A stretch of DNA of 64,000 nt, from contig JACPUR010000025.1 of assembly GCA_016192135.1 (NCBI GenBank), forward strand, positions 1 to 64,000, read 5' to 3'. This stretch comes from Candidatus Tectomicrobia bacterium. Its GTDB lineage: Bacteria > UBA8248. The position numbers were made by a program, and so were the translations under genes. The notes below the pieces were generated by a model. That model worked only from the letters and a program-made list of their open reading frames with translations, searched no databases and was not told the origin of the DNA. The first letter of the stretch is position 1. Every line of letters starts with the position of its first letter. Below, in pieces: positions 1 to 64,000 of this stretch.

Positions 1-945
1 GAGCCCGCTCGAGACCACGGCCGTGAGGCCGGGGCCGCCGGTGCGCTGGCCCGTCAGGCGGAAGGTGAAGTCGATGAAGAGGCTGCCCAGGCCCGTCTTC
101 TCCAGGAAGGCGCCCATGACGACGAAGATGACGATGAAGTTCGCGAACACCTCGACGATGAGGCCGGTCAGGCCGTCCGACTCGATCAGCAGGAACTCCG
201 CGATGCGCGCCGTGCGGAAGCCGTCGTGGTAGAGGAGGCCCGGGGAGATCTTGGCGATTGGCGCGAAGTTGTAGAGCAGGAAGGCGGAGCCGATCAGCGG
301 GATGATGGGCCCCACGATCCGCCGCGCGATGTCGATGCTGACGCAGGTGATGAGGCCCGCCGCGATCACCAGCGGAGTGGGGACCGGTCCGCCGATCCGT
401 GACTGGAGGGCCACGTTGTTCGACATCCACCAGAGGACGGAGCCCGTGATGGCGGCCAGGTAGATCCAGTCCGAGAGGGCGAGCCGCTCGGGGATCTCGT
501 CCCGGTTCGCCTCCCGCCAGTAGAGGGCGGCCCCCCCCAGGAGGCCCGCGGCGAAGGCCGAGAGCGCCCCCTTGCCCGCGAACTGGTCCCACATCGGGAC
601 GGGGTCGAAAAAGAGCCAGAAACCGAGGAGGACGACCAGGCCGCAGGCCGTGGCGAGGGCGCCCAGGTGGAAGAACTCGTCCAGCCAGCTGAACCCCAGG
701 CGGAGGGAGGTCAGCCTCCCCTTGTAGTACAGAAGGCAGAGGAGGGCGATGCCGAGGATGAAGGCGCCCTTGAAGATCTCCTCGACCGGGGGGCCGAAGA
801 AGGATACGTGGACGAAGAAGTAGGAGAAGGCCACGGCCAGGAGCGAGGTGACGATGCGGGCCGGGCCCTCCAGCCTGCGGGGGGTGACCACGCCCTCCGC
901 GACGAGGCCGATCTTGATGAGAATCTCCAGGAAGCGCTTGAACAT
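1..945 (-). CDS. TRAP transporter fused permease (4TM/12TM), N-terminal part; cut by window edge
   Basis: The frame is open from an ATG at 945 to the window edge (315 codons). It encodes a very hydrophobic protein with many membrane segments, including stretches such as LLAVAFSYFFV and LVVLLGFWLFF. The conserved TRAP large-subunit type segment with NFIVIFVVMGAFLEKTG lies near the truncated end. The family is the inner-membrane permease of tripartite, ion-driven transporters, fusing the small (4TM) and large (12TM) subunits; full length is usually 600-700 residues. It lies downstream of, and co-directional with, a TAXI-type binding protein, the usual partner of fused permeases. An in-frame ATG at 990 would add 15 residues; GGGGAG lies close to the 945 start, so the start is uncertain. 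Confidence 0.88.
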   Translation of the reverse strand, partial: MFKRFLEILIKIGLVAEGVVTPRRLEGPARIVTSLLAVAFSYFFVHVSFFGPPVEEIFKGAFILGIALLCLLYYKGRLTSLRLGFSWLDEFFHLGALATACGLVVLLGFWLFFDPVPMWDQFAGKGALSAFAAGLLGGAALYWREANRDEIPERLALSDWIYLAAITGSVLWWMSNNVALQSRIGGPVPTPLVIAAGLITCVSIDIARRIVGPIIPLIGSAFLLYNFAPIAKISPGLLYHDGFRTARIAEFLLIESDGLTGLIVEVFANFIVIFVVMGAFLEKTGLGSLFIDFTFRLTGQRTGGPGLTAVVSSGL

Positions 946-996
946 GGCTCCCCAAGCTCGGGCGAGAGAGAGGCGCGCAAGCCTCGTCATGAAAGA

Positions 997-1021
997 GGGG
1001 GGCGGCGGGGCGCCGCCCCCC
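997..1021 (-). terminator. GC-rich hairpin between TRAP binding-protein and permease genes
   Basis: An 11-bp perfect inverted repeat (GGGGGGCGGCG, three-base loop) sits in the 106-nt gap between the two TRAP genes. A smaller AAGCG/CGCTT stem lies between it and the binding-protein stop. There is no long T run, only CTCTTTC on the minus strand. It could be a partial terminator or 3'-end stabiliser that lets the binding protein be made in excess of the permease. Confidence 0.5.
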
Positions 1022-1051
1022 TCAGCAAGCGTGACGCTTGGGCCGGATGGC

Positions 1052-2047
1052 CTAGAAGCCCTTCACGACTTCTGCCGGCACCTTGGTTCCGCGCTCCTTC
1101 CAGTACCGGGCGGCCGCCGGGTGGACGAGTATCTTGTTGGCCTTCAGGGGATCGAAGTCCCCGCTCAGGTCCTTCCAGTAGCTAGCGGCCTTGGAGAGCT
1201 GCTTGAGGTTCGCCGGGTCGGCGACCGTCTTGAGCATGTCGTAGATGGCCTGCTCGGACATGGACTTGTGGGCGATCCACCAGACGTCGTAGGCGATGCT
1301 GCGGGCGGGCGTGGTCACCCCCTTCACCTCTTTCTGGGGCGGGATGGTGATCGGGGAGTAGAACTTGAACTTGTCCGTGATCTTATTCTGCTCCGCCTCG
1401 CTCATGCTGACGTAGCGGACGGGCTTCTGGATCGAGAGCTGGGTGAGCGCGGGGATGACGAAGGGAACCCCCGCCGAGCAGAAGACGTCGATCTGCCGGT
1501 CGCCGAGGGCCCGGGCCGACTCAGCGAAGCCGAGGTAGCGGGCGTCGATCTTGTCCATCATGCCCAGGGCTTCGAAGATATTCACGCAGTTGACGCTGCT
1601 GCCCGAGCCGCGGTTGAGGAGGCTCACCTTCTTCCCGGCCATGTCGGCGTAGGACTTGATGGGACTGTCCGCCAGGACGGCGATGATCTGGCTCTGGGCC
1701 CGCACCTTGGCGACGACCCGGAAGGTCTGCTTGGCGCCGTCCTTCTTGAAGGCGTCCGTGCCGTGCCACTGCTGGTACACCTGGACGATGTGCCCCCACG
1801 CCGTGTGGAGCTCGCCCAGGGCCACCTGGCGGACGTTGGCCACCGACCCGCCGGTGGGGGAGTTCTGGAAGTTGTACTTGCTCCCGAGCTGCTTGTTCAG
1901 GAGCTGGGTGCCGGCCCCGACGGCGGGGGCCCAGGCGCCGCCCGCGGGGCCTCCACCGAAGCGATAGCGCTCGGCGGCCGTGGCGGGCGCCGCGGCGAGG
2001 GCCGCGGCGGCGAGCGCGGCCAGTATCCAAAGGCGTGCGATTCTCAT
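1052..2047 (-). CDS. TAXI family TRAP transporter solute-binding protein
   Basis: The product is a 331-residue exported protein. The ATG at 2047 is preceded by AGGGAGGA at good spacing and opens a Sec signal peptide (MRIARLWILAALAAA, ending near ATAAERY). The mature part shows TAXI hallmarks: a glycine-rich start (FGGGPAGGAWAPAVGAG), NSPTGGSVANVRQVALGELHTAW, and VSLLNRGSGSSVN. The family captures small organic acids (glutamate, carboxylates) in the periplasm and delivers them to the fused permease; the substrate here is unknown. The next gene downstream is that permease. A strong sigma70-like promoter lies about 180 nt upstream of the start. Confidence 0.93.
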   Translation of the reverse strand: MRIARLWILAALAAAALAAAPATAAERYRFGGGPAGGAWAPAVGAGTQLLNKQLGSKYNFQNSPTGGSVANVRQVALGELHTAWGHIVQVYQQWHGTDAFKKDGAKQTFRVVAKVRAQSQIIAVLADSPIKSYADMAGKKVSLLNRGSGSSVNCVNIFEALGMMDKIDARYLGFAESARALGDRQIDVFCSAGVPFVIPALTQLSIQKPVRYVSMSEAEQNKITDKFKFYSPITIPPQKEVKGVTTPARSIAYDVWWIAHKSMSEQAIYDMLKTVADPANLKQLSKAASYWKDLSGDFDPLKANKILVHPAAARYWKERGTKVPAEVVKGF

Positions 2048-2435
2048 GGATAGTTCCTCCCTATCTTGCGCCTCATCCGGCGCGGTCCATCGCTCCGGCA
2101 AGGACGCCCAAAAGATGCGGAACTTGAAGGAGGGCAGGCAACGGCCGGTAACTGCCCCGCCGCTCCGAAGTGAGGTGCAGCGGCAATAAGAGCCCGCAAA
2201 TCAAGACAATCCCCTATGACGATGGGCCGATTATCAGATGCGTGCATGGGGTTGTCAAGAAACCGTTTTTCGGGGGGCCATCCTGCGCGCGCCAACGGCG
2301 TCCGCAGCGTGCGCCCCGTGGGCCGTTTGTGGTAAGGGGAGAGTGCCGTTTCCGGTGCGAATGCACGGGGCGGGTGCGGGGGCGTTCCCGCATCCCCTTT
2401 TGAGCGGCTCCAGGTCCTTCAGCCACGGAGGAGCG
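2048..2435. other. Intergenic region between divergent TRAP and quinone reductase genes
   Basis: This 388-bp region has no convincing gene. It holds the minus-strand promoter at 2230-2258 and a roughly 180-nt 5' leader for the TRAP operon. Open frames that cross it are extensions of the flanking genes without ribosome sites. I saw no clear plus-strand promoter for the gene at 2436. Confidence 0.6.
2230..2258 (-). promoter_or_regulatory. Sigma70-like promoter for TAXI-TRAP operon
   Basis: On the minus strand, TTGACA (2258-2253) and GATAAT (2235-2230) are separated by exactly 17 bp. These match consensus at 6/6 and 5/6 positions. This is the best promoter I saw in the window and it points at the TRAP binding-protein gene. 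Confidence 0.75.
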
Positions 2436-3410
2436 ATGAAAGCGATCCAGGTGCATCAGTTCGGCGGTCCCGAGGTCATGAAGCTCGAAGACGCCAAGGA
2501 GCCCTCGGCGGGCCCCGGGCAAGTGCTCATCCGCGTGAAGGCGGCGGGGGTGAACCCGGTGGACACCACTTTCCGCTCGGGCAACCACCCGCTCGCGAAG
2601 TCCCTCAAGCTCCCCTGGACGCCGGGCGGGGACGCGGCGGGGGAGGTGGTGGCCGCCGGCCCGGGCGTGGAGGCCTTCAAGGCGGGGGACCGCGTCTTCG
2701 GCTCGGCCGCGACCGGGAGCTACGCCGAGATGGCCCTCATGAGCCCCACCCGCACGGCCCAGCTTCCCCAGGGCATGAGCTTCGAGGAGGGGGCCTCCCT
2801 CCCCGTCGTGCTCTACACGGCCTACTACGGCCTCGTGTACAAGGCGGCCATCCGGCCCGGCGAGACCGTCCTCATCCACGCCGGGGCGGGCGGGGTGGGC
2901 AGCATGGCCATCCAGATCGCCAAGGCGAGCGGCTGCCGCGTCATCTCGACCGGGAGCTCCAAGGAGAAGCTCGACTTCTGCAAGAAGATGGGCGCCGACG
3001 TCGCGATCAACTACCGCGAGGAGAATTTCGCCGATCGCTGCCTGAAGGAGACCGGCGGCCGCGGGGTGGACGCCGTCCTCGAGATGGTGGCGAGCGAGAA
3101 CTTCGACAAGGACTGCCAGGCCCTGCGCCGCTCGGGGCGGATGGTCCTCCTCGGCTCGGGCACCGGCAAGAGCCCCCAGGGGACGGTGACGTATCCCCCC
3201 TTCTACTCGAAGGACATCGACGTGCGCGGCATGAGCCTCTTCAACGCCGAGCCCGTCTTCGCGGACATGATCCGGCAAGTCGGCCTGCTGCTCCGCGAGG
3301 GCAAGGTGAAGGCCCACGTGGGCCAGACCTTCCCGCTGGCCGAGGCGGCACGGGCCCACGAGACGCTGATGACGGGCAAGGTGCTGGGGAAGATCGTCCT
3401 TAAGGTCTGA
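2436..3410 (+). CDS. Zinc-independent NADPH:quinone oxidoreductase (MDR superfamily)
   Basis: The product is 324 residues. The ATG at 2436 follows GGAGGA, and longer in-frame extensions lack a ribosome site. The N-terminal GroES-like domain has VKAAGVNPVDTTFR. The Rossmann domain carries AGAGGVGSMAIQIAKASG and then a STGSSKEK nucleotide-specificity stretch. Structural zinc cysteines of classical alcohol dehydrogenases are absent, as expected for QOR-type enzymes that reduce quinones or enoyl compounds with NADPH in the cytoplasm. It heads a likely three-gene set with an FlK-like thioesterase (17-nt gap) and a CoA-transferase. It is one of three paralogues in the window (others at 16464 and 17471). 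Confidence 0.9.
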   Translation: MKAIQVHQFGGPEVMKLEDAKEPSAGPGQVLIRVKAAGVNPVDTTFRSGNHPLAKSLKLPWTPGGDAAGEVVAAGPGVEAFKAGDRVFGSAATGSYAEMALMSPTRTAQLPQGMSFEEGASLPVVLYTAYYGLVYKAAIRPGETVLIHAGAGGVGSMAIQIAKASGCRVISTGSSKEKLDFCKKMGADVAINYREENFADRCLKETGGRGVDAVLEMVASENFDKDCQALRRSGRMVLLGSGTGKSPQGTVTYPPFYSKDIDVRGMSLFNAEPVFADMIRQVGLLLREGKVKAHVGQTFPLAEAARAHETLMTGKVLGKIVLKV

Positions 3411-3426
3411 CCGCGGAGGGAGCGTC

Positions 3427-3843
3427 TTGGGCTACGAGGATATCCCCGACGGCATCGAGGGGACTCATTCCCTCATCGTGGCGGACGAGCATGTTCCCCC
3501 CCACCTGCGGGGGACGAACGCCGAGGTGGTCTCGACCCCCAGCCTCGTGCTGTTCATGGAGATAGCGGCCTTCCGCTCCATCGAGCCTTATCTCGCGCCC
3601 GGGTTCACGAGCGTGGGGACGGTGGTGGAGCTCAAGCACCTGGCCGGGACCCCCAAGGGCATGAAGCTGGAGGTGCGGTCCCTGCTCGTCGAGCGCGATC
3701 GGCGGCGCTTCGTCTTCGTCTGCGAGATCTTCGACGAGGTGGAGAAGGTGGCCGAGGGCCGGCACGAGCGCTTCGCCGTGCCGCGCGAGCGCAAGAACGA
3801 GAAGCTGGCCGAGAAGATCGCCAAGGTGCGGGGCCGGGCCTGA
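3427..3843 (+). CDS. FlK-like hotdog acyl-CoA thioesterase
   Basis: The product is 138 residues, read from TTG 3427 behind GGAGGGAG. It is a single hotdog domain. The catalytic trio Thr37, Glu45 and His71 has the same spacing (8 and 34 residues) as Thr42, Glu50 and His76 of fluoroacetyl-CoA thioesterase FlK, in the contexts STPSLVLFME and VELKHLAGTP. FlK hydrolyses fluoroacetyl-CoA, but most relatives are anonymous acyl-CoA thioesterases. Its position between a quinone reductase and a CoA-transferase suggests hydrolysis of an acyl-CoA made by that pathway. The substrate cannot be told from sequence. Confidence 0.85.
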   Translation: MGYEDIPDGIEGTHSLIVADEHVPPHLRGTNAEVVSTPSLVLFMEIAAFRSIEPYLAPGFTSVGTVVELKHLAGTPKGMKLEVRSLLVERDRRRFVFVCEIFDEVEKVAEGRHERFAVPRERKNEKLAEKIAKVRGRA

Positions 3844-3895
3844 GCCGGGGGGCAGGGCCGGGGCCGGAGCCCGGCCCTGTGGACGAAGGGAGCCG

Positions 3896-5068
3896 ATGGG
3901 CGCTCTGGACGGAATCCGGGTGCTCGACCTCACCCACTACGTGGCGGGGCCCTTCTGCACCCTCCTGCTGGCGGACCAGGGGGCGGACGTCGTCAAGCTC
4001 GAGCCCCCGGCCGGGGACGCCATCCGGCGCTTCCCCTCCTCGTTCGAGGGCGAGAGCCGCCTCTTCCTCGGCCTGAACCGCGGCAAGCGCGGCATCGCCC
4101 TCGACCTCTCCCGCGAGGAGGGCAAGCGGGCCGCGCGCGCCCTGGCCGCTCGGGCGGACGTGCTGGTCGAGGGCTTCCGGCCGGGGGTCGCGGCGAAGCT
4201 GGGCCTCGGCGCGGACGAGATGCAGGCCCTCAACCCCCGCCTCGTCTACGCCTCCATCTCGGCCTACGGCCAGACGGGGCCCTTGAGCGCGCGCCGGGGC
4301 ATCGACCCCATCGTCCAGACCTTCGCGGGCATTCCGGCCGAACAGGCGGGCGGAGGGCCCCCCCAGCTCGTCCAGGGCCACTTCCTCGACTACTTCACCG
4401 GCGCCCTCGCGGCGAACGCCATCGCCCTGGCCCTGCTCGAGCGGGCGAGGACGGGGAAGGGGATGCGCGTCGAGGCCTCCCTCCTCGCCTCGGCGGCGGC
4501 GCTCCAGCAGGGGCGGCTCGTGTGGGCGGCGGACCGCGAGCCGCGCGAGAGCGTGCGCGACCTCCTGGGGGACCGCCTCGCCCGCATCTACGAGACGGCG
4601 GACGGCCACATCTACGTCTACCTCGACGTGGACGGCTTCTGGGAGCGCGCCCTGGCCGTCCTGGGCCTGGAGCACCTGGGCGGGGACGCGCGCTGGCGGA
4701 CCTTCCGGGGCCGCCACGCCGGGAGAGGCGAGCTCATCCCCCGCATCCAGGAGGCCCTGCGCGCGGAGAGTTCCGAGGCCTGGGTGGCGCGCTTCGAGGC
4801 GGCCGGGGTGCCCTGCGCGCGGGTGCGCTGGCCCTGGGAACTCCTGGAGGAGGAGCAGCTTCGCGGGATGGGGATGCTGAAGGAGGTGCGGCACCCGGAC
4901 TACGGCGCGCTCCGCCTCATCGGGGCGGCCTTCCAGGCCGGCGGCCCGGCGGGAGGGTCGGATCTCCCGCCGCCCCGCCTGGGCGAGCACACGGAGGAGG
5001 TGCTGCGGGAGGCGGGCTTCGCGCCGGAGGAGATAGAAGCCTGGCGGATCTCGGGGGCCATCCGTTGA
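3896..5068 (+). CDS. Family III CoA-transferase (CaiB/BaiF type)
   Basis: The product is 390 residues. The ATG at 3896 is preceded by GGGAG. The N-terminus GIRVLDLTHYVAGPFCTLLLADQGADVVKLE and the later SAYGQTGP are typical of CaiB/BaiF proteins. The likely catalytic aspartate is Asp165 in HFLDYFTGALAAN, followed by LLERARTGKGMRVEASLL. These enzymes move CoA between carboxylic acids through an aspartyl-CoA thioester, usually as dimers. It closes the quinone reductase-thioesterase-CoA transferase set. The acid substrate is not predictable. Confidence 0.92.
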   Translation: MGALDGIRVLDLTHYVAGPFCTLLLADQGADVVKLEPPAGDAIRRFPSSFEGESRLFLGLNRGKRGIALDLSREEGKRAARALAARADVLVEGFRPGVAAKLGLGADEMQALNPRLVYASISAYGQTGPLSARRGIDPIVQTFAGIPAEQAGGGPPQLVQGHFLDYFTGALAANAIALALLERARTGKGMRVEASLLASAAALQQGRLVWAADREPRESVRDLLGDRLARIYETADGHIYVYLDVDGFWERALAVLGLEHLGGDARWRTFRGRHAGRGELIPRIQEALRAESSEAWVARFEAAGVPCARVRWPWELLEEEQLRGMGMLKEVRHPDYGALRLIGAAFQAGGPAGGSDLPPPRLGEHTEEVLREAGFAPEEIEAWRISGAIR

Positions 5069-5088
5069 GGGAGGAGCGCCCTCATCCG

Positions 5089-5118
5089 TTGACCGCCGGG
5101 AGGCCGTGCCCGTACCAT
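5089..5118 (+). promoter_or_regulatory. Putative promoter for alpha/beta hydrolase gene
   Basis: TTGACC (5089-5094) and TACCAT (5113-5118) are separated by 18 bp in the gap before the hydrolase gene. The -35 is good and the -10 only fair. Confidence 0.4.
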
Positions 5119-5186
5119 CGGGGCATCGGCGATTCGCGCCGTTTCCTGCGGGACTCCGCTATTTTTCACTTTTCCTGGAGGATGAC

Positions 5187-6410
5187 ATGATCCGCAAGCT
5201 TCGCACCCAGCGCGACAACCAGCAGTGGATGCTCGACCTGGCGCTCCACATGCGCGGGCGCGTGCAGAACTTCGAGCGCGGCGATTTCCCGGAGGTGCCC
5301 CAGGGGAAGACCGCGCACAACTACCAGATGCTCCCCAAGATGTGGCGCCAGGCGGCCGAGCACCACGAGGCGCTCGCCAAGCGGGCCCAGCGCGAGGGTT
5401 TCAAGGCCACGGCGACGGAGTACTACGATCACGCCATCGAGGCCTACCGCATGGCCCAGCACCCGATCTTCTACGACGACAACCCGGTGAAGATCTACCT
5501 CTGCAACAAGCTGGACGAGATGGTGGACCGCCGCTCCGAGACGGCCACCTACCCCATCGAGCGGGTGGAGGTGCCCTTCCTCGAGGGGAAGAGCATCTCG
5601 TGCCTCCTGCACCTCCTGCCGGACCGCCGCAAGGCCCCCTGCGTCATCTACGTGCCGGGGATGGACCAGACCAAGGAGTCCTTCCCCTTCGCGCAGCGCA
5701 ACGTGGCCGGCGAGCGCGGCTTCCACCTCATCTCCATGGACGGCCCCGGGCAGGGCGCCTCGAACATCCGCAAGATCCGGGCCGTGGGGGACAACTACGA
5801 GCGGGCGGGCGCGGCGGTGATCGACTACCTGATCCGGCGCCCGGAGGTGGACGCCTCCAAGATCGGCATCTACGGCATCAGCATGGGGAGCTACTGGTCG
5901 CTCCGGCTGGCGAGCTACGACCGGCGCATGGCGGCGGTGGCGAGCGCCGTGGCCTGCTTCAACCCCAACAACACCATCTTCACCATCTCCTCCCCGCGCT
6001 TCAAGCAGATGTTCATGTACATGGCCGGCATGAGCAACGAGGAGGAGTTCGATAAGATGGCCCGCCACATGACCGTGAAGGGCTACATGGACAAGGTGCA
6101 GTGCCCGACCCTCCTGGCGACGGGAGAGTTCGACCCCTTGTGCCCCCTCGAGGACGCCATCGAGGTGTTCGAGGACCTGACCTGCCCGAAGGAAATGTGG
6201 GTGTTCGAGAACCAATTCCATCCGCTCAACCGCCTGAAGAACCTCGGGGGAGCTGACCACCACCAGCCGATCCTGGACTGGCTCCACCGCGTCCTCGTGC
6301 AGGGGAAGCCGAACAAGCGCCGCGTCGCCTACGTGCGCGAGGGCGGCGACGGCCCCTTCGGCGACTGCGAGTGGACCCCGCCCGTCCGCCCCGGCCAGCC
6401 GTATTTCTAG
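5187..6410 (+). CDS. Alpha/beta hydrolase (FrsA / 2,6-dihydroxypseudooxynicotine hydrolase-like)
   Basis: The product is 407 residues, from ATG 5187 with TGGAGGATGAC just upstream. A helical N-terminal cap region (about residues 1-120) precedes the hydrolase core. The core has YVPGMDQTKES, the nucleophile elbow GISMG with Ser232, the acid loop ATGEFDPLCP and a C-terminal histidine region (FHPLNRL...GADHHQP). The arrangement resembles large-cap esterases and C-C hydrolases such as dihydroxypseudooxynicotine hydrolase. No signal peptide is seen, so it should be cytoplasmic. The BKACE gene follows after 23 nt with its own ribosome site, suggesting a common transcript. The substrate is unknown. 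Confidence 0.85.
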   Translation: MIRKLRTQRDNQQWMLDLALHMRGRVQNFERGDFPEVPQGKTAHNYQMLPKMWRQAAEHHEALAKRAQREGFKATATEYYDHAIEAYRMAQHPIFYDDNPVKIYLCNKLDEMVDRRSETATYPIERVEVPFLEGKSISCLLHLLPDRRKAPCVIYVPGMDQTKESFPFAQRNVAGERGFHLISMDGPGQGASNIRKIRAVGDNYERAGAAVIDYLIRRPEVDASKIGIYGISMGSYWSLRLASYDRRMAAVASAVACFNPNNTIFTISSPRFKQMFMYMAGMSNEEEFDKMARHMTVKGYMDKVQCPTLLATGEFDPLCPLEDAIEVFEDLTCPKEMWVFENQFHPLNRLKNLGGADHHQPILDWLHRVLVQGKPNKRRVAYVREGGDGPFGDCEWTPPVRPGQPYF

Positions 6411-6433
6411 AACTCGTCCCCGAGGGAGGGCTG

Positions 6434-7237
6434 ATGAATAAGCTCATCATCACCAATTGCGCGGCGGACAGCCGAAAACATTCCGGGGCGCCGAAACGGC
6501 TACAGACGCCGGACGCCGTGGCGAATGCCATCCGGGAGAGCTGGAAGGCCGGCGCCTCCATCGCCCACATCCATGGCATCCCCATGAAGCTGGAGAGCTG
6601 GGAGCCGCTGACCAAGGCGGTCCGGGAGCATTGCCCCGAGGTGTTGATCCAGTTCGGCATTGCGGCGATGGGGCTGAAGGGCCGCCAGAAGATCATCCAC
6701 CTCAAGCCCGACATGGCCTCCGTCGCCCTGGGCTCTCATGATTTCGCTTTCGTCGACGGCGACCTCATCATCGAGCACACCCGCCAGGAGATCGAAGATC
6801 AGGTTCGCCTCCTCAACGACAACGGGGTGAAGCCTGAATTCGAGTGCTTCAACCTGGGGCACCTCTGGAATCTGCAATGGCTCCTGGACAAGGGGCTGGT
6901 CGCCGAGCCCATCCTCTTGACCATCTTCTTCGGCTGGCCGGGAGGCTTTTATTCCCCGCCGACGGTCAAGGAGCTGCTTCACCGGATCGAGCACCTGCCC
7001 AAGGGATGCACCTTCTCCACCAGCGTCGCGGGCCTGACGCAGACCGCCCTTGAAACCGTCGCGATCATCCAGGGAGGGCACGTCCGCGTGGGCTTCGAGG
7101 ACGAACCGTACTATGCGGAAGGGGCGCTCGCCGAAAGCAATGCCCAGCTGGTCGCGCGCATCGTCCGGATCTCCCGGGAGCTCGGCCGCGAGCCCGCCAC
7201 GGTCGGCGAGACGCGGCGGATGTTGGGATTGCCGTGA
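6434..7237 (+). CDS. BKACE family beta-keto acid cleavage enzyme (DUF849)
   Basis: The product is 267 residues, from ATG 6434 behind GAGGGAGGG. It is a TIM-barrel of the family founded by Kce (3-keto-5-aminohexanoate cleavage enzyme). These enzymes condense a beta-keto acid with acetyl-CoA to give acetoacetate plus a new acyl-CoA. Likely zinc ligands are His45 and His47 (AHIHG) and Glu222 (VRVGFEDEPYY), at positions close to His46, His48 and Glu230 of Kce. Linkage to an alpha/beta hydrolase and nearby CoA-transferase and thioesterase points to degradation of an imported acid. The keto-acid side chain specificity is unknown. Confidence 0.88.
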   Translation: MNKLIITNCAADSRKHSGAPKRLQTPDAVANAIRESWKAGASIAHIHGIPMKLESWEPLTKAVREHCPEVLIQFGIAAMGLKGRQKIIHLKPDMASVALGSHDFAFVDGDLIIEHTRQEIEDQVRLLNDNGVKPEFECFNLGHLWNLQWLLDKGLVAEPILLTIFFGWPGGFYSPPTVKELLHRIEHLPKGCTFSTSVAGLTQTALETVAIIQGGHVRVGFEDEPYYAEGALAESNAQLVARIVRISRELGREPATVGETRRMLGLP

Positions 7238-7295
7238 GGGAGCTCATCTTCCTCATCCCGGCCCTCCTTCGCTGCGGATGGAGCATTCCCGCGCC

Positions 7296-7322
7296 GTAGG
7301 GGCGTTCCATGGGACGCCCTAC
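7296..7322. repeat. GTAGGGGCG palindrome, copy 1
   Basis: An imperfect palindrome with arms GTAGGGGCG and CGCCCTAC and core TTCCATGGGA. It is a degenerate member of the 16-copy family described in the findings, lying between the BKACE and EamA genes. Confidence 0.75.
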
Positions 7323-7361
7323 ATTCGTCAGGGCGGATGATGCCTTGAGAAGCCAGGCCCG

Positions 7362-8237
7362 TTGGACCCGCTGATCGCCGTCACGTTCTCCGTCACCTCG
7401 GCGGTCGTCTTCGCCAGCTTCAGCGTCCTGGTCCGGAAGACCCTCTCGGTGGGCTCGGCCTACGCCGGGGCGGTCATCAGCCTGGTGGTGGGCCTGCCCA
7501 TCCTGGGCGGGCTCTCGCTCCTCTTCTCCTCGTGGGAGAGGCTGACCTGGGAGGCGGCGGCCTGGTTCGCCCTGGGGGGCCTCTTCGCGCCCGGGCTGGG
7601 GCGGCTCCTCCTCTTCCAGGGCATCCGCCACATCGGGGTGGGGCGCACCATGCCCCTTGTCATGCTCACCCCCGTCTTCTCGACCGCCCTGGCCGTGGCC
7701 TGGCTCGGGGAGCGGCCCGGCCCGGCCGCGTGGCTGGCCACGGCGAGCGTGGCCGCGGGATGCGTCCTCCTCTCCCTCAAGCCCGTGGGGGACGCGGACT
7801 GGCGGCGGGTCCACCTGCTCCTCCCCCTGGGGCACGCCGCGGTGCTGGCGCTCGCCTCCATCACCCGACGCCACGCCCTCCTCATCGCCCCCGACCCGAT
7901 CATCGGGTCCTTCCTCGCCAACCTCGTCTCCCTGCCCTGCGTGCTGGCCTGCGCCCCGCTCTTCCCGCCGGAGGAGCGCTTCCGGGTGAACCGGACCGGG
8001 CTCCTCCGCTTCGGCCTGATCAGCGTGCTCAACACCTTCGCCTTCCTGCTCTTCTTCTCCTCCTTCCGCTTCGGGGAGGTCTGGCTCGTGGTCCCGCTCG
8101 GCTACTCGGCCCCCCTCTTCTCGCTCCTCTTCGCCCGCTTCTTCCTGCGCGAGGAGGAGAGGGTCACTTGGCAGAAGGGGTGGGGGGCCCTTCTCCTCTT
8201 CCTGGGGATGGCCATCATCGTCTGGCAGGCGGCGTGA
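7362..8237 (+). CDS. EamA/DMT family transporter
   Basis: The product is 291 residues with about ten hydrophobic segments in two EamA repeats, starting with LIAVTFSVTSAVVFASFSVL and ending with GWGALLLFLGMAIIVWQAA. The charged motif WLGERPGPAAW closes the first repeat and FLREEERVTWQK the second, as is usual for drug/metabolite exporters. The only usable start is TTG 7362, which has no convincing ribosome site, so the N-terminus is uncertain. It is an inner-membrane protein of unknown substrate. Confidence 0.85.
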   Translation: MDPLIAVTFSVTSAVVFASFSVLVRKTLSVGSAYAGAVISLVVGLPILGGLSLLFSSWERLTWEAAAWFALGGLFAPGLGRLLLFQGIRHIGVGRTMPLVMLTPVFSTALAVAWLGERPGPAAWLATASVAAGCVLLSLKPVGDADWRRVHLLLPLGHAAVLALASITRRHALLIAPDPIIGSFLANLVSLPCVLACAPLFPPEERFRVNRTGLLRFGLISVLNTFAFLLFFSSFRFGEVWLVVPLGYSAPLFSLLFARFFLREEERVTWQKGWGALLLFLGMAIIVWQAA

Positions 8238-8256
8238 GATGCCGGGGGCGCCATCG

Positions 8257-8286
8257 GTAGGGGCGGGGTTTCAAACCCGCCTCTGC
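8257..8286. repeat. GTAGGGGCG palindrome, copy 2
   Basis: The left arm is GTAGGGGCG, the core GGGTTTCAAACCC, and the right arm is degenerate (GCCTCTGC). Confidence 0.75.
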
Positions 8287-8556
8287 GGAGGAGCCGGAGG
8301 ACCCATGATTCACAGGAACATCACCGGCGGGATGGCGGTTGGTTTGCCCCCTCCCGCCGGGAGGTCGGGCCCGCATGGGCCCGAGGGGGGAGGGAGGGCC
8401 GCTCGTGGCATTTCCCCCGCCCCTTCCCCTCCCCCGGAGGGGGAGGGGGTCTGCGGTGCCTGGGCCGCCGCATGGGCCGATGCGGATTTCAAATCCATCC
8501 TGCGGACCAACCGGCAGGCCGGTGATTCGCAGGAACCTCACCGGCGCGATGCGTCC

Positions 8557-8584
8557 GTAGGGGCGCACGGCCGTGCGCCCCTAC
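8557..8584. repeat. GTAGGGGCG palindrome, copy 3 (perfect)
   Basis: A perfect 28-bp palindrome with core CACGGCCGTG. It is identical to the copy at 18481. Confidence 0.85.
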
Positions 8585-8722
8585 GGCAACCGGCCCGGTG
8601 ATCCACAGGGCGTGGCATTTTCGGGTGATGCGCCCCCCTTCCCCCCGCGGCACATTTTCTGCACTATCTCCCTGATCGGCGGGGGGTTTTTTGGGGATCC
8701 CGGCGGGGAGGGAGGGAGAATC

Positions 8723-9586
8723 TTGCCCGTTTCGCCCGGCGGAGGCGGCTCGGACCGGCAAAAAGCGCTCGCCCTCCTGGGCCTCGCCCCGGGGGCGGAG
8801 AGGGCCGAGGTGCGCCGCGCCTACCGCCAGCTCGCCTTCCTCTGCCACCCCGACCGCCACCCGGGCCGGCCCGAGATGGCGCGGCGCTTCCAGGCGCTGA
8901 GCGAGGCCTACTGCCTCCTCCTGACGCTGGGGACGGGCCAGCCCGCCCCCCACCCGGCCTTCCCTCCCATGCCCCGGCGCGGGCGCGACCTCGAGTGCCG
9001 CCTGCGCCTCGACTTCCTCGAGGCGGCGCGGGGCGGGGAGTTCCCGGTGAGTTTCACCCGAGTGCGCCCCTGCCCGGCCTGCGAGGGAACGGCGGGCATG
9101 AAAGAAGGCTGCGCGGCCTGCGGCGGGAAGGGGGAGATCGCCGGGCGGGCGGCGGTGCGGGTCCGGGTGCCGCCCGGCATGGCGGACGGCGAGAGCCTCT
9201 GCCTCGAGGGCGAGGGCGACGCCGGGCGGGACGGGGGCCCGGCCGGGGACCTCCGCATCCTCCTCTCCTGCGGGGGCCATCCCGCCCTCCGGCGCCAGGG
9301 GCTGGACGTCTACGGCGAGGTGAGCGTGCCGCGCTTTAGGCTCGATGAGGGGGGCCCGGTGCGCGTCCCCACCGTGAAGGGGCCCGCGCGCGTCGAGATC
9401 CCCCCCCATACCCGGCCCGGGCGCGTCTTCCGGCTGCGCGGCATGGGCATCGACCGCTTCGAGGGGGGCGCGGGAGGCCGGGGGGATCACATCGTCCGCA
9501 TCGCCGAGATGCCCGCCGAGCCCCTCGACTACGCCGAGAAGACGAGCCCCCGCTATCCCTGGAAGGCGAGGAAGGGGAAGGGGTAG
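8723..9586 (+). CDS. DnaJ-like co-chaperone with half-size zinc finger
   Basis: The product is 287 residues. The TTG at 8723 sits behind GGAGGGAGGGAG; the frame extends upstream only through repeats. The J domain carries HPD at residues 42-44. A substrate-binding C-terminal domain follows, with a zinc centre reduced to two CxxCxG motifs (Cys117/Cys120 and Cys130/Cys133) instead of the four of DnaJ. The C-terminal beta domains (VRVPPGMADGESLCLEGEGD and RVEIPPHTRPGRVFRLRGMG) are intact. It would stimulate Hsp70 ATPase in the cytoplasm. No dnaK or grpE lies nearby, so it is likely an accessory DnaJ/CbpA-type protein. Confidence 0.85.
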   Translation: MPVSPGGGGSDRQKALALLGLAPGAERAEVRRAYRQLAFLCHPDRHPGRPEMARRFQALSEAYCLLLTLGTGQPAPHPAFPPMPRRGRDLECRLRLDFLEAARGGEFPVSFTRVRPCPACEGTAGMKEGCAACGGKGEIAGRAAVRVRVPPGMADGESLCLEGEGDAGRDGGPAGDLRILLSCGGHPALRRQGLDVYGEVSVPRFRLDEGGPVRVPTVKGPARVEIPPHTRPGRVFRLRGMGIDRFEGGAGGRGDHIVRIAEMPAEPLDYAEKTSPRYPWKARKGKG

Positions 9587-9612
9587 GGGAAGGAAAGGGC
9601 GCCTATTGTCCT

Positions 9613-9640
9613 GTAGGGGCGTATTGCAATACGCCCCTGC
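9613..9640. repeat. GTAGGGGCG palindrome, copy 4
   Basis: Core TATTGCAATA with a right arm ending TGC instead of TAC. It is otherwise the same as the copy at 51410. Confidence 0.8.
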
Positions 9641-9673
9641 ACAGATATCGGACGGATTGGCAGGATGTCCTCT

Positions 9674-9701
9674 GTAGGGGCAGTTCGCGAACCGCCCCTA
9701 C
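9674..9701. repeat. GTAGGGGCG palindrome, copy 5
   Basis: Core GTTCGCGAAC with one mismatch in the stem. It is paired with copy 4 about 33 bp away. Confidence 0.82.
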
Positions 9702-9741
9702 GAACGGAAGGCCAACCGGAAAACCGGGCGACGCTGGTTCG

Positions 9742-9823
9742 ATGTCATTCCGAGCACAGCGAGGAATCTGCGCTCCCTGCCGCTTACGAAGATTCCTCGC
9801 GCCTCCGGCGCTCGGAATGACAT
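9742..9823. repeat. TGTCATTCCGAG element, copy 1
   Basis: An 82-bp inverted-repeat element. Outer arms are ATGTCATTCCGAGC (9742-9755) and GCTCGGAATGACAT (9810-9823). Inner arms are GCGAGGAATCT and AGATTCCTCGC. It has no coding capacity. Confidence 0.85.
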
Positions 9824-9865
9824 ACGGGTGCCCTTGATTCCTCTTTTTCTCCCGCAAGGGTCGAG

Positions 9866-10492
9866 ATGCTTCCGCTCTGGGACGACGTAACGAAGGACTG
9901 GCGCGCGCCCCTCACCTGGCTCCTCATCCTGGCCAATACGGCCATCAGCCTCTACGTTTTCAACCTTCCACCGGACGGGCAGGCCGGGATCGTCGAGCGC
10001 TATGCCTTCCTGCCCAATCTCCACGAATCCCTCTCGCCCCGGCTCCTCACCTCGGCCTACCTGCACGGCGACTACCTCCACCTCATCTCCAACATGGTCT
10101 TCCTCTTCGCCTTCGGGCCCTCCCTGGAGCGCCGCCTGGGCCGCATCTCGTTCCTCGCCCTCTACCACCTGGCCGCCCTGGCCGGCTGGCTCCTCTACGC
10201 CGCCCTGGCCCGCGAGGTCGCCCCCGCCATCGGCGCCTCGGGCGCCGTCTCGGGCCTCGTGGCGGCCTACATCCTCCTCTTCCCGCGCGCCCGGATCTTC
10301 ACCGCGGTCTGGCTCGTGTGGTTCTGGCGGGCTTTCTACATTCCCGCCTGGGTCTACATCCCGGTCTGGATCGCCATCCAGCTCGCGGGCGCCCTGAACC
10401 CCGAGGAGACCGAGATCGCCTACCTCGCGCACATCGGGGGAATCCTGCTGGGGCTGGGGTGGGGAGGGGTGGCGAGGATGAGGAGGAGATAA
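9866..10492 (+). CDS. Rhomboid family intramembrane serine protease
   Basis: The product is 208 residues with six or so membrane segments. Rhomboid hallmarks are all present: HGDYLHLISNM with His72 and Asn76 (the HxxxN oxyanion pattern), the catalytic GASG with Ser125, and His189 in AYLAHIGGILLG. These form the Ser-His dyad that cleaves transmembrane substrates in the inner membrane. The start is ATG 9866 with AAGGGTCGAG just upstream. Its 3' end borders the AT-rich island; base composition falls sharply right after the stop. Confidence 0.92.
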   Translation: MLPLWDDVTKDWRAPLTWLLILANTAISLYVFNLPPDGQAGIVERYAFLPNLHESLSPRLLTSAYLHGDYLHLISNMVFLFAFGPSLERRLGRISFLALYHLAALAGWLLYAALAREVAPAIGASGAVSGLVAAYILLFPRARIFTAVWLVWFWRAFYIPAWVYIPVWIAIQLAGALNPEETEIAYLAHIGGILLGLGWGGVARMRRR

Positions 10493-10605
10493 GGGGAAGG
10501 ACAATGCGATTTCAGGTCAGTGCCAAGACATAGTAGCCTAAGCGATATTAATTTGGTAAAGTTTTAAGTTGTGCAAAACTGTATATAAATCAGAGAAGAG
10601 AGGCA

Positions 10606-11184
10606 ATGGTAATTGTGGGAATAGTTTCGGGATTTGCACGGGCTTTCATTGGGGGTGTTTTTCTTCTGGCAGTTTTTATTGGATTACTTGAATTTGTTCT
10701 TGGAATCAAAATGGATTTGAGCCAGGGTAGTTATTTGGTCTTGCTCTTCTTGGCGTCAGCATTAGTCTACTTTTATTTGGCAGATCGCGATAGTCATGCT
10801 CTGCCAAAGTTAAACGAGGCGTTGAAATCCATCTTCAAATCGGCAGACATATCAATAAGAATGTGGGAAGAAAATGAATCTATTTTTTCTATTTTGAAGC
10901 CATCGGTTGATGTCTTGAATGAACGTTCGGAAATTAAGGCTGCACTTGCCCTTCTACGACAGAATAGTGAATCCATGCATTTGCATTTGATTGAGCTAAA
11001 GAAAGTTCTTGATTATGTGGAGAAGGATATCATTCGATCGGAAAAGGCCGAAGCAAATTTGACAGCATATGGTGTTAACGTTAATTCATTTGATACGCTA
11101 TCTGACATCGGGGCGAGGCGGCAACATATAGATGAAATGAAGATGATAATACTTGCGTTGCGAAAAGCGTATGGCATCTCATAG
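10606..11184 (+). CDS. Hypothetical membrane protein with helical cytoplasmic domain (AT-rich island)
   Basis: The product is 192 residues, from ATG 10606 with AGAGAGG upstream. Two hydrophobic segments near residues 5-33 and 42-60 are followed by a charged, mostly helical region of about 130 residues with coiled-coil character (LRQNSESMHLHLIELKKVLDYVEKDI). I do not recognise a family. Codon use is AT-rich, unlike the flanking genes. The next gene encodes a PD-(D/E)XK nuclease-like protein 47 nt downstream, so the two are probably co-transcribed. A membrane sensor or anchor working with the nuclease-like partner is possible but unproven. Confidence 0.65.
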   Translation: MVIVGIVSGFARAFIGGVFLLAVFIGLLEFVLGIKMDLSQGSYLVLLFLASALVYFYLADRDSHALPKLNEALKSIFKSADISIRMWEENESIFSILKPSVDVLNERSEIKAALALLRQNSESMHLHLIELKKVLDYVEKDIIRSEKAEANLTAYGVNVNSFDTLSDIGARRQHIDEMKMIILALRKAYGIS

Positions 11185-11231
11185 TGGCAGATTATCTCCT
11201 TCTGTGACCCTGATAGATTTGAGGATAGCTC

Positions 11232-11762
11232 ATGGAAAGGGATTTTCAAGAGTTTATGCATATATTCCTCGCCGCGACGCAAAAAATTGAGAATCATTAT
11301 TTCCAATTGCCTGTGGCGGGGCGTGAGGCGGTCTATCGAGAAAGGGTTTATTGTTATGAGCTCTACCATTGTCTTAGAGAATGTTCTCCGTCTGATTGGC
11401 CATATGTGCTTTGTGGTGAGATTGACAAAAGTGGGCATCCTATCTTTAGGACGAAACGAAAGCCTGATTTTTTGGTCCATCTTCCCGGAAAACTGGAAAA
11501 GAATCTCGTTATTGTCGAGGTAAAACCCGTCAATGCAAAAGAAGAGTCCATTCAGAAAGATAATGAGACGTTGAGATATTTTCTTGATTCGGCTGGATAT
11601 TCTCAGGCGGTGTATCTAATTTACGGCAATATGAGTGAAGGAAAGTTAAATAAATTCAAGGAAATTATGCGGAGTATATTTCTATCTTATCACGCAGAAA
11701 AGGTGCACTTGCTTTGGCATTCGAAGGCAGGTTCATCAGCTGAAATAATTGAATGGAAGTAA
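11232..11762 (+). CDS. PD-(D/E)XK nuclease-like protein (AT-rich island)
   Basis: The product is 176 residues, from ATG 11232 behind GAGGAT. The sequence has the spaced pattern of a PD-(D/E)XK fold: a glutamate in a helix (YRERVYCYELYH, Glu38 or Glu43), Asp79 in KPDFLVHLPG, and Glu96-Val-Lys98 in NLVIVEVKPV. A helix and a strand (SQAVYLIYGN) follow. Proteins that look like this are, as I recall, sometimes named methionyl-tRNA formyltransferase-like, which their sequence does not support. The lone AT-rich pair with a membrane protein recalls defence or mobile-element cargo. The substrate, and whether it cuts DNA, are unknown. Confidence 0.65.
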   Translation: MERDFQEFMHIFLAATQKIENHYFQLPVAGREAVYRERVYCYELYHCLRECSPSDWPYVLCGEIDKSGHPIFRTKRKPDFLVHLPGKLEKNLVIVEVKPVNAKEESIQKDNETLRYFLDSAGYSQAVYLIYGNMSEGKLNKFKEIMRSIFLSYHAEKVHLLWHSKAGSSAEIIEWK

Positions 11763-11782
11763 CCTCAATAATTTATTCTCCC

Positions 11783-12112
11783 TCACGTCGCCGCGACGAC
11801 CTTCATCCGCCCCCGCCGCCCCCGCGCGGACACGCGCTCCCGGACGACGATCTCCACGTCCTTGCCCAGGAGGGTGAGGAAGTTCATCAGCCGCTTGGTC
11901 GAGAACTTGGAGAGCTTGCCCCGCAGGAGGTTCGAGACGTCGGGCTGCTTGAGGCCGAGGATTTTGGCGGCGGCGGCCTGGGTGAGCTTCCGGTCCTCGA
12001 TGATCCCGGCAATCTGGCTCGTGAGCCCGGCCTTGACGAGCAACTCGTCCGCGTCCTTGAGGCCGAGGTCCTTGAAGACGTTCCTGCTGCCTTCGACGAT
12101 CTTGGGCTTCAC
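11783..12112 (-). CDS. HigA/XRE-type antitoxin-like transcriptional regulator
   Basis: The product is about 109 residues, from GTG 12112, which follows GGGGAGG at five bases. A longer in-frame GTG at 12136 has no ribosome site. The centre is a helix-turn-helix (KLTQAAAAKILGLKQPDVSNLLRGK), preceded by FKDLGLKDADELLVKAGL, as in HigA-type antitoxins. The toxin gene that normally precedes such antitoxins is absent: only the promoter region lies upstream, and the AT-rich island lies downstream on the other strand. It may be an orphan antitoxin or a stand-alone regulator. Confidence 0.8.
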   Translation of the reverse strand: MKPKIVEGSRNVFKDLGLKDADELLVKAGLTSQIAGIIEDRKLTQAAAAKILGLKQPDVSNLLRGKLSKFSTKRLMNFLTLLGKDVEIVVRERVSARGRRGRMKVVAAT

Positions 12113-12145
12113 CGGGGCCTCCCCGCGCCGACGCACCTTCGCGGG

Positions 12146-12175
12146 AGTATAGCCGTAGTTCTATATTTAAGACAA
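12146..12175 (-). promoter_or_regulatory. Promoter for HigA-like regulator
   Basis: On the minus strand, TTGTCT (12175-12170) and TATACT (12151-12146) are 18 bp apart, about 35 bp upstream of the GTG start. Confidence 0.55.
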
Positions 12176-12241
12176 CATGAATGCGGGGAGCAGGGACAGG
12201 CGCGAAAGAGGCGGAAGCGGGCGTTCTGCGGAGGCGGAGCC

Positions 12242-12628
12242 CTACAGCGGGCCCGCCCGATCGAGGACGGCGGGTTCCGCGAACGTTGGCTTGGCCGCCG
12301 GGATCCCCGCGGCCGCCGGGGCTTCGGCGACGGCCGCGGCCTGGGCGAGCCGCTCCTCGAGGCGCTCCTCGAGGTAGCGCTCCAGGATGGGCACGGCGGA
12401 CTTATAGAGGCGGTGGCCCGCCCGCCAGAGGAGCCCGCCGAAGGCCGCGCCCGCCGCGAAGAGGATGGCCAGCGCCATGAACAGCGCGGCGTCCTGCCCG
12501 AGGATGTCGGCCGGGAAGCCGATGAGGGAGACGAGGAAGCCGGCGGCGTCCTTCAGGAAGGCCGACAGCTCGCGCAGGAAGAAGTCGATGCTTCGGGCGA
12601 TCGCGCCCAGGAGGCTGTTCGGTTCCAT
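12242..12628 (-). CDS. Hypothetical membrane protein
   Basis: The product is 128 residues, from ATG 12628. Hydrophobic segments lie near residues 28-45 and 48-70 (ALFMALAILFAAGAAFGGLL). A charged amphipathic helix (LERYLEERLEERLAQ) and an Ala/Pro-rich tail follow. No family is recognised and no clear ribosome site was seen. A competing frame (12402-12686) is less protein-like. It is probably real but weakly supported. Confidence 0.5.
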   Translation of the reverse strand: MEPNSLLGAIARSIDFFLRELSAFLKDAAGFLVSLIGFPADILGQDAALFMALAILFAAGAAFGGLLWRAGHRLYKSAVPILERYLEERLEERLAQAAAVAEAPAAAGIPAAKPTFAEPAVLDRAGPL

Positions 12629-12792
12629 GGGGATGCCCGGACGGCGGACGGGCCGAAAGCATGAGATGCCGGGAGAATGATATCACGCCGGGGGCGGAGC
12701 GGGCCTGTGGTTTTTCCCCGAAACCGGCGGGGGACGGTCCTTCAAGCCGGCCTCGGGTGAAGACCCGGGAGGCCCGCCGGCGCGGGGCGCCT

Positions 12793-13350
12793 TTACCTCC
12801 CCGCCTCGGGCCGCTCGAGCCAGACGCCCTCCTCGCCGTCCGTCTCCTTGAGGCGGACGTTCACGCGCTCGGCCCGCGCCGTGGGGACGTGCTTCCCCAC
12901 GAAGTCGGGGCGGAAGGGCAGCTCCCGGTGGCCCCGGTCGATGAGGGCGGCGAACCAGATGCGGCGGGGCCGGCCGAGCTCCATCAGGGCGTCGAGGGCG
13001 GCGCGCACGGTGCGGCCGGTGAAGAAGACGTCGTCCACGAGCACCACGTGGCGGTCGGTGATGTCGGAGTCGAAGCGGGTGGGGCCCGAGCGCATCCCGC
13101 TGTAGGGGTGGGAATCGAGGTCGTCGCGGTGGATGCCGATGTCGAGGACGCCCACGGGCGGGCGCACCCCCTCCATCTCCTCGATGAGGGCCGCGAGGCG
13201 GCGCGCCAGGGGCTCCCCGCGCGTGCGGACCCCGGCCAGCACCATGTCCCGCCCCGGGCCGCTGCGCTCCGCGATCTCGGAGGCCATGCGGCGCAGGGCG
13301 AGCTCCACCTCGCGCTCGTTCAGGATGGTGGTCTTCGCCGCGGCGCTCAC
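12793..13350 (-). CDS. pyrR: PyrR-like uracil phosphoribosyltransferase/regulator, stand-alone paralogue
   Basis: The product is 185 residues, from GTG 13350 with GGGAGA about ten bases upstream. It has the PRPP-binding loop [18 protein letters not shown] and [15 protein letters not shown] near the N-terminus, both typical of PyrR. PyrR binds pyr mRNA leaders in response to UMP and has weak uracil phosphoribosyltransferase activity. The canonical copy heads the pyr operon at 41970. This one is solitary, has no recognisable PyrR leader upstream, and differs at several places (FFTG for [14 protein letters not shown] before the loop). It may be a specialised regulator or an enzyme. Confidence 0.88.
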
Positions 13351-13445
13351 GGGGCAGGCTCTCCCAAGGTCACGGGAGGATGGTAGGGAGGCGCCCCCCG
13401 CCCGTCAACGGCGCGCGGCGGGTCTGTGAGGGAAGGCGGCGGCGT

Positions 13446-13473
13446 GTAGGGGCGGTTCGCGAACCGCCCCTAC
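13446..13473. repeat. GTAGGGGCG palindrome, copy 6 (perfect)
   Basis: A perfect 28-bp palindrome with core GTTCGCGAAC, between pyrR and cca. Confidence 0.85.
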
Positions 13474-13564
13474 GTAAAGATAGGCCCCAGGTGATGGAAT
13501 GGGCGCCTTTCGTCCGGCGAAGGCCGGCGGTCGCCCCTGCGGACGGGAAAGGCACCGGCGGCGT

Positions 13565-13592
13565 GTAGGTGCGGTTCGCGAACCGCACCTAC
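13565..13592. repeat. GTAGGTGCG palindrome, copy 7 (compensated variant)
   Basis: The core is the same as copy 6, but the sixth arm base is T instead of G and the matching right-arm base is A instead of C. The palindrome therefore stays perfect. It lies 91 bp after copy 6. Confidence 0.85.
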
Positions 13593-13632
13593 GCAAGGAA
13601 CAGGCCTCCGCCCAACGATGAAAACGCGCGGA

Positions 13633-14958
13633 TCACCCCGCCCGGTGGCGGCCGAAGCGGCTTTCCGCGAAGGAGCGGGCCTCCTCCTCCGTGCGGACCC
13701 GGCCCTCGAGCTGCTCGTCCTCGAGGGCGGAGAGGACCTCGCCCAGGATGGGCCCTTTGGGAAAGCCCATCTCCATCAGCGCGTGCCCATCCAGCAGGCG
13801 CGGCGGCCGAAGCGCCTCCTCCGGGACCTCGGCCAGCATCTCCCGGCAGAAGTGGTGCGCCGTCAGGTCGCCGTGGCTGGCCAGGCAGTCCAGCCGGTGG
13901 AGCTCCAGCAGCTCCCCGAAGAAGGGCTCGCGCAGGAAGCGCTTGAGGCGGCTGGGGCGCATCTGCATGGCGTTCATGAAGCGCATGTGGTGGGCCACGA
14001 GGTCGCGGACGCGCGCGGCCTCCTCGCCCGGCATGCGGAGGCGGCGCGCGATCTCCTCCGCCATGCGGGCCCCCGCCGCGGCGTGGCCGTTGAAGCGGAT
14101 GCGGTCCGTCACGGTCATGGTGACCGGCTTGCCGATGTCGTGGAGGAGGATGCCCCACGCCAGCGCGGGGGAGGGCGCCGCGGCCAGGCGGAACATGAGC
14201 CTCACGTGGGTCCACACGTCGCCCTCCGGGTGGAACTCCGGGGGCTGGGGGACGCCCTCCATCGCGGCGGCCTCGGGCAGCACCTCGCGGAGGAGGCCCG
14301 AGCCTATGAGGAGATCGAGGGCGCGCTCGGGACCCCTTCCGGCGAGCATGAAGGTCAGCTCGTCGCGCACGCGCTCGGCGCTCGTGCGCTGGATGCGCGG
14401 GGCGAGCGCCCGCGCGGCCTCGAACGTCGCCGCCTCGATCTCGAAGCCGAAGCGGGCCGCGAAGCGGACGGCGCGGAGCATCCGCAGGTGGTCCTCCTCG
14501 AAGCGCTCGCGCGGCTCGCCGATGGCGCGGACGAGGCGGCCCTCGATGTCGCGGCGGCCCCCCACGAAGTCGAGGACGCGGTCCTCCCCCGGATCGTAGA
14601 ACATCCCGTTGATGGTGAAGTCGCGCCGCCGGGCGTCCTCCTCGGGCCCCGCGGGGTGGACGGCCACGGGCCGGCGCCCGTCGGCGTAGGCGTCGTCCCG
14701 GCGGAAGCGGGCCACCTCGTACTCCCCGTCCGCCATGAGGACGCGGACCACCCCGAACTGAGCGCCGACGGGGACGGTGCGCCGGAAGAGCCGCATCACC
14801 TCCTCGGGCCCAGCGTCGGTGACGATGTCCCAGTCCGCCGAGGGGAGGCCCATCAGCGCGTCGCGGACGCACCCCCCCGCCAGCAGGGCCTGGCGGCCCG
14901 CCTCGCGCAGCCTTCCGATGATGCGCAGCGCGCCCTCCGGGGCGGTGATGCGGGGCAT
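13633..14958 (-). CDS. cca: tRNA nucleotidyltransferase / poly(A) polymerase family with HD domain
   Basis: The product is 441 residues, from ATG 14958 behind GGGAGA. The nucleotidyltransferase head has ALLAGGCVRDALMGLPSADWDIVTDA (the GG...DxD active site) and RRRDFTINGMFYDP. Next come RFEEDHLRMLRAVRFAARFGFEI for tRNA and nucleotide recognition, and an HD domain (ILLHDIGKPVTM). It adds or repairs the 3' CCA of tRNAs, or polyadenylates RNA; class II members cannot be split by eye. The much longer open frame toward 15942 is only high-GC extension. Confidence 0.92.
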   Translation of the reverse strand: MPRITAPEGALRIIGRLREAGRQALLAGGCVRDALMGLPSADWDIVTDAGPEEVMRLFRRTVPVGAQFGVVRVLMADGEYEVARFRRDDAYADGRRPVAVHPAGPEEDARRRDFTINGMFYDPGEDRVLDFVGGRRDIEGRLVRAIGEPRERFEEDHLRMLRAVRFAARFGFEIEAATFEAARALAPRIQRTSAERVRDELTFMLAGRGPERALDLLIGSGLLREVLPEAAAMEGVPQPPEFHPEGDVWTHVRLMFRLAAAPSPALAWGILLHDIGKPVTMTVTDRIRFNGHAAAGARMAEEIARRLRMPGEEAARVRDLVAHHMRFMNAMQMRPSRLKRFLREPFFGELLELHRLDCLASHGDLTAHHFCREMLAEVPEEALRPPRLLDGHALMEMGFPKGPILGEVLSALEDEQLEGRVRTEEEARSFAESRFGRHRAG

Positions 14959-15102
14959 GGCGTTCTCCCGTCTCAGGATGATACCTGATGCCAATCCAAA
15001 CGATATCCCAGGGGCTTTCCTAGGGAAAATCTCCCTTGCCGGGGCTTCGCCTCCTCTGGTAGCGTCCCCTGCTAGCCGCGATTTCCCGCAGAGGGGCGTC
15101 CG

Positions 15103-16122
15103 ATGGTTCGATTCCTGGCGTCCCTGGTCCTCGCGGGGCTGATCCTCCTTCCGGCGGCTTCCCGGGCGATGAACGAAGAGGCTCTCCTCCGCGGCGCCGA
15201 GGCCGCGGCGGCGGGCCGCTTCGAGGACGCTCTCCTCGTCTTCGATCGCCTCGCCAGGGAATACCCCGACCGGCCCGAGGGCCCGTTCTTCCGCGCGGCC
15301 GTCTACCAGTTCCTCAAGGGGCACTTCGAGCTGCCCGACTACAAGAAGGGCATGGAGGAGAGCCTCGCCCTCGCCATCTCGCTGGCGGAGGAGCGCATGC
15401 GCCGCGACCCGGCGGACGCCCGCGCGCACTTCTTCGCCGGCCTGGCCCATGGCATCCGGGCGGTCGAGGCGGTGAGCGACTGGAACTACCTGAGCGCCAT
15501 CGCCGAGGGGCAGCGGATGGTCCATCTCCTCGAGCGGGCCCTGGCCCTCGACCCGGGGCTGGTGGACGCCTATTACGGGCTGGGAGTGTACCGCGTCCGG
15601 ATGGCGCAGGTCCCCGTGATGCGCCCCTTGATGGGCGCCTCGCTCGACGAGGGGCTCGGCATGCTCCGCCGGGCCGCCGCCGGGGGCCGCTGGATGGCGG
15701 CGCTGGCCCGGGTGGACCTCGCCTGGGCCCTCTACCGGGAGGAGCGCTACGACGAGGCGCGGCGCGAGCTCGCCCCCCTGCTTGACCGGTATCCCCGCCA
15801 CCCCCTCTACCAGCTCGCCTGGGCGGAGGGCTATTTCCTCGCCCGCGACTATCCCAAGGCGCGCGAGCAATTCTCCTCGCTTCAGGGCAACCTGTCCGGG
15901 AAGCCGGACCGCTTCTCCCACTTCTACGGGCGCTTCGCCCAATGGCGGGTCGCCCGCTGCGACTACGCCATGGGGCGCTACGCGGAGGCGGGCGTCGCCG
16001 CTCGCGAGGTGATGGACGCCCCGGACATGAACTCCTCGCTCCTGCGGCAGGTCCGCAAGGGAGCGGCGGCCATGCTGGACCGGATCGAGAAGAAGAACGC
16101 CCAGCTCCGCGGCGGGAGCTAA
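15103..16122 (+). CDS. Exported TPR-repeat protein of unknown function
   Basis: The product is 339 residues, from ATG 15103 after GAGGGG. A signal peptide (MVRFLASLVLAGLILLPAASRA) is followed by TPR-like helical pairs, for example AAAAGRFEDALLVFDRLAREYP, LERALALDPGLVDAYYGLGVY and LYREERYDEARRELAPLLDRYP. TPR proteins scaffold complexes; this one would act in the periplasm. It diverges from cca. No specific partner is suggested by the neighbours. Confidence 0.8.
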   Translation: MVRFLASLVLAGLILLPAASRAMNEEALLRGAEAAAAGRFEDALLVFDRLAREYPDRPEGPFFRAAVYQFLKGHFELPDYKKGMEESLALAISLAEERMRRDPADARAHFFAGLAHGIRAVEAVSDWNYLSAIAEGQRMVHLLERALALDPGLVDAYYGLGVYRVRMAQVPVMRPLMGASLDEGLGMLRRAAAGGRWMAALARVDLAWALYREERYDEARRELAPLLDRYPRHPLYQLAWAEGYFLARDYPKAREQFSSLQGNLSGKPDRFSHFYGRFAQWRVARCDYAMGRYAEAGVAAREVMDAPDMNSSLLRQVRKGAAAMLDRIEKKNAQLRGGS

Positions 16123-16463
16123 ACCGCCCCGGCGCCCCGCCCTGCCGTTCCGGGGGAAAGGGGTCGCCCTGAACCCGCTGGATACGGCTTACGGCGGTGG
16201 GTCAGTTCGATGTTTTTGCTGTCGTTCCGAGCGCCGCAGGCGCGAGGAATCTGCTTCTAAACGGCAGATTCCTCGGTCGCCTTTTTTTAGGTCCTCCAGG
16301 CGGCGAGCCGCCTGGGCGGGCTTCCTCGGAATGACATCTCTGCGTGCTGCTCAAGTTGACCTGCCACCCGGCTTGCCCGCGGCGCCCGGAACAATCAGAA
16401 TAAAGCCCAACTAGGAAATCTTTCCTTTTCCCGTCCTCTTGACGTGAAGGAGATGTGAATTCC
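16123..16463. other. Intergenic region with TGTCATTC element
   Basis: This 341-bp gap between the TPR gene and the first quinone reductase of the pair is mostly occupied by the repeat at 16221-16334. The remainder shows no gene. AAGGAG at 16447-16452 is the ribosome site of the next gene. Confidence 0.6.
16221..16334. repeat. TGTCATTCCGAG element, copy 2
   Basis: Outer arms GTCGTTCCGAG and TCGGAATGAC. Inner inverted repeat GAGGAATCTGC (16244-16254) and GCAGATTCCTC (16264-16274). The right half carries a GGCGGCGAGCCGCC hairpin and CCTGGGCGGGCTTCC, which is shared with copy 3. Confidence 0.8.
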
Positions 16464-17435
16464 ATGCGAGCCGTCCGCGTGCACCAGTTCAACCTCGACG
16501 TTCCGATGCGCCTCGAGGAGGTCCCCGATCCCCAGCCGGCCGCCGGGCAGGTGCTGATCCGGACCGGCGCCGCCGCCATCAACCCCGTGGACGTGGCCAT
16601 CCGCCAGGGCGTCCACCCCTACGCCAAGCTGGTGAAGCCCCCCTACGTCCCGGGGGCCGAGGCGGCGGGCGACATCGTCGCCCTGGGGCCGGGCGTGCAG
16701 GGCTTGAAGGTGGGCCAGCGGGTCTTCGGGCGCGCGGTGGGCGGGGGCTACGCCGAGCGCGTGCTGCTCGACGCGCGGGGCACGGCCGAGCTCCCCGAGC
16801 GCTACAGCTACGCCGAGGGCGCGTCGATCACCGTGGCCTACGGCACCGCCTGGAACGCCCTGGTGATCAAGGCCGAGGCGGGGCCGGGCGAGACGGTGCT
16901 CATCCAGGGCGGGGCCGGGGGCGTCGGCATGGCCGCCGTCCAGCTCGCCAAGCGCCTGGGCTGCCGGGTGCTGGCGACCGTCAGCTCCAAGGAGAAGGCG
17001 GACTTCTGCCGCCTCATGGGCGCCGACGAGACCATCAACTACAAGACCGAGGACTTCGCCGCCCGCTGCCAGGAGCTGACCGGGGGCCGCGGCGTGGACG
17101 TCATCGTCGAGCTGGCCGCCTGCGACAACTTCGACAAGGACCTCGACGCCATCCGGGTGGAGGGGCGCATCGTCGTCGTGGGCACCGGCACGGGCAAGGG
17201 CCCCAAGGCGGAGTTCCGGGTGCCGGCCGCGATGACGAGGGACGCGCGCGTCATCGGCATGGCCGCCATCAACCTGGCGCCCAAGCTGCCGGAGGTGTTC
17301 CGCCGCTTCGGCGCCCTCCTCAAGGAGGGCCTCAAGGTCCACGTGGACCGGCAGGTGCGCCTGGACGAGGCCAACGAGGCCCACGACCTCGTGCTGAGCG
17401 GCAAGTTCCTGGGCAAGGTGGTCATCACCGCCTGA
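16464..17435 (+). CDS. Zinc-independent NADPH:quinone oxidoreductase (MDR), second paralogue
   Basis: The product is 323 residues from ATG 16464, 11 bases after AAGGAG; a GTG at 16455 would be too close to that site. It has TGAAAINPVDVAIRQG in the GroES-like domain and the Rossmann QGGAGGVGMAAVQLAKRLG with TVSSKEKADFC. It closely resembles the enzyme encoded directly downstream (35-nt gap) and the one at 2436. The two are probably one transcript. The electron acceptor is unknown. Confidence 0.9.
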   Translation: MRAVRVHQFNLDVPMRLEEVPDPQPAAGQVLIRTGAAAINPVDVAIRQGVHPYAKLVKPPYVPGAEAAGDIVALGPGVQGLKVGQRVFGRAVGGGYAERVLLDARGTAELPERYSYAEGASITVAYGTAWNALVIKAEAGPGETVLIQGGAGGVGMAAVQLAKRLGCRVLATVSSKEKADFCRLMGADETINYKTEDFAARCQELTGGRGVDVIVELAACDNFDKDLDAIRVEGRIVVVGTGTGKGPKAEFRVPAAMTRDARVIGMAAINLAPKLPEVFRRFGALLKEGLKVHVDRQVRLDEANEAHDLVLSGKFLGKVVITA

Positions 17436-17470
17436 GGGGAGGCAGGGAAAACCGCAGACAGGAGGAACAG

Positions 17471-18445
17471 ATGAAAGCCGTGCTGGTCAAGAAGTTCGGC
17501 CTCGACACGCCCCTGGCGGTCGAGGAGGTGCCCGAGCCCCGGGCGGGCGCGGGCGAGGTGCTCGTCCGGGTGCGGGCGGCGGGGGTGAACCCCCTGGAGA
17601 TATCGGTCCGCAACGCCGCCCATCCCAGCGCCAAGCTCCTGAAGCTCCCCTACATCTGCGGCACCGACATCGCGGGCGAGGTGGAGGCCGTGGGCGAGGG
17701 CGTCAAGACCTTCGCCAAGGGCGACCGCGTCTGGGGCCGCGCGGCGGGCGGGGCCTACGCCGAGAAGGCGGTGCTCGCCGCGGCGGAGACCGGAAGGCTC
17801 CCCAAGGCCATGTCCTTCGCCGAGGGGGCCTCGCTGGCCATCCCGCTCCTCACGGCCTGGAACGCCCTCGTCGTCAAGGGGGAGGCCCAGGCGGGGGACG
17901 CCGTCCTCGTGCAGGGGGGCGCGGGGGGCGTGGGCCAGATGGCCATCCAGCTCGCCCGCCGGATGGGCTGCCGCGTGTTCGCCACCGTGAGCACGGACGA
18001 GAAGGCCGACCTCTGCCGCCAGCTCGGGGCCGAGGCGGTGATCTTCTACAAGAAAGAGGACGTGGCCGCGCGCGTGATGGAGCTGACGGGAGGCCGGGGG
18101 GTGGACATCGTGGTCGAGACGGTGGCCGCCGAGAACCTGCCCGTCTCCGCCGGCATCACCTGCGTGGACGGCAAGGTCATCATCGTGGGCAACGGCACCG
18201 GCAAGGGGGGGCAGGGCACCTTCCAGCTCCGGGACGCCATGGGCCGGGACGCGCGCATCATCACCCTCGCCTCGGGCTACCTCAAGCCGCGCCTGCCCGA
18301 GATCCTCCGGCGACTCGACCCCCTGCTCGAGGCGGGCGCCCTCCGGCCCCACATCGGCAAGGAGATGCCCCTCGGCCAGGCCGAGGAGGCCCAGAAGCTC
18401 CTCCTGAGCGGAAAGTTCCTGGGGAAGATCGTGCTCAAGCCGTAG
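17471..18445 (+). CDS. Zinc-independent NADPH:quinone oxidoreductase (MDR), third paralogue
   Basis: The product is 324 residues, from ATG 17471 with AGGAGG upstream. Motifs are VRAAGVNPLEISVRN, QGGAGGVGQMAIQLARRMG, and TVSTDEKADLCRQLGAEAVI. It looks like a tandem duplicate of the preceding gene: the two share much of the motif framework and the C-terminal LSGKFLGK ending. Confidence 0.9.
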   Translation: MKAVLVKKFGLDTPLAVEEVPEPRAGAGEVLVRVRAAGVNPLEISVRNAAHPSAKLLKLPYICGTDIAGEVEAVGEGVKTFAKGDRVWGRAAGGAYAEKAVLAAAETGRLPKAMSFAEGASLAIPLLTAWNALVVKGEAQAGDAVLVQGGAGGVGQMAIQLARRMGCRVFATVSTDEKADLCRQLGAEAVIFYKKEDVAARVMELTGGRGVDIVVETVAAENLPVSAGITCVDGKVIIVGNGTGKGGQGTFQLRDAMGRDARIITLASGYLKPRLPEILRRLDPLLEAGALRPHIGKEMPLGQAEEAQKLLLSGKFLGKIVLKP

Positions 18446-18480
18446 GGCGAAGAATCCAACGCCGGATGCGAGGTTCGTCT

Positions 18481-18508
18481 GTAGGGGCGCACGGCCGTGC
18501 GCCCCTAC
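18481..18508. repeat. GTAGGGGCG palindrome, copy 8 (perfect)
   Basis: Core CACGGCCGTG; identical over 28 bp to copy 3 at 8557. Confidence 0.85.
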
Positions 18509-18543
18509 GTCTTTTGGGCACCACCCAGGACGCCACGCAAGAC

Positions 18544-18674
18544 GTCATCCTGAGCGAAGCGAAGGATATCGGTGTGGATTTTGGTCTGTATTCAAGGACA
18601 CACCGATATCCTTCGGTCGCCCTTTGTGGTTTCCCCGCCGGTTTTGCCGCCTGGGCGGGCTCCCTCAGGATGAC
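18544..18674. repeat. TGTCATTC-family element, copy 3 (CATCCTGAG variant)
   Basis: Outer arms GTCATCCTGAG and TCAGGATGAC. The inner inverted repeat is GAAGGATATCGGTGTG against CACACCGATATCCTTC. The right half shares GGTCGCC and CCGCCTGGGCGGGC with copy 2. Both inner and outer arms differ from the other copies yet remain complementary. Confidence 0.8.
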
Positions 18675-18817
18675 CTCGCTCTTCCCCCCGAAAAATGTTC
18701 TTCGGAGCACGAACCAGCGCGAAAATGGCGGAAATTGCTGTAACCGGCTTTCCCGCCGGAGGGCGTATGTTGCCCCCCGGGGCGGGCGGCCGCCCGGGGG
18801 GAGGCGGTATTTCGTCC

Positions 18818-18846
18818 GTAGGGGCGGGTCTCAGACCCGCCCCTAC
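18818..18846. repeat. GTAGGGGCG palindrome, copy 9
   Basis: A perfect inverted repeat with core GGTCTCAGACC around a single central base. Confidence 0.85.
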
Positions 18847-18958
18847 GGAATAGGGCGGGGCCACGCGTCTGCCGGGGCGGTTTTCGGAGCCGTCTCTCGG
18901 AAGTAACGGCTAATAACGCTTAATAAGGGAAAAAGGGGGTAAAAAGCCCCCGCGCTGG

Positions 18959-19543
18959 TCAGACCACCCCCAGCGCCTTGCGGAGGTTCCGCACCCGGCC
19001 GGCGTGGTCGGTGTGGGCGACGGGGGGGAGGGGCTCCTTGTTCGTGACGGGGAGGACGACGAAGTGGGGGCCCTCCTCGGCCAGCAGCCGGGGGAGCTGG
19101 GCCTCGAACTCGGCCAGGGTTCCGATGCGCTCGACCTTGCCCTTGCCGGTCGCGCCGCCCCCGTGGAAGCCCGCCGCCCGGGCCAGCTCGAAGAAGTCGG
19201 CCCGGGGCGGAAGGGGCTGGCCCCCCACCATCTCGTAGGTGTGGTTCTCGAGGAGGAGGATGAGGAGGTTGCCGGGCGCGTAGGCCGAGTAGGTGACGAG
19301 GGAGCCGAGGCTCATCAGGAGGCCCCCGTCCCCCTTGAAGACGATGGTCTTGCGCTCGGGCCGGGCCATCGCCAGGCCCATGCCGAAGTCGGCGGCGTGG
19401 CCCATGCCGAAGGCCAGGAAGTCGAAGTCGAGCTCGTGCCGGGAGACGAGGGGCCACTGGAGGGTGGTGGTCATGGTCATGACCACGATCTCGTTCGTGC
19501 GCCGCGCCTGGACGGCGCGCAGGAGGTCCATTCGCTCGATCAT
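18959..19543 (-). CDS. TPP-dependent decarboxylase, TPP-binding (beta) subunit; sulfopyruvate/phosphonopyruvate decarboxylase-like
   Basis: The product is 194 residues. ATG 19543 overlaps the stop of the upstream alpha subunit by ATGA, which fixes the start and implies translational coupling. The TPP-binding motif begins with KGDGGLLMSLGSL and ends about 26 residues later in LLLENHTYE, as in the GDG...N fold. LAFGMGHAADFGMGLA precedes it. It matches the C-terminal half of thiamine-dependent decarboxylases such as ComE/Ppd. The alpha subunit supplies the PYR domain. The substrate (a 3-substituted pyruvate) is not determined. Confidence 0.85.
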   Translation of the reverse strand: MIERMDLLRAVQARRTNEIVVMTMTTTLQWPLVSRHELDFDFLAFGMGHAADFGMGLAMARPERKTIVFKGDGGLLMSLGSLVTYSAYAPGNLLILLLENHTYEMVGGQPLPPRADFFELARAAGFHGGGATGKGKVERIGTLAEFEAQLPRLLAEEGPHFVVLPVTNKEPLPPVAHTDHAGRVRNLRKALGVV

Positions 19544-20049
19544 GGCCGGAAGGTGAACCCCGTGACGACGGCGGCCGGGAACGAGGTTTCCCCGGCCGTC
19601 TTGTCCATGGTGTCGAGAAGGGGGAGGTCCTCGTCCCGCATGAGGTGCCAGTGGGGGATGCCGTAGGCCGAGAGCACGGGCTCGGTGTAGGTGTAGGCCG
19701 AGTCGATGGGCTTCCTGTTGGCGATGGCCCCGGCGTAGCCCCGCCAGCCCACCATGAGGCGCAGCGGAATCTTGGGGCCCAGGCCGCAGCCCCGCAGCGA
19801 GTCGCCCGCCTCGAAGAGGCCCGTGCACTGGACCACGACCAGGGGCTTCCGCCCGCCCGTCCAGAGCCCCGCGGCGATGGCCATGGACTCGCCCTCCCGG
19901 CAGGGCGTGATGAGCTTGATGGACTTCGAGCGCCCCGCCGCTTCGTGGAGGAGGCGGCTCTCGCTGTCCGGGATCATGACGACGTGGGTGAAGCCCAGGG
20001 ACTCGATCTTGGCGAGCGTCTTGGCCGCGCTCGCCCCTCTCTCGCTCAC
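19540..20049 (-). CDS. TPP-dependent decarboxylase, PYR-domain (alpha) subunit
   Basis: The product is 169 residues. It contains LGFTHVVMIPDSESRLLHEAA, then ITPCREGESMAIAAGLWTGGRKPLVVVQCTGLFEAGDSLRG, the N-terminal fold carrying the conserved glutamate (CREGE) that activates TPP. GTG- or TTG-independent evidence for the start is thin, but the length fits ComD-type sulfopyruvate decarboxylase alpha subunits. It forms an operon with the overlapping beta subunit and diverges from pdxA. Confidence 0.83.
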   Translation of the reverse strand: MSERGASAAKTLAKIESLGFTHVVMIPDSESRLLHEAAGRSKSIKLITPCREGESMAIAAGLWTGGRKPLVVVQCTGLFEAGDSLRGCGLGPKIPLRLMVGWRGYAGAIANRKPIDSAYTYTEPVLSAYGIPHWHLMRDEDLPLLDTMDKTAGETSFPAAVVTGFTFRP

Positions 20050-20175
20050 GGCGGGTCTTCCTCCGAAGATGGCTCGTCCCAGCGCGAGGGACTATGCACC
20101 GCGGCTAATCGGATGGTCAACTCCCAATTGAGTTGCGGAGTAGGATATTCTGGCCGGGGCGTCGATGGGTTTCAT

Positions 20176-20232
20176 GTAGGGGCAGCCCCTGCGGTTGCCC
20201 CCCATGAGGGCGGGCACAAGGCCCGCCCCTAC
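20176..20232. repeat. GTAGGGGCG element, copy 10 (composite)
   Basis: A 57-bp composite. A GTAGGGGCA left arm with its own GCCCC partner is followed by GGGCGGG and a terminal CCCGCCCCTAC arm. It looks like two elements merged. It ends 38 bp before the pdxA start. Confidence 0.7.
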
Positions 20233-20269
20233 AGCGGCCTCTTCGGGAGATATGCCAAGCGGAGGACCC

Positions 20270-21322
20270 ATGAGCCAGCTTCCAATTATCGCCGTCACGA
20301 TGGGGGACCCGGCCGGGGTGGGGCCCGAGGTGTGCCTGAAGGCGGTCCGCTCGCCCAAGGTGCGGCGCTGCTGCGTGCCCCTCATCGTGGGGGACCTGGA
20401 GGTCCTCCGCCTCCACGCGAGGAAGATGCGCCTGCCGGGCCGCCTCGCGGCCGTGGCCCCGGGGGGGCTGCCGGTGAAACTCGGGGCGGAGGCGCCTGCC
20501 CCCGTGCTGGACCTCGCCAACGTCCCCCCGGGGGAGCGCGCCTTCGGGGAGGTGCGCCCCGCCCTGGGCCGGGCGGCGGGGGAGTACGTCGAGCGGGCGG
20601 TCAAGCTCGTCCAGGAGGGGGCCTGCCGGGCGGTGGCCACCGCCCCCATCCAGAAGGAGGCCTTCCAGGCGGGGGGCTACAACTTCCCGGGCCACACCGA
20701 GTTCCTCGCCCACCTGACGGGGGGGCGGCCCGTCATGCTCCTCTGGCACGGGCGCTTCCGCGTCGCCCACGTCTCGACCCATCTCTCCCTGCGGGCGGCG
20801 CTCCGCCAGGTGAGGCGCGCGAACATCCGCCGCACCGGAAAGATTTTCGCCGATGCGCTTCGCGCCTACCTCGGCCGCCCGCCGCGCCTCGGGGTGGCGG
20901 GCCTCAACCCCCACGCGGGGGAGGGGGGTCTCTTCGGCCGGGAGGAGATCGAGGAGATCGCCCCCGCCGCCGGGGACCTCCGCGCGGAGGGGATCGACGC
21001 CCGGGGGCCCGAATCCCCCGACACCATCTTCGCCAAGCTGCGCGGGGGCCTCTACGACGGCGTCCTCGCCATGTACCACGACCAGGGGCACATCCCGGGC
21101 AAGCTCCTCTGCTTCCGCTTCGACGAGCGGGGCCGGGGGAGTGTGCGCGGGGTGAACGTCACCCTCGGCCTCCCCATCGTGCGCACCTCGGTCGAGCACG
21201 GCACGGGCTTCGAGATCGCGGGCAAGGGCGTGGCCGACGAGTCCAGCATGGTGGACGCGATTGTGCTGGCGGCGAGGCTGGCGAGGGGGAGGGGGAGGGG
21301 GAGGGGGAAAGAAAAAATGTAG
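20270..21322 (+). CDS. pdxA: 4-hydroxythreonine-4-phosphate dehydrogenase family (PdxA/PdxA2)
   Basis: The product is 350 residues, from ATG 20270 with GGAGGA. All PdxA signatures are present: TMGDPAGVGPEV, NFPGHTEFLAHL, NPHAGEGGLFGREE, MYHDQGHIPGK and RTSVEHGTGFEIAGKG. The three histidines in GHTE, NPHAGE and YHDQGH are the expected metal ligands. The enzyme oxidises 4-phosphohydroxy-threonine in PLP synthesis. PdxA2 homologues act instead on threonate/erythronate phosphates in catabolism, and the solitary location does not decide between them. The last codons form a purine-rich run (RGRGRGRGK), possibly slippage-prone. Confidence 0.9.
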   Translation: MSQLPIIAVTMGDPAGVGPEVCLKAVRSPKVRRCCVPLIVGDLEVLRLHARKMRLPGRLAAVAPGGLPVKLGAEAPAPVLDLANVPPGERAFGEVRPALGRAAGEYVERAVKLVQEGACRAVATAPIQKEAFQAGGYNFPGHTEFLAHLTGGRPVMLLWHGRFRVAHVSTHLSLRAALRQVRRANIRRTGKIFADALRAYLGRPPRLGVAGLNPHAGEGGLFGREEIEEIAPAAGDLRAEGIDARGPESPDTIFAKLRGGLYDGVLAMYHDQGHIPGKLLCFRFDERGRGSVRGVNVTLGLPIVRTSVEHGTGFEIAGKGVADESSMVDAIVLAARLARGRGRGRGKEKM

Positions 21323-21346
21323 GGGTGTTCAATTGAATACCCCTGC
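21319..21346. repeat. GTAGGGGTG palindrome, copy 11
   Basis: A degenerate copy with core TTCAATTGAA, overlapping the pdxA stop codon. The repeat therefore supplies the end of pdxA. Confidence 0.75.
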
Positions 21347-21422
21347 GGAACGAAACGTGGACGCCTACGAAGGTGCCGTGACACAATTGATGCTGGGTGC
21401 CTCGCCGTGGGGGGATTCGTGA

Positions 21423-21650
21423 ATGGACATCAACCTGGAAAAGCTGGAGGAGGAGGCGCTGAAACTCACGCCGGGCGAGCGCGCCGCGCTCGCGCAGAGA
21501 TTGCTCGCGAGCCTCGATGAGGATACCGGGATCGAAGAGGACTGGGCCGCCGAGGTCGAGCGCCGGATAGCGGAGGTCGAGCGCGGCGCGGTCCCGCTCA
21601 TCCCCATCGCCGAGGCACTCGCACAGGCTCGCGCGTCACTGAAGTGCTGA
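21423..21650 (+). CDS. Putative addiction-module antitoxin (TIGR02574-like), orphan
   Basis: The product is 75 residues, from ATG 21423. The pattern LEEEALKLTPGERAALAQRLLASLD, followed by an acidic middle with WAAEVERRIAEVERG, is that of small 'addiction module component' antitoxins normally paired with a RelE/ParE toxin. No toxin gene follows: 12 bp after the stop begins a degenerate GTAGGGGCG repeat, and then a convergent gene. It is thus an orphan, perhaps with its partner lost through repeat-associated deletion. Confidence 0.8.
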   Translation: MDINLEKLEEEALKLTPGERAALAQRLLASLDEDTGIEEDWAAEVERRIAEVERGAVPLIPIAEALAQARASLKC

Positions 21651-21661
21651 CGCGAAAAAAA

Positions 21662-21688
21662 TAAGGGGCGTGCGCCGTACGCCCCTAC
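21662..21688. repeat. GTAGGGGCG palindrome, copy 12 (degenerate left arm)
   Basis: The left arm is ATAAGGGGCG, the core TGCGCCGTA and the right arm CGCCCCTAC. It lies between the orphan antitoxin and the repressor gene. Confidence 0.72.
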
Positions 21689-21719
21689 AGAATCCCATCA
21701 GCGTGTCCCGGATTTTCCC

Positions 21720-22478
21720 CTACGCCATCTTCTGCCACACCCAGATGACGCGGCCGATGACGACGTCCTCGATGCGGTCGCCCGACTTGAGGTCGATGTG
21801 CTCGAACTCCCCGGCCGGGCGGTCCTCGACGAACCACAGGCGGTTGCCGCTGCGGCTCAGGCGCCGGACGGCGTTGACGCTGGCCTCGGAGGAGGGGCCC
21901 TTGCGGGAGAGGGTATTCACGGCGTAGTAGGCGTCGGGCTGGATCTCCTTGTCGTCGCGGTCGACGATGGCCCGGCTGCCGGCCCGCAGCGGCGGGTTCA
22001 TGTTCTTCACCCACTCGCCACGGAGGTCCAGCGCGACGAGGTTGGGGCGCCCGGCCGTCTGCTGGACGGGGAGGATCTCCCACTCAGAGACCTTCTCGAC
22101 CCGGATCTTGCCCGGGCTGGCCGCGGCGCGGGGGTCGACGAGGGGGATGCCGGTGTAGCCGTCGCGCTTGCGCCTGCGCTTGGTGGCCACCCCGGCCTCG
22201 TCGGGGAGGCGCACGTCGATCTGCTTCTGGGCGCGCTCGAAGGGGGAGGCCCCGGAGCCGAAGATGAGCCAGTCGCCCGAGACGCCGAAGTTGTCGGCCA
22301 GGAACTTGATGAAGGAGAGGCTGACCTCGGTGAGGCCCTTCTCGTACTGGCTGATGATGGCCTGGGAGAGCCCCGCGCGGTCGGCCAGCTCGGTCTGCTC
22401 GAGCTGGTTGAAGAGGCGGATCTCGCGGACCCTGGCTCCGATGGCTTCGCGGGCGCTTTTGTCGAGCCGCAGTTTCAT
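21720..22478 (-). CDS. XRE-family repressor with degenerate S24/LexA-like C-terminal domain
   Basis: The product is 252 residues, from ATG 22478. The N-terminal helix-turn-helix covers about residues 14-70 (LEQTELADRAGLSQAIISQYEKG). A basic linker (KRRRKRDG) and an S24-like domain with ALDLRGEWVKNMNPPLRAGSRAIVDRD follow. The catalytic serine of the G-x-SM-P motif is replaced by Asn159, so self-cleavage is unlikely. Phage-type repressors of this build bind operators upstream of their own gene; a near-perfect dyad lies at 22566. No phage genes are nearby. Confidence 0.82.
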   Translation of the reverse strand: MKLRLDKSAREAIGARVREIRLFNQLEQTELADRAGLSQAIISQYEKGLTEVSLSFIKFLADNFGVSGDWLIFGSGASPFERAQKQIDVRLPDEAGVATKRRRKRDGYTGIPLVDPRAAASPGKIRVEKVSEWEILPVQQTAGRPNLVALDLRGEWVKNMNPPLRAGSRAIVDRDDKEIQPDAYYAVNTLSRKGPSSEASVNAVRRLSRSGNRLWFVEDRPAGEFEHIDLKSGDRIEDVVIGRVIWVWQKMA

Positions 22479-22565
22479 GGCTTCAGGCCCTCAATGGAAG
22501 GAGCGACGCCTCTTCCCTATCATACCGCGCGGGCGGGAGATTTCTATGAACCAGATCACCGATTC

Positions 22566-22582
22566 AGTCTCAATTTGAAACT
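22566..22582. promoter_or_regulatory. Candidate operator dyad upstream of XRE/S24 repressor
   Basis: AGTCTCAATTTGAAACT is a 17-bp dyad in which 7 of 8 half-site positions match. It sits in the locally AT-rich 155-bp gap upstream of the repressor start and downstream of the comF stop. It could be the autoregulatory operator. Confidence 0.4.
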
Positions 22583-22633
22583 ACATGGTCGAGATAGTGA
22601 AATCAAGATCGAAAATCGCATTTCTGGGGCGAA

Positions 22634-23410
22634 TCAGTCATTTCTTATCCATTTCCCGGCCGAAACAGTGCAAACAGTCAAAACCGCGACGGCCTCCGCC
22701 CCCGCCCCTTTGAGCGCGTGGGCGCAGGCCGAGGCCGTGCTCCCGGTCGTGAGCACATCGTCCACCAGGAGCACCCGGGCGCCGTCGAGCCTCTTTTCGG
22801 ACCGAAGCCCGAAGACCCCCCGGAGGTTGCGGCGGCGCTCCCGCCCACGAAGGCCCGTCTGGGGCGAGGCATCCCTGCGGCGCTCAAGAAGCGGCTCGAA
22901 GGGGAGGCCGAGCCGCCCGGCGGTCTTCCGGGCCAGGAGCTCCGACTGGTCGAAGCCGCGCTCGCGCCAGCGGGCAGGCGAGATGGGCACGTGGGTGACG
23001 CGGGCGCCTTCTTCCAGCCAGCCGCCCATCTCCTCCTCGGCCAGCCGCCCCAGCAACTGGCCCAGCTCGGAGGCGATACCGGCCCTCCCCCCGAACTTGT
23101 AGAGATGGATCAGCTCCCGGAGCTGGCCTTCCATGGGCCCCGCCGCCCGCGCCAGGTCGAAGGCGGGAGGGGCTTCGCGGCAGGCGGCGCACAGGTGGCC
23201 CGGGGAGTCGCGGAGGGCGATTTCGGATTCGAAGGGCTTGCCGCAGCAGGGGCACCAGGGCGGCTCGAGGCGCTCCAGCGCGTCCAGGCAGGGCTGGCAG
23301 ACGGCGCGCGGGCTCCCGAGGCGGAGGCGGTCCCCGCAGAGGGGGCATTCGCGGGGGAGGAGGAAATCGAGCGCGCCCGACAGCAGCGTCCGGAGCCGGG
23401 CGGAGGGCAC
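22634..23410 (-). CDS. comF: ComF family phosphoribosyltransferase-like protein
   Basis: The product is about 258 residues, starting at GTG 23410, 13 nt after the xdhC stop. The N-terminal double zinc ribbon has CPLCG, CQPC, CPCCG and CAAC. The C-terminal PRTase loop is RVLLVDDVLTTGSTASAC, with HVPISPARWRERGFDQSELLA in between. ComF is a cytoplasmic factor for DNA uptake, and many homologues are general 'amidophosphoribosyltransferase-like' proteins. The last ten or so codons (VSAGKWIRND) are AT-rich, unlike the rest. It is the last gene of the nine-gene minus-strand operon, possibly as a passenger. Confidence 0.88.
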   Translation of the reverse strand: MPSARLRTLLSGALDFLLPRECPLCGDRLRLGSPRAVCQPCLDALERLEPPWCPCCGKPFESEIALRDSPGHLCAACREAPPAFDLARAAGPMEGQLRELIHLYKFGGRAGIASELGQLLGRLAEEEMGGWLEEGARVTHVPISPARWRERGFDQSELLARKTAGRLGLPFEPLLERRRDASPQTGLRGRERRRNLRGVFGLRSEKRLDGARVLLVDDVLTTGSTASACAHALKGAGAEAVAVLTVCTVSAGKWIRND

Positions 23411-23423
23411 GGAAGCGGCCGGG

Positions 23424-24575
23424 TCAGGCCTTCTTCCGGAGCTGGATGCGCTTGCCGGGGACACCGCTCTGCCCAGCCTCCTCGCCAAGGCGGCGGAAGC
23501 GGATGAATTCGGCCACGATGGCGACGGCGATCTCGCCCGGCGTGTCGGCCCCGATCTCGAGGCCGATGGGCGCGTGGACCCGCCGGAGGAGCTCGTCCTG
23601 GTCGAAACCCTTGTCACGGAGGTGGCGGTAGGTGAGCAGCACCTTGCTCTTCGAGCCGATCATGCCGATGTAGCGGGCGGGCGTCTTGAGCGCCCACTCG
23701 AGGACCACCTCGTCGTTCGCGTGCCCGCGCGTGATGATGGCCATGTAGTCCGACTCGTCCACCGGGATCTTGCCGAAGACGGCCGGGAACTCGCCGACGT
23801 AGAAGGCCTCCGCCATCGGGAAGCGCTCCTGGTTGGCGAAGGTGGGCCGGTCCTCGACCACGGCGACGCGGAAGCCCGCCAGGTGCACCGCCTGGGCCAC
23901 GCAGAAAGAGACGTGCCCGCCGCCGAAGAGATAGACCAGCGGCTGGCCGGTGATGGGCTCCAGGAAGATTTCGGTGCCCTCGCCGGGCTGGCGGCGCCGC
24001 TTGCCGGTGCGCTCCTCCTCGCTCGCGAAGGTGAGCACGGAGGGCTGCCCGTTGCGGATGACCTGGGAGCTCTCTCGCCAGAGCTCGGCCGAGTACTCGG
24101 GGATCTCGCCCCGCGCGCTCCCGTCCCGGCGGATGAGCTGCTTCCGCCGCCCGGCGGGCAGGTCGCCCAGGCGCCCCGGCTGGACCACGGTGGCGAGGGC
24201 GGCGCTGCCGCCCCGGCTCCGGATGTCGGCGATCTCGGCGAGCAGGGCGCTGTCGTACGCATCGAAGGGCTCGACGAGAATGTCCACGACGCCGCCGCAG
24301 ATGTGGCCGCTGTCCCCCGCCTGCTGGGCGGTGAGGTCGAACGTCAGCTTCTCGGGTCGGCCGCTCTCCATGATGTTCATGGCCGCCTGCCACACCTCGG
24401 CCTCGAGGCAGCCCCCGCCCACCGTCCCCACGGTGCTCCCGTCCTGGCGGACCAGCATCTTCGCATCCCCGCTCATGGGGGCCGACCCCTTGCGCGCCAC
24501 CACGGTGGCCACGGCGCCGCGCTGCCCGGCCTTCTTGAGCTGGTACATCTCGCGGAAGACGTCCTGCTGGCTCAT
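23424..24575 (-). CDS. XdhC/CoxI family molybdenum-hydroxylase maturation protein
   Basis: The product is 383 residues, from ATG 24575. The N-terminal XdhC/CoxI domain has VARKGSAPMSGDAKMLV and GTVGGGCLEAEVW. The C-terminal Rossmann-type domain has LVYLFGGGHVSFCVAQAVHLAGFRVAVVEDRP and RYIGMIGSKSKVLLTYRHL. XdhC binds molybdenum cofactor, promotes its sulfuration and delivers it to xanthine dehydrogenase-type enzymes. It sits downstream of yqeC and the AAA+/VWA pair, as in cox-type clusters. No hydroxylase structural gene is in the window. Confidence 0.92.
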   Translation of the reverse strand: MSQQDVFREMYQLKKAGQRGAVATVVARKGSAPMSGDAKMLVRQDGSTVGTVGGGCLEAEVWQAAMNIMESGRPEKLTFDLTAQQAGDSGHICGGVVDILVEPFDAYDSALLAEIADIRSRGGSAALATVVQPGRLGDLPAGRRKQLIRRDGSARGEIPEYSAELWRESSQVIRNGQPSVLTFASEEERTGKRRRQPGEGTEIFLEPITGQPLVYLFGGGHVSFCVAQAVHLAGFRVAVVEDRPTFANQERFPMAEAFYVGEFPAVFGKIPVDESDYMAIITRGHANDEVVLEWALKTPARYIGMIGSKSKVLLTYRHLRDKGFDQDELLRRVHAPIGLEIGADTPGEIAVAIVAEFIRFRRLGEEAGQSGVPGKRIQLRKKA

Positions 24576-24612
24576 GGTTCCTCGGCAAAATAAATGCAGC
24601 CGCCCCCTCGGG

Positions 24613-25425
24613 TCAGGCTGCGGGGAATTGATGAGTTATGCCCGGGCCGCCGCCGAGAGAAGCGCAGAGGATCCTCTCGATGGGACCACGGGGAGTGCCC
24701 GCAACGCTCCATATAATATAGGCGGTTTCCTTAAGTTTATCAAGATCCATCGCGTCCGCCTGGTTCAGCAGGACGAGCTTGCGCGCGCCCCTTGGCGCCC
24801 CCTTGAACAGCCCCTCCGGATGTCCCGCCAGCCGCCCGACCGCCTCGGCCGTGACGGGAGCTCCGGACGGGAGTCCCGTTATTTTCCTCAGCAAATCGGA
24901 GCGGAAAGCATGCGCCTCGTCCAGCGGCGCGCCCAGCGCCCGGAGCCCCACGACGCCGACGACGGCCTCGGCCCAGGGGGGAATCACCGGCTCCTCCGGC
25001 CCCGGCGCCTTGATGGGGAGCCCACGGGCGCCGTCCGCCTCGATGAGGAGCACGCCCGCCCCTTCCCGTAGGGCCTCCAGCTCACCAGGGGCGAAACCGT
25101 CCAGCTTCATCCGGCGAAGGGAGGGCTCGCCCGGAACCGGCGCTTCACCCAGGCGGGCGCGGGCCAGGGTGAGGGGGCCGGAGTGCTCCCCGCTCCAGGC
25201 GCCGAGGGTCCGGGCGAGGGATGAAGCCTCGCCCAGCAAAAGGAGCGAGCCCTCCCCGGGCGCGAAGATCTTGGTGGTGGTGGTCAGGAGGGCGGGGCGC
25301 CAGCCGGCGGCGTGGCACTCGGCGGCCAAAGCTGCGAGGAGGCTCGTCTTCCCGCCCGCGCCCACCGCGGCCACGGCCTGGCCGCGCCGGAGGCCCAGGG
25401 CGCGGAGCAGCGGGCCTTCGCTCAC
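24613..25425 (-). CDS. yqeC: YqeC-like putative selenium-dependent hydroxylase accessory protein
   Basis: The product is 270 residues. GTG 25425 overlaps the stop of the VWA gene by GTGA, fixing the start and implying coupling. A P-loop-like GAGGKT lies at residues 22-27 (AVAAVGAGGKTSLLAALAAE). LLTTTTKIFAP and VLLIEADGARGLPIKAPGPEEPVIP are conserved features of the YqeC family, which is genomically tied to selenium-dependent molybdenum hydroxylases. Its biochemical role is not established. The neighbours yqeB and xdhC support the assignment. Confidence 0.9.
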   Translation of the reverse strand: MSEGPLLRALGLRRGQAVAAVGAGGKTSLLAALAAECHAAGWRPALLTTTTKIFAPGEGSLLLLGEASSLARTLGAWSGEHSGPLTLARARLGEAPVPGEPSLRRMKLDGFAPGELEALREGAGVLLIEADGARGLPIKAPGPEEPVIPPWAEAVVGVVGLRALGAPLDEAHAFRSDLLRKITGLPSGAPVTAEAVGRLAGHPEGLFKGAPRGARKLVLLNQADAMDLDKLKETAYIIWSVAGTPRGPIERILCASLGGGPGITHQFPAA

Positions 25426-27194
25426 CAGGCGCCTTCCCGGCTGGCTCCAAGAAGCTCGCGGCGCAGGATGCGCACCAGCTCCTCGGAGAGCTGCGGAAGG
25501 TGCCGCACCACGATGTGGTTCGGGTAGATCTGCTCGACGAAGGGATCGACGACGCCCACCCCGACGACGCGGATGCCCAGCTTCTCCAGTCGGCTCACCG
25601 TCTCGATGAGGTGGCTCGCGTCGCCGTTCGGCTGGCCGTCCGAGGTGATGATGATGATCTTCTCGCGCTCGGGCCGGAGGAGGAGCCTGCGGTAGGCGAA
25701 GAGGAGATGCTCCTCGTCCCAGTTGTTGAAGCGCGGGTAGATGTTCACCATCCGGTGCTTGATGGGCAGGAAGTCCTCGTCGAAGGCCTTGTACACGCGG
25801 TGCTGGAGCGGCGAGTGCCGCATGTGGCGGAACTTGAAAGCGGGGATGTGGCCCAGCGCCGCGGCCATGGCCGCCTCGGAGCTCTCGGTCGAGTAGCCGA
25901 TGACCTCGAAGGGCACCTTCAGGCGGTCGAGCACCTCGGCGAAGAAGATGGTGGCCTCGCGCGCGGCCAGGTACTTCGACTCGCGGTTCATGCTCCCGCT
26001 CTCGTCCACGAGCAGGGTGAAGCAGACGTCCAACCGCTCGGGGCTCTCGCGGCGCTGGAAGAGGCGGTAGCGCCCGAGCCGCTGCTTCCAGAGCTTGGGG
26101 GTGTTGAGCCGGCCCGAGCGGTGGGAGCCGCTGTAGCGGGTGTAGGTGCGCTCGCGGATGATCTGCATGAGCTTCCAGGCCAGCACCTTGATCTGGCTGC
26201 CCGCGTTCTGGACGACCGCCTGGTACTCCTCGGGCTTCCCCTCGGGGGGGACGACGATGGTCCGCTCGTCGGGCAGGGCCGCCGTCGGGTGCACTTCCTT
26301 CTTGTGCCCCTTGAGCTCGAACCAGGGCGAGGCCCAGTGGCCGAGCTTGGCCAGCTCCTCCGGGGTGAGCTCCAAAGGCTCCCCCTCGGCCTCGATGGGC
26401 TCCGCCTGGAGCTCCTGGCTCTTGAGCTCGACGGCGTCGTCCTGCTCGCCCGCCGCGCCCTGCTCCTGGATCTTCTTGAGCACCTCCTCGGGGATGCCGG
26501 TGGCGGCCATCTCCTCGGCGGCCTGGGCCATCTCCTCCTCGGTCAGGAAGCCCCGCACGGCCTCGTAGATCTCCCGGGCCGCGCGGAAGGAATCCGCCGC
26601 GCTTCCGGCCCGGCAGGCGCCCTCCACGGCGGGGGCCGCCCCCCGCAGGAAGGCGGCGACCTCGGGTTCGAACCATCCCGTGCGCAGGGCGCCCGGCCCG
26701 GAGGGGGCCGCTCCCGGCTCGAGGCCCACCCCGCGCAGGTAGAGTCCCCACTGGACCTCCAGGAAACGGGGGAGCTGGCCGGCGGCGAGCTGCCGCTCCG
26801 CCTCCTCCAGCGCGGGGCGGATGAAGGAGCGGAAGTTCTTGCGGGTTCCGGGGAGGGCGTCCGCCAGGCGGTTCTCGCAGCGGGCGTCCTCGAGCGCGTG
26901 CCAGACCTGGAAGAAGCCGGGGCGCGCCTGGTTCTCCCGCAGCGCGCGGGCGGCCCACTTGAGAGTGCCCTCGCGGCGGTGGGCCACCTCGATGAGGGTC
27001 ATTCCCTTCTGGTAGCGGAGGACGCGGTCTTCCTCCAGATCTCCGCTGTTGAGGCGGGAGAGGGTGCGGACGGGATCCTCGATGTGGATGGTCCGCCCCT
27101 CCGGGCCGGAGCCCTCGCCGTAGCGCAGGGAGAGGTCGTAGTCGTGGGAGGCGATCTGGGCCAGGGCTTCGAGGCGGGCGCGGCGCCTTTCCAT
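25422..27194 (-). CDS. VWA-domain protein (CobT/CoxE/NorD-like) paired with AAA+ ATPase
   Basis: The product is 590 residues, from ATG 27194, 12 nt after the AAA+ gene. A helical N-terminal half includes VWHALEDARCENRLADALPG, characteristic of CobT/NorD proteins, and an acidic linker of about residues 240-285. The C-terminal VWA domain has a complete MIDAS start (DESGSMN, 397-403) and TSDGQPNGD. Such proteins work with MoxR/CobS-type ATPases to insert metals or remodel metalloenzymes: CobST for cobalt, CoxDE for the Cu-Mo site of CO dehydrogenase. Between yqeB and yqeC it probably helps activate a molybdenum hydroxylase. Confidence 0.88.
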   Translation of the reverse strand: MERRRARLEALAQIASHDYDLSLRYGEGSGPEGRTIHIEDPVRTLSRLNSGDLEEDRVLRYQKGMTLIEVAHRREGTLKWAARALRENQARPGFFQVWHALEDARCENRLADALPGTRKNFRSFIRPALEEAERQLAAGQLPRFLEVQWGLYLRGVGLEPGAAPSGPGALRTGWFEPEVAAFLRGAAPAVEGACRAGSAADSFRAAREIYEAVRGFLTEEEMAQAAEEMAATGIPEEVLKKIQEQGAAGEQDDAVELKSQELQAEPIEAEGEPLELTPEELAKLGHWASPWFELKGHKKEVHPTAALPDERTIVVPPEGKPEEYQAVVQNAGSQIKVLAWKLMQIIRERTYTRYSGSHRSGRLNTPKLWKQRLGRYRLFQRRESPERLDVCFTLLVDESGSMNRESKYLAAREATIFFAEVLDRLKVPFEVIGYSTESSEAAMAAALGHIPAFKFRHMRHSPLQHRVYKAFDEDFLPIKHRMVNIYPRFNNWDEEHLLFAYRRLLLRPEREKIIIITSDGQPNGDASHLIETVSRLEKLGIRVVGVGVVDPFVEQIYPNHIVVRHLPQLSEELVRILRRELLGASREGAW

Positions 27195-27206
27195 GGCGGC
27201 CCCCTG

Positions 27207-28091
27207 CTAGAAGTGGTTGTCCACGATGTCCTCGAGCACCTTCGCGTCGAAGGGGTTCACCTTGCTGAAGACGGTCGAGGCGGCGGCCTCCATGGGGTCG
27301 AACTGGGCGGCCATCCGCGCCCAGTCGATGAGCCGGCGGGTGCTGAAGGTACAGAAGATCTTCTCGTTCCGCATGGCCTCGCGCGCGTCATGCGCCACGC
27401 GCACCATCCGCTCGACCAATGCGCGGTCCTCGTTGCCGCTCTGGCGCATGACCACCTTGATCTCCACCTCGAGGGGGAGATACTCCATCCGGATGGTGAC
27501 CGGGAAGCGATCGAGGAGGGCCTCGTTCAAGGGCTTCGTGCCGCCGTAGCGCCGGTCCTCGTGCGGGTTCATGCTGGCGAAGAGCCGGAAGCCCGGGTTC
27601 GGGTGCACGATGCGGCCATCGTACTCGGAGAGCACGATCATCCGGTCGTCGTCGAGGAGGCTGTGGAGGCAGAAGGCGATCTCGGGCAGGCAGGCGTTGA
27701 TCTCGTCGATCAGCAGCCAGTCGCCCGCCTCCATCGCCTCGATCAGGATGCCGTTCACCCAGTAGGTGCCCCGCTCGTTGATCATGAGCTTGCCCACGAA
27801 CTCGTCCACCGTGGTCATCCCGTTCAGGTTGACCCGGCGGAAGCCGTTGTTCGTGACGTGGGCCAGGTGGCGCACGGCGAGGGTCTTGCCCACGCCGGTT
27901 TCCCCGATGAGGAGGACGGGCAGGTTCTGGCCCACGGCCCAGGCGATGCGCTCAAGGGAGTCGCCCGCGGGCAGGTAGAACTGCGGGGCGGGGAGGAACG
28001 GGTTGTCCTTGTGGGGGTTGATCGGAATGGCGCTCCGGCCGACCCGGTAGGTACCGTTCTCGACGGTTTCGGTGAGGATGCCGACGCTCAA
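27207..28091 (-). CDS. MoxR/CobS-like AAA+ ATPase
   Basis: The product is 294 residues. TTG 28091 overlaps the upstream yqeB stop by TTGA; the longer frame reading through to 28193 lies inside yqeB. Walker A GETGVGKT is at 63-70, Walker B LLIDE at 126-130, with RLFASMNPHEDRRYGG and LDRFPVTIRM (sensor and arginine regions) after it. The family couples ATP hydrolysis to metal insertion or enzyme remodelling with a VWA partner, here the next gene. It resembles CoxD/CobS/NorQ groups; an exact subfamily cannot be fixed by eye. Confidence 0.9.
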   Translation of the reverse strand: MSVGILTETVENGTYRVGRSAIPINPHKDNPFLPAPQFYLPAGDSLERIAWAVGQNLPVLLIGETGVGKTLAVRHLAHVTNNGFRRVNLNGMTTVDEFVGKLMINERGTYWVNGILIEAMEAGDWLLIDEINACLPEIAFCLHSLLDDDRMIVLSEYDGRIVHPNPGFRLFASMNPHEDRRYGGTKPLNEALLDRFPVTIRMEYLPLEVEIKVVMRQSGNEDRALVERMVRVAHDAREAMRNEKIFCTFSTRRLIDWARMAAQFDPMEAAASTVFSKVNPFDAKVLEDIVDNHF

Positions 28092-28942
28092 TGGGCTCGC
28101 TCCACGGTGGAATGTACGCCGAACAGGAACATCATGATGGCCTCGAGGACGCCGCCGGCGACCGCCCGCGATTTGTCCGAGATGGTGAAGCAATGGGCGG
28201 GCTTGGCGCGGGGATCGACGTCCCCCACCTTGAAGCCCTCGGTCACCTCCAGTCCCTCGCGGACGAGGCCCCGCAGGACGCCCGCGATCTGGGCCCTCAC
28301 CTCCCGCCCCGCGACGAGCCCCACCGGCTGGCCCTTCTCGACGCGGTCGCCAATCCGGCAGATAGGCTCGAAGCGGCCCCGGGCGGGGGAGCGCAGCAGG
28401 CGCTCAGTGGTGTAGCCCCCGATGTCGCCGGGCACCCCGGTGTTGGGCTCGGCCGGGCCGCTCAGGATCACCCGCCCGATGTCGTGCCCGCGCGCCGTCT
28501 CGATCACCGCGTGCGCGTCCTCGCCGGCCGAGAATCCCGGGCCGAGGGCCACGACCACCCCGGCCTGGTCCATCCGGGTGCCGAGGTTTCTCTTCGCGAG
28601 GATGGCGTCCACCAGGGCGGCCGGGCGGGCGAGGGAAACGATGGCGGCCTCCGGGTCCACCACCACGGGCACCACCCCCTCCGCCAGGAGGGCGCGGGCC
28701 GCGGCGAGCTTCTCTCCGGGGGTGCCGCCCTTCGCGGGCCGGGCCTCGACTCCCTCGACCTCAATGCGGCCCGAATAGAGGCACTCCGCGAAAGCCACTG
28801 TGCGCCGCACCATGGTCGGGTTCTCCACCTCGGTCACAATGACCGGGAAACCGGCCCGGAAGAGGCGGTGGGCGGTGCCGGTGGCGAGGTCGCCTCCCCC
28901 CTTCACGACGACGAGGGAGCCGGCGACCGAACGTTTCTGCAC
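28088..28942 (-). CDS. yqeB: EF2563/YqeB family selenium-dependent molybdenum hydroxylase system protein
   Basis: The product is 284 residues, from GTG 28942 behind GGGAGGA. Conserved features are VVVKGGGDLATGTAHRLFRAGFPVIVTE at the start, the middle block ALGPGFSAGEDAHAVIETARGHDIGRVI, and a C-terminal hammerhead-like GDRVEKGQPVGLVAGREVRAQIAGVLRGLV. This family was defined by its co-occurrence with selenium-dependent molybdenum hydroxylases and the selenium donor SelD. Its exact chemistry is unknown. It follows the UGSC pair after 59 nt, linking two selenium-related modules on one apparent transcript. Confidence 0.9.
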   Translation of the reverse strand: MQKRSVAGSLVVVKGGGDLATGTAHRLFRAGFPVIVTEVENPTMVRRTVAFAECLYSGRIEVEGVEARPAKGGTPGEKLAAARALLAEGVVPVVVDPEAAIVSLARPAALVDAILAKRNLGTRMDQAGVVVALGPGFSAGEDAHAVIETARGHDIGRVILSGPAEPNTGVPGDIGGYTTERLLRSPARGRFEPICRIGDRVEKGQPVGLVAGREVRAQIAGVLRGLVREGLEVTEGFKVGDVDPRAKPAHCFTISDKSRAVAGGVLEAIMMFLFGVHSTVERAH

Positions 28943-29001
28943 GATAGCGATTCCTCCCTCAAATACAGGGAGTTCAGCCTAGCACCCTTCCGGAAAGGCG
29001 A

Positions 29002-30084
29002 TCAACGCTCAGGCGACCCGGCGGGGCGCCCGACGGGGACCGTCACGGCGCGCGTGGGGCCGAAGGTGGGCAGGTAGGCGGAGTGTTTGCCCGCCCCCCC
29101 GGCCACCACCACGAGGATGTCCCCGGGCCGGTCCACGAGCGGGATGAGGGCGGCGTTGTCCCCGGCCCGGGCCTCGAGCTCCGGGGGCCAGTCCCGCATC
29201 CCCCACATGCCCCCCCGGCGGAGTTCCCGGACGCTCTTGCGCGCCCGCTCGTGCAGGGCGCGCCGCGCGTCCGCCTTGGAGAGGCCTCCGCCGGCCAGGG
29301 TGTCCGCGTGCTCGGGGCCCAGGACGACCATCACCTCCCCCCGCAGGTAAAAGTTGTTGCTCCCCATGACCGCCATGGTGTCCGCGATGGTGGCGAGCAG
29401 GCCCTCGGCGTCGTGGCTCACGTGGTCGTTCACGTTGTGCGGGCCCTCCGCCGCGATGAGGGTGACGGCGCTCTCGTCCCGCGCGAAGCCGCGCTCGGCG
29501 TGGAAGGGGGGCCAGGGGCTCTCGGCCTCGTTCTCGGCGATGCAGAAGGCGTACTTCGCCGGGGAGCCCTGAGTGGAGCGGTCGAGGACGCCCGGGATTG
29601 CCCCTCCGGCGTGCAGGAGCACCAGCCGGAGCGCCCGGCCGATGGTGGCGTTCGCGCGGCGCCCGGGGCCGAAGCAGCCGCTGCCTCCGTTGATCTCCAG
29701 CTCCCCGGCGATGGGGCCGTTCACGAGGATGAGGGGAGCGGCGGGGTGGGTGGTCGCCTGGATGGCGTGGAGCGAGAAGGCCGGGTCGAGCGCGGCCCGG
29801 ACGGCGGCGGCCAGGACGGGCATGTAGGCCGGGAGGCAGCCCGCCATGACGGCGTTGACCGCCAGGGTTTCGGCCGTCACCACCCCCTGCCTGGGGGGCA
29901 TGACGCCCAGCTCGGTTCCCGGGGGGAGGCCCAGGCCCCCGAGCATCTTCTCCACGCGGTCCGGGGTGGGGGGCACGACGGGGAGCCCGTCCCCCCAGCC
30001 CCGCGCCTCGAACAGGCGGAGGATGCCCTCCGGGGTGTCCGGCACCCGGAGGCGCTCGCTCAGGAGAGGCGCCGGATCGGTCAA
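29002..30084 (-). CDS. Conserved hypothetical protein, UGSC-selenoprotein partner
   Basis: The product is 360 residues. The best start is TTG 30084, 10 nt after the UGSC stop, with no clear ribosome site; translational coupling is likely. Notable conserved-looking blocks are FEARGWGDGLPVVPPTPDRVEKML, NGPIAGELEINGGSGCFGPGRRANATIGRALRLV and VMGSNNFYLRGEVMVVLGPEHA. I know this only as an uncharacterised family that tends to accompany UGSC-type proteins, and I claim no function. No signal peptide or membrane segment is seen. A glycine-rich GGSGCFGPG could be a redox or ligand site. Confidence 0.75.
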   Translation of the reverse strand: MTDPAPLLSERLRVPDTPEGILRLFEARGWGDGLPVVPPTPDRVEKMLGGLGLPPGTELGVMPPRQGVVTAETLAVNAVMAGCLPAYMPVLAAAVRAALDPAFSLHAIQATTHPAAPLILVNGPIAGELEINGGSGCFGPGRRANATIGRALRLVLLHAGGAIPGVLDRSTQGSPAKYAFCIAENEAESPWPPFHAERGFARDESAVTLIAAEGPHNVNDHVSHDAEGLLATIADTMAVMGSNNFYLRGEVMVVLGPEHADTLAGGGLSKADARRALHERARKSVRELRRGGMWGMRDWPPELEARAGDNAALIPLVDRPGDILVVVAGGAGKHSAYLPTFGPTRAVTVPVGRPAGSPER

Positions 30085-30094
30085 AGGCGGGGGC

Positions 30095-30700
30095 TCAGGC
30101 GAAGAGCGGCTTGTGCTGGACGACGCGCCGGGGCGGGAGGTAGACCCGCTCGCGGTACTCGCGCCGGAGGGTTTCGGCGTCGGCGGTGAGGGCGCGGAGG
30201 GCCTCCCCGGCGGCGCCGTCCCCCATGGCGCGCGCGGCCTCGGGCGGGATGCCCCCGACCGGGTGGGGCACCACCACGATGGGGAGCCCCGGCATCCCGA
30301 GCGCCTGGCGCTCGCTGGCGCCCAGGGCGGCGAAGACGCTCGAGCAGAAGGTGACCGTCGGCACCCCCGCCCTCTCCAGCCTCACCGAGTCGTGGACACT
30401 CCACGACGTGCAGCTCCCTCAGTCCCCCACCGCGTTGGCCACGACATCCACCTGGGGGATGAACTCCTCGATGCGGCTCTCCGGGAGGGTGGGGTTCTCC
30501 TTGCGCCACCAGACGGGGGTGATTCCGGCCCGCTCGCCCAGGAGCTCCGCGACCCGGGCCAGTAGGGCGTCCCCGTTCGGCTTGTTGTTGTGCAGGAGCC
30601 CCAGGCGCAAGCCGCCGAGACTCGCCGGGCGCGGAGCGAGGGGGTGATCCTCCGCCCGTACCGCGCCGAGGGGGGAGAGGATCTCGATGGTGCGGCTCAT
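30095..30700 (-). CDS. UGSC family selenoprotein with in-frame UGA (Sec94)
   Basis: The complete gene is 201 codons, from ATG 30700 to the TGA at 30097-30095, with an internal TGA at 30421-30419 read as selenocysteine 94. The frame is continuous on both sides: VVANAVGD, then Sec, then GSCTSWSVHDSV. This gives the exact U-G-S-C motif of a selenoprotein family first noticed in marine metagenomes. The N-terminal part (APRPASLGGLRLGLLHNNKPNGDALL) and the C-terminal part (AGVPTVTFCSSVF, GLPIVVVPHPVGG) also fit that family. A SECIS-like hairpin starts 11 nt after the UGA. The Sec-x-x-Cys pair suggests redox chemistry, but the function is unknown. Ordinary gene calling would report a 93-codon gene and a separate downstream ORF. 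Confidence 0.9.
30389..30421 (-). promoter_or_regulatory. Bacterial SECIS-like element of UGSC gene (UGA plus hairpin)
   Basis: Reading the minus strand from the UGA (30421-30419), an 11-nt spacer leads to stem GTCGTGG (30407-30401), loop AGTGT (30400-30396) and CCACGAC (30395-30389). The stem is 7 bp perfect, or 8 bp if the A-T loop ends pair. The apical loop starts 18 nt after the UGA and contains a G-U, matching the geometry expected for bacterial SECIS elements, which lie inside the coding region. Confidence 0.75.
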
Positions 30701-30728
30701 GGCGAGATCCTCGCGGGCGGCGGAGGGG

Positions 30729-31901
30729 TCACAGCCCCAGCAGGTTGCGGGCGATGATGAGGCGCTGGATCTGGCTCGTCCCCTCGACGATCTGGATCTG
30801 CTTGGCGTCGCGCATGAAGCGCTCGAGGGGATGATCCTTCATGTAGCCAGCCCCGCCCAGCACCTGGATGGCGTCGATGGCCACCTTCATGGCCATGTCG
30901 GCGGCGTAGGTCTTGGCGGCGGAGAAGTAGTGGGCGTTCTCCCGGGTGTAGAGCCCGGCGTCCACGAGGGAGGCGCCCCGGTAGACGAGCAGGCGGGCGG
31001 CCTCGATCTCGATGAACATGTCGGCCAGCATGAACTGGACGGCCTGGAAGTTGGCGATGGGCTGGCCGAAGGCCTCGCGCTCCTTGGCGTAGTTGGAGGC
31101 GTAGTCCAGGCAGCCCTGGGCGAGGCCCACGGCGCGCGCCCCGATGGCGGGCCGCATCTGGTTGAAGCCCATCATGGCGCTGCGGAAGCCCTTGTTGAGT
31201 TCCCCGACTTGATTTTCCAGCGGCACCTCCACGTTCTCGAAGTGGAGGAGGCAGGTGGAGAAGCCCTTCATACCCATCTTGCGCTCGAAGCGGCCGATGC
31301 TGAAGCCGGGCGCACCCTTGGGGACGATGAAGTAGGTGATGCCCCGGGTGCCGGCCTCCGGGTCGGTCTTGGCGGCCACGAGGATGAAGTCGGCCTTGTC
31401 GGGCCCCGTGATAAAGCACTTGGTGCCGTTGATGACCCAGCGGTCCCCGCGCCGCTCGGCCCGGGTGCGGATGTTGCCCGCGTCCGAGCCGGCGTGGGGC
31501 TCGGTCAGGGCGTAGGAGCCCCTGAGCTCGCCCTTGGCCAGGCCGGTCAGGTAATGCCTGCGCTGGGCCTCGGTGCCGCTCAGGTGGATGACCCGGCTCG
31601 AGAGCATGTTCAGGACGATGAAGAGGGGGCAATTCGAGCAGAAGCGGGCGATCTCCTCGATGGTGATGCACCCGCCCATGAATCCCATCCCGGCCCCGCC
31701 GTACTCCTCCGGCAGGAAGACGCCCAGGAGCTGCTGCCGCTTGAGGACCTCGAAGATGTCCTCGGGGTATTCCTCCCTCTCGTCGATCTCGGCGGCCCGG
31801 GGGGCCACGTGGCGCCCGGCCAGCGCCCGCACCGTCTGGCGCAGCATCTTCTGAGACTCGTTCAGGTCGAACTGCAGGTCGGTCTCGGCCTGGATGCTCA
31901 T
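30729..31901 (-). CDS. Acyl-CoA dehydrogenase
   Basis: The product is 390 residues, from ATG 31901, nine bases after GGAG. Signatures are SYALTEPHAGSDAGNIRTRAER for FAD binding, KCFITGPDKADFI, REAFGQPIANFQAVQFMLADM, and the C-terminal RDAKQIQIVEGTSQIQRLIIARN. The glutamate of VEGTSQ is the expected catalytic base. It oxidises an acyl-CoA with electrons passing to ETF. It is the first gene of the minus-strand operon, 28 nt before the UGSC selenoprotein, and diverges from the aroF leader. Confidence 0.92.
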   Translation of the reverse strand: MSIQAETDLQFDLNESQKMLRQTVRALAGRHVAPRAAEIDEREEYPEDIFEVLKRQQLLGVFLPEEYGGAGMGFMGGCITIEEIARFCSNCPLFIVLNMLSSRVIHLSGTEAQRRHYLTGLAKGELRGSYALTEPHAGSDAGNIRTRAERRGDRWVINGTKCFITGPDKADFILVAAKTDPEAGTRGITYFIVPKGAPGFSIGRFERKMGMKGFSTCLLHFENVEVPLENQVGELNKGFRSAMMGFNQMRPAIGARAVGLAQGCLDYASNYAKEREAFGQPIANFQAVQFMLADMFIEIEAARLLVYRGASLVDAGLYTRENAHYFSAAKTYAADMAMKVAIDAIQVLGGAGYMKDHPLERFMRDAKQIQIVEGTSQIQRLIIARNLLGL

Positions 31902-32026
31902 GGAGAAGCGCTCCGGCGCGGGAAAAGAAAAAAGGCCAAAATGAAGGACAAGCCGCATGATCTCCTCCGGCGCGGCGGCCTGTCAACGCGGGGGCCGGGG
32001 TGCCTGCCGGCGGCGCGGGCCGGCTC

Positions 32027-32056
32027 TTGACGGCGGAGCAGGGAAGGGTCTAAAGT
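32027..32056 (+). promoter_or_regulatory. Promoter for Phe leader-aroF transcript
   Basis: TTGACG (32027-32032) and TAAAGT (32051-32056) are separated by 18 bp. Transcription would begin near 32063, about 20 nt before the leader-peptide ribosome site. Confidence 0.55.
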
Positions 32057-32098
32057 CCCGTCGGTTCGGAGGGAATCCTTCCCTCGGAGGATGAGGCC

Positions 32099-32179
32099 AT
32101 GCGGGCGATGTATCTGGCGGGAGGCCGGTTCGCGTTTTTCGGCTTTACCCCCGTCCGCCCGCGCGCCCGCTTCGGATAG
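32099..32179 (+). CDS. Phe-rich attenuator leader peptide upstream of aroF
   Basis: This is a 26-codon ORF, ATG 32099 to TAG 32179, with GGAGGATGAG just upstream. Its middle reads YLAGGRFAFFGFTPVR: four Phe codons in six positions plus a Tyr earlier and a fifth Phe near the end. This resembles the pheA leader of enteric bacteria. It is followed by a 9-bp terminator with eight T residues and then aroF. Ribosome stalling at the Phe codons when Phe-tRNA is scarce would favour read-through. It is too short for automatic gene calling. Confidence 0.75.
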   Translation: MRAMYLAGGRFAFFGFTPVRPRARFG

Positions 32180-32271
32180 CGAACCGAGGCGGCCGGGGGC
32201 GGACAACCGGCCGCCCCGCCGCCTGGCAATCGACCATGCGCCACGGGGCCGAGCCCGTGGCGATTTTTTTT
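32127..32271 (+). promoter_or_regulatory. Transcription attenuator controlling aroF
   Basis: Complementary segments fit a classical attenuator. CGGTTCGC (32127-32134, inside the Phe codons) pairs with GCGAACCG (32179-32186, at the leader stop). GGCGGCCGG (32189-32197) pairs with CCGGCCGCC (32207-32215). The terminator hairpin (32239-32262) comes last. A stalled ribosome would cover the first segment and change downstream pairing. The exact antiterminator pairing is inference. Confidence 0.65.
32239..32271 (+). terminator. Intrinsic terminator in aroF leader
   Basis: A 9-bp perfect stem CGCCACGGG/CCCGTGGCG with a six-base loop, then A and eight T residues (32264-32271). It lies 40 nt before the aroF start, so it must be bypassed for aroF expression. 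Confidence 0.85.
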
Positions 32272-32311
32272 GGAGAAATCCGGCAAGCTCACGGAGCCAA
32301 AGGAGAAGCAG

Positions 32312-33331
32312 ATGATCGTGGTCATGAAGTCGAGCGCGACCGAGGAGGAGATTTCCGAGATTATCCGGCGCATCAACGATCTCGGGCTGGAGGAGCATAT
32401 CATCCGGGGCGTGATGCGCACCGTCATCGGCGCAATCGGGGACGAGCGGGGCAAGATGATGCTCGAGTCCCTCATCAGCCTTCCGGGGGTGGAGAGCGTC
32501 GTCCCCATCCTCAAGCCCTACAAGCTGGCGAGCATCGAGGGCCGTCCCGAGCGCAGCCATATCCCGATGGGCAAGGGGGTCAAGATCGGGGGAAATCAAA
32601 TCGTCGTCGTGGGCGGGCCCTGCTCGGTGGAGAGCCGGGAGCAGATTCTGGAGTCCGCCCAGGTGGTGAAGGAGGCGGGCGCCCACGTCCTGCGCGGCGG
32701 CGCCTACAAGCCCCGCACCTCGCCCTACAGCTTCCAGGGGATGGCCCTGGAGGGCCTCAAGCTCCTCGCCGAGGCGCGGGAGAAGACGGGGCTCCCCATC
32801 CAGACCGAGCTCATGGACACCGAGGACATCGGGCCGGTGGTCGAGTACGCCGACGTCATCCAGATCGGCGCCCGCAACGTGCAGAACTTCTCCCTCCTCA
32901 AGAAGGTGGGGAAGGTGAAGAAGCCCATCTTCCTCAAGCGGGGCATGTCCACCACCATCGAAGAGCTGCTTATGTCGGCCGAGTACATCCTCAGCCAGGG
33001 GAACCCCAACGTCATCCTCTGCGAGCGGGGTATCCGCACCTTCGAGACCGCCACGCGGAACACCCTGGACATCAGCGCCGTGCCGGTCCTGAAGGAGCTG
33101 ACCCACCTCCCGGTCGTGGTGGATCCGAGCCACGCGGCGGGCGCCTGGCGTTTCGTCCCCGCCCTCGCCAAGGCGGCCATCGCCGCCGGGGCGGACGGGC
33201 TGATGATCGAGATGCACCCCGAGCCGGCCAGGGCGATGTCGGACGGGGCGCAATCCCTTAAGCCCGCCGTTTTCAAGCAGCTGATGGATGAACTTCAAGT
33301 GTTTGCGAAGGCCGTGGGCCGAACCTTGTAG
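32312..33331 (+). CDS. aroF: 3-deoxy-7-phosphoheptulonate synthase, class I beta with ferredoxin-like regulatory domain
   Basis: The product is 339 residues, from ATG 32312 with AAGGAG upstream. The first about 70 residues ([14 protein letters not shown]...[12 protein letters not shown]) form the ferredoxin-like/ACT-type regulatory domain found in Thermotoga-type DAHP synthases. The barrel follows with [58 protein letters not shown] and [17 protein letters not shown]. It makes DAHP from PEP and erythrose-4-phosphate, the first step to aromatic amino acids. Phe/Tyr feedback on the N-terminal domain would match the Phe attenuator upstream. Confidence 0.95.
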
Positions 33332-34210
33332 ATGGGACTCCTCTTCGTTTTCGTGGACGGCCTGGGACTGGCGCCGCCCGGGCCGGTCAACCCGCTCTCC
33401 CGCCTGGCCGGGGGGCCGCTGGCAACCCTGGGAGGGGGGCGCCCGGCGGGGGAGGGTTTCCGCCTCCTCCCGGCGGACGCGTGCCTGGGGGTGCCGGGCG
33501 TCCCGCAGAGCGCGACCGGGGGTACCGCCCTCTTCACCGGGGTCAACGCACCCGCCCATGTGGGCGGGCACCTGCAAGGCCTCCCCACCCGGGCGCTGCG
33601 CGAGATCATCGCGCGCCACGGCCTGCTGCGCCGGGCGCGCGAGCGCGGGGCGCGGGTGGACTTCGCCAACGCCTATACGCCCGCCTACTTCGCGCGCGGC
33701 CCGAACCGCCGGCGCTCCGTCACCACCGTCATGATGGAAGCCTCGGGCCTGCCCCTCAAGCGCCTCGGCGACCTGCATCGCGGCGAGGCCGTCTACCGCG
33801 ACTTCACGAACCGCCTCCTCCGCGAGCAGGGCTTCGAGGCGGACGTGCTGGCGCCGGAGGAGGCGGGAGGGCGCCTCGGCGCGCTGGCGCGGCGGTGGGA
33901 CCTCCTCGTCTACGAACACTTCCAGACGGACCACGCGGGCCACCGGGGCACGATGGAGGACGCGGTGCGGGTGCTCGATGAGCTGAATCGCTTCCTCGGC
34001 GCGGCTCTCGATGCGCTCGACCCGGAGCGGGACGGCTTCCTCCTCAGCAGCGATCACGGGAACATCGAGGACATGAGCTGTACGGCGCACACCACTCATC
34101 CCGTCCCCATCCTGCTCTGGGGAAGGGCCGTGGCCTCCTGGAGCCGTGGCGGGAATTTGAGCCTTTGCGATGTCACGCCGGGGGTCCTTTCGCTTCTGGA
34201 TGGGCAATAA
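33332..34210 (+). CDS. Alkaline phosphatase superfamily metalloenzyme (iPGM-like)
   Basis: The product is 292 residues. The ATG at 33332 abuts the aroF stop, so the pair is probably translated together. It has FVFVDGLGLAPPG for the first metal site, QSATGGTALFTG with the Thr/Ser nucleophile, YEHFQTDHAGHRG, and LLSSDHGNIEDMSCTAHTTHPVPI for the remaining metal ligands. This is the fold of cofactor-independent phosphoglycerate mutase and phosphopentomutase, but the protein is much shorter than iPGM (about 510 residues). The substrate is unknown. Confidence 0.85.
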   Translation: MGLLFVFVDGLGLAPPGPVNPLSRLAGGPLATLGGGRPAGEGFRLLPADACLGVPGVPQSATGGTALFTGVNAPAHVGGHLQGLPTRALREIIARHGLLRRARERGARVDFANAYTPAYFARGPNRRRSVTTVMMEASGLPLKRLGDLHRGEAVYRDFTNRLLREQGFEADVLAPEEAGGRLGALARRWDLLVYEHFQTDHAGHRGTMEDAVRVLDELNRFLGAALDALDPERDGFLLSSDHGNIEDMSCTAHTTHPVPILLWGRAVASWSRGGNLSLCDVTPGVLSLLDGQ

Positions 34211-34248
34211 TCCAGGAATTGCGGGCATTTTTTCTTCGGGATTTAGCA

Positions 34249-34277
34249 TTGACTTTGAGAATTTTTAGCTATACATT
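34249..34277 (+). promoter_or_regulatory. Putative promoter upstream of rodZ-like gene
   Basis: TTGACT (34249-34254) with TATACA (34270-34275, 15-bp spacing) or TACATT (34272-34277, 17-bp spacing) in a locally AT-rich gap. Confidence 0.5.
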
Positions 34278-34323
34278 TGTTTTCACAGCATTTATCCTTT
34301 AAATGCAGGTCTTCCAAGGAAGA

Positions 34324-35373
34324 ATGAAAAACGAATCAGGCGGGAACATGGCAAAGCCGAACTGCATGATCGAAGACGGATTAGGTCCGTTCCTGCGCCA
34401 GGAGCGCGAGGCGCGCCATATCCCGCTCGCGGATGTGTCGAAGCAGACGCGCGTCCGGAATTTTTACCTGGAGCGGATCGAGGCGGGCGAGTACCGGCGC
34501 CTGCCCTCGATCCCCGTCGGACGCGGCTTCGTCCGCGCCTATGCGGCCGCCATTGGCGTCGATGCGGACGCCGCCGCGCGGCAATTCGATCGGGAGTTCG
34601 GAACCGCGAAGGAGCGGGAGAAGGAAGTGGAGCGCAGCGGCGAGAAGATCGCCTTCTCCCAGATCGCCCAGGCCTCGCCGGGCCACCGGCTGTGGTTGCC
34701 CTTCGCGGCGGCGGGTGCGCTCATCGTGGTGAGCGGCGTGGCCCTGTGGGCCTCGATGGGGAAGACCGATCGGTACGTGCCGGTTTCCAGCCTGACGGAG
34801 CGCCTGAGGGCGGCTGCGGGCCCCATGATGAAGCAGATGCCCCTGCTGCTGAGCCCGTCGGGGGGCATGGCGCCCAAGCCCGAGGCCCGCAAGGCGCCGG
34901 CCGTGCCCGCGCCGAAGCGAGAGGAGGAGCCCCGGAGCGCCCTGCCGGCCAGGCCCCGGGAAATCCTCTCCGCCAGCGTGGCCAAGCCGAACGGGAACAA
35001 TGGGCTGGGGGTTCCCCTTCCGGTGCCGGAGACGGCCAGGGCGGGCGACGAAACTCCCGAACGGGAAGAGGGCGCCACGCCTCCCGTGGGTTCCGCCGCT
35101 CCGGGGATCGCGGTGGCGGACGGCCGCCTGGCCCTCAAAATACGCGCCCTGGAAGATACATGGGTCCGCATCGTCGTGGACCGGAACGAGATCCAGGAGT
35201 TTCTCCTGACAGCGGGGAACGAGCGCTTCTGGAAAGGCTCGGAGAGGTTCATCCTCACCGTGGGGAATGCGGCCGGAACGCAGGTTTCCCTGAACGGGTC
35301 CAGCATCGCCCTTCCGCAGTCCTCGTCCAACATCGTGCGGGACTTCGTCATCACCGAGAAGCTGCTGAACTGA
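34324..35373 (+). CDS. rodZ: RodZ-like cell-shape protein
   Basis: The product is about 349 residues from ATG 34324 (AAGGA just upstream, tight spacing); ATGs at 34303 and 34348 are alternatives. The N-terminal HTH_25 domain (LGPFLRQEREARHIPLADVSKQTRVRNFYLERIEAGEYRRLP) faces the cytoplasm. A single membrane segment (LWLPFAAAGALIVVSGVALW) comes next, then a Pro/Ala/Glu-rich linker. A C-terminal DUF4115 periplasmic domain follows (LKIRALEDTWVRIVVDRNEIQEFLL). RodZ links MreB to the envelope in rod-shaped cells. mreB is not in the window. Confidence 0.88.
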   Translation: MKNESGGNMAKPNCMIEDGLGPFLRQEREARHIPLADVSKQTRVRNFYLERIEAGEYRRLPSIPVGRGFVRAYAAAIGVDADAAARQFDREFGTAKEREKEVERSGEKIAFSQIAQASPGHRLWLPFAAAGALIVVSGVALWASMGKTDRYVPVSSLTERLRAAAGPMMKQMPLLLSPSGGMAPKPEARKAPAVPAPKREEEPRSALPARPREILSASVAKPNGNNGLGVPLPVPETARAGDETPEREEGATPPVGSAAPGIAVADGRLALKIRALEDTWVRIVVDRNEIQEFLLTAGNERFWKGSERFILTVGNAAGTQVSLNGSSIALPQSSSNIVRDFVITEKLLN

Positions 35374-35475
35374 CCCCATTTTCATTCCGCCAGGGCGGAG
35401 GCGCCGGAACGGCCCTCTCATCCGAAGCGAACGCCGCGATCGTCCCCCGGGACGCCCTGAACGGATGCTTGGCTC

Positions 35476-38400
35476 ATGATCGAATCGCTTCTCTCCTTCA
35501 TCTCACGCCCTGAGGGCAGCCGCCGCATCCGCCTGCGGGGGAGCGACGAGGCGTCCTGCGCCTGGTGGCTCGCGCGGCTCCTGCCCAAGCTTTCCGCGCC
35601 CCTGATCTACGTCGAGGCGGACGCCAGGCGCCTGGGGCAGGTGGGGCAGAACCTCCGCTTCTTTCTCGGCACGGAAGGGCCGGATGGACGCCCGCCGGTG
35701 TTCATGTTCCCGGCCTGGGACGTGTACCCCTACGCCCGGCTCTCACCCTCGAGCGAGGTGGTGGGGGAGCGCATGGGGGCGCTCGACTTCCTCCTGAGCG
35801 GCCGGGGCGGCGTTGTGCTGACGACCCCCGAGGCTCTCGCGGGCAGGCTCCCCTCCCTGGGCCGCTTCCGGGAGCGCGCCGTCTTCCTTCGGGAGGGCGC
35901 CGAGGTCGACCGCGAGGCCTTCCTGGCGGCGCTGGAGAGCTTGATGTACCAGCGCCGCTCGGTGGTGGAGTCCCCGGGGGAGTATGCCGTGCGCGGCGGC
36001 ATCGTGGACTTCTTCCCGCCCCAGGAGGCCCGCCCCGTCCGGGTGGACCTCAAGGGGGACGAGGTGGACTCCCTCCGCGAGTTCAACCCCCAGACTCAGC
36101 GGACGCTGCGCACGCGGAAGGAGATGCGCGTCTTCCCGGCGCGGGAGCTCCTTCTGTCGGAAGAGGAGCGCGGGCGCGGGGCGGAGGGGCTGCGGCGGGC
36201 GTCGGCCGCGGACCCCGGCCTCGCCAGCCGGGTCGAGCGGATGCTCCGCCTCCTGGAAGTCGAGGGTCACTTCCCGGGCATCGAGGGTCTCTCGCCCTTC
36301 TTCGTGGATGGGATGAGCTCCGTCTTCGACGCGGTGCCGGGCGACGCCGTCTGGCTGCTTCACGATCCGGACTCGATCGCCGCGGCGGGGAGGAAGATGT
36401 GGGAGGACCTCGAGGAGGAGGCCGCCCTGGCCCAGGAGCGCGGGCTGATCGGCTTTGACCCTGGGCTCCTGTGGCTGCGCCCGCAGGAGGCGGAGGAAGC
36501 TCTCTCCCTCTGGCCCCGGGCGGAGCTCGATCCGCTCGGCCTGGACGGCACCGGCGCCTCCCGGCCCGCGGACATGCTCGCGGCGGAGCGGCTCTCCCCC
36601 ATCCGGGGGCGGCTGGACGCCTTCATGGAGCAGATCGGCTCTTGGCGGAAGGCGGGGGATCGCATCCTCCTCGCGGCGGAGGAGCGCACCCAGGCGCTCC
36701 GCCTCCAGGCCCTGCTGCGGGAGCGGGAGGTGGAGGTGCCCCTGCTTCCGCCGGGCGCCCCGCTCCTCGAGGAGAAGGGCGGGCTCGCCATCGCCGAGGG
36801 TCGCCTCACCTCGAGCTTCCGGCTGCCGGACGAGAAGCGCGTCTTCTTCCGCTCCGAGGACCTGCTCATCACCTCGTTGGGCGGGATGCGCCGCCGCGCC
36901 GGCCGGGGACGCCCCGGGGAGGGCCTGCGCGATCTCAAGGTGAACGACTGCCTGGTGCACGTGGACCACGGCTTGGGCCGCTACCTGGGAACCCAGATCA
37001 TCGAGCACGCCGAGGGGGAGGACGAATTCCTCACCCTGGCCTACGCCGGGGGCGACCGCCTCTACGTCCCGATGGACGACGTGGATAAGGTTCACATCTA
37101 CCGCGGCGGGGAGGCGCCGCCGCTCGACCGCTTGGACGGCTCCCGGTGGGACAAGACGAAGAAGAGTGTCAAGAAGGCCCTCCAGGCCATCGCCCGCGAT
37201 CTGGTGCGCCTCTACGCCGAGCGCGGCGCGGCGGCCGGCTTCTCCTTCGCCCAGGACGGCGCCTGGGACCGCGAGATGGCGGCCGGGTTCCAGTACGAGG
37301 AGACCCCGGACCAGGAACAGGCCATCCGCGACGTGCTGGCCGACATGGAGCGGCCCCGCCCGATGGACCGCCTCATCTGCGGGGACGTGGGCTACGGGAA
37401 GACCGAGGTGGCGCTGCGCGCCGCGGCCCGCGCCGTCTCCTGCGGCAAGCAGGTGGCCCTGGTGGTCCCCACCACCTTGCTGGCGCACCAGCACTGGGAC
37501 CGGTTCAAGGAGCGCTTTGGCCCGCTGCCGGTCAAGGTCGAGATGCTCTCCCGCTTCCGAAGCCGGAAGGAGCAGGCCGATGTGGCCCGGCGCCTGGCGG
37601 CGGGGGAGGTGGACGTCGTCATCGGCACCCACCGCCTCCTGCAGGACGACGTCTCGTTCAAGGACCTGGGCCTGCTCATCGTGGACGAGGAGCACCGCTT
37701 CGGCGTCACGCACAAGGAGCGGCTGAAAAAGCTCAAAGTCGACGTGGACGTCCTCAGCATGACGGCCACCCCCATCCCCCGCACCCTTCAGCTCGCCCTC
37801 TCGGGCACGCGCGACCTGAGCGTCATCGAGACGCCGCCGCGCCACCGGCTGGCCCCGCGCACCTACATCGCCCGGTTCGGCGAGAAGGTGGTGGGGGACG
37901 CCATCCGCCGGGAGCTCGACCGCGGCGGGCAGGTCTTTTTCGTGCACAACCGGGTGGGCAGCCTGCCGGCGATGGCCCGGTTCATCCGGGAGGTTGCGCC
38001 CGGCGCCCGCATCCTCGTCGCCCACGGGCAGATGAAGGAGCGGGAGCTGGAGCAGGTGATGGAGGATTTCGTGTCGCGCAAGGCCGACATCCTCCTCTGC
38101 ACCACCATCATCGAGAGCGGGCTCGACATTCCCACCGTCAACACCATCATTGTCAACCGCGCAGAGACCTTCGGCATGGCGCAGCTCTACCAGCTCCGGG
38201 GCCGGGTGGGCCGGGACCGCTTCCAGGCCCACGCCTACCTGCTCGTGCCGGGGGCCGAGGCCCTGACGCAGGAGGCGCGGGAGCGCCTCCAGGCGCTGGA
38301 GGAGTTGAGCGAGCTGGGGGCGGGTTTCAAGCTCGCCATGCGGGACCTCGAGATCCGGGGCTCGGGCCACCTCCTGGGGCACCGGCAGTCGGGGCACATC

Positions 38401-38973
38401 GCGGCGGTGGGCTTCGAGATGTACTGCCGCCTGCTTGAGGAGGTGATCCAGGAATCAAAGGGCCATGCGGTCGAGCGGCGGGAGCCGGACATGATCCTTC
38501 CGGTGGCGGGCTCCATCCCGCCCGCTTGGGTGCCCGCCCAGGTCGAGCGCCTGGAGATCTACCGCCGCGTGGCCGCCGCCGCCGCGCCCCGGGAAATCGG
38601 AGAAATGGAGCGTGAGCTCGCCGACCGCTTCGGCCCGCTCCCGCAGCGGGCGCAGCGCCTGCTGCAGCTCGCCGAACTCCGCATCCGCTGCCGCCGCTGC
38701 GGCGTGAAGGGCCTGCACGTCCGGGGGCGGGAGGCGCATTTCGAGACTTTTCCGGGAGACTACGAGATATCGGCGGTCTTCCTGGAGACGCCCGGCATCA
38801 CCTTCACCGGCTCCCACAGCTTCCGCTGCGCGTTGACGGGCCCCTGGGAGGAGGATTTCCAGCGGCTGGCGCGTCTGCTCGAGGCGTTCGAGGCGTGCGC
38901 GCCCGAGGAGCCCGGGGAGGAGGCCGGCGGGGTGACGGTCCCGGCGGGAGAGGAGGAGGAGGAAGAAGGATGA
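35476..38973 (+). CDS. mfd: Transcription-repair coupling factor Mfd
   Basis: The product is 1165 residues, the usual length. UvrB-like N-terminal modules (VEADARRLGQVGQNLRFFL; FPAWDVYPYARLSPSSEVVGERM) are followed by the RNA-polymerase-interacting domain (LVHVDHGLGRYLG...LYVPMDDVDKVHIY). The superfamily 2 translocase follows: Walker A CGDVGYGKTEVALRAA, DEEH box VDEEHRFGV, SMTATPIPRTLQLALSG, and TTIIESGLDIPTVNTIIVNRAE. A C-terminal TRCF domain completes it. It displaces stalled RNA polymerase and recruits UvrA. The acidic tail (EEEEEEG) ends in an ATGA overlap with the next gene. Confidence 0.97.
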   Translation: MIESLLSFISRPEGSRRIRLRGSDEASCAWWLARLLPKLSAPLIYVEADARRLGQVGQNLRFFLGTEGPDGRPPVFMFPAWDVYPYARLSPSSEVVGERMGALDFLLSGRGGVVLTTPEALAGRLPSLGRFRERAVFLREGAEVDREAFLAALESLMYQRRSVVESPGEYAVRGGIVDFFPPQEARPVRVDLKGDEVDSLREFNPQTQRTLRTRKEMRVFPARELLLSEEERGRGAEGLRRASAADPGLASRVERMLRLLEVEGHFPGIEGLSPFFVDGMSSVFDAVPGDAVWLLHDPDSIAAAGRKMWEDLEEEAALAQERGLIGFDPGLLWLRPQEAEEALSLWPRAELDPLGLDGTGASRPADMLAAERLSPIRGRLDAFMEQIGSWRKAGDRILLAAEERTQALRLQALLREREVEVPLLPPGAPLLEEKGGLAIAEGRLTSSFRLPDEKRVFFRSEDLLITSLGGMRRRAGRGRPGEGLRDLKVNDCLVHVDHGLGRYLGTQIIEHAEGEDEFLTLAYAGGDRLYVPMDDVDKVHIYRGGEAPPLDRLDGSRWDKTKKSVKKALQAIARDLVRLYAERGAAAGFSFAQDGAWDREMAAGFQYEETPDQEQAIRDVLADMERPRPMDRLICGDVGYGKTEVALRAAARAVSCGKQVALVVPTTLLAHQHWDRFKERFGPLPVKVEMLSRFRSRKEQADVARRLAAGEVDVVIGTHRLLQDDVSFKDLGLLIVDEEHRFGVTHKERLKKLKVDVDVLSMTATPIPRTLQLALSGTRDLSVIETPPRHRLAPRTYIARFGEKVVGDAIRRELDRGGQVFFVHNRVGSLPAMARFIREVAPGARILVAHGQMKERELEQVMEDFVSRKADILLCTTIIESGLDIPTVNTIIVNRAETFGMAQLYQLRGRVGRDRFQAHAYLLVPGAEALTQEARERLQALEELSELGAGFKLAMRDLEIRGSGHLLGHRQSGHIAAVGFEMYCRLLEEVIQESKGHAVERREPDMILPVAGSIPPAWVPAQVERLEIYRRVAAAAAPREIGEMERELADRFGPLPQRAQRLLQLAELRIRCRRCGVKGLHVRGREAHFETFPGDYEISAVFLETPGITFTGSHSFRCALTGPWEEDFQRLARLLEAFEACAPEEPGEEAGGVTVPAGEEEEEEG

Positions 38974-39923
38974 GCCGTCCTCTCGCCGCCGGGTTGCTGG
39001 CCGCCCTTCTCTCATTCGGCCCCGCGGGCTGCGGCGAGGATTCCTCGCCCGGCGCCGCCCTTTTCGGCGAGCTTTTGGCCGAGGTGAACGGGGAGCCCAT
39101 CACGGTGGGCGATCTCAGGGCGGCGCTCATGGCGGACGGAAAGCACATGCTCTCCTCCGCCCAGCGGAGGGGGGAGGCGCTCCGGAGCCTGCTCGAGCAG
39201 ATGGTCGAGCGCCGCCTCATGCTCCAGCGCTTCCGGGAGAGCGGGGAGCACGTGGACGAGGGCCAGGTGCGCGCGTATGTGGAGGCCGTCGCCCGCCAGT
39301 ACGGCCCGGAGGGCTTTGACGCCGTGCTCCGGGAGGACAAGATCGACCGGGAGAAGTGGGTCCAGACCGTCCGGGAGACGCTGGAGATTGAGCAGCTCCT
39401 GGGGCGGGAGATCTATTCCAAGCTCAGCGCCTCGGAGGAGGAGGTGAGGGCTTATTACGCCCGGAACCGGGAGCGCTTCCGGGTGGGGCGGCGGTGGCGG
39501 GTGAGGCAAATCGTCGCTGGGACCGAGGAGGCGGCCGAAAAACTGCGCGCCAGGCTCCTCCAGGGCGCTTCCTTCGAGCAGGTCGCCCGGAGCGAATCCC
39601 AGGGGCCGGAGCGGGCGCGCGGGGGGGACCTGGGATTTTTTGAATCGGGGGAGCTACCGGAAAGCATCGAAGCCGTGATTAAATACCTGGACGAAGGGGA
39701 GGTTAGCCGGGTGGTGGGCAGTCCCTCCGGCTATCATCTGTTTCAAGTGACTGAGCGCCGCTCCGCCGGAATCCGGCCCCTGGAGTCCGTGCGCGAGGAA
39801 ATCATGGGAGAGCTGCTTTCCCAGAAGGGCCGGGAGCAGATCGAGCGTTGGCTCGCCTCCCTCAAGGAAAAGGCCTCTATCCGCTATCATTGGAGAAATC
39901 TGGACCATGTCCCCTTGGGCTAA
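38970..39923 (+). CDS. Parvulin-type peptidyl-prolyl isomerase lipoprotein
   Basis: The product is 317 residues. ATG 38970 overlaps the mfd stop by ATGA. A lipoprotein signal ends at a lipobox-like PAGC (LLAALLSFGPAGCGEDSS). A SurA/PrsA-like N-terminal helical domain (VNGEPITVGDLRAALMAD, LLEQMVERRLMLQ) precedes a PpiC/parvulin domain (RVRQIVAGTEEAAEKLRARLLQGASFEQVARSES, GGDLGFFESGELP). It is probably a lipid-anchored periplasmic foldase for outer membrane or secreted proteins. It overlaps surA by 17 nt. Confidence 0.88.
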   Translation: MSRPLAAGLLAALLSFGPAGCGEDSSPGAALFGELLAEVNGEPITVGDLRAALMADGKHMLSSAQRRGEALRSLLEQMVERRLMLQRFRESGEHVDEGQVRAYVEAVARQYGPEGFDAVLREDKIDREKWVQTVRETLEIEQLLGREIYSKLSASEEEVRAYYARNRERFRVGRRWRVRQIVAGTEEAAEKLRARLLQGASFEQVARSESQGPERARGGDLGFFESGELPESIEAVIKYLDEGEVSRVVGSPSGYHLFQVTERRSAGIRPLESVREEIMGELLSQKGREQIERWLASLKEKASIRYHWRNLDHVPLG

Positions 39924-41370
39924 GTGTTTTGCGTTATGCGCCGCCTTCCTCGCCGGCTGCGCCACGGCCGCCTCGGCCGCTCCCGTCACCATCGAGCGCA
40001 TCGTGGCCAAGGTGGACCAGGAGATCATCACCCTCAGCGAGCTTCAGGACCTGGTGAAGGAGGAAGTGAGCAACCTCGCCAGAGTCTACAAGGGAGAGGA
40101 GTTCGAGCGCCGCCGCCGCGAGATGGAGCTGAGGGGCCTCGACGCCCTAGTGGAGAACAAGCTCATCCTCCGGCGGGCGAAATCCATGGGCGTCACGGTG
40201 GGGGAGTCGGAACTGGAGCAGGCCGTGAGCTCCGTCACGGACCGCAACCGGCTCACCACCCAGGATTTCCGGAAGTACCTCGCTTCCCAGGGCATGACTC
40301 TGGAGACCTACCGGGAGAAGGTGCGGGAGCGCCTCCTCGTCCGCAAGGTCGAGAGCCTGGACGTGGCCCTCCGCGTGACCGTGAGCGATGACGAGATCGC
40401 CGCTTATTACAAGGCCAATCCCGACCTCTACCGCGAGGGGGAGGAGCGGCGCGTTCAGCAGATCTTTTTCCCGACGAAAGAGGGCATGCCCGAGCCCGAA
40501 GTGGAGGCCCAGCGCCAGAAGGCGGCGGCCGCCCACAAGGAAGTCGGCGGGGGCGCCGATTTCGGGGAAACCGCGAAGAAGGTGTCTCAGGACCCGGCCG
40601 CCGCGCAGGGAGGGAACCTGGGATTCATCAAGAAAGGCGAGGTGTTCCCCGAGTTCGAGGCAATCATCTTCTCCCTCAAGGAGGGGGAGGTGAGCCAGCC
40701 CATGAAGACGCGGGCGGGTTTCCACATCGTGAAGCTCCTGGAGATCAAGAGGGGCAAGGCCATTTCGCTGGAGAGCGTGTCGTCCAAGATCCGCGACCAG
40801 CTCGCCGAGGAGAAGCGCGCCAAGCGCCGCCGCGAGTGGATCTCCGAGCTCAAGCGGGCCTCCTTCCTGGAGGTTCACTTCGACCCGCAGGTCCAGGCCG
40901 TCTCCGCCGGGGCGACCGTCGATCCGCTCTTCCGCGACGTCCGGGAGCAGGTGACTTTCAAGCTCGTCGGGGTCCGCCTCGCGCGCTCGAACGAGATGGT
41001 GGGCAAGGACCGGCTGTTCTGGGCCTACGGGGCCAACCAGAAGGACCCGCGCTGGAAGTCCGAGAAGGTCAAGACGGACGACAAGCTCTTCGTCGGCACC
41101 GACGAGATCGGGGTGCTGGAAAAGTCCCAGCGGGAGTTCGTGAACCCGGACCCCTCGGCCAGCCTCTTCTTCTTCGAGCACAACTACCTCCTCCCGAACG
41201 CCTATCTGGGCCGGGTGCATTTCGCGGACGTCATCAAGGAGTTCTCCCTCAAGCCGAACGTGAAGAAGCTCTCTCTCGAGACGGACTCCAAGCGCGTCCG
41301 GCTGGAGTTCGAGGTCAAGGTGGAGAAGACGCGGAGCATCGTGGCCGACCCCCGGGAGATCGGCCAGTAG
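39907..41370 (+). CDS. surA: SurA-like periplasmic chaperone/PPIase with long C-terminal extension
   Basis: The product is 487 residues, from ATG 39907 inside the end of the previous gene. The signal peptide runs through AGCATAASAAP. The N-domain (VTIERIVAKVDQEIITLSELQDLV, VENKLILRRAKSMGVTV) is followed by a parvulin domain (RRVQQIFFPTK, GGNLGFIKKGEVFPEFEAIIFSLKEGEVSQP, AGFHIVKLLEIK). After about residue 320, an additional 165 residues (VHFDPQVQAVSAG to the end, beta-rich) replace the second parvulin domain of E. coli SurA. This extension is unassigned. Confidence 0.85.
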   Translation: MSPWAKCFALCAAFLAGCATAASAAPVTIERIVAKVDQEIITLSELQDLVKEEVSNLARVYKGEEFERRRREMELRGLDALVENKLILRRAKSMGVTVGESELEQAVSSVTDRNRLTTQDFRKYLASQGMTLETYREKVRERLLVRKVESLDVALRVTVSDDEIAAYYKANPDLYREGEERRVQQIFFPTKEGMPEPEVEAQRQKAAAAHKEVGGGADFGETAKKVSQDPAAAQGGNLGFIKKGEVFPEFEAIIFSLKEGEVSQPMKTRAGFHIVKLLEIKRGKAISLESVSSKIRDQLAEEKRAKRRREWISELKRASFLEVHFDPQVQAVSAGATVDPLFRDVREQVTFKLVGVRLARSNEMVGKDRLFWAYGANQKDPRWKSEKVKTDDKLFVGTDEIGVLEKSQREFVNPDPSASLFFFEHNYLLPNAYLGRVHFADVIKEFSLKPNVKKLSLETDSKRVRLEFEVKVEKTRSIVADPREIGQ

Positions 41371-41378
41371 GCGCCCCG

Positions 41379-41693
41379 GTGCGGCTCGATCTCTTTCTCT
41401 CGCTGAGCCGCCTCGTGAAGCGCCGCGCCGCCGCCAAGGAGCTGGCTGACTCGGGCGGGGTGCGCCTGGGGGGCCGTCCGATCAAGGCCGCGCACCCGGT
41501 CCAGGTGGGGGACGAGCTGGACCTTCGCATCGGGGGCCGGGAGCTCCGGGTGCGGGTGGCGGCCCTGACCGAACGGAAGCTCCGGCCCGCCGAGGCCCGC
41601 GAGCTCTATGAAATCCTGAGCGAAACCCGGGTCGAGGAGGACGAGGGGGGCTCCGAGGGGGGCGTGATGGACTTCCTCCTCCGGCGGCCGTAG
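41379..41693 (+). CDS. S4 RNA-binding domain protein (HslR/RqcP-like)
   Basis: The product is about 104 residues, from GTG 41379, nine nt after the surA stop. An S4 domain opens the protein: RLDLFLSLSRLVKRRAAAKELADSGGVRLGGRPIKAAHPVQVGDEL. A charged tail follows (KLRPAEARELYEILSETRVEEDEG). Relatives (Hsp15, RqcP) bind ribosomal or 50S-associated nascent-chain tRNA in ribosome rescue or quality control. The gene precedes the pyr leader. Confidence 0.85.
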   Translation: MRLDLFLSLSRLVKRRAAAKELADSGGVRLGGRPIKAAHPVQVGDELDLRIGGRELRVRVAALTERKLRPAEARELYEILSETRVEEDEGGSEGGVMDFLLRRP

Positions 41694-41703
41694 CGATTTC
41701 CGC

Positions 41704-41732
41704 TTGCCGATCCCGGGCCGGGCTGATACATT
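41704..41732 (+). promoter_or_regulatory. Putative promoter of the pyr operon leader
   Basis: TTGCCG (41704-41709) and TACATT (41727-41732) have 17-bp spacing, with TG one base upstream of the -10 (extended -10). It lies about 10 nt after the S4 gene stop. Transcription would start near 41739. Confidence 0.5.
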
Positions 41733-41831
41733 CTTTCCAATAGGGCGCATCCTGGGCTTGCGCGCATGGGGCGGGTGAGCCCGGAAAAGCGCCTGGAAGA
41801 CCGCTAAATTTCGAGTTGGCTCCCCCTTTAA

Positions 41832-41934
41832 GACCGTCCCGTGAGGCGGTCAAGGAGGACCGCGCAGTGCGGTGTTGTGCTGTGAATTCGCGCGCCTATC
41901 GGCCTCCGTTCCGGATGGAATGGAGGTTTTTTTT
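41832..41934 (+). promoter_or_regulatory. PyrR-binding attenuator leader of the pyr operon
   Basis: The candidate PyrR-binding hairpin has stem GACCG (41832-41836)/CGGTC (41847-41851) around TCCCGTGAGG, close to the known PyrR loop UCC-G-GAGG. About 50 nt later comes a strong intrinsic terminator (41903-41934), and 35 nt after that the pyrR gene. GGAGG (41854-41858) could pair with CCTCC of the terminator and act as antiterminator. In the known mechanism UMP-bound PyrR stabilises the first hairpin and termination follows. Confidence 0.75.
41903..41934 (+). terminator. Intrinsic terminator in pyr leader
   Basis: Stem CCTCCGTTCC (41903-41912)/GGAATGGAGG (41917-41926) with one G-U pair, a GGAT loop and eight T residues. 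It precedes pyrR and is the regulated terminator of the attenuator. Confidence 0.88.
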
Positions 41935-41969
41935 GTCTCCGCGCCCCTTTTGGGCGGGAGGAGCCCCGC

Positions 41970-42554
41970 ATGGAGCGTGAGGAGCTGGGTCCGGATCAGA
42001 TCCGCCGCACCCTCCGCCGGCTGGCCCACGAGATCGTCGAGCAGACGGGGGACCTGGCGCCCCTGGCCCTGGTGGGGGTGCGGACGCGGGGGGTCCACAT
42101 CGCCCGCCGCCTGGCCCGGGACATCGAGGCCCTGAGCGGCACCCTCCCGCCGGTCGGGGCCCTGGACGTGACCCTCTACCGCGACGACCTGGACCGCGAG
42201 GCCGGCGCCAGGGCCAAGCTCCAGCGGACGGACCTGCCCTTCTCCTGCCATGACCGGGAGATCGTCCTAGTGGACGACGTCCTCTACACCGGCCGCACCA
42301 CCCGGGCCGCCCTGGCCGCCCTGGTGAGCTTCGGCCGTCCCCGGCGGGTGCGCCTCGCCGTCATGGCGGACCGCGGGGAGCGCGAGCTGCCGGTGCGGGC
42401 CGACTTCATCGGCAAGAACCTCTCCGTCCTCCCGGGCACCGAGGTGAAGGTGCTGCTGGAGGAGATCGACGGCCGCGACGCCCTCGTCGTGCGCGCTAAA
42501 GGAACCGTTCCCGGGACCCCGTCCCGCAGCCATGCCCCGGAGGAAACGCCATGA
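41970..42554 (+). CDS. pyrR: Bifunctional pyr operon regulator / uracil phosphoribosyltransferase PyrR
   Basis: The product is 194 residues, from ATG 41970 behind GGGAGGAG. It has [33 protein letters not shown] and the PRPP loop [19 protein letters not shown], all typical of canonical PyrR. It senses UMP/PRPP and binds the leader just upstream, autoregulating pyrR-pyrB-pyrC-carA. It is the second pyrR in the window; the copy at 12793 is stand-alone. Confidence 0.95.
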
Positions 42555-43573
42555 TTCCCGAACCGTACCGGAGGAAGGACCTGCTCTCCATCCGGGAGCT
42601 GTCGGCGGGGGAGATCCTGTTCCTGCTCGACCAGACCGACTCCTTCCGCGAGGTGAACGAGCGCGACATCAAGAAAGTGCCCACCCTGCGGGGCAAGACC
42701 GTCGTCAACCTCTTCTTCGAGGCGAGCACGCGCACCCGTGCCTCCTTCGAGATCGCGGGCAAGCGCCTCTCGGCGGACGTCATCAATCTCTCCGCCTCGA
42801 CCAGCTCGGCCAAGAAGGGTGAGAGCCTGCGCGACACCGCCCGAAACATCGAGGCCATGGCGACGGACGTGCTGGTCGTCCGGCACTCCGCCTCGGGCGC
42901 CCCGCACTACCTGTCCCGGGAGCTCCGCTGCTCGGTGGTGAACGCGGGCGACGGCTGCCACGAGCACCCCACCCAGGCCCTCCTCGACCTCTACACCATC
43001 CGGGAGCACAAGAAGGACTTCCAGGGGCTGAACGTCTCCATCATCGGGGACATCGCCCACAGCCGGGTGGCCCGCTCCGACATCGCGGGGCTCCTGAAGC
43101 TCGGGGCGAACGTCACCATCTGCGGCCCCGCGCCCATGCTCCCGGCGGCGGCCGAGTGCCTGGGCGCCCGGGTGACCACCCGCCTCGATGAGGCCATCGA
43201 GGGCGCGGACGTGGCCATCGCCCTGCGCATCCAGCTCGAGCGCGGGGCCGGGACCACCTTCCCGGGCAACCGCGAGTACGCCGCGACCTACGGCCTCACC
43301 CGCAAGCGGCTCAAGGGCGCCAAGCGAAACCTCCTCATCATGCACCCGGGCCCCATCAACCGCGGGGTGGAGATGTCCCCCGACGTGGCCGACGGGCCAT
43401 TCTCGGTCATCCTGGAGCAGGTGGAGTACGGGGTGGCCTCCCGGATGGCCATCCTCTACCTCCTGGCGGGCCGGAAGGCGGACGAGCCCCCAGTCTCGCC
43501 GCCGAGGCTCGAGGAGGGAGGCCAGCCCGAGGCCGCGCCCGCGGGGAGGACCGAAGATGCCCTTGCTCGTTAA
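42551..43573 (+). CDS. pyrB: Aspartate carbamoyltransferase catalytic subunit
   Basis: The product is 340 residues. ATG 42551 overlaps the pyrR stop by ATGA. The carbamoyl-phosphate loop [33 protein letters not shown]-like loop (here [14 protein letters not shown]), and [18 protein letters not shown] are intact. It forms carbamoyl-aspartate, the committed pyrimidine step. The C-terminal tail is about 25 residues longer than usual and overlaps pyrC by 17 nt. No pyrI is present. Confidence 0.96.
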
Positions 43574-44876
43574 AGGCGGCCGCCTCATCGACCCGGCCTC
43601 GGGGACGGACGAGGCGCTGGATCTCCTCATCGAGGGGGGCCGCATCGCCCGGCGCGGGAAGGACCTCGCCGCGCCCGAGGGGGCGGAGGTGCTGAACGCC
43701 AAGGGGCTCGTCGTGGCCCCGGGCTTCATCGACATGCACGTCCACTTCCGGGAGCCGGGCCAGGAGTACAAGGAAGACATCGAGAGCGGCACCCGGGCCG
43801 CCGCCGCGGGGGGCTTCACCTCGGTGGCCTGCATGGCCAACACCGACCCGGTGAACGACACGAGCTCCATCACCGAGCGCATCCTGAAGCGCGCCCGGGA
43901 GGCGGGCGCCTGCCGGGTGCACCCCATCGGGGCCGTCTCGGTGGGCCTGAAGGGCGAGGCCCTGACCGAGATGGCCGAGCAGCTGGCGGCGGGCGCGGTG
44001 GCCTTCAGCGACGACGGGGTGCCCGTTCGCAGCGCGGCCCTCATGCGCGCCGCCCTCGACTACGCCGGGATGCTCGGCGCCCCCGTCCTCGACCACGCCG
44101 AGGACCGCTCCCTCTCCCAGGGGAAGGTGATGCACGAGGGGAAGATTTCGACCCTCCTCGGGCTCTCCGGGAACCCGGCCGCGAGCGAGGACATCTGCGT
44201 CTACCGCGACATCCGCCTGGCCGAGCTGACCCGCGCCAGGGTCCACATCCTGCACCTCTCCTCGCGGGGGGCGGTGGCCCTCATCCGGGAGGCCAAGAAG
44301 CGAGGCGTGCGGGTGACGGGGGAGGTCACCCCCCACCACTTCACCCTCACGCACGAGGCCCTGCAGGGCTTCGACGCCTCGGCCAAGATGGCGCCCCCCC
44401 TGCGCGAGGAGGAGGACCGCCAGGCCCTCCTCGAAGGGCTCCGGGACGGCACCATCGAGGTCATCGCCTCGGACCACGCCCCCCACTACGAGGCGGATCT
44501 GCAGGTCGAGTTCGACGAGGTGCCCTTCGGGGTCGTGGGGCTGGAGACGGCGGTGCCCCTCGCCCTCGACCGCCTCTACCACCGGGGGGTGCTGACGCTG
44601 CCGGAGCTCATCTCCAAGTTCACGGTGGGCCCGGCGAAGGCGCTGGGCCTCAAGCTGGGCACCCTGGCCGAGGGCGCCCCGGCGGACGTGACCCTGCTCG
44701 ACCCGGAGCGCGACACCAAGGTGAACCCCGAGGCCTTCGAGAGCCGGGGGCGGAACACCCCCTTCGGCGGCTGGAAGCTCAAGGGCTGCGCCGTGGCCAC
44801 CGTGGTGAACGGGGAGATGCGCATGAACCGCATCGCCGGCGTCACGCAGATCTTCGCCCCCGAACGGGTGGCCTGA
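43557..44876 (+). CDS. pyrC: Dihydroorotase
   Basis: The product is 439 residues, from ATG 43557 inside the end of pyrB, with GGGGAGGA upstream. The metal motif [17 protein letters not shown], then [62 protein letters not shown] and IASDHAPH complete the amidohydrolase site. It is a type I (multifunctional-like) dihydroorotase that cyclises carbamoyl-aspartate. Its stop and the carA start share one base (TGATG). Confidence 0.96.
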
Positions 44877-45979
44877 TGGGCATCTGGATGCGGCCGGACC
44901 GCGCCCGGCCCGCCCTCCTGGCCCTGGAGGACGGCCGCTGCTTCCGGGGCCGGGCCTTCGGCGCGGAAAAAGAGGCCGAGGGGGAGGTGGTCTTCAACAC
45001 CGCCCTCACCGGCTACCAGGAGGTGCTGACCGACCCCTCCTACCGGGGCCAGATGGTGGCCATGACCTGCCCCCACATCGGGAACTACGGGATCATCCCG
45101 GGGGACGACGAGTCCCGCCGGGTGTGGGTCGAGGCCTTCATCGTGAAGGAGGCCTGCCGGGTGCCGAGCAACTTCCGCTCGCGCGGGGACTTGGACTCCC
45201 ACTTGAAGGCCCAGGGGGTGCCGGGCATCGAGGGCATCGACACCCGGGCGCTCACCCGCCACCTGCGGGAGAAGGGGGCCTTGAAGGCCGTCCTCTCCTC
45301 GGCGGAGCCGGACGAGAAGAAGCTCGCCGCCCGGGCCAAGGCCAGCCCCGGCCTCGACGGCCGCGACCTGGTGCGGGACGTCACCTGCGAGAAGCCCCAC
45401 CCCTGGGGCGAGCGGCGCGGGCGGCCGCTGTGCGTGGCCTACGACTTCGGGGCCAAGCGCCAGATCTTCGAGGAGCTCTCCCGCCGCTTCGACCTCGAGG
45501 TGGTGCCCGCCGCCGAGACGGCGGACGCCGTGCTCGGGCGCCGGCCCGCCGCCGTCTTCCTCTCGAACGGCCCGGGCGACCCGGCGGCGCTGGGCTACAT
45601 CGTGAAGAACGTCCGGGACATGCTCGGCCGGGTGCCCATCGTGGGCATCTGCCTCGGCCACCAAATCCTCGCCCAGGCCCTGGGCGGCAAGACCTACAAG
45701 CTCAAGTTCGGCCACCACGGCGCGAACCACCCCGTCCAGGACGTGAAGGGCCGCGGAGTGGACATCACCTCGCAAAACCACTCCTTCGCCGTGGACCCCG
45801 GGAGCCTCCCGGACGGCGCCCTCGTCACCCACCTGAGCCTCAACGACGGGACCTGCGAGGGCCTGCGCTCGGAGGACCCCGCCGTCTTCTCGGTCCAGTA
45901 CCACCCCGAGGCAAGTCCAGGCCCACATGATGCAAGGCATTTGTTCGATACGTTTTATGCGTTCTGCGTGGGGGAGTGA
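44876..45979 (+). CDS. carA: Carbamoyl-phosphate synthase small subunit; 3' end compositionally foreign
   Basis: The product is 367 residues, from ATG 44876. The N-terminal domain includes FNTALTGYQEVLTDPSYRGQMVAMT. The class I glutamine amidotransferase domain has the nucleophile GICLGHQILAQALGG and FSVQYHPEASPGPHD. It releases ammonia from glutamine for CarB. Codons up to Glu345 end almost always in G/C. The last 22 codons (45911-45979) have 11 A/T third positions, against none in the preceding 24. The reading frame and the conserved PGPHD are intact, so the protein should work, but the 3' end looks replaced. Confidence 0.95.
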   Translation: MGIWMRPDRARPALLALEDGRCFRGRAFGAEKEAEGEVVFNTALTGYQEVLTDPSYRGQMVAMTCPHIGNYGIIPGDDESRRVWVEAFIVKEACRVPSNFRSRGDLDSHLKAQGVPGIEGIDTRALTRHLREKGALKAVLSSAEPDEKKLAARAKASPGLDGRDLVRDVTCEKPHPWGERRGRPLCVAYDFGAKRQIFEELSRRFDLEVVPAAETADAVLGRRPAAVFLSNGPGDPAALGYIVKNVRDMLGRVPIVGICLGHQILAQALGGKTYKLKFGHHGANHPVQDVKGRGVDITSQNHSFAVDPGSLPDGALVTHLSLNDGTCEGLRSEDPAVFSVQYHPEASPGPHDARHLFDTFYAFCVGE

Positions 45980-46868
45980 GGGGGGAGATGGCTGAATCCG
46001 AAGAAAGATTGAAGCGCGAATCCCACCTCAAACGTATTGAAGATTTGCTTGAAGTGATTCAGGTAGAGTTTAGGCACCGAAGTAATGAGATGGAAGTGAG
46101 CAGAGAACAAAAAATTGGCGGCATTGTGAGTAATTTCAATGGAAGAGGAGTATTGCAATCGAGCATGTGTTGTCATGCAATTTTGAATGTATGCGTTGAG
46201 GATATACGAGCGCTTGCGGAATATGTTTTCACGGTTGGGCTCGATTATGCAAGACAAGTTAGTTTTGATTCCGACAAGGAATTTCTTGTTCGTTTCTCGG
46301 GGCACTCAGTCGGATTAATTGAGCAGGAATGGGTGAAACAACGTGGGCAGCTGGATAAACGAAAATACCAGCATGATTTTTCCTACGAAGACCATTTGAA
46401 AAAAAACGTCTCTCCGATTATTGCTCGCTTGATTGAGAGGATTGCCCTGGTAGGTAAGAAAGCTGCACTTGGAATTGGAGTACGACAGGAGATTCACATG
46501 GAATCTCATAGTATCAATATTTCGCAGGCGGGCATTGTGAATTTTGGCGGTATGTATGGTCAGATTGAAGGAAATGTCACTGCTCTGAATCAAAGTGGTG
46601 CTGAGGAAGTCGCGGAAGCTTTCAAGAAGTTGATTGAGGCGATAGATCGGTCTCCCCTGGAAACTGCGCAGAAGCGCGAAATTGTTGAATTGACGAGTGA
46701 GCTAAGCCAGCAAGCAAAAGAGCCGAAAGAATCCCGCAAGGGAGCGGTGGTCAGCGCTCTCTTGGGAAGGCTGAATGAGATGGTGAAACTATATTCCGGT
46801 CTTCAGGCTATTTGGCAAGATGTCGAGCCAATTATTACGATGTGGTTCCAATCTTAGGAGTTTTATAG
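45911..46868. other. AT-rich insert that splits carA from carB and supplies the carA C-terminus
   Basis: Base composition falls abruptly at 45911, inside the carA motif HPE/ASPGPHD, and returns to high GC near 46869. The segment contains the last 22 codons of carA plus one gene (45988). No integrase, tRNA or clear direct repeat was found. Confidence 0.7.
45988..46857 (+). CDS. Hypothetical protein in AT-rich insert after carA
   Basis: The product is 289 residues from ATG 45988 (a GTG at 45976 overlapping the carA stop is the alternative). No family is recognised. A charged helical N-terminal half (EERLKRESHLKRIEDLLEVIQ) is followed by a Cys/His-containing middle (SSMCCHAILNVCVEDIRAL). A short beta-like stretch of SINISQAGIVNFGGMYGQIEGNV then leads into ALNQSGAEEVAEAFKKLIEAI and a C-terminal helix bundle. 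The 'beta-turn plus NQSG/EEVAEALKKL' type module recurs in poorly known, sporadically distributed bacterial proteins. Codon use is AT-rich. Function unknown. Confidence 0.7.
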   Translation: MAESEERLKRESHLKRIEDLLEVIQVEFRHRSNEMEVSREQKIGGIVSNFNGRGVLQSSMCCHAILNVCVEDIRALAEYVFTVGLDYARQVSFDSDKEFLVRFSGHSVGLIEQEWVKQRGQLDKRKYQHDFSYEDHLKKNVSPIIARLIERIALVGKKAALGIGVRQEIHMESHSINISQAGIVNFGGMYGQIEGNVTALNQSGAEEVAEAFKKLIEAIDRSPLETAQKREIVELTSELSQQAKEPKESRKGAVVSALLGRLNEMVKLYSGLQAIWQDVEPIITMWFQS

Positions 46869-46889
46869 TCGTCCCCGCCCACGGGAGGG

Positions 46890-46916
46890 CCGCGGCGAGT
46901 CCGGGATTCGCCGCGG
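46890..46916. terminator. Strong hairpin after the AT-rich insert
   Basis: CCGCGGCGA (46890-46898) and TCGCCGCGG (46908-46916) form a 9-bp perfect stem with a nine-base loop. There is no T run. It may terminate or stabilise the pyrR-carA-insert transcript. Confidence 0.45.
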
Positions 46917-47027
46917 TGGCCGGGGCGGCTTAACAGGGATGGGACGATGGTTCTCCCGGGAGGGGAGATTGAACTTATGAGTCAGCTTTTCGCCGCCGCT
47001 CGATAACCGGCCAGAGGAAGCGCCGCC

Positions 47028-47324
47028 ATGATACGCAAAGAGAGGGTGAAGGGGAGCGGGAAGGTGCGGGTGACGTTCGTCCTGCCGAAGGACCAGCCGC
47101 ACGGGAAGGTCTCGGTCGTGGGGGACTTCAACGGCTGGGAGCCCAACAAGACGCCGCTGGTGCGGCGGGCGAACCAGGCCTACAGCGCGGCGATCACGCT
47201 GGAGGCGGGCCGGCGCTACGCCTTCCGCTACATCACCGGGAAGGGCATCTGGCTCGACGAGCCGGAGGCCGACGCCCGCGAGCCCAACGGCTTCGGCGGC
47301 GAGAACTGCGTGGTGGTGACGTGA
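47028..47324 (+). CDS. Small isoamylase early-set (CBM48-like) protein
   Basis: The product is 98 residues, from ATG 47028 after GAGGAAG. The body is one E-set/CBM48 glycogen-binding-like domain: VRVTFVLPKDQPHGKVSVVGDFNGWEPNKTPLVRR and YAFRYITGKGIWLDEPEADAREPNGFGGENCVVV. Stand-alone versions are common and of unknown role, perhaps binding glycogen or regulating carbohydrate enzymes. It lies between the carA insert and carB. Confidence 0.88.
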   Translation: MIRKERVKGSGKVRVTFVLPKDQPHGKVSVVGDFNGWEPNKTPLVRRANQAYSAAITLEAGRRYAFRYITGKGIWLDEPEADAREPNGFGGENCVVVT

Positions 47325-47348
47325 GGGGCGACAGGCGCGGCATCGTCC

Positions 47349-47376
47349 GTAGGGGCGAGGCATGCCTCGCCCCTAC
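47349..47376. repeat. GTAGGGGCG palindrome, copy 13 (perfect)
   Basis: A perfect 28-bp palindrome with core AGGCATGCCT, in the gap before carB. Confidence 0.85.
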
Positions 47377-47420
47377 AAGATAGGTGCTCGGACCCATTAT
47401 CCGTAGGGTCGGTTCCATGA

Positions 47421-47514
47421 TGTCATTCTGAGCGACCGGAGGGAGCGAAGAATCTGCTTTTCGTTGTTCAGGGATGAAAAAAGAAGCAGATTTCTCACTG
47501 CGCTCGGAATGACA
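47421..47514. repeat. TGTCATTC-family element, copy 4
   Basis: Outer arms TGTCATTCTGAGCG and CGCTCGGAATGACA; inner GAAGAATCTGCTT against AAGCAGATTTCT. It lies 43 bp before carB, so its hairpin would be in the carB 5' leader if transcription starts upstream. Confidence 0.82.
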
Positions 47515-47556
47515 GTTCCTCTCATCCATCGAGCGAAAAGGAAATTGTAGCCCCCC

Positions 47557-50814
<3,258 letters not shown>

Positions 50815-50817
50815 CCC

Positions 50818-51261
50818 GTGCGCCGCGCGCTCGGCCTCCTCGCGGCCCTCGCCCTCCTCGGGCTGGGCGCCGGGAGCCCGGCCTCCGGGGCCGCCTCCGC
50901 CGCGCCGCCGCCGGCCGAGGCCCCGGCCCGGCCGGGCCTCTCCGTCCGTGGGGCCTTCGAGGGGCACCGCTCGGGTGTCTGGCTGAGGGCGCGGGGGGTG
51001 GTGAGCCGGCTCCTCCGCGACGACCTGGAGGGCCAGCGCCACCAGCGCTTCGTCCTCCGCCTCGCGGACGGCCTGACGGTGCTCGTCTCCCACAACATCA
51101 CCGTGGCCCCGCGCGTCCCGGCCGGGAAGGGGGACGAGGTGGAGGTCTACGGCCGCTATGAGTGGAACAAGCGCGGCGGGGTCATCCACTGGACCCACCG
51201 CGACCCCAAGGGCCGGCGCGAGGGCGGGTGGATCAGGCACAAGGGGGAGGTGTACCGGTAA
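50818..51261 (+). CDS. DUF3465 family exported protein
   Basis: The product is 147 residues from GTG 50818, three bases after the carB stop, with a signal peptide (LGLLAALALLGLGAGSPASGAA). The domain DDLEGQRHQRFVLRLADGLTVLVSHNITVAPRVP...GDEVEVYGRYEWNKRGGVIHWTHRDPKGRREGGWI matches DUF3465, a small OB-fold-like family of unknown function with conserved His and Trp. It is probably periplasmic. Confidence 0.85.
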   Translation: MRRALGLLAALALLGLGAGSPASGAASAAPPPAEAPARPGLSVRGAFEGHRSGVWLRARGVVSRLLRDDLEGQRHQRFVLRLADGLTVLVSHNITVAPRVPAGKGDEVEVYGRYEWNKRGGVIHWTHRDPKGRREGGWIRHKGEVYR

Positions 51262-51336
51262 GGAAAGGATTCTCGTTCGTTGAAGATTTCCTCATTCGGA
51301 CGCTGGTAGACGAGAGGTTTCGGTGTGCCTCGGTGT

Positions 51337-51370
51337 TCCCCCTCCCTCCGGGAGGGGGCAGGGGGAGGGT
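51337..51370. repeat. CCCTCCC/GGGAGGG hairpin repeat
   Basis: CCCCCTCCCTCC faces GGGAGGGGGCAGGGGGAGGG in the 201-bp gap after the DUF3465 gene. It is similar to the hairpins near 8421-8449 and 58921-58980. Confidence 0.6.
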
Positions 51371-51409
51371 GAAACGCGGGGCCATTCGAGATAAAGCGCG
51401 GGGGACATT

Positions 51410-51437
51410 GTAGGGGCGTATTGCAATACGCCCCTAC
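51410..51437. repeat. GTAGGGGCG palindrome, copy 14 (perfect)
   Basis: A perfect 28-bp palindrome with core TATTGCAATA. It is nearly identical to copy 4 at 9613. Confidence 0.85.
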
Positions 51438-51462
51438 AGCAATGGGTGAGGCGGAGAAGGAA

Positions 51463-52218
51463 TCAGGGATCTCCCGCCTTTTGCGCCGTGGCGATGAGCC
51501 GCGAGAGGGCCGGGGAGGCGGGAGAGCCCTGGAAATCTCCGTAGAGGGCGATGTCCGCGAAGCCCGCCGCCAGGAGGGCGTCCCGAATTTCCCCGGGCCG
51601 GTAAAGGCGCATAGAGTAGAAGTAACGGCGCTCGGGCTGACCGGGGGCGCGAATGTGGCGGCGGATCTCGTAGCGGTCGCCCTCGGAGGAGGGGGCGATG
51701 CGGCTCGACTCGGCCACCCATACCCCCTGGATGGTCACCGCGTCGTCCGGGGGGACGTGGTGCCGGAGATGGTCCGGGTTGCGCAGCTCGAGGTAGACGC
51801 CCCCTCCGGGCCGGAGGATGCGGTGGATCTCCTGGAGAGAGGCCAGGTCCTCGGCCCGGGTATCGAAGTAGCCGAAGGAGCTGAACAAGATGGCGGCGGC
51901 GTCGAAGGCGCCCGCCGCGAAGGGGAGCCGGCGCATGTCGCCGCGCGCCCACCGGCCCCCGGGCTCTTCGTCGCGGGCCCGCCTGAGGAGGGGGGCGCTG
52001 AGGTCGAGCCCCGCCGTCCAGTGGCCGTTCCGCCCCCAGGCCCGGCTGTGGCGCCCGTAGCCGCAGCACAGGTCGAGGATGCGGGCCCCGGGCGGGAGGT
52101 CCAGCAGGACCTCCACCGAAGCCGCCTGGACCTCCGTCCAGGCCTCCTCGAAGGTCTGCATGAGGGGGTAGTGCTCATCGAAGCCGGAGGCGTACCATGG
52201 TGCGGCGTCTGGTGCCAT
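51463..52218 (-). CDS. Class I SAM-dependent methyltransferase
   Basis: The product is 251 residues, from ATG 52218, six bases after GGAG. Motif I is ARILDLCCGYGRHSRAWGRNGHWTAGLDLS; the acidic and post-I motifs follow (ARGDMRRLPFAAGAFDAAAILFSSFGYF, LQEIHRILRPGGGVYLELRN). The substrate is unknown. It stands alone between convergent and divergent neighbours. Confidence 0.88.
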   Translation of the reverse strand: MAPDAAPWYASGFDEHYPLMQTFEEAWTEVQAASVEVLLDLPPGARILDLCCGYGRHSRAWGRNGHWTAGLDLSAPLLRRARDEEPGGRWARGDMRRLPFAAGAFDAAAILFSSFGYFDTRAEDLASLQEIHRILRPGGGVYLELRNPDHLRHHVPPDDAVTIQGVWVAESSRIAPSSEGDRYEIRRHIRAPGQPERRYFYSMRLYRPGEIRDALLAAGFADIALYGDFQGSPASPALSRLIATAQKAGDP

Positions 52219-52259
52219 GGAGGTCTCCGGGCGGGCCGGGGGTCCCGGGGGGAGGAGGC

Positions 52260-52511
52260 ATGTTGCTGAGATCCATCTTGTACCTTCTGCTCGTCTGGGC
52301 CGTCTACGCCGGGGTGCGGGGGTTGCTCGGCGCGGCGAGGCGGCCCGCCCGGGAGTCGCCGGGGGAGGGCGTGGACGACGTCATGAGCCCCTGCCCGGAG
52401 TGCGGGTCGTATTTCCCGGTGAGCTACGGCGTCTCCAGGCGGGTGGGCGGGCAGAAGCTCCTCTTCTGCGGCGAGGAATGCGCCGAGCGCCACGCCAGGA
52501 AGGGAAGCTGA
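52260..52511 (+). CDS. Small membrane-anchored zinc-ribbon protein (PP0621-like)
   Basis: The product is 83 residues, from ATG 52260 directly behind GGGGGGAGGAGG. One membrane segment (LLRSILYLLLVWAVYAGV) is followed by a cytoplasmic zinc-binding motif, CPECGSYFPVS...LLFCGEECAERHA, with CxxC and CxxxC-x3-H ligands. It resembles the PP0621 family of unknown role. Confidence 0.78.
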   Translation: MLLRSILYLLLVWAVYAGVRGLLGAARRPARESPGEGVDDVMSPCPECGSYFPVSYGVSRRVGGQKLLFCGEECAERHARKGS

Positions 52512-52520
52512 GCGTCTCCA

Positions 52521-52548
52521 TTGACTTTTGCCGCGCCGGGCGTAATCT
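52521..52548 (+). promoter_or_regulatory. Weak putative promoter upstream of transaldolase gene
   Basis: TTGACT (52521-52526) and TAATCT (52543-52548) are 16 bp apart, 90 nt upstream of the start. The -10 is poor. Confidence 0.35.
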
Positions 52549-52637
52549 GACCTGCACAGTTGGATTCCGCCCGGTCCCGCGGGCCTCATGGGGATGAGCC
52601 CGGGGGAGCGAAAGGAGCCGGAACGGGGGGAAGCGGC

Positions 52638-53288
52638 ATGAAGATTTTCATCGACACGGCCAACCTGCAGGAAATCAAGGAAGCCGCCGCGACCGGCGTC
52701 ATCGACGGCGTCACCACCAACCCGACCCTCATCGCGAAGGAAGGGGCCGACATCCACACCCGCATCCGCGAGATCTGCGAGGTGGTGAACGGGCCGGTGA
52801 GCGCCGAGGTGGTGGCCACGAAATGGGAGGAGATGGTCGAGGAGGGGCGCGAACTGGCGGCCATCCACGACAACGTGGTGGTCAAGGTGCCCATCGGCCT
52901 GGACGGGCTCAAGGCGGTCAAGAAGCTCCGGGAGGAGAACATTTCGACCAACGTGACGCTGATCTTCAACCCCGCCCAGGCCCTCCTGGCGGCGAAGGCC
53001 GGCGCCTCGTTCGTGAGCCCCTTCGTGGGGCGCCTCGACGACATCACCAGCCCGGGCATGGACATGGCGGCGGACATCGTCCGCATCTTCCAGAACTACG
53101 ATTTCGCCACCCAGGTCCTCGTGGCGAGCGTGCGCCACCCGATGCACGTGCTCGAGGCGGCGCGCATGGGAGCGGACGTGGCGACCTGCCCCTTCGGCGT
53201 CATCGGGCAGCTCCTCAAGCATCCCCTGACCGACATCGGTCTGGAAAAATTCCTGGCGGATTGGCGGCGGGCCAGCGAGCTCCGCTGA
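52638..53288 (+). CDS. Transaldolase / fructose-6-phosphate aldolase family (TalC/FSA)
   Basis: The product is 216 residues, from ATG 52638. It starts [36 protein letters not shown]; the Schiff-base lysine lies in [11 protein letters not shown], and [30 protein letters not shown] follows. The short TalC type transfers dihydroxyacetone units or cleaves fructose-6-phosphate in the pentose phosphate network, connecting with the supply of erythrose-4-phosphate used by aroF. TalC and FSA cannot be separated by eye. Confidence 0.93.
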
Positions 53289-53314
53289 CCGCGCAAGGCG
53301 AAGGAGAGTACCCA

Positions 53315-53542
53315 GTGCCCATGTACGAATTCATCTGCGGCGAATGCGAGACCGATTTCGAGAAGCTCGTGGCCTCGGCCGAGGCGGCTTCCTCGGTGGA
53401 GTGCCCCTCCTGCGGGTCCAAGAAGGTGCACAAGAAACTCTCCGTCTTCGCGAGGACGGCGGCGGGCACTGGCCCCTCGGGCTATTCGAGCGGTTTCTCG
53501 GGCGGCGGCCACTGCTGCGGCGGCTCCTGCTCCTGCCACTGA
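53315..53542 (+). CDS. FmdB-type zinc ribbon protein
   Basis: The product is 75 residues from GTG 53315, seven bases after AAGGAGA. The N-terminus MPMYEFICGECETDFEKLV and the ribbon CGEC...CPSCGS are typical of FmdB/putative regulatory zinc ribbons. The tail GGGHCCGGSCSCH is rich in Cys, His and Gly and could bind extra metal. Function unknown. Confidence 0.88.
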   Translation: MPMYEFICGECETDFEKLVASAEAASSVECPSCGSKKVHKKLSVFARTAAGTGPSGYSSGFSGGGHCCGGSCSCH

Positions 53543-53561
53543 GCGCATCCGGAATTCCCGA

Positions 53562-53581
53562 GGCGGCCCCGCGGGGCCGCC
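53562..53581. terminator. Perfect 20-bp GC palindrome after fmdB-like gene
   Basis: GGCGGCCCCGCGGGGCCGCC followed by TTCG, 20 nt after the stop. It is a likely transcription terminator or barrier, although the T run is missing. Confidence 0.5.
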
Positions 53582-53625
53582 TTCGCGCGCACGCCCGATG
53601 ACCGCCCTTTTGCGGAGGCCGCCTC

Positions 53626-54879
53626 ATGCCGGAGGAGAGCGGGGAGCACGTCAGCATCTTCGAAACGGCGAACGCCCAGTTTGACCGCGCCGCCCAGGTG
53701 ATCGAGCTCGACGGGGAGATGCAGGCTCTCCTCAAGAACCCCTTCCGCGAAATGCAGGTCGAGATCCCCCTCCGCCGCGACAACGGTGCGCTCTCCCTCT
53801 ACCGGGGCTACCGCGTCCAGTTCAACGGCGCCCGCGGGCCCTTCAAGGGAGGCATCCGCTACCACCAGGACGTGGACATGGACGAGGTCCGGGGCCTGGC
53901 GGCCCTGATGACCTGGAAGACCGCCCTCGTCAACATCCCCTTCGGGGGAGGCAAGGGGGGCGTCAACGTCAACGTGAAGGAGCTGAACCGCTTCGAGAAC
54001 GAGCGGCTGACGCGCAAGTTCATCTCGCGCATCGGGCATATCCTGGGCCCGTACCGCGACATCCCGGCCCCGGACATGAACACGAACGCCCAGGTCATGG
54101 CCTGGATCATGGACGAGTACAGCGGCCGCCACGGCTACAGCCCGGCGGCCGTCACCGGCAAGCCGCTCGCCCTCGGCGGCTCCGCCGGGCGCGAGGCGGC
54201 CACCGGCCGGGGCGTGGTGATGGTGTTCGAGGAGATCGCCCGGCGCGAGGGCTGGGACCCCAAGCAGATGACAGCGGCCGTCCAGGGCTTCGGCAACGTC
54301 GGAAGCTACGCCTCGCGCTTCCTGTCGGAGATCGGGATTAAGGTCCAGGCCATCTCCGACGTGTCGGGCGCCTATTTCTCCCAGAAGGGCGTCGACATCT
54401 CCCGCGCCTGGAACCACAACGCGCGCCACGGCAGCCTCGAGGGTTTCGCGGAGGGAGACAAGATTTCGAACGAAGAGCTCCTCGCCCTCAAGGTGGACGT
54501 GCTGGTGCCGGCCGCGCTGGGCGGCGTGCTCAACAAGGAAACCGCGGGCCGGGTGAAGGCGCGCATCGTGCTCGAGGCCGCGAACGCCCCCGTGACGGAA
54601 GCGGGCGAGAAAATCCTCGAGGCGAACGGAGCCTGCCTCATCCCGGACATCCTGGCCAACGCGGGCGGTGTGACGGTCTCCTATTTCGAGTGGGTGCAGA
54701 ACATCCAGCAGTTCACCTGGGACGAAGACCGCGTGAACTCCGAGCTGGGAAAGATCATGAACCGGACGGCCGCCCAGGTGTGGGAACTGGCGAAGCAGCG
54801 GAATGTCTCGATGCGCACGGCCGCCTTCATGATCGCCATCGAGCGGGTCGCGGAGGCCGAGCGCCTGCGGGGAATCTAA
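53626..54879 (+). CDS. Glu/Leu/Phe/Val dehydrogenase (glutamate dehydrogenase type)
   Basis: The product is 417 residues, from ATG 53626. The substrate site includes GARGPFKGGIRYHQDVDMDEVRGLAALMTWKTALVNIPFGGGKGGV with the catalytic lysine, and DIPAPDMNTNAQVMAW with the catalytic aspartate. The Rossmann motif is AVQGFGNVGSYASRFL. The length and motifs fit hexameric NAD(P)-glutamate dehydrogenases linking ammonia and 2-oxoglutarate. Leu or Phe preference cannot be excluded. Confidence 0.93.
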   Translation: MPEESGEHVSIFETANAQFDRAAQVIELDGEMQALLKNPFREMQVEIPLRRDNGALSLYRGYRVQFNGARGPFKGGIRYHQDVDMDEVRGLAALMTWKTALVNIPFGGGKGGVNVNVKELNRFENERLTRKFISRIGHILGPYRDIPAPDMNTNAQVMAWIMDEYSGRHGYSPAAVTGKPLALGGSAGREAATGRGVVMVFEEIARREGWDPKQMTAAVQGFGNVGSYASRFLSEIGIKVQAISDVSGAYFSQKGVDISRAWNHNARHGSLEGFAEGDKISNEELLALKVDVLVPAALGGVLNKETAGRVKARIVLEAANAPVTEAGEKILEANGACLIPDILANAGGVTVSYFEWVQNIQQFTWDEDRVNSELGKIMNRTAAQVWELAKQRNVSMRTAAFMIAIERVAEAERLRGI

Positions 54880-54908
54880 TCCGGCGCCTGCCGCCGGTGG
54901 AGCCGAGT

Positions 54909-55822
<914 letters not shown>

Positions 55823-55826
<4 letters not shown>

Positions 55827-56602
55827 GCGAATTCCTCCAGCACGCCCCCAGCCACCGCGCGGTGCGGGTGTGGATCCGGCACCTGGTGATGTACCGCTCC
55901 TGGTTCATCGCCGAGTGGGCGGGCAGCCTCACCGAGCACGCCCTATACCTCCTGGCCTTCGGCTACGGGCTCGGCCGCTTCGTTCCCGACATGGGGGGGA
56001 TGGCCTACGCCCAGTTCATCGGGCCGGGGCTGGTGGTCTCGATCGCCATGTGGTCGGCCTCCTACGAGTCCACCTACGGGGCCTACTCCCGCATGCGGCT
56101 TCAGCACATCTACGAGGGGATGCTCTCGGCCCCCCTCACCATCGGGGACGTGGTGCTGGGCGATCTTCTCTGGTGCGCCTCGCGCTCCCTCATCGGAGCG
56201 GTCCTGATGCTGATCGTCCTCTCGGCGTTCGGGCTGGTGGGCTCCCCCTGGGCGGCCGCCGTGCTGCCGGTGGTGTTCATCGAGGCCCTCATGTTCGCCG
56301 GGCTGGGCCTCATCGCCACCGCCCTGGCCCCAAGCCACTCCTTCTTCAACTTCCACTACTCCCTCATCGTCATGCCCATGTTCTTCTTCGCCGGGACCTT
56401 CTTTCCTCTTCAGGGGCTCCCGGCCTGGATGCAGACCGTCTCGGAGCTGATGCCCCTGACCCACGCCGTGATCCTCGCCCGGGGGCTGATCGTGTACGGG
56501 CACGCGCCGGACGCCCTCTGGCACCTCTTCATGCTGAGCGTCTTCACCCTGGGGTTCCTGGCGGTGGCCTGCGGGCTGGTGGGCCGCCGGATGCTGGACT
56601 GA
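55823..56602 (+). CDS. ABC-2 type transporter permease (NodJ-like)
   Basis: The product is 259 residues, from ATG 55823 in ATGA overlap with the ATPase gene. Six membrane segments are seen, and the ABC-2 signature FHYSLIVMPMFFFAGTFFPLQGLPAWMQTVSELMPLTHAVILARGL is clear. It is the inner-membrane partner of the preceding ATPase. The pair resembles NodIJ, which exports lipo-chitooligosaccharide in rhizobia; most relatives have other, unknown substrates. Confidence 0.9.
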
Positions 56603-56605
56603 ACG

Positions 56606-57589
56606 GTGGCCTCGGAGCTGCGCCGCCTGCTCGGGGTGGAAGGGCACTTCCGCTTCCACGAAACCGTCGCCCGCTTCCTGATGGCGCGCGAGGAGCGCGT
56701 GAACCTCTATGACGGCCGCGTCTTCCGCCGCGCGGTGGAGGACGGAGCGGGAGGCCTCTTCCTTCTGGAGGCCGAGGCCGGGGGGGAGGGTCCTCAGGCG
56801 TCCGTCGTCATGCGGCTCCGCTCCCCGGGGGGGCTCCCGCGGGGGGCGGCCCGGGCGGGGGAGCGGGCCCTCGCCCATCTTCTCGCCTTCGATCTGGACC
56901 TCGCCCCCTTCAACGCCATGGCCCGGGAAGACCGCCACCTCGCCCCTCTCGTGGAGCGGTTCGAGGGCTTGAAGCCCGTCCGCTACCTCGGGATGTTCGA
57001 GGCGCTCGTGACGGCCATCTCGACCCAGCAGGTGAACATGACTTTCGGCGCCGTCATCCGGGGGCGGCTGACGGAGCGCTACGGCGGATCGTTGCGCCTG
57101 GGGGAGGCGGTGTTCCACGCCTTCCCGCCGCCCGCCGCCGTGGCCCGCGCCAAGCCCGACGAGCTCCGCCGATTGCAATTCTCGGAACGGAAGGCGGAGT
57201 ATGTCATCGGCGCAGCCCGCGCGATCGAGGAAGGCGCGATCGACGAGGCGGAGCTGCGCCGCCTCCCCTTCGAGGAGGCCGTGGAGCGGTTGAGGGCGCT
57301 GCGGGGCGTGGGCCGCTGGACGGCCGAGCAGGGCCTCTTCCGGGGGCTGGGCCGGGTGGAGGCCTTCCCGGGCGGGGACCTCGGGGTGCAGAAGGTGGTG
57401 GCGCATTACTGCCTGGGGCGCGAATGGGCGGAGGAGAAGGAGGTCCGCCGCGTGGCGGAACGGTGGGCCCCCTGGGGAGGGATCGCGGTGACCTATCTGT
57501 TCGCCGCCTGGCGCGCGGGCGTCCCGCCCCTCCCGCCGGCCCGGCGCCCGCCGCGCCCCGCGCGGAAGCGGCAGGAGGCCCGGCCGTGA
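56606..57589 (+). CDS. DNA-3-methyladenine glycosylase II family protein (AlkA-like)
   Basis: The product is 327 residues from GTG 56606, four bases after the permease stop. The C-terminal HhH-GPD domain has ALVTAISTQQVNMTFGAVIRGRL and the hairpin LRALRGVGRWTAEQGLFRGLG, followed by AFPGGDLGVQKVV with the catalytic aspartate. The N-terminal part is AlkA-like. It removes alkylated bases in base excision repair. It overlaps dgt by GTGA. Confidence 0.9.
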   Translation: MASELRRLLGVEGHFRFHETVARFLMAREERVNLYDGRVFRRAVEDGAGGLFLLEAEAGGEGPQASVVMRLRSPGGLPRGAARAGERALAHLLAFDLDLAPFNAMAREDRHLAPLVERFEGLKPVRYLGMFEALVTAISTQQVNMTFGAVIRGRLTERYGGSLRLGEAVFHAFPPPAAVARAKPDELRRLQFSERKAEYVIGAARAIEEGAIDEAELRRLPFEEAVERLRALRGVGRWTAEQGLFRGLGRVEAFPGGDLGVQKVVAHYCLGREWAEEKEVRRVAERWAPWGGIAVTYLFAAWRAGVPPLPPARRPPRPARKRQEARP

Positions 57590-58746
57590 ACGCGCTCCGG
57601 GAGATGATCGAGCGGCGCGAGGCGGAGCTCCTGGCCCCCTACGCCGCGCACAGCGCCGCGAGCCTGGGGCGGGCCCACCCCGAGCCCGAGCACGCCATGC
57701 GGACCGCCTTCCAGCGCGACCGCGACCGAATCATCCACACCACCGCCTTCCGGCGGCTCGAGTACAAGACCCAGGTCTTCGTGAACCACGAGGGCGACCA
57801 CTTCCGCACCCGGCTCACCCACACCGTCGAGGTCAGCCAGATCGCGCGCTCCATCGCCCGGGCGCTCCGCCTGAACGAGGAGCTGGCCGAGGCGGTGGCG
57901 CTGGGCCACGACCTGGGCCATCCACCCTTCGGCCACGCGGGCGAGACGGTGCTGGACGGCCTCATGGAGGGCCATGGGGGCTTCGAGCACAACCTCCAGG
58001 CCCTCCGCATCGTGGAGCGCCTGGAGCGGCGCTACCCGGCCTTCCCGGGCCTCAACCTCACCTGGGAGACGCGGGAGGGAATCATCAAGTACCTCCCCCG
58101 CTACAAGGGGCCCATGCCCGCCGGGCTCTCGAACGGCACCGCGCCTAGCCTGGAGGCCCAGGTGGTGGATGCGGCGGACGAGATCGCCTACAACAACCAC
58201 GACCTGGACGACGGCCTCTCATTCCGCCTGTTCGCCCCTGAGGACGCCGCCGAGTGCTCTCTCTGGGGCGAGCACCACCGGGCCGCGCGGCGGGATTATC
58301 CCGGTGCCTCCCCCCGCGAGATCAAGCACGAAACCATCCGGCGCATCATCAACGCCCAGGTGACGGACCTCGTCCTCGCCACGCGCGGGCGGGCCGAGGC
58401 GCTGGGTCTGCGCGATCTGGCCGACGTGCGCGGGCGGGGCCACGGCGCGGCGGGCTTCAGCCCCGCGATGGAGGAGCGCAACCAGGAGCTCAAGCGCTTC
58501 CTCATGGAGCGGATGTACCGCAACGAGCGGGTGCGGCGGCTCGAGGCGAGCGCCCGCAAGGTGCTCACGGATCTCTTCAACGCCTACCTCGGCGACCCCT
58601 CCCGCATGCCCGCGCACGTCGCCCGCCGCGAGGCGGAGGACGGCCGGCCGCGCATGGTGTGCGACTACGTCTCCGGGATGACCGACCGCTACGCCTACCA
58701 ACAGCACAAGCGCATGTTCGGCGAGGACCTGGCGCTGGAGGGGTAG
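57586..58746 (+). CDS. dgt: Deoxyguanosinetriphosphate triphosphohydrolase-like protein
   Basis: The product is 386 residues from GTG 57586, with AGGAGG at good spacing and a GTGA overlap with the glycosylase gene. The N-terminal DRDRIIHTTAFRRLEYKTQVF and the HD metal motifs TRLTHTVEVSQIAR, ALGHDLGHPPFGHAGE and VDAADEIAYNNHDLDDG are complete. It hydrolyses dNTPs to nucleoside and triphosphate. Pairing with an alkylation-repair glycosylase suggests a nucleotide/DNA maintenance unit. Confidence 0.94.
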   Translation: MNALREMIERREAELLAPYAAHSAASLGRAHPEPEHAMRTAFQRDRDRIIHTTAFRRLEYKTQVFVNHEGDHFRTRLTHTVEVSQIARSIARALRLNEELAEAVALGHDLGHPPFGHAGETVLDGLMEGHGGFEHNLQALRIVERLERRYPAFPGLNLTWETREGIIKYLPRYKGPMPAGLSNGTAPSLEAQVVDAADEIAYNNHDLDDGLSFRLFAPEDAAECSLWGEHHRAARRDYPGASPREIKHETIRRIINAQVTDLVLATRGRAEALGLRDLADVRGRGHGAAGFSPAMEERNQELKRFLMERMYRNERVRRLEASARKVLTDLFNAYLGDPSRMPAHVARREAEDGRPRMVCDYVSGMTDRYAYQQHKRMFGEDLALEG

Positions 58747-58782
58747 GGGCCGGATGGTTGCATGGGGCCAGCGGTTTCATCC

Positions 58783-58810
58783 GTAGGGGCGGTTCGCGAA
58801 CCGCCCCCAC
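58783..58810. repeat. GTAGGGGCG palindrome, copy 15
   Basis: Core GTTCGCGAAC with one right-arm change (CCAC for CTAC). Confidence 0.82.
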
Positions 58811-58850
58811 GAAATTGATCGGTGTCTCGCCTTCCGGGTCAGTAATATTT

Positions 58851-58879
58851 GTAGGGGCGGATTTCAAACCCGCCCCTAC
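58851..58879. repeat. GTAGGGGCG palindrome, copy 16
   Basis: Core GGATTTCAAACC, 29 bp, 40 bp after copy 15. Confidence 0.82.
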
Positions 58880-58920
58880 GGATTTCCTGTCCGGAAGATG
58901 GATTGGCCTTGGCGCGTTCT

Positions 58921-58980
58921 CCCTCTCCCCCCTCCCGAACCGGCTGGCCGGTTCGGGGACCCGAAAAGACGGGGAGAGGG
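58921..58980. repeat. CCCTCTCCCC/GGGGAGAGGG hairpin with nested GAACCGGC/GCCGGTTC
   Basis: The outer arms are perfect 10-mers 40 bp apart. Inside lies an 8-bp perfect stem at 58937-58954. Confidence 0.75.
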
Positions 58981-59053
58981 GTGACGGCGCTGCTCTCACC
59001 CGCAGGTTTTAATTCATGGCCGGAACGTGTAGCTCGATTTGGTGGAGGGCCGC

Positions 59054-60451
59054 CTACGGTTCCAGCGTGACGTTGTAGCCCTGCTGGCGGCGCTGGATGA
59101 GGAGTTGGACGCGGGGCAGCTCGCGCGCCCGCACGAGCGCCTCGCGGAAGGTTTCGGGGTCGGCGGTTTCCTGGGCGTTGATGCGGCGGATGACGTCCCC
59201 GGGCCGGATGCCGATGCCCTCGGACGGCCCTCCGGGGAGCACCTCGGTGATGACCATCCCTTGTCGCGTGCCCAGCCGGAAGCGCTGGATGGCGTCGGGG
59301 CCGATGGGCGCGGCCCGAAGGCCCAGCCAGTTCCAGGCGATCTCCTCGGCCAGGGCGGCGGGAATGGGCGCGAGGGTGACCTGGGTCTCGATTGCCTTCC
59401 CTTGGCGCCAGAGCCGGAGAGGCACCCGGGAGCCCACGGTATAGCCGGCCAGCTCGTTCAGGTAGTCCTCGCGCGAGCCCACGTCCTTCCCGCCGAAGGC
59501 GAGGAGGATGTCGCCCGCGCGGATGCCCGCCCGCTGGGCCGGGCTGTCGGCCAGCACCTGCGTGGCGATGGCCCCGTGCGGCTGGGGAAAGCCCATCTGG
59601 CCCGCCATGCGGGGCATGAGGTCGCGGACCACCATCCCCACCCAGCTCCTGCGCACCTTCCCGAACGTGATGAGGTCGCTCACGATGCGGTGGGCGCGGT
59701 CGATGGGGATGGCGAAGCCGATCCCCTGGGCGTTGCTGAAGATGGCCGTGTTGATGCCGATCAGCTCCCCGTAGATGTTGAGCAGGGGCCCGCCCGAGTT
59801 GCCGGGGTTGATCGAGGCGTCCGTCTGGATGAAGTCGGCCGGGTGGCGCCGGGTCTTATCCCGCCCGTCGTCCAGCGTGCGGCCGAGGGCGCTCACCACG
59901 CCCGTGGTGACGGTGTGGGCGAGTCCGAAGGGGTTGCCGATGGCGATCACGGTTTCGCCGATCATGAGGTCGTCCGAGCGGCCCAGCGGCAGGTGGGGCA
60001 GGGGCTCGCGGACGTCGATCTTGATGACGGCAAGGTCGTTCTCGGGGTCGGCGCCGATGAGCCGCGCGGGCAGGGCCTCGCGGCCGGCGAGGGAGACGCG
60101 GATCTCGCTCGCGCGGGAGACGACGTGCTCGTTCGTGAGGATGAAGCCGTCGGGCCGGATGATCACCCCCGAGCCCAGGCTGCGCTCGGGGCGGTAGGAA
60201 GGTGTCCTGCCGAAGAACTCGCGGAAGAACTCATCCGCCCGGGGATTCCGGTAGGGCGAGAAGGGGTTGGCCACCTCGCGGATCTGCAGCGCGCTGATGT
60301 TCACCACGGCGGGGGCCGCGCGCTCCACGGCCTGGACGACGGGGGTGCGGCGGCCGTCGCGGTCCCGGGGAGCGGCCCACGCGGAGGGCGCCGCCGCCAG
60401 GGAGGCGGCCAGGAGGATCGCGGCGGCGGTACGGCGGGCGGCTCGGGTCAT
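59054..60451 (-). CDS. HtrA/DegP-type periplasmic serine protease (second of pair)
   Basis: The product is 465 residues. ATG 60451 overlaps the stop of the upstream htrA by ATGA. A signal peptide ([20 protein letters not shown]) is followed by the trypsin-like domain with the catalytic His (LTNEHVV), Asp ([10 protein letters not shown]) and Ser ([14 protein letters not shown]). Two PDZ domains follow ([39 protein letters not shown]). It is a periplasmic quality-control protease/chaperone. The 766-codon frame reaching 61354 is an unsupported extension. Confidence 0.93.
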
Positions 60452-61833
60452 TGGGCTCGCAGGGCGGCGAAGATGTTGGTGCCTTTTCGCTTGAGGAGGA
60501 GGAGGACGACGCCCTCCTTGCCCGGCTTCCCGGCCAGGGCGCGGAAGTCGTCCAGGGTGCGCACCGGCCGGTGGTTCACCTCCACGATCTGGTCGCCCAC
60601 GGCCACGCCGCCCATTTGGGCCGGGCCGTCCCGGTGGACGGCCGTGATGACGATCCCCTGGTTCTCCTTGAGGCCGAACCTCTGGGCGAGCGCCGGGGTG
60701 ATGGGCTCGATCTTCATGCCGAGGGGGTCCTTGGAGTTGGCCTTTACGAGGACGGGCGCCTCGGGGCTCGCCCCGATCTTGATGCGGGCCGCCTTCAGCT
60801 CGCCGCCGCGGTAGTACTTCACCTCCACCGCGTTCCCCGGGCGGGCCCGCGCCACCATGCGGGAGAGGGACTCCCAGGTGATGACCTCGAGCCCGCCGAA
60901 GGAGACGATCACGTCGCCGCGCTGGAGCCCCGCGGCATCCGCCGGCCCCCCGCGCACCACCTCGGCGAGCTTGGCCCCCCGCTGGAAGGGGAGCCCCAGT
61001 TTCTTGGCCTCCTCGGGGGGGACGGCGGTGAGGGAGGCGCCCATGCGGCCGCGGACCGGGTAGCCCTTGTGCCGGAGGTCGTCGATGACGGCCTTGGCCT
61101 GGTTGATCGGAATGGCGAAGCCGAGCCCCAGGCTCGCGGGCTGCCTTCCCTTGGAAAAGATGGCGGTGTTGATGCCGATCACCTCTCCCTGGCTGTTGGC
61201 CAGCGGCCCGCCGGAGTTGCCGGGATTGATGGAGGCGTCGGTCTGCAGGTAGTCGTCGTAGGGGCCTTCCCCCAGGTTGCGGTGGAGGGCGCTGATGACG
61301 CCCACCGAGACGGAGCGGGAGAGGCCGAAGGGGCTGCCGACGGCCAGAACCCACTCGCCCACCTCCACGCGATCCGAGTTGCCGAGGATGGCGGCCTTGA
61401 GCGGGGCCGTATGCGTCACCTTGAGGAGGGCCAGATCCGATTTTTCGTCCACGCCGGCGATGCTGGCCGCGAGTTCTTCCCCCGAATGGAGTTTCACGAG
61501 GACTTCCTTGCCGTCCTTGATGACGTGGTGGTTGGTGAGGATGTAGCCCTCCTCCCCGATCACGATTCCGGACCCCACGCTGTACTGGCCGGAACCGAGG
61601 TCCTCGAAATCCCGGAAGGGGCCTCCCTTCTTCTGCCCGGGGCCGAAGATCCCGAGGCCCGCCTCTTCCCTGGGTTTCACCCGGATGTGGACGACCGAGG
61701 GCTCGAGCCGCTTGACCGCCTCGACGATGGTGCGGTCCCCGAAAGTGAGGGTGGAGGTGGCGGCGCGGGCCGGGAGAGCGGCCGGGACGGCGAGCGATGC
61801 CGCAATGAGAAGAGCTGGCAAAATCTTGAGCAT
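60448..61833 (-). CDS. HtrA/DegP-type periplasmic serine protease (first of pair)
   Basis: The product is 461 residues from ATG 61833 with AAGGGA upstream; the signal peptide is [23 protein letters not shown]. The triad is seen in [17 protein letters not shown] and [14 protein letters not shown]. Two PDZ domains follow ([40 protein letters not shown]). It is translationally coupled to the second HtrA. Tandem proteases of this kind often share stress-regulated expression, but no sigma-E-like site was identified here. Confidence 0.93.
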
Positions 61834-61879
61834 GGTCCCTTCCTGCCGACGGAGCGTCGCCGGTGGCGCGGCGTCCTCA

Positions 61880-61908
61880 ATGCTAGCACCGGGGGGAAGG
61901 CGGGACAA
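61880..61908 (-). promoter_or_regulatory. Putative promoter for the htrA pair
   Basis: On the minus strand, TTGTCC (61908-61903) and TAGCAT (61885-61880) are 17 bp apart, about 45 nt upstream of the start at 61833. Confidence 0.5.
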
Positions 61909-62049
61909 TCAGGTGATTTCGGGGGTTTATCAGGGCGCGGATGCGTTCCGGCGCGGGATCGGCTATGCTTGGGGCCGAATCGGGGGGCGGAGGCCTTTGG
62001 CCGCTCCCTTCGCCCAGTGCGGATTCCACCTGAGAGTGCTGATTCGGCC

Positions 62050-63858
62050 GTGACCCTCGACCATATCCGGAATTTTTGCATCATCGCCCACATCGACCAC
62101 GGAAAATCGACCCTGGCCGACCGTATCCTGGAGCGGACGGGGGCTCTCTCCGCCCGCGAGATGTCCGAGCAGGTGCTCGACTCGATGGACCTGGAACGGG
62201 AGCGCGGCATCACCATCAAGGCGGCCAGCGTGCGGCTCCAGTACCGCTCCCCGAAGGGGAGGACCTACGTCTTCAACCTGATCGACACCCCGGGCCACGT
62301 CGACTTCAGCTACGAGGTTTCGCGGAGCCTCAAGGCCTGCGAGGGGGCGCTTCTCCTCGTGGATGCCACCCAGGGCATCCAGGCCCAGACGCTGGCGAAC
62401 GCCTACCTGGCGATGGGGCACGACCTGGCCATCGTCCCGGTTATCAACAAGATCGACCTCCCCTCGTCCGACCCGGAGCGGGTGATGGCCCAGGTGGAGG
62501 ACATCATCGGCATCGACCGCAAGGAATGCCTGCTGGTGAGTGCCAAGATGGGGACGGGGGTGGACGAGCTCCTCGAAGCGCTGGTGGAGCGCATCCCGCC
62601 CCCCGGGGGCGACCCGGATGCCCCGCTCCAGGGCCTGCTCATCGACTCCTGGTTCGACTCCTACCAGGGGGCCATCCCGCTCGTGCGCGTGTTCCAGGGG
62701 AAGGTGCGGAAAGGCGACGTGGTCCGCTTCATGTCGAACGGCAGCACGTACCAGGTAGACGCCCTCCAGGTCTACACGCCGCGCGAGACGCCCGCGGAGT
62801 CCCTCGGGCCGGGGGAGGTGGGTTCCTTCTCGGCGGCCATCCGCCAGGTGAGCGACACCAGGGTGGGCGACACCGTCACCTTGAGGGACAGGCCCGCCTC
62901 CGAGCCGATCGAGGGCTTCCAGGAGCCCAAGGCGATGGTTTTCAGCGGCCTCTACGCCGCCGACAGCGCGGAATATGAGAACCTCCGGGCCGCCCTGGAG
63001 AAGCTCCGCCTGAACGACTCCGCCTTCAGCTACGAGCCCGAGACCTCGCCGGCCCTGGGCTTCGGCTTCCGCTGCGGCTTCCTGGGCCTGCTCCACATGG
63101 ACATCATCCGCGAGCGCCTGGAACGGGAGTACGACCTCACCCTCATCATCACCGCCCCCACCGTCATCTACCGCGTCTACCTGCGGGACGGCTCCGTGAT
63201 CGAGATCGACAGCCCGGCCAAGCTGCCGGACCTCACCCGGATCGACCACATCGAGGAGCCCTTCATCGTCGGCACCATCCTGTCCCCGACCGAATATGTG
63301 GGCGCCATCTTCAAGCTCACGCAGGAGAAGCGCGGCGTCCAGCGCTCGCTGGAGTACCTCGACCCCAAGACAGTCCAGATCATCTACGAGCTGCCCTTCG
63401 GGGAGATACTCTTCGATTTCTACGACCGGCTGAAGTCCATCACCCGGGGCTACGCGAGCTTCGACTACGAGCCCCTGGACTTCCGCCCGGCGGAGGTGGT
63501 GAAGCTCGACATCCTGCTGAACGGCCAGCCCATCGATCCCTTCTCCACCATCCTCCACAAGGAGAGGGCCTACACCTACGGCCGGGCGCTGGTGACGAAG
63601 ATGCGCCAGCTCATCCCCCGGCAGATGTTCGAGGTGGTCATCCAGGCGGCGGTGGGGAACCGCGTCATCGCGCGCGAGACCGTGAAGGCACTGCGCAAGG
63701 ACGTGACGGCCAAGTGCTACGGCGGGGACATCACCCGGAAGCGGAAGCTCCTGGAGAAGCAGCGCGAGGGCAAGAAGCGGATGAAGAACATCGGCACGGT
63801 GGAGGTGCCGCAGGAGGCCTTCATGGCCGTCCTGGACGTCGGCCGGGAGGGCGCGTGA
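62050..63858 (+). CDS. lepA: Elongation factor 4 (LepA)
   Basis: The product is 602 residues from GTG 62050. The G domain has [46 protein letters not shown] and [10 protein letters not shown]. The LepA-specific C-terminal domain ends with [43 protein letters not shown]4 is a ribosomal GTPase that helps translation under stress and 30S biogenesis. The upstream extension of the frame is antisense to htrA. It overlaps lepB by GTGA. Confidence 0.97.
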
Positions 63859-64000
63859 CCGAATCCGAGACGACGCGCGGCGGGCGCCGCCTCCCGCGCG
63901 AAAAATCCACGATCCGCGAGTACGCCGAGGCCATCATCATCGCCCTGCTGCTCGCGCTCTTCGTCCGCTCCTTCATTATCCAGGCGTTCAAGATCCCCTC
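63855..64000 (+). CDS. lepB: Signal peptidase I, N-terminal fragment; cut by window edge
   Basis: It starts at GTG 63855, overlapping the lepA stop by GTGA. The 48 visible codons give a basic N-terminus, [10 protein letters not shown], a membrane segment ([16 protein letters not shown]) and QAFKIPS, which is the beginning of the conserved box around the catalytic serine (usually FKIPSGSM). The lepA-lepB order is standard. The remainder lies outside the window. Confidence 0.88.

Follow-up and report, generated by a model that had tools for sequence, protein, structure and literature searches.

Few selenoprotein families are as abundant in aquatic metagenomes as UGSC, for which a survey counts 255 selenocysteine (Sec) sequences in the GOS data set (PMC2398784). 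The same survey assumes a thioredoxin-like fold for UGSC and reports its fusion to a domain named 'Unknown_1' in GOS metagenomes (PMC2398784). An earlier note on the DNA analysed here referred to a UGSC selenoprotein family from marine metagenomes. The first half of that description stands, since the selenoprotein family is a known one; the second does not, as the survey reports UGSC to be relatively commoner outside marine samples, and the family is not specifically marine (PMC2398784). A further group of described systems relevant to the locus comprises the selenoproteins GrdB, GrdF and GrdH from the reductases of glycine, sarcosine and betaine (models TIGR01917 and TIGR01918) and PrdB from D-proline reductase (TIGR04483), which the Sec region of UGSC matches weakly but repeatedly, with the register of the Sec residue kept. 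The UGSC family is thus already known, and what is added here is a near-constant partner gene and a plausible kinship with GrdB and PrdB.

Reading frame and family membership

The window is a 64,000-nucleotide stretch of contig JACPUR010000025.1 from a Candidatus Tectomicrobia bacterium. The minus-strand frame from 30700 to 30095 reads VDVVANAVGD-TGA-GSCTSWSVHDSVRLERAGVPT, and its sole interruption is the TGA at 30421-30419, which lies in frame within VVANAVGD-TGA-GSCTSWSVHDSV (Table 1). A mechanical ORF caller reports a 93-residue ORF at 30419-30700 and a 96-residue ORF at 30095-30385. The earlier note had described a continuous frame with a U-G-S-C motif, split by the TGA alone, and had expected automatic gene finding to break it into two ORFs; the frame is present as described and the ORF list contains exactly those two.

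The read-through protein matches both models of the UGSC family over their full length, scoring 133.6 bits against NF041046 (curated cut-off 125) and 169.8 bits against PF24696 (curated cut-off 25). When the two halves are scored separately, they reach 33.5/52.1 and 59.5/60.5 bits on adjoining parts of these two models, each half matching its own part. The U/C-G-S-C motif of the family is present as TGA-GSC in frame. The locus protein therefore shares with the family the full-length match, the U-G-S-C motif, the in-frame UGA and a Sec-decoding genome. It differs in that its C-terminus runs on for about 30 residues past the model, and its gene sits in a cluster with the order acyl-CoA dehydrogenase (ACAD), UGSC, partner, YqeB, MoxR and VWA. 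Nothing places the protein outside the family; it is a further member of an already named family, and as a selenoprotein discovery it is ordinary. No UGSC match was found in PHROGs, and PDB sequence searches with the UGSC family and the partner family gave no match.

Table 1. Features of the UGSC locus, in window coordinates.
Feature	Position	Strand	Details
UGSC family selenoprotein CDS	30095..30700	-	201 aa, Sec at residue 94; ATG at 30700, final TGA stop 30097-30095
In-frame TGA as selenocysteine, U94 of U-G-S-C	30419..30421	-	TGA in 137/141 homologous stretches; Cys in L142
Bacterial SECIS-like hairpin GTCGTGG-AGTGT-CCACGAC	30389..30407	-	begins 11 nt 3' of UGA
Acyl-CoA dehydrogenase family gene, upstream	30729..31958	-	conserved neighbour
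UGSC partner protein	29002..30084	-	360 aa, possible start TTG 30084; invariant positions include DG.P, AGC (Cys83), W191, GG
YqeB, selenium-dependent molybdenum cofactor biosynthesis protein	28088..28942	-	TIGR03309, 354.5 bits, cut-off 220; conserved neighbour
MoxR/CbbQ-type AAA ATPase	27207..28193	-	conserved neighbour
CobT/CoxE-like VWA-domain protein	25422..27194	-	conserved neighbour
XdhC-type molybdenum hydroxylase maturation factor	23424..24575	-	UGSC's strand; called ORF overlaps next

Decoding of the in-frame UGA

UGSC stretches number 141 and occur in 36 of 386 genomes; exactly one in-frame TGA is present in 137 of them. Of the four stretches without a TGA, three are fragments that fail to cover the site, and the fourth has Cys in place of Sec, in the motif CGLC (GCGLCT; L142, G288:C4:28000-32000). 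Genome G288 is 99% complete and lacks selA, and its partner gene appears to be in two pieces. Of the 37 genomes tested for selA, 31 scored over the cut-off, and the six others are the incomplete G001, G010 and G016, together with G012, G090, which holds a fragment only, and G288. The closest relatives, which are 84% identical, retain the TGA; the closest ones that carry a name are MAGs of Candidatus Tectomicrobia. Between the window and two close relatives, none of the 33 nucleotides in the 11 codons that follow the TGA differs; outside this stretch both halves of the gene vary, chiefly at third positions. An alignment to homologues, Cys versions included, had been proposed as a check in the earlier note. 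Among the homologues the same TGA is kept, both flanks and the SECIS-like hairpin are conserved, and a Cys version occurs in a genome without selA.

If the TGA were a real stop, the locus would be a pseudogene or two separate genes, as the two entries in the mechanical ORF list would have it. This is highly improbable, given the recurrence of the TGA throughout the homologous stretches, the residues conserved between the TGA and the GTG of the second ORF, the conserved hairpin and the intact Sec genes. One UGSC gene, in L150 (G379:C6:84500-88000), shifts frame a few codons past the motif, by sequencing error or decay.

The hairpin downstream of the UGA is described here with pairs numbered from the U of the UGA. 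All 49 sequences that share the common arrangement form its five core pairs, 17-31 to 21-27. In these 49 sequences strict pairing is found in 306 of 343 cases and falls to at most 136 of 343 once the 3' side is slid. Third codon positions pair with each other: TGG always occurs with xxC two codons on, TGC always with xxG, and further pairings join TCG with CAC, TCA with CAT or TAT, and TCC with CAG. For Val codons the covariation has p=4e-7, uncorrected for relatedness. Among 23 diverse sequences, other bacterial families included, the covariation score is 0.449, compared with 0.116 after shuffling (0 of 500) and at most 0.101 after sliding, with kinship weakening the shuffle test. A tree-based independent-pairs test, in which events are few, counts at least four changes at pair 21-27 and two at pair 18-30, the two best pairs. 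Wherever the loop carries Ser among the 52 sequences compared, its codon is AGT, and AGT makes up 1% of the Ser codons in genes of the window. In three paralogues, which have the different peptide SWLVRNH, the hairpin is shifted. Pair covariation was used as evidence for the hairpin because the comparison of free energies was not decisive in this GC-rich DNA: set against dinucleotide shuffles and codon-preserving shuffles, the minimum free energy gave a z of -1.6 and, over 52 sequences, a mean z of -1.0. No Rfam family matches the SECIS-like hairpin. As judged from the aligned sequences, the hairpin is kept by compensatory third-position changes.

The genome to which the window belongs (G000; 3.92 Mb, 41 contigs, 96.8% complete) contains a tRNA-Sec on contig C28 (74.8 bits, cut-off 47; anticodon UCA by ARAGORN), selA (C15:42711-44093, 540 bits) and, adjoining it, selB (C15:45004-46890, 389 bits). 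The search for Sec machinery suggested in the earlier note thus succeeded for these three, but selD was not found in the assembly with TIGR00476, the best match being under the cut-off. This best match, on contig C13 (L012), was dropped as a selD candidate, as it was judged ThiL-like and lies beside a ThiE-like frame. Both genus mates carry selD, as a Sec form. It is also present in seven of nine other genomes of the same family that were searched (not in G007 and G010), with one in-frame TGA in each copy. Because the genus mates and most of the searched same-family genomes carry selD, its absence here is probably an assembly gap.

Many called genes in the window end with TGA, so UGA is a normal stop and is not reassigned genome-wide. 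Reassignment of UGA, or its reading by ordinary suppression, has a negligible likelihood: no supporting point was found for it, and it is opposed by these TGA-terminated genes as well as by the joint presence of tRNA-Sec, selA, selB and the SECIS-like hairpin. On sequence evidence, the locus encodes a true, functional UGSC selenoprotein, because of the family scores, the tRNA-Sec, selA and selB genes, the compensated hairpin and the near-universal TGA. The reading as a UGSC selenoprotein put forward in the earlier note is supported; the genome does possess Sec machinery, and the homologues do not all stop at this position.

The partner protein and the gene neighbourhood

The partner protein encoded at 29002-30084 has no match in Pfam, NCBIfam or PDB in sequence searches. 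Its gene adjoins UGSC, upstream or downstream, in 48 of the 54 distinct loci examined, and the two are fused in one reading frame in L063-L068. No directly adjacent partner is present in six loci of one paralogue clade, five of which were seen with flanks of 1.5 kb only. The partner profile, in a search that scored at most five candidates per genome, was found in 36 of 386 genomes, and 35 of these are common to the 36 genomes with UGSC. The two exceptions to the co-occurrence are fragments, one of 64 model positions of UGSC (G090) and one of 41 model positions of the partner (G381). No partner was found in viral contigs. Positions invariant in 23 diverse partners are, among others, D32, G33, P35, P39, A81, G82, C83, N145, R150, W191, G329 and G330.

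Because of the co-occurrence, adjacency and fusion, it is strongly inferred that the UGSC protein and the product of 29002-30084 are subunits of a two-component enzyme. The fusion of UGSC in L063-L068 resembles the fusion with 'Unknown_1' reported in the survey (PMC2398784), and 'Unknown_1' is possibly the partner family found here. The predicted structure of the partner gave weak class I fumarase-like matches only, which were judged not meaningful, and its fold had no confident match.

The gene order ACAD-UGSC-partner-YqeB-MoxR-VWA is conserved within the genus, and it recurs in a second genus of the family, where a further ACAD and a RidA-like gene are added. In the UGSC cluster of a relative, a RidA-like (Ribonuc_L-PSP) gene adjoins YqeB (L053:7956-8366), a hint of imine or enamine intermediates. 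A second UGSC copy in the same genome as the window (L020:8738-9253, minus strand; G000:C19:130740-131243) contains an in-frame TGA and reads GGUGSCTLC. Nearby are three paralogues of the partner and genes for a molybdenum hydroxylase, a crotonase and an arylmalonate decarboxylase-like protein. Two to eight UGSC copies are present in each of the 17 other genomes of the same family. Other UGSC copies neighbour CoA-transferases, crotonases, SDRs, FAD enzymes and solute transporters. Because genes of CoA and carboxylate catabolism neighbour UGSC copies, the context points to a breakdown of organic acids or CoA esters in which the paralogues would be specialised by substrate.

The YqeB gene two genes off could instead indicate that UGSC handles selenium, as a sensor, carrier or maturation factor, for example in delivery to a selenium-dependent molybdenum cofactor. 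The YqeB, MoxR and VWA genes next to this orthologue are conserved there, XdhC is encoded on the same strand as UGSC, and the second copy in the genome lies beside a molybdenum hydroxylase gene. However, most other UGSC copies are found without YqeB, beside crotonase, CoA-transferase, transporter, SDR or FAD genes, and up to eight divergent copies per genome better suit substrate-specific enzymes. A role in selenium handling is therefore quite improbable. As a separate observation, the position of YqeB beside the UGSC-partner pair means that the genome may also use the selenium-dependent molybdenum cofactor.

A plausible kinship with GrdB and PrdB and a proposed mechanism

The GrdB model TIGR01917 is matched by 13 of 29 UGSC proteins at E<=0.01, with a best value of 1.2e-5. 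Additional matches are to the GrdF, GrdH and PrdB models, and none are to thioredoxin families. An hhalign comparison of UGSC with PrdB-like selenoproteins of the same bacterial family gave P=1.4e-5 and a probability of 80% over 40 columns, with the Sec positions aligned. GRDB-like proteins of the same bacterial family read ATUGTGTRSGA or STUGTSTRSGA, and their motif U-G-T-G/S-T-R is close to U-G-S-C-T. UGSC proteins nevertheless differ from GrdB and PrdB. They fall far under the curated cut-offs, the locus protein scoring 20.2 bits against TIGR01917 (cut-off 602) and 18.9 bits against TIGR01918 (cut-off 65), and they are stand-alone proteins of about 180-200 residues without the N-terminal part of GRDB (PF07355). 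Unlike in glycine and D-proline reductase, no pyruvoyl subunit of the GrdE/PrdA type was recognised with UGSC, and the partner falls into no NCBIfam or Pfam family. It is plausible that UGSC is related to the C-terminal Sec domain of GrdB and PrdB, as a distant homologue by sequence comparison.

In the predicted structure of UGSC (pLDDT 81.6), strands alternate with helices and form a parallel sheet, and Sec94 follows strand 3. The best structure matches in the PDB are lumazine synthase and flavodoxins, with modest TM-scores, and no thioredoxin is among the matches listed. The predicted fold is flavodoxin-like and not thioredoxin-like.

The UxxC motif could also be that of a thioredoxin- or peroxiredoxin-like thiol-disulphide protein, in which the pair reduces disulphides, peroxides or similar substrates, and a thioredoxin-like fold and a redox role are assumed in the literature (PMC2398784; PMC13188914). 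This alternative is considered unlikely, since the sequence matches go to GrdB, GrdF, GrdH and PrdB and the predicted sheet is parallel with Sec after the third strand. The flavodoxin-like prediction and the plausible kinship with GrdB and PrdB argue against the thioredoxin-like role assumed for UGSC. A paralogue in L061 (1828-2403, minus strand) reads U-G-S-S, with Ser in place of the resolving Cys, and retains Sec and the hairpin. The second Cys thus appears not to be strictly required in every UGSC copy. The Sec-x-x-Cys pair may act as a redox pair, as the earlier note proposed, a role to be weighed against the U-G-S-S copy and a kinship with GrdB and PrdB rather than with thioredoxin-like redox proteins.

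The best explanation as a whole, regarded as probable, is that the Sec-decoded UGSC protein and its partner form a GrdB-like two-component reductase. As sequence and comparison show, SelB and tRNA-Sec decode the UGA at 30421-30419 as Sec, at the hairpin that follows it. The Sec residue is predicted to lie where strand 3 gives way to a helix, within a flavodoxin-like domain that distant homology links to the C-terminal Sec domain of GrdB and PrdB. In the proposed mechanism, by analogy with those systems, the partner may bind and activate a carboxylate or CoA-type substrate, and the Sec selenolate would attack a carbon-heteroatom bond of the substrate held by the partner. Cys97 could then resolve the selenium adduct to a selenenylsulfide, which a cellular reductant would recycle. 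The UGSC paralogues within one genome may serve different substrates.

A more tentative proposal, given somewhat less than even chances, is that UGSC and its partner represent a new class of selenium-dependent two-component enzymes. In this class, a GrdB-like Sec domain would be combined with a new substrate-binding protein that replaces the pyruvoyl subunit. The pair would have been duplicated, to as many as about eight copies in a genome, and would act outside amino acid fermentation, breaking carbon-heteroatom bonds in various carboxylates or CoA esters. The near-obligate partner, the gene fusions and the plausible GrdB kinship make the orphan UGSC family a defined system of two genes, open to co-expression and assay; because of the partner and the kinship, the function of this abundant family becomes testable.

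Further selenoprotein genes related to GrdB were observed. GRDB-like selenoproteins with UGTGTR or UGTSTR motifs are encoded in the same bacterial family (L119, L120, L122, L098). Three more short PrdB/GrdB-like selenoprotein genes are present in G000 on contigs C21, C23 and C30 (L109, L110, L111), with the motifs U-P-L-C, U-G-L-C and U-P-N-C.
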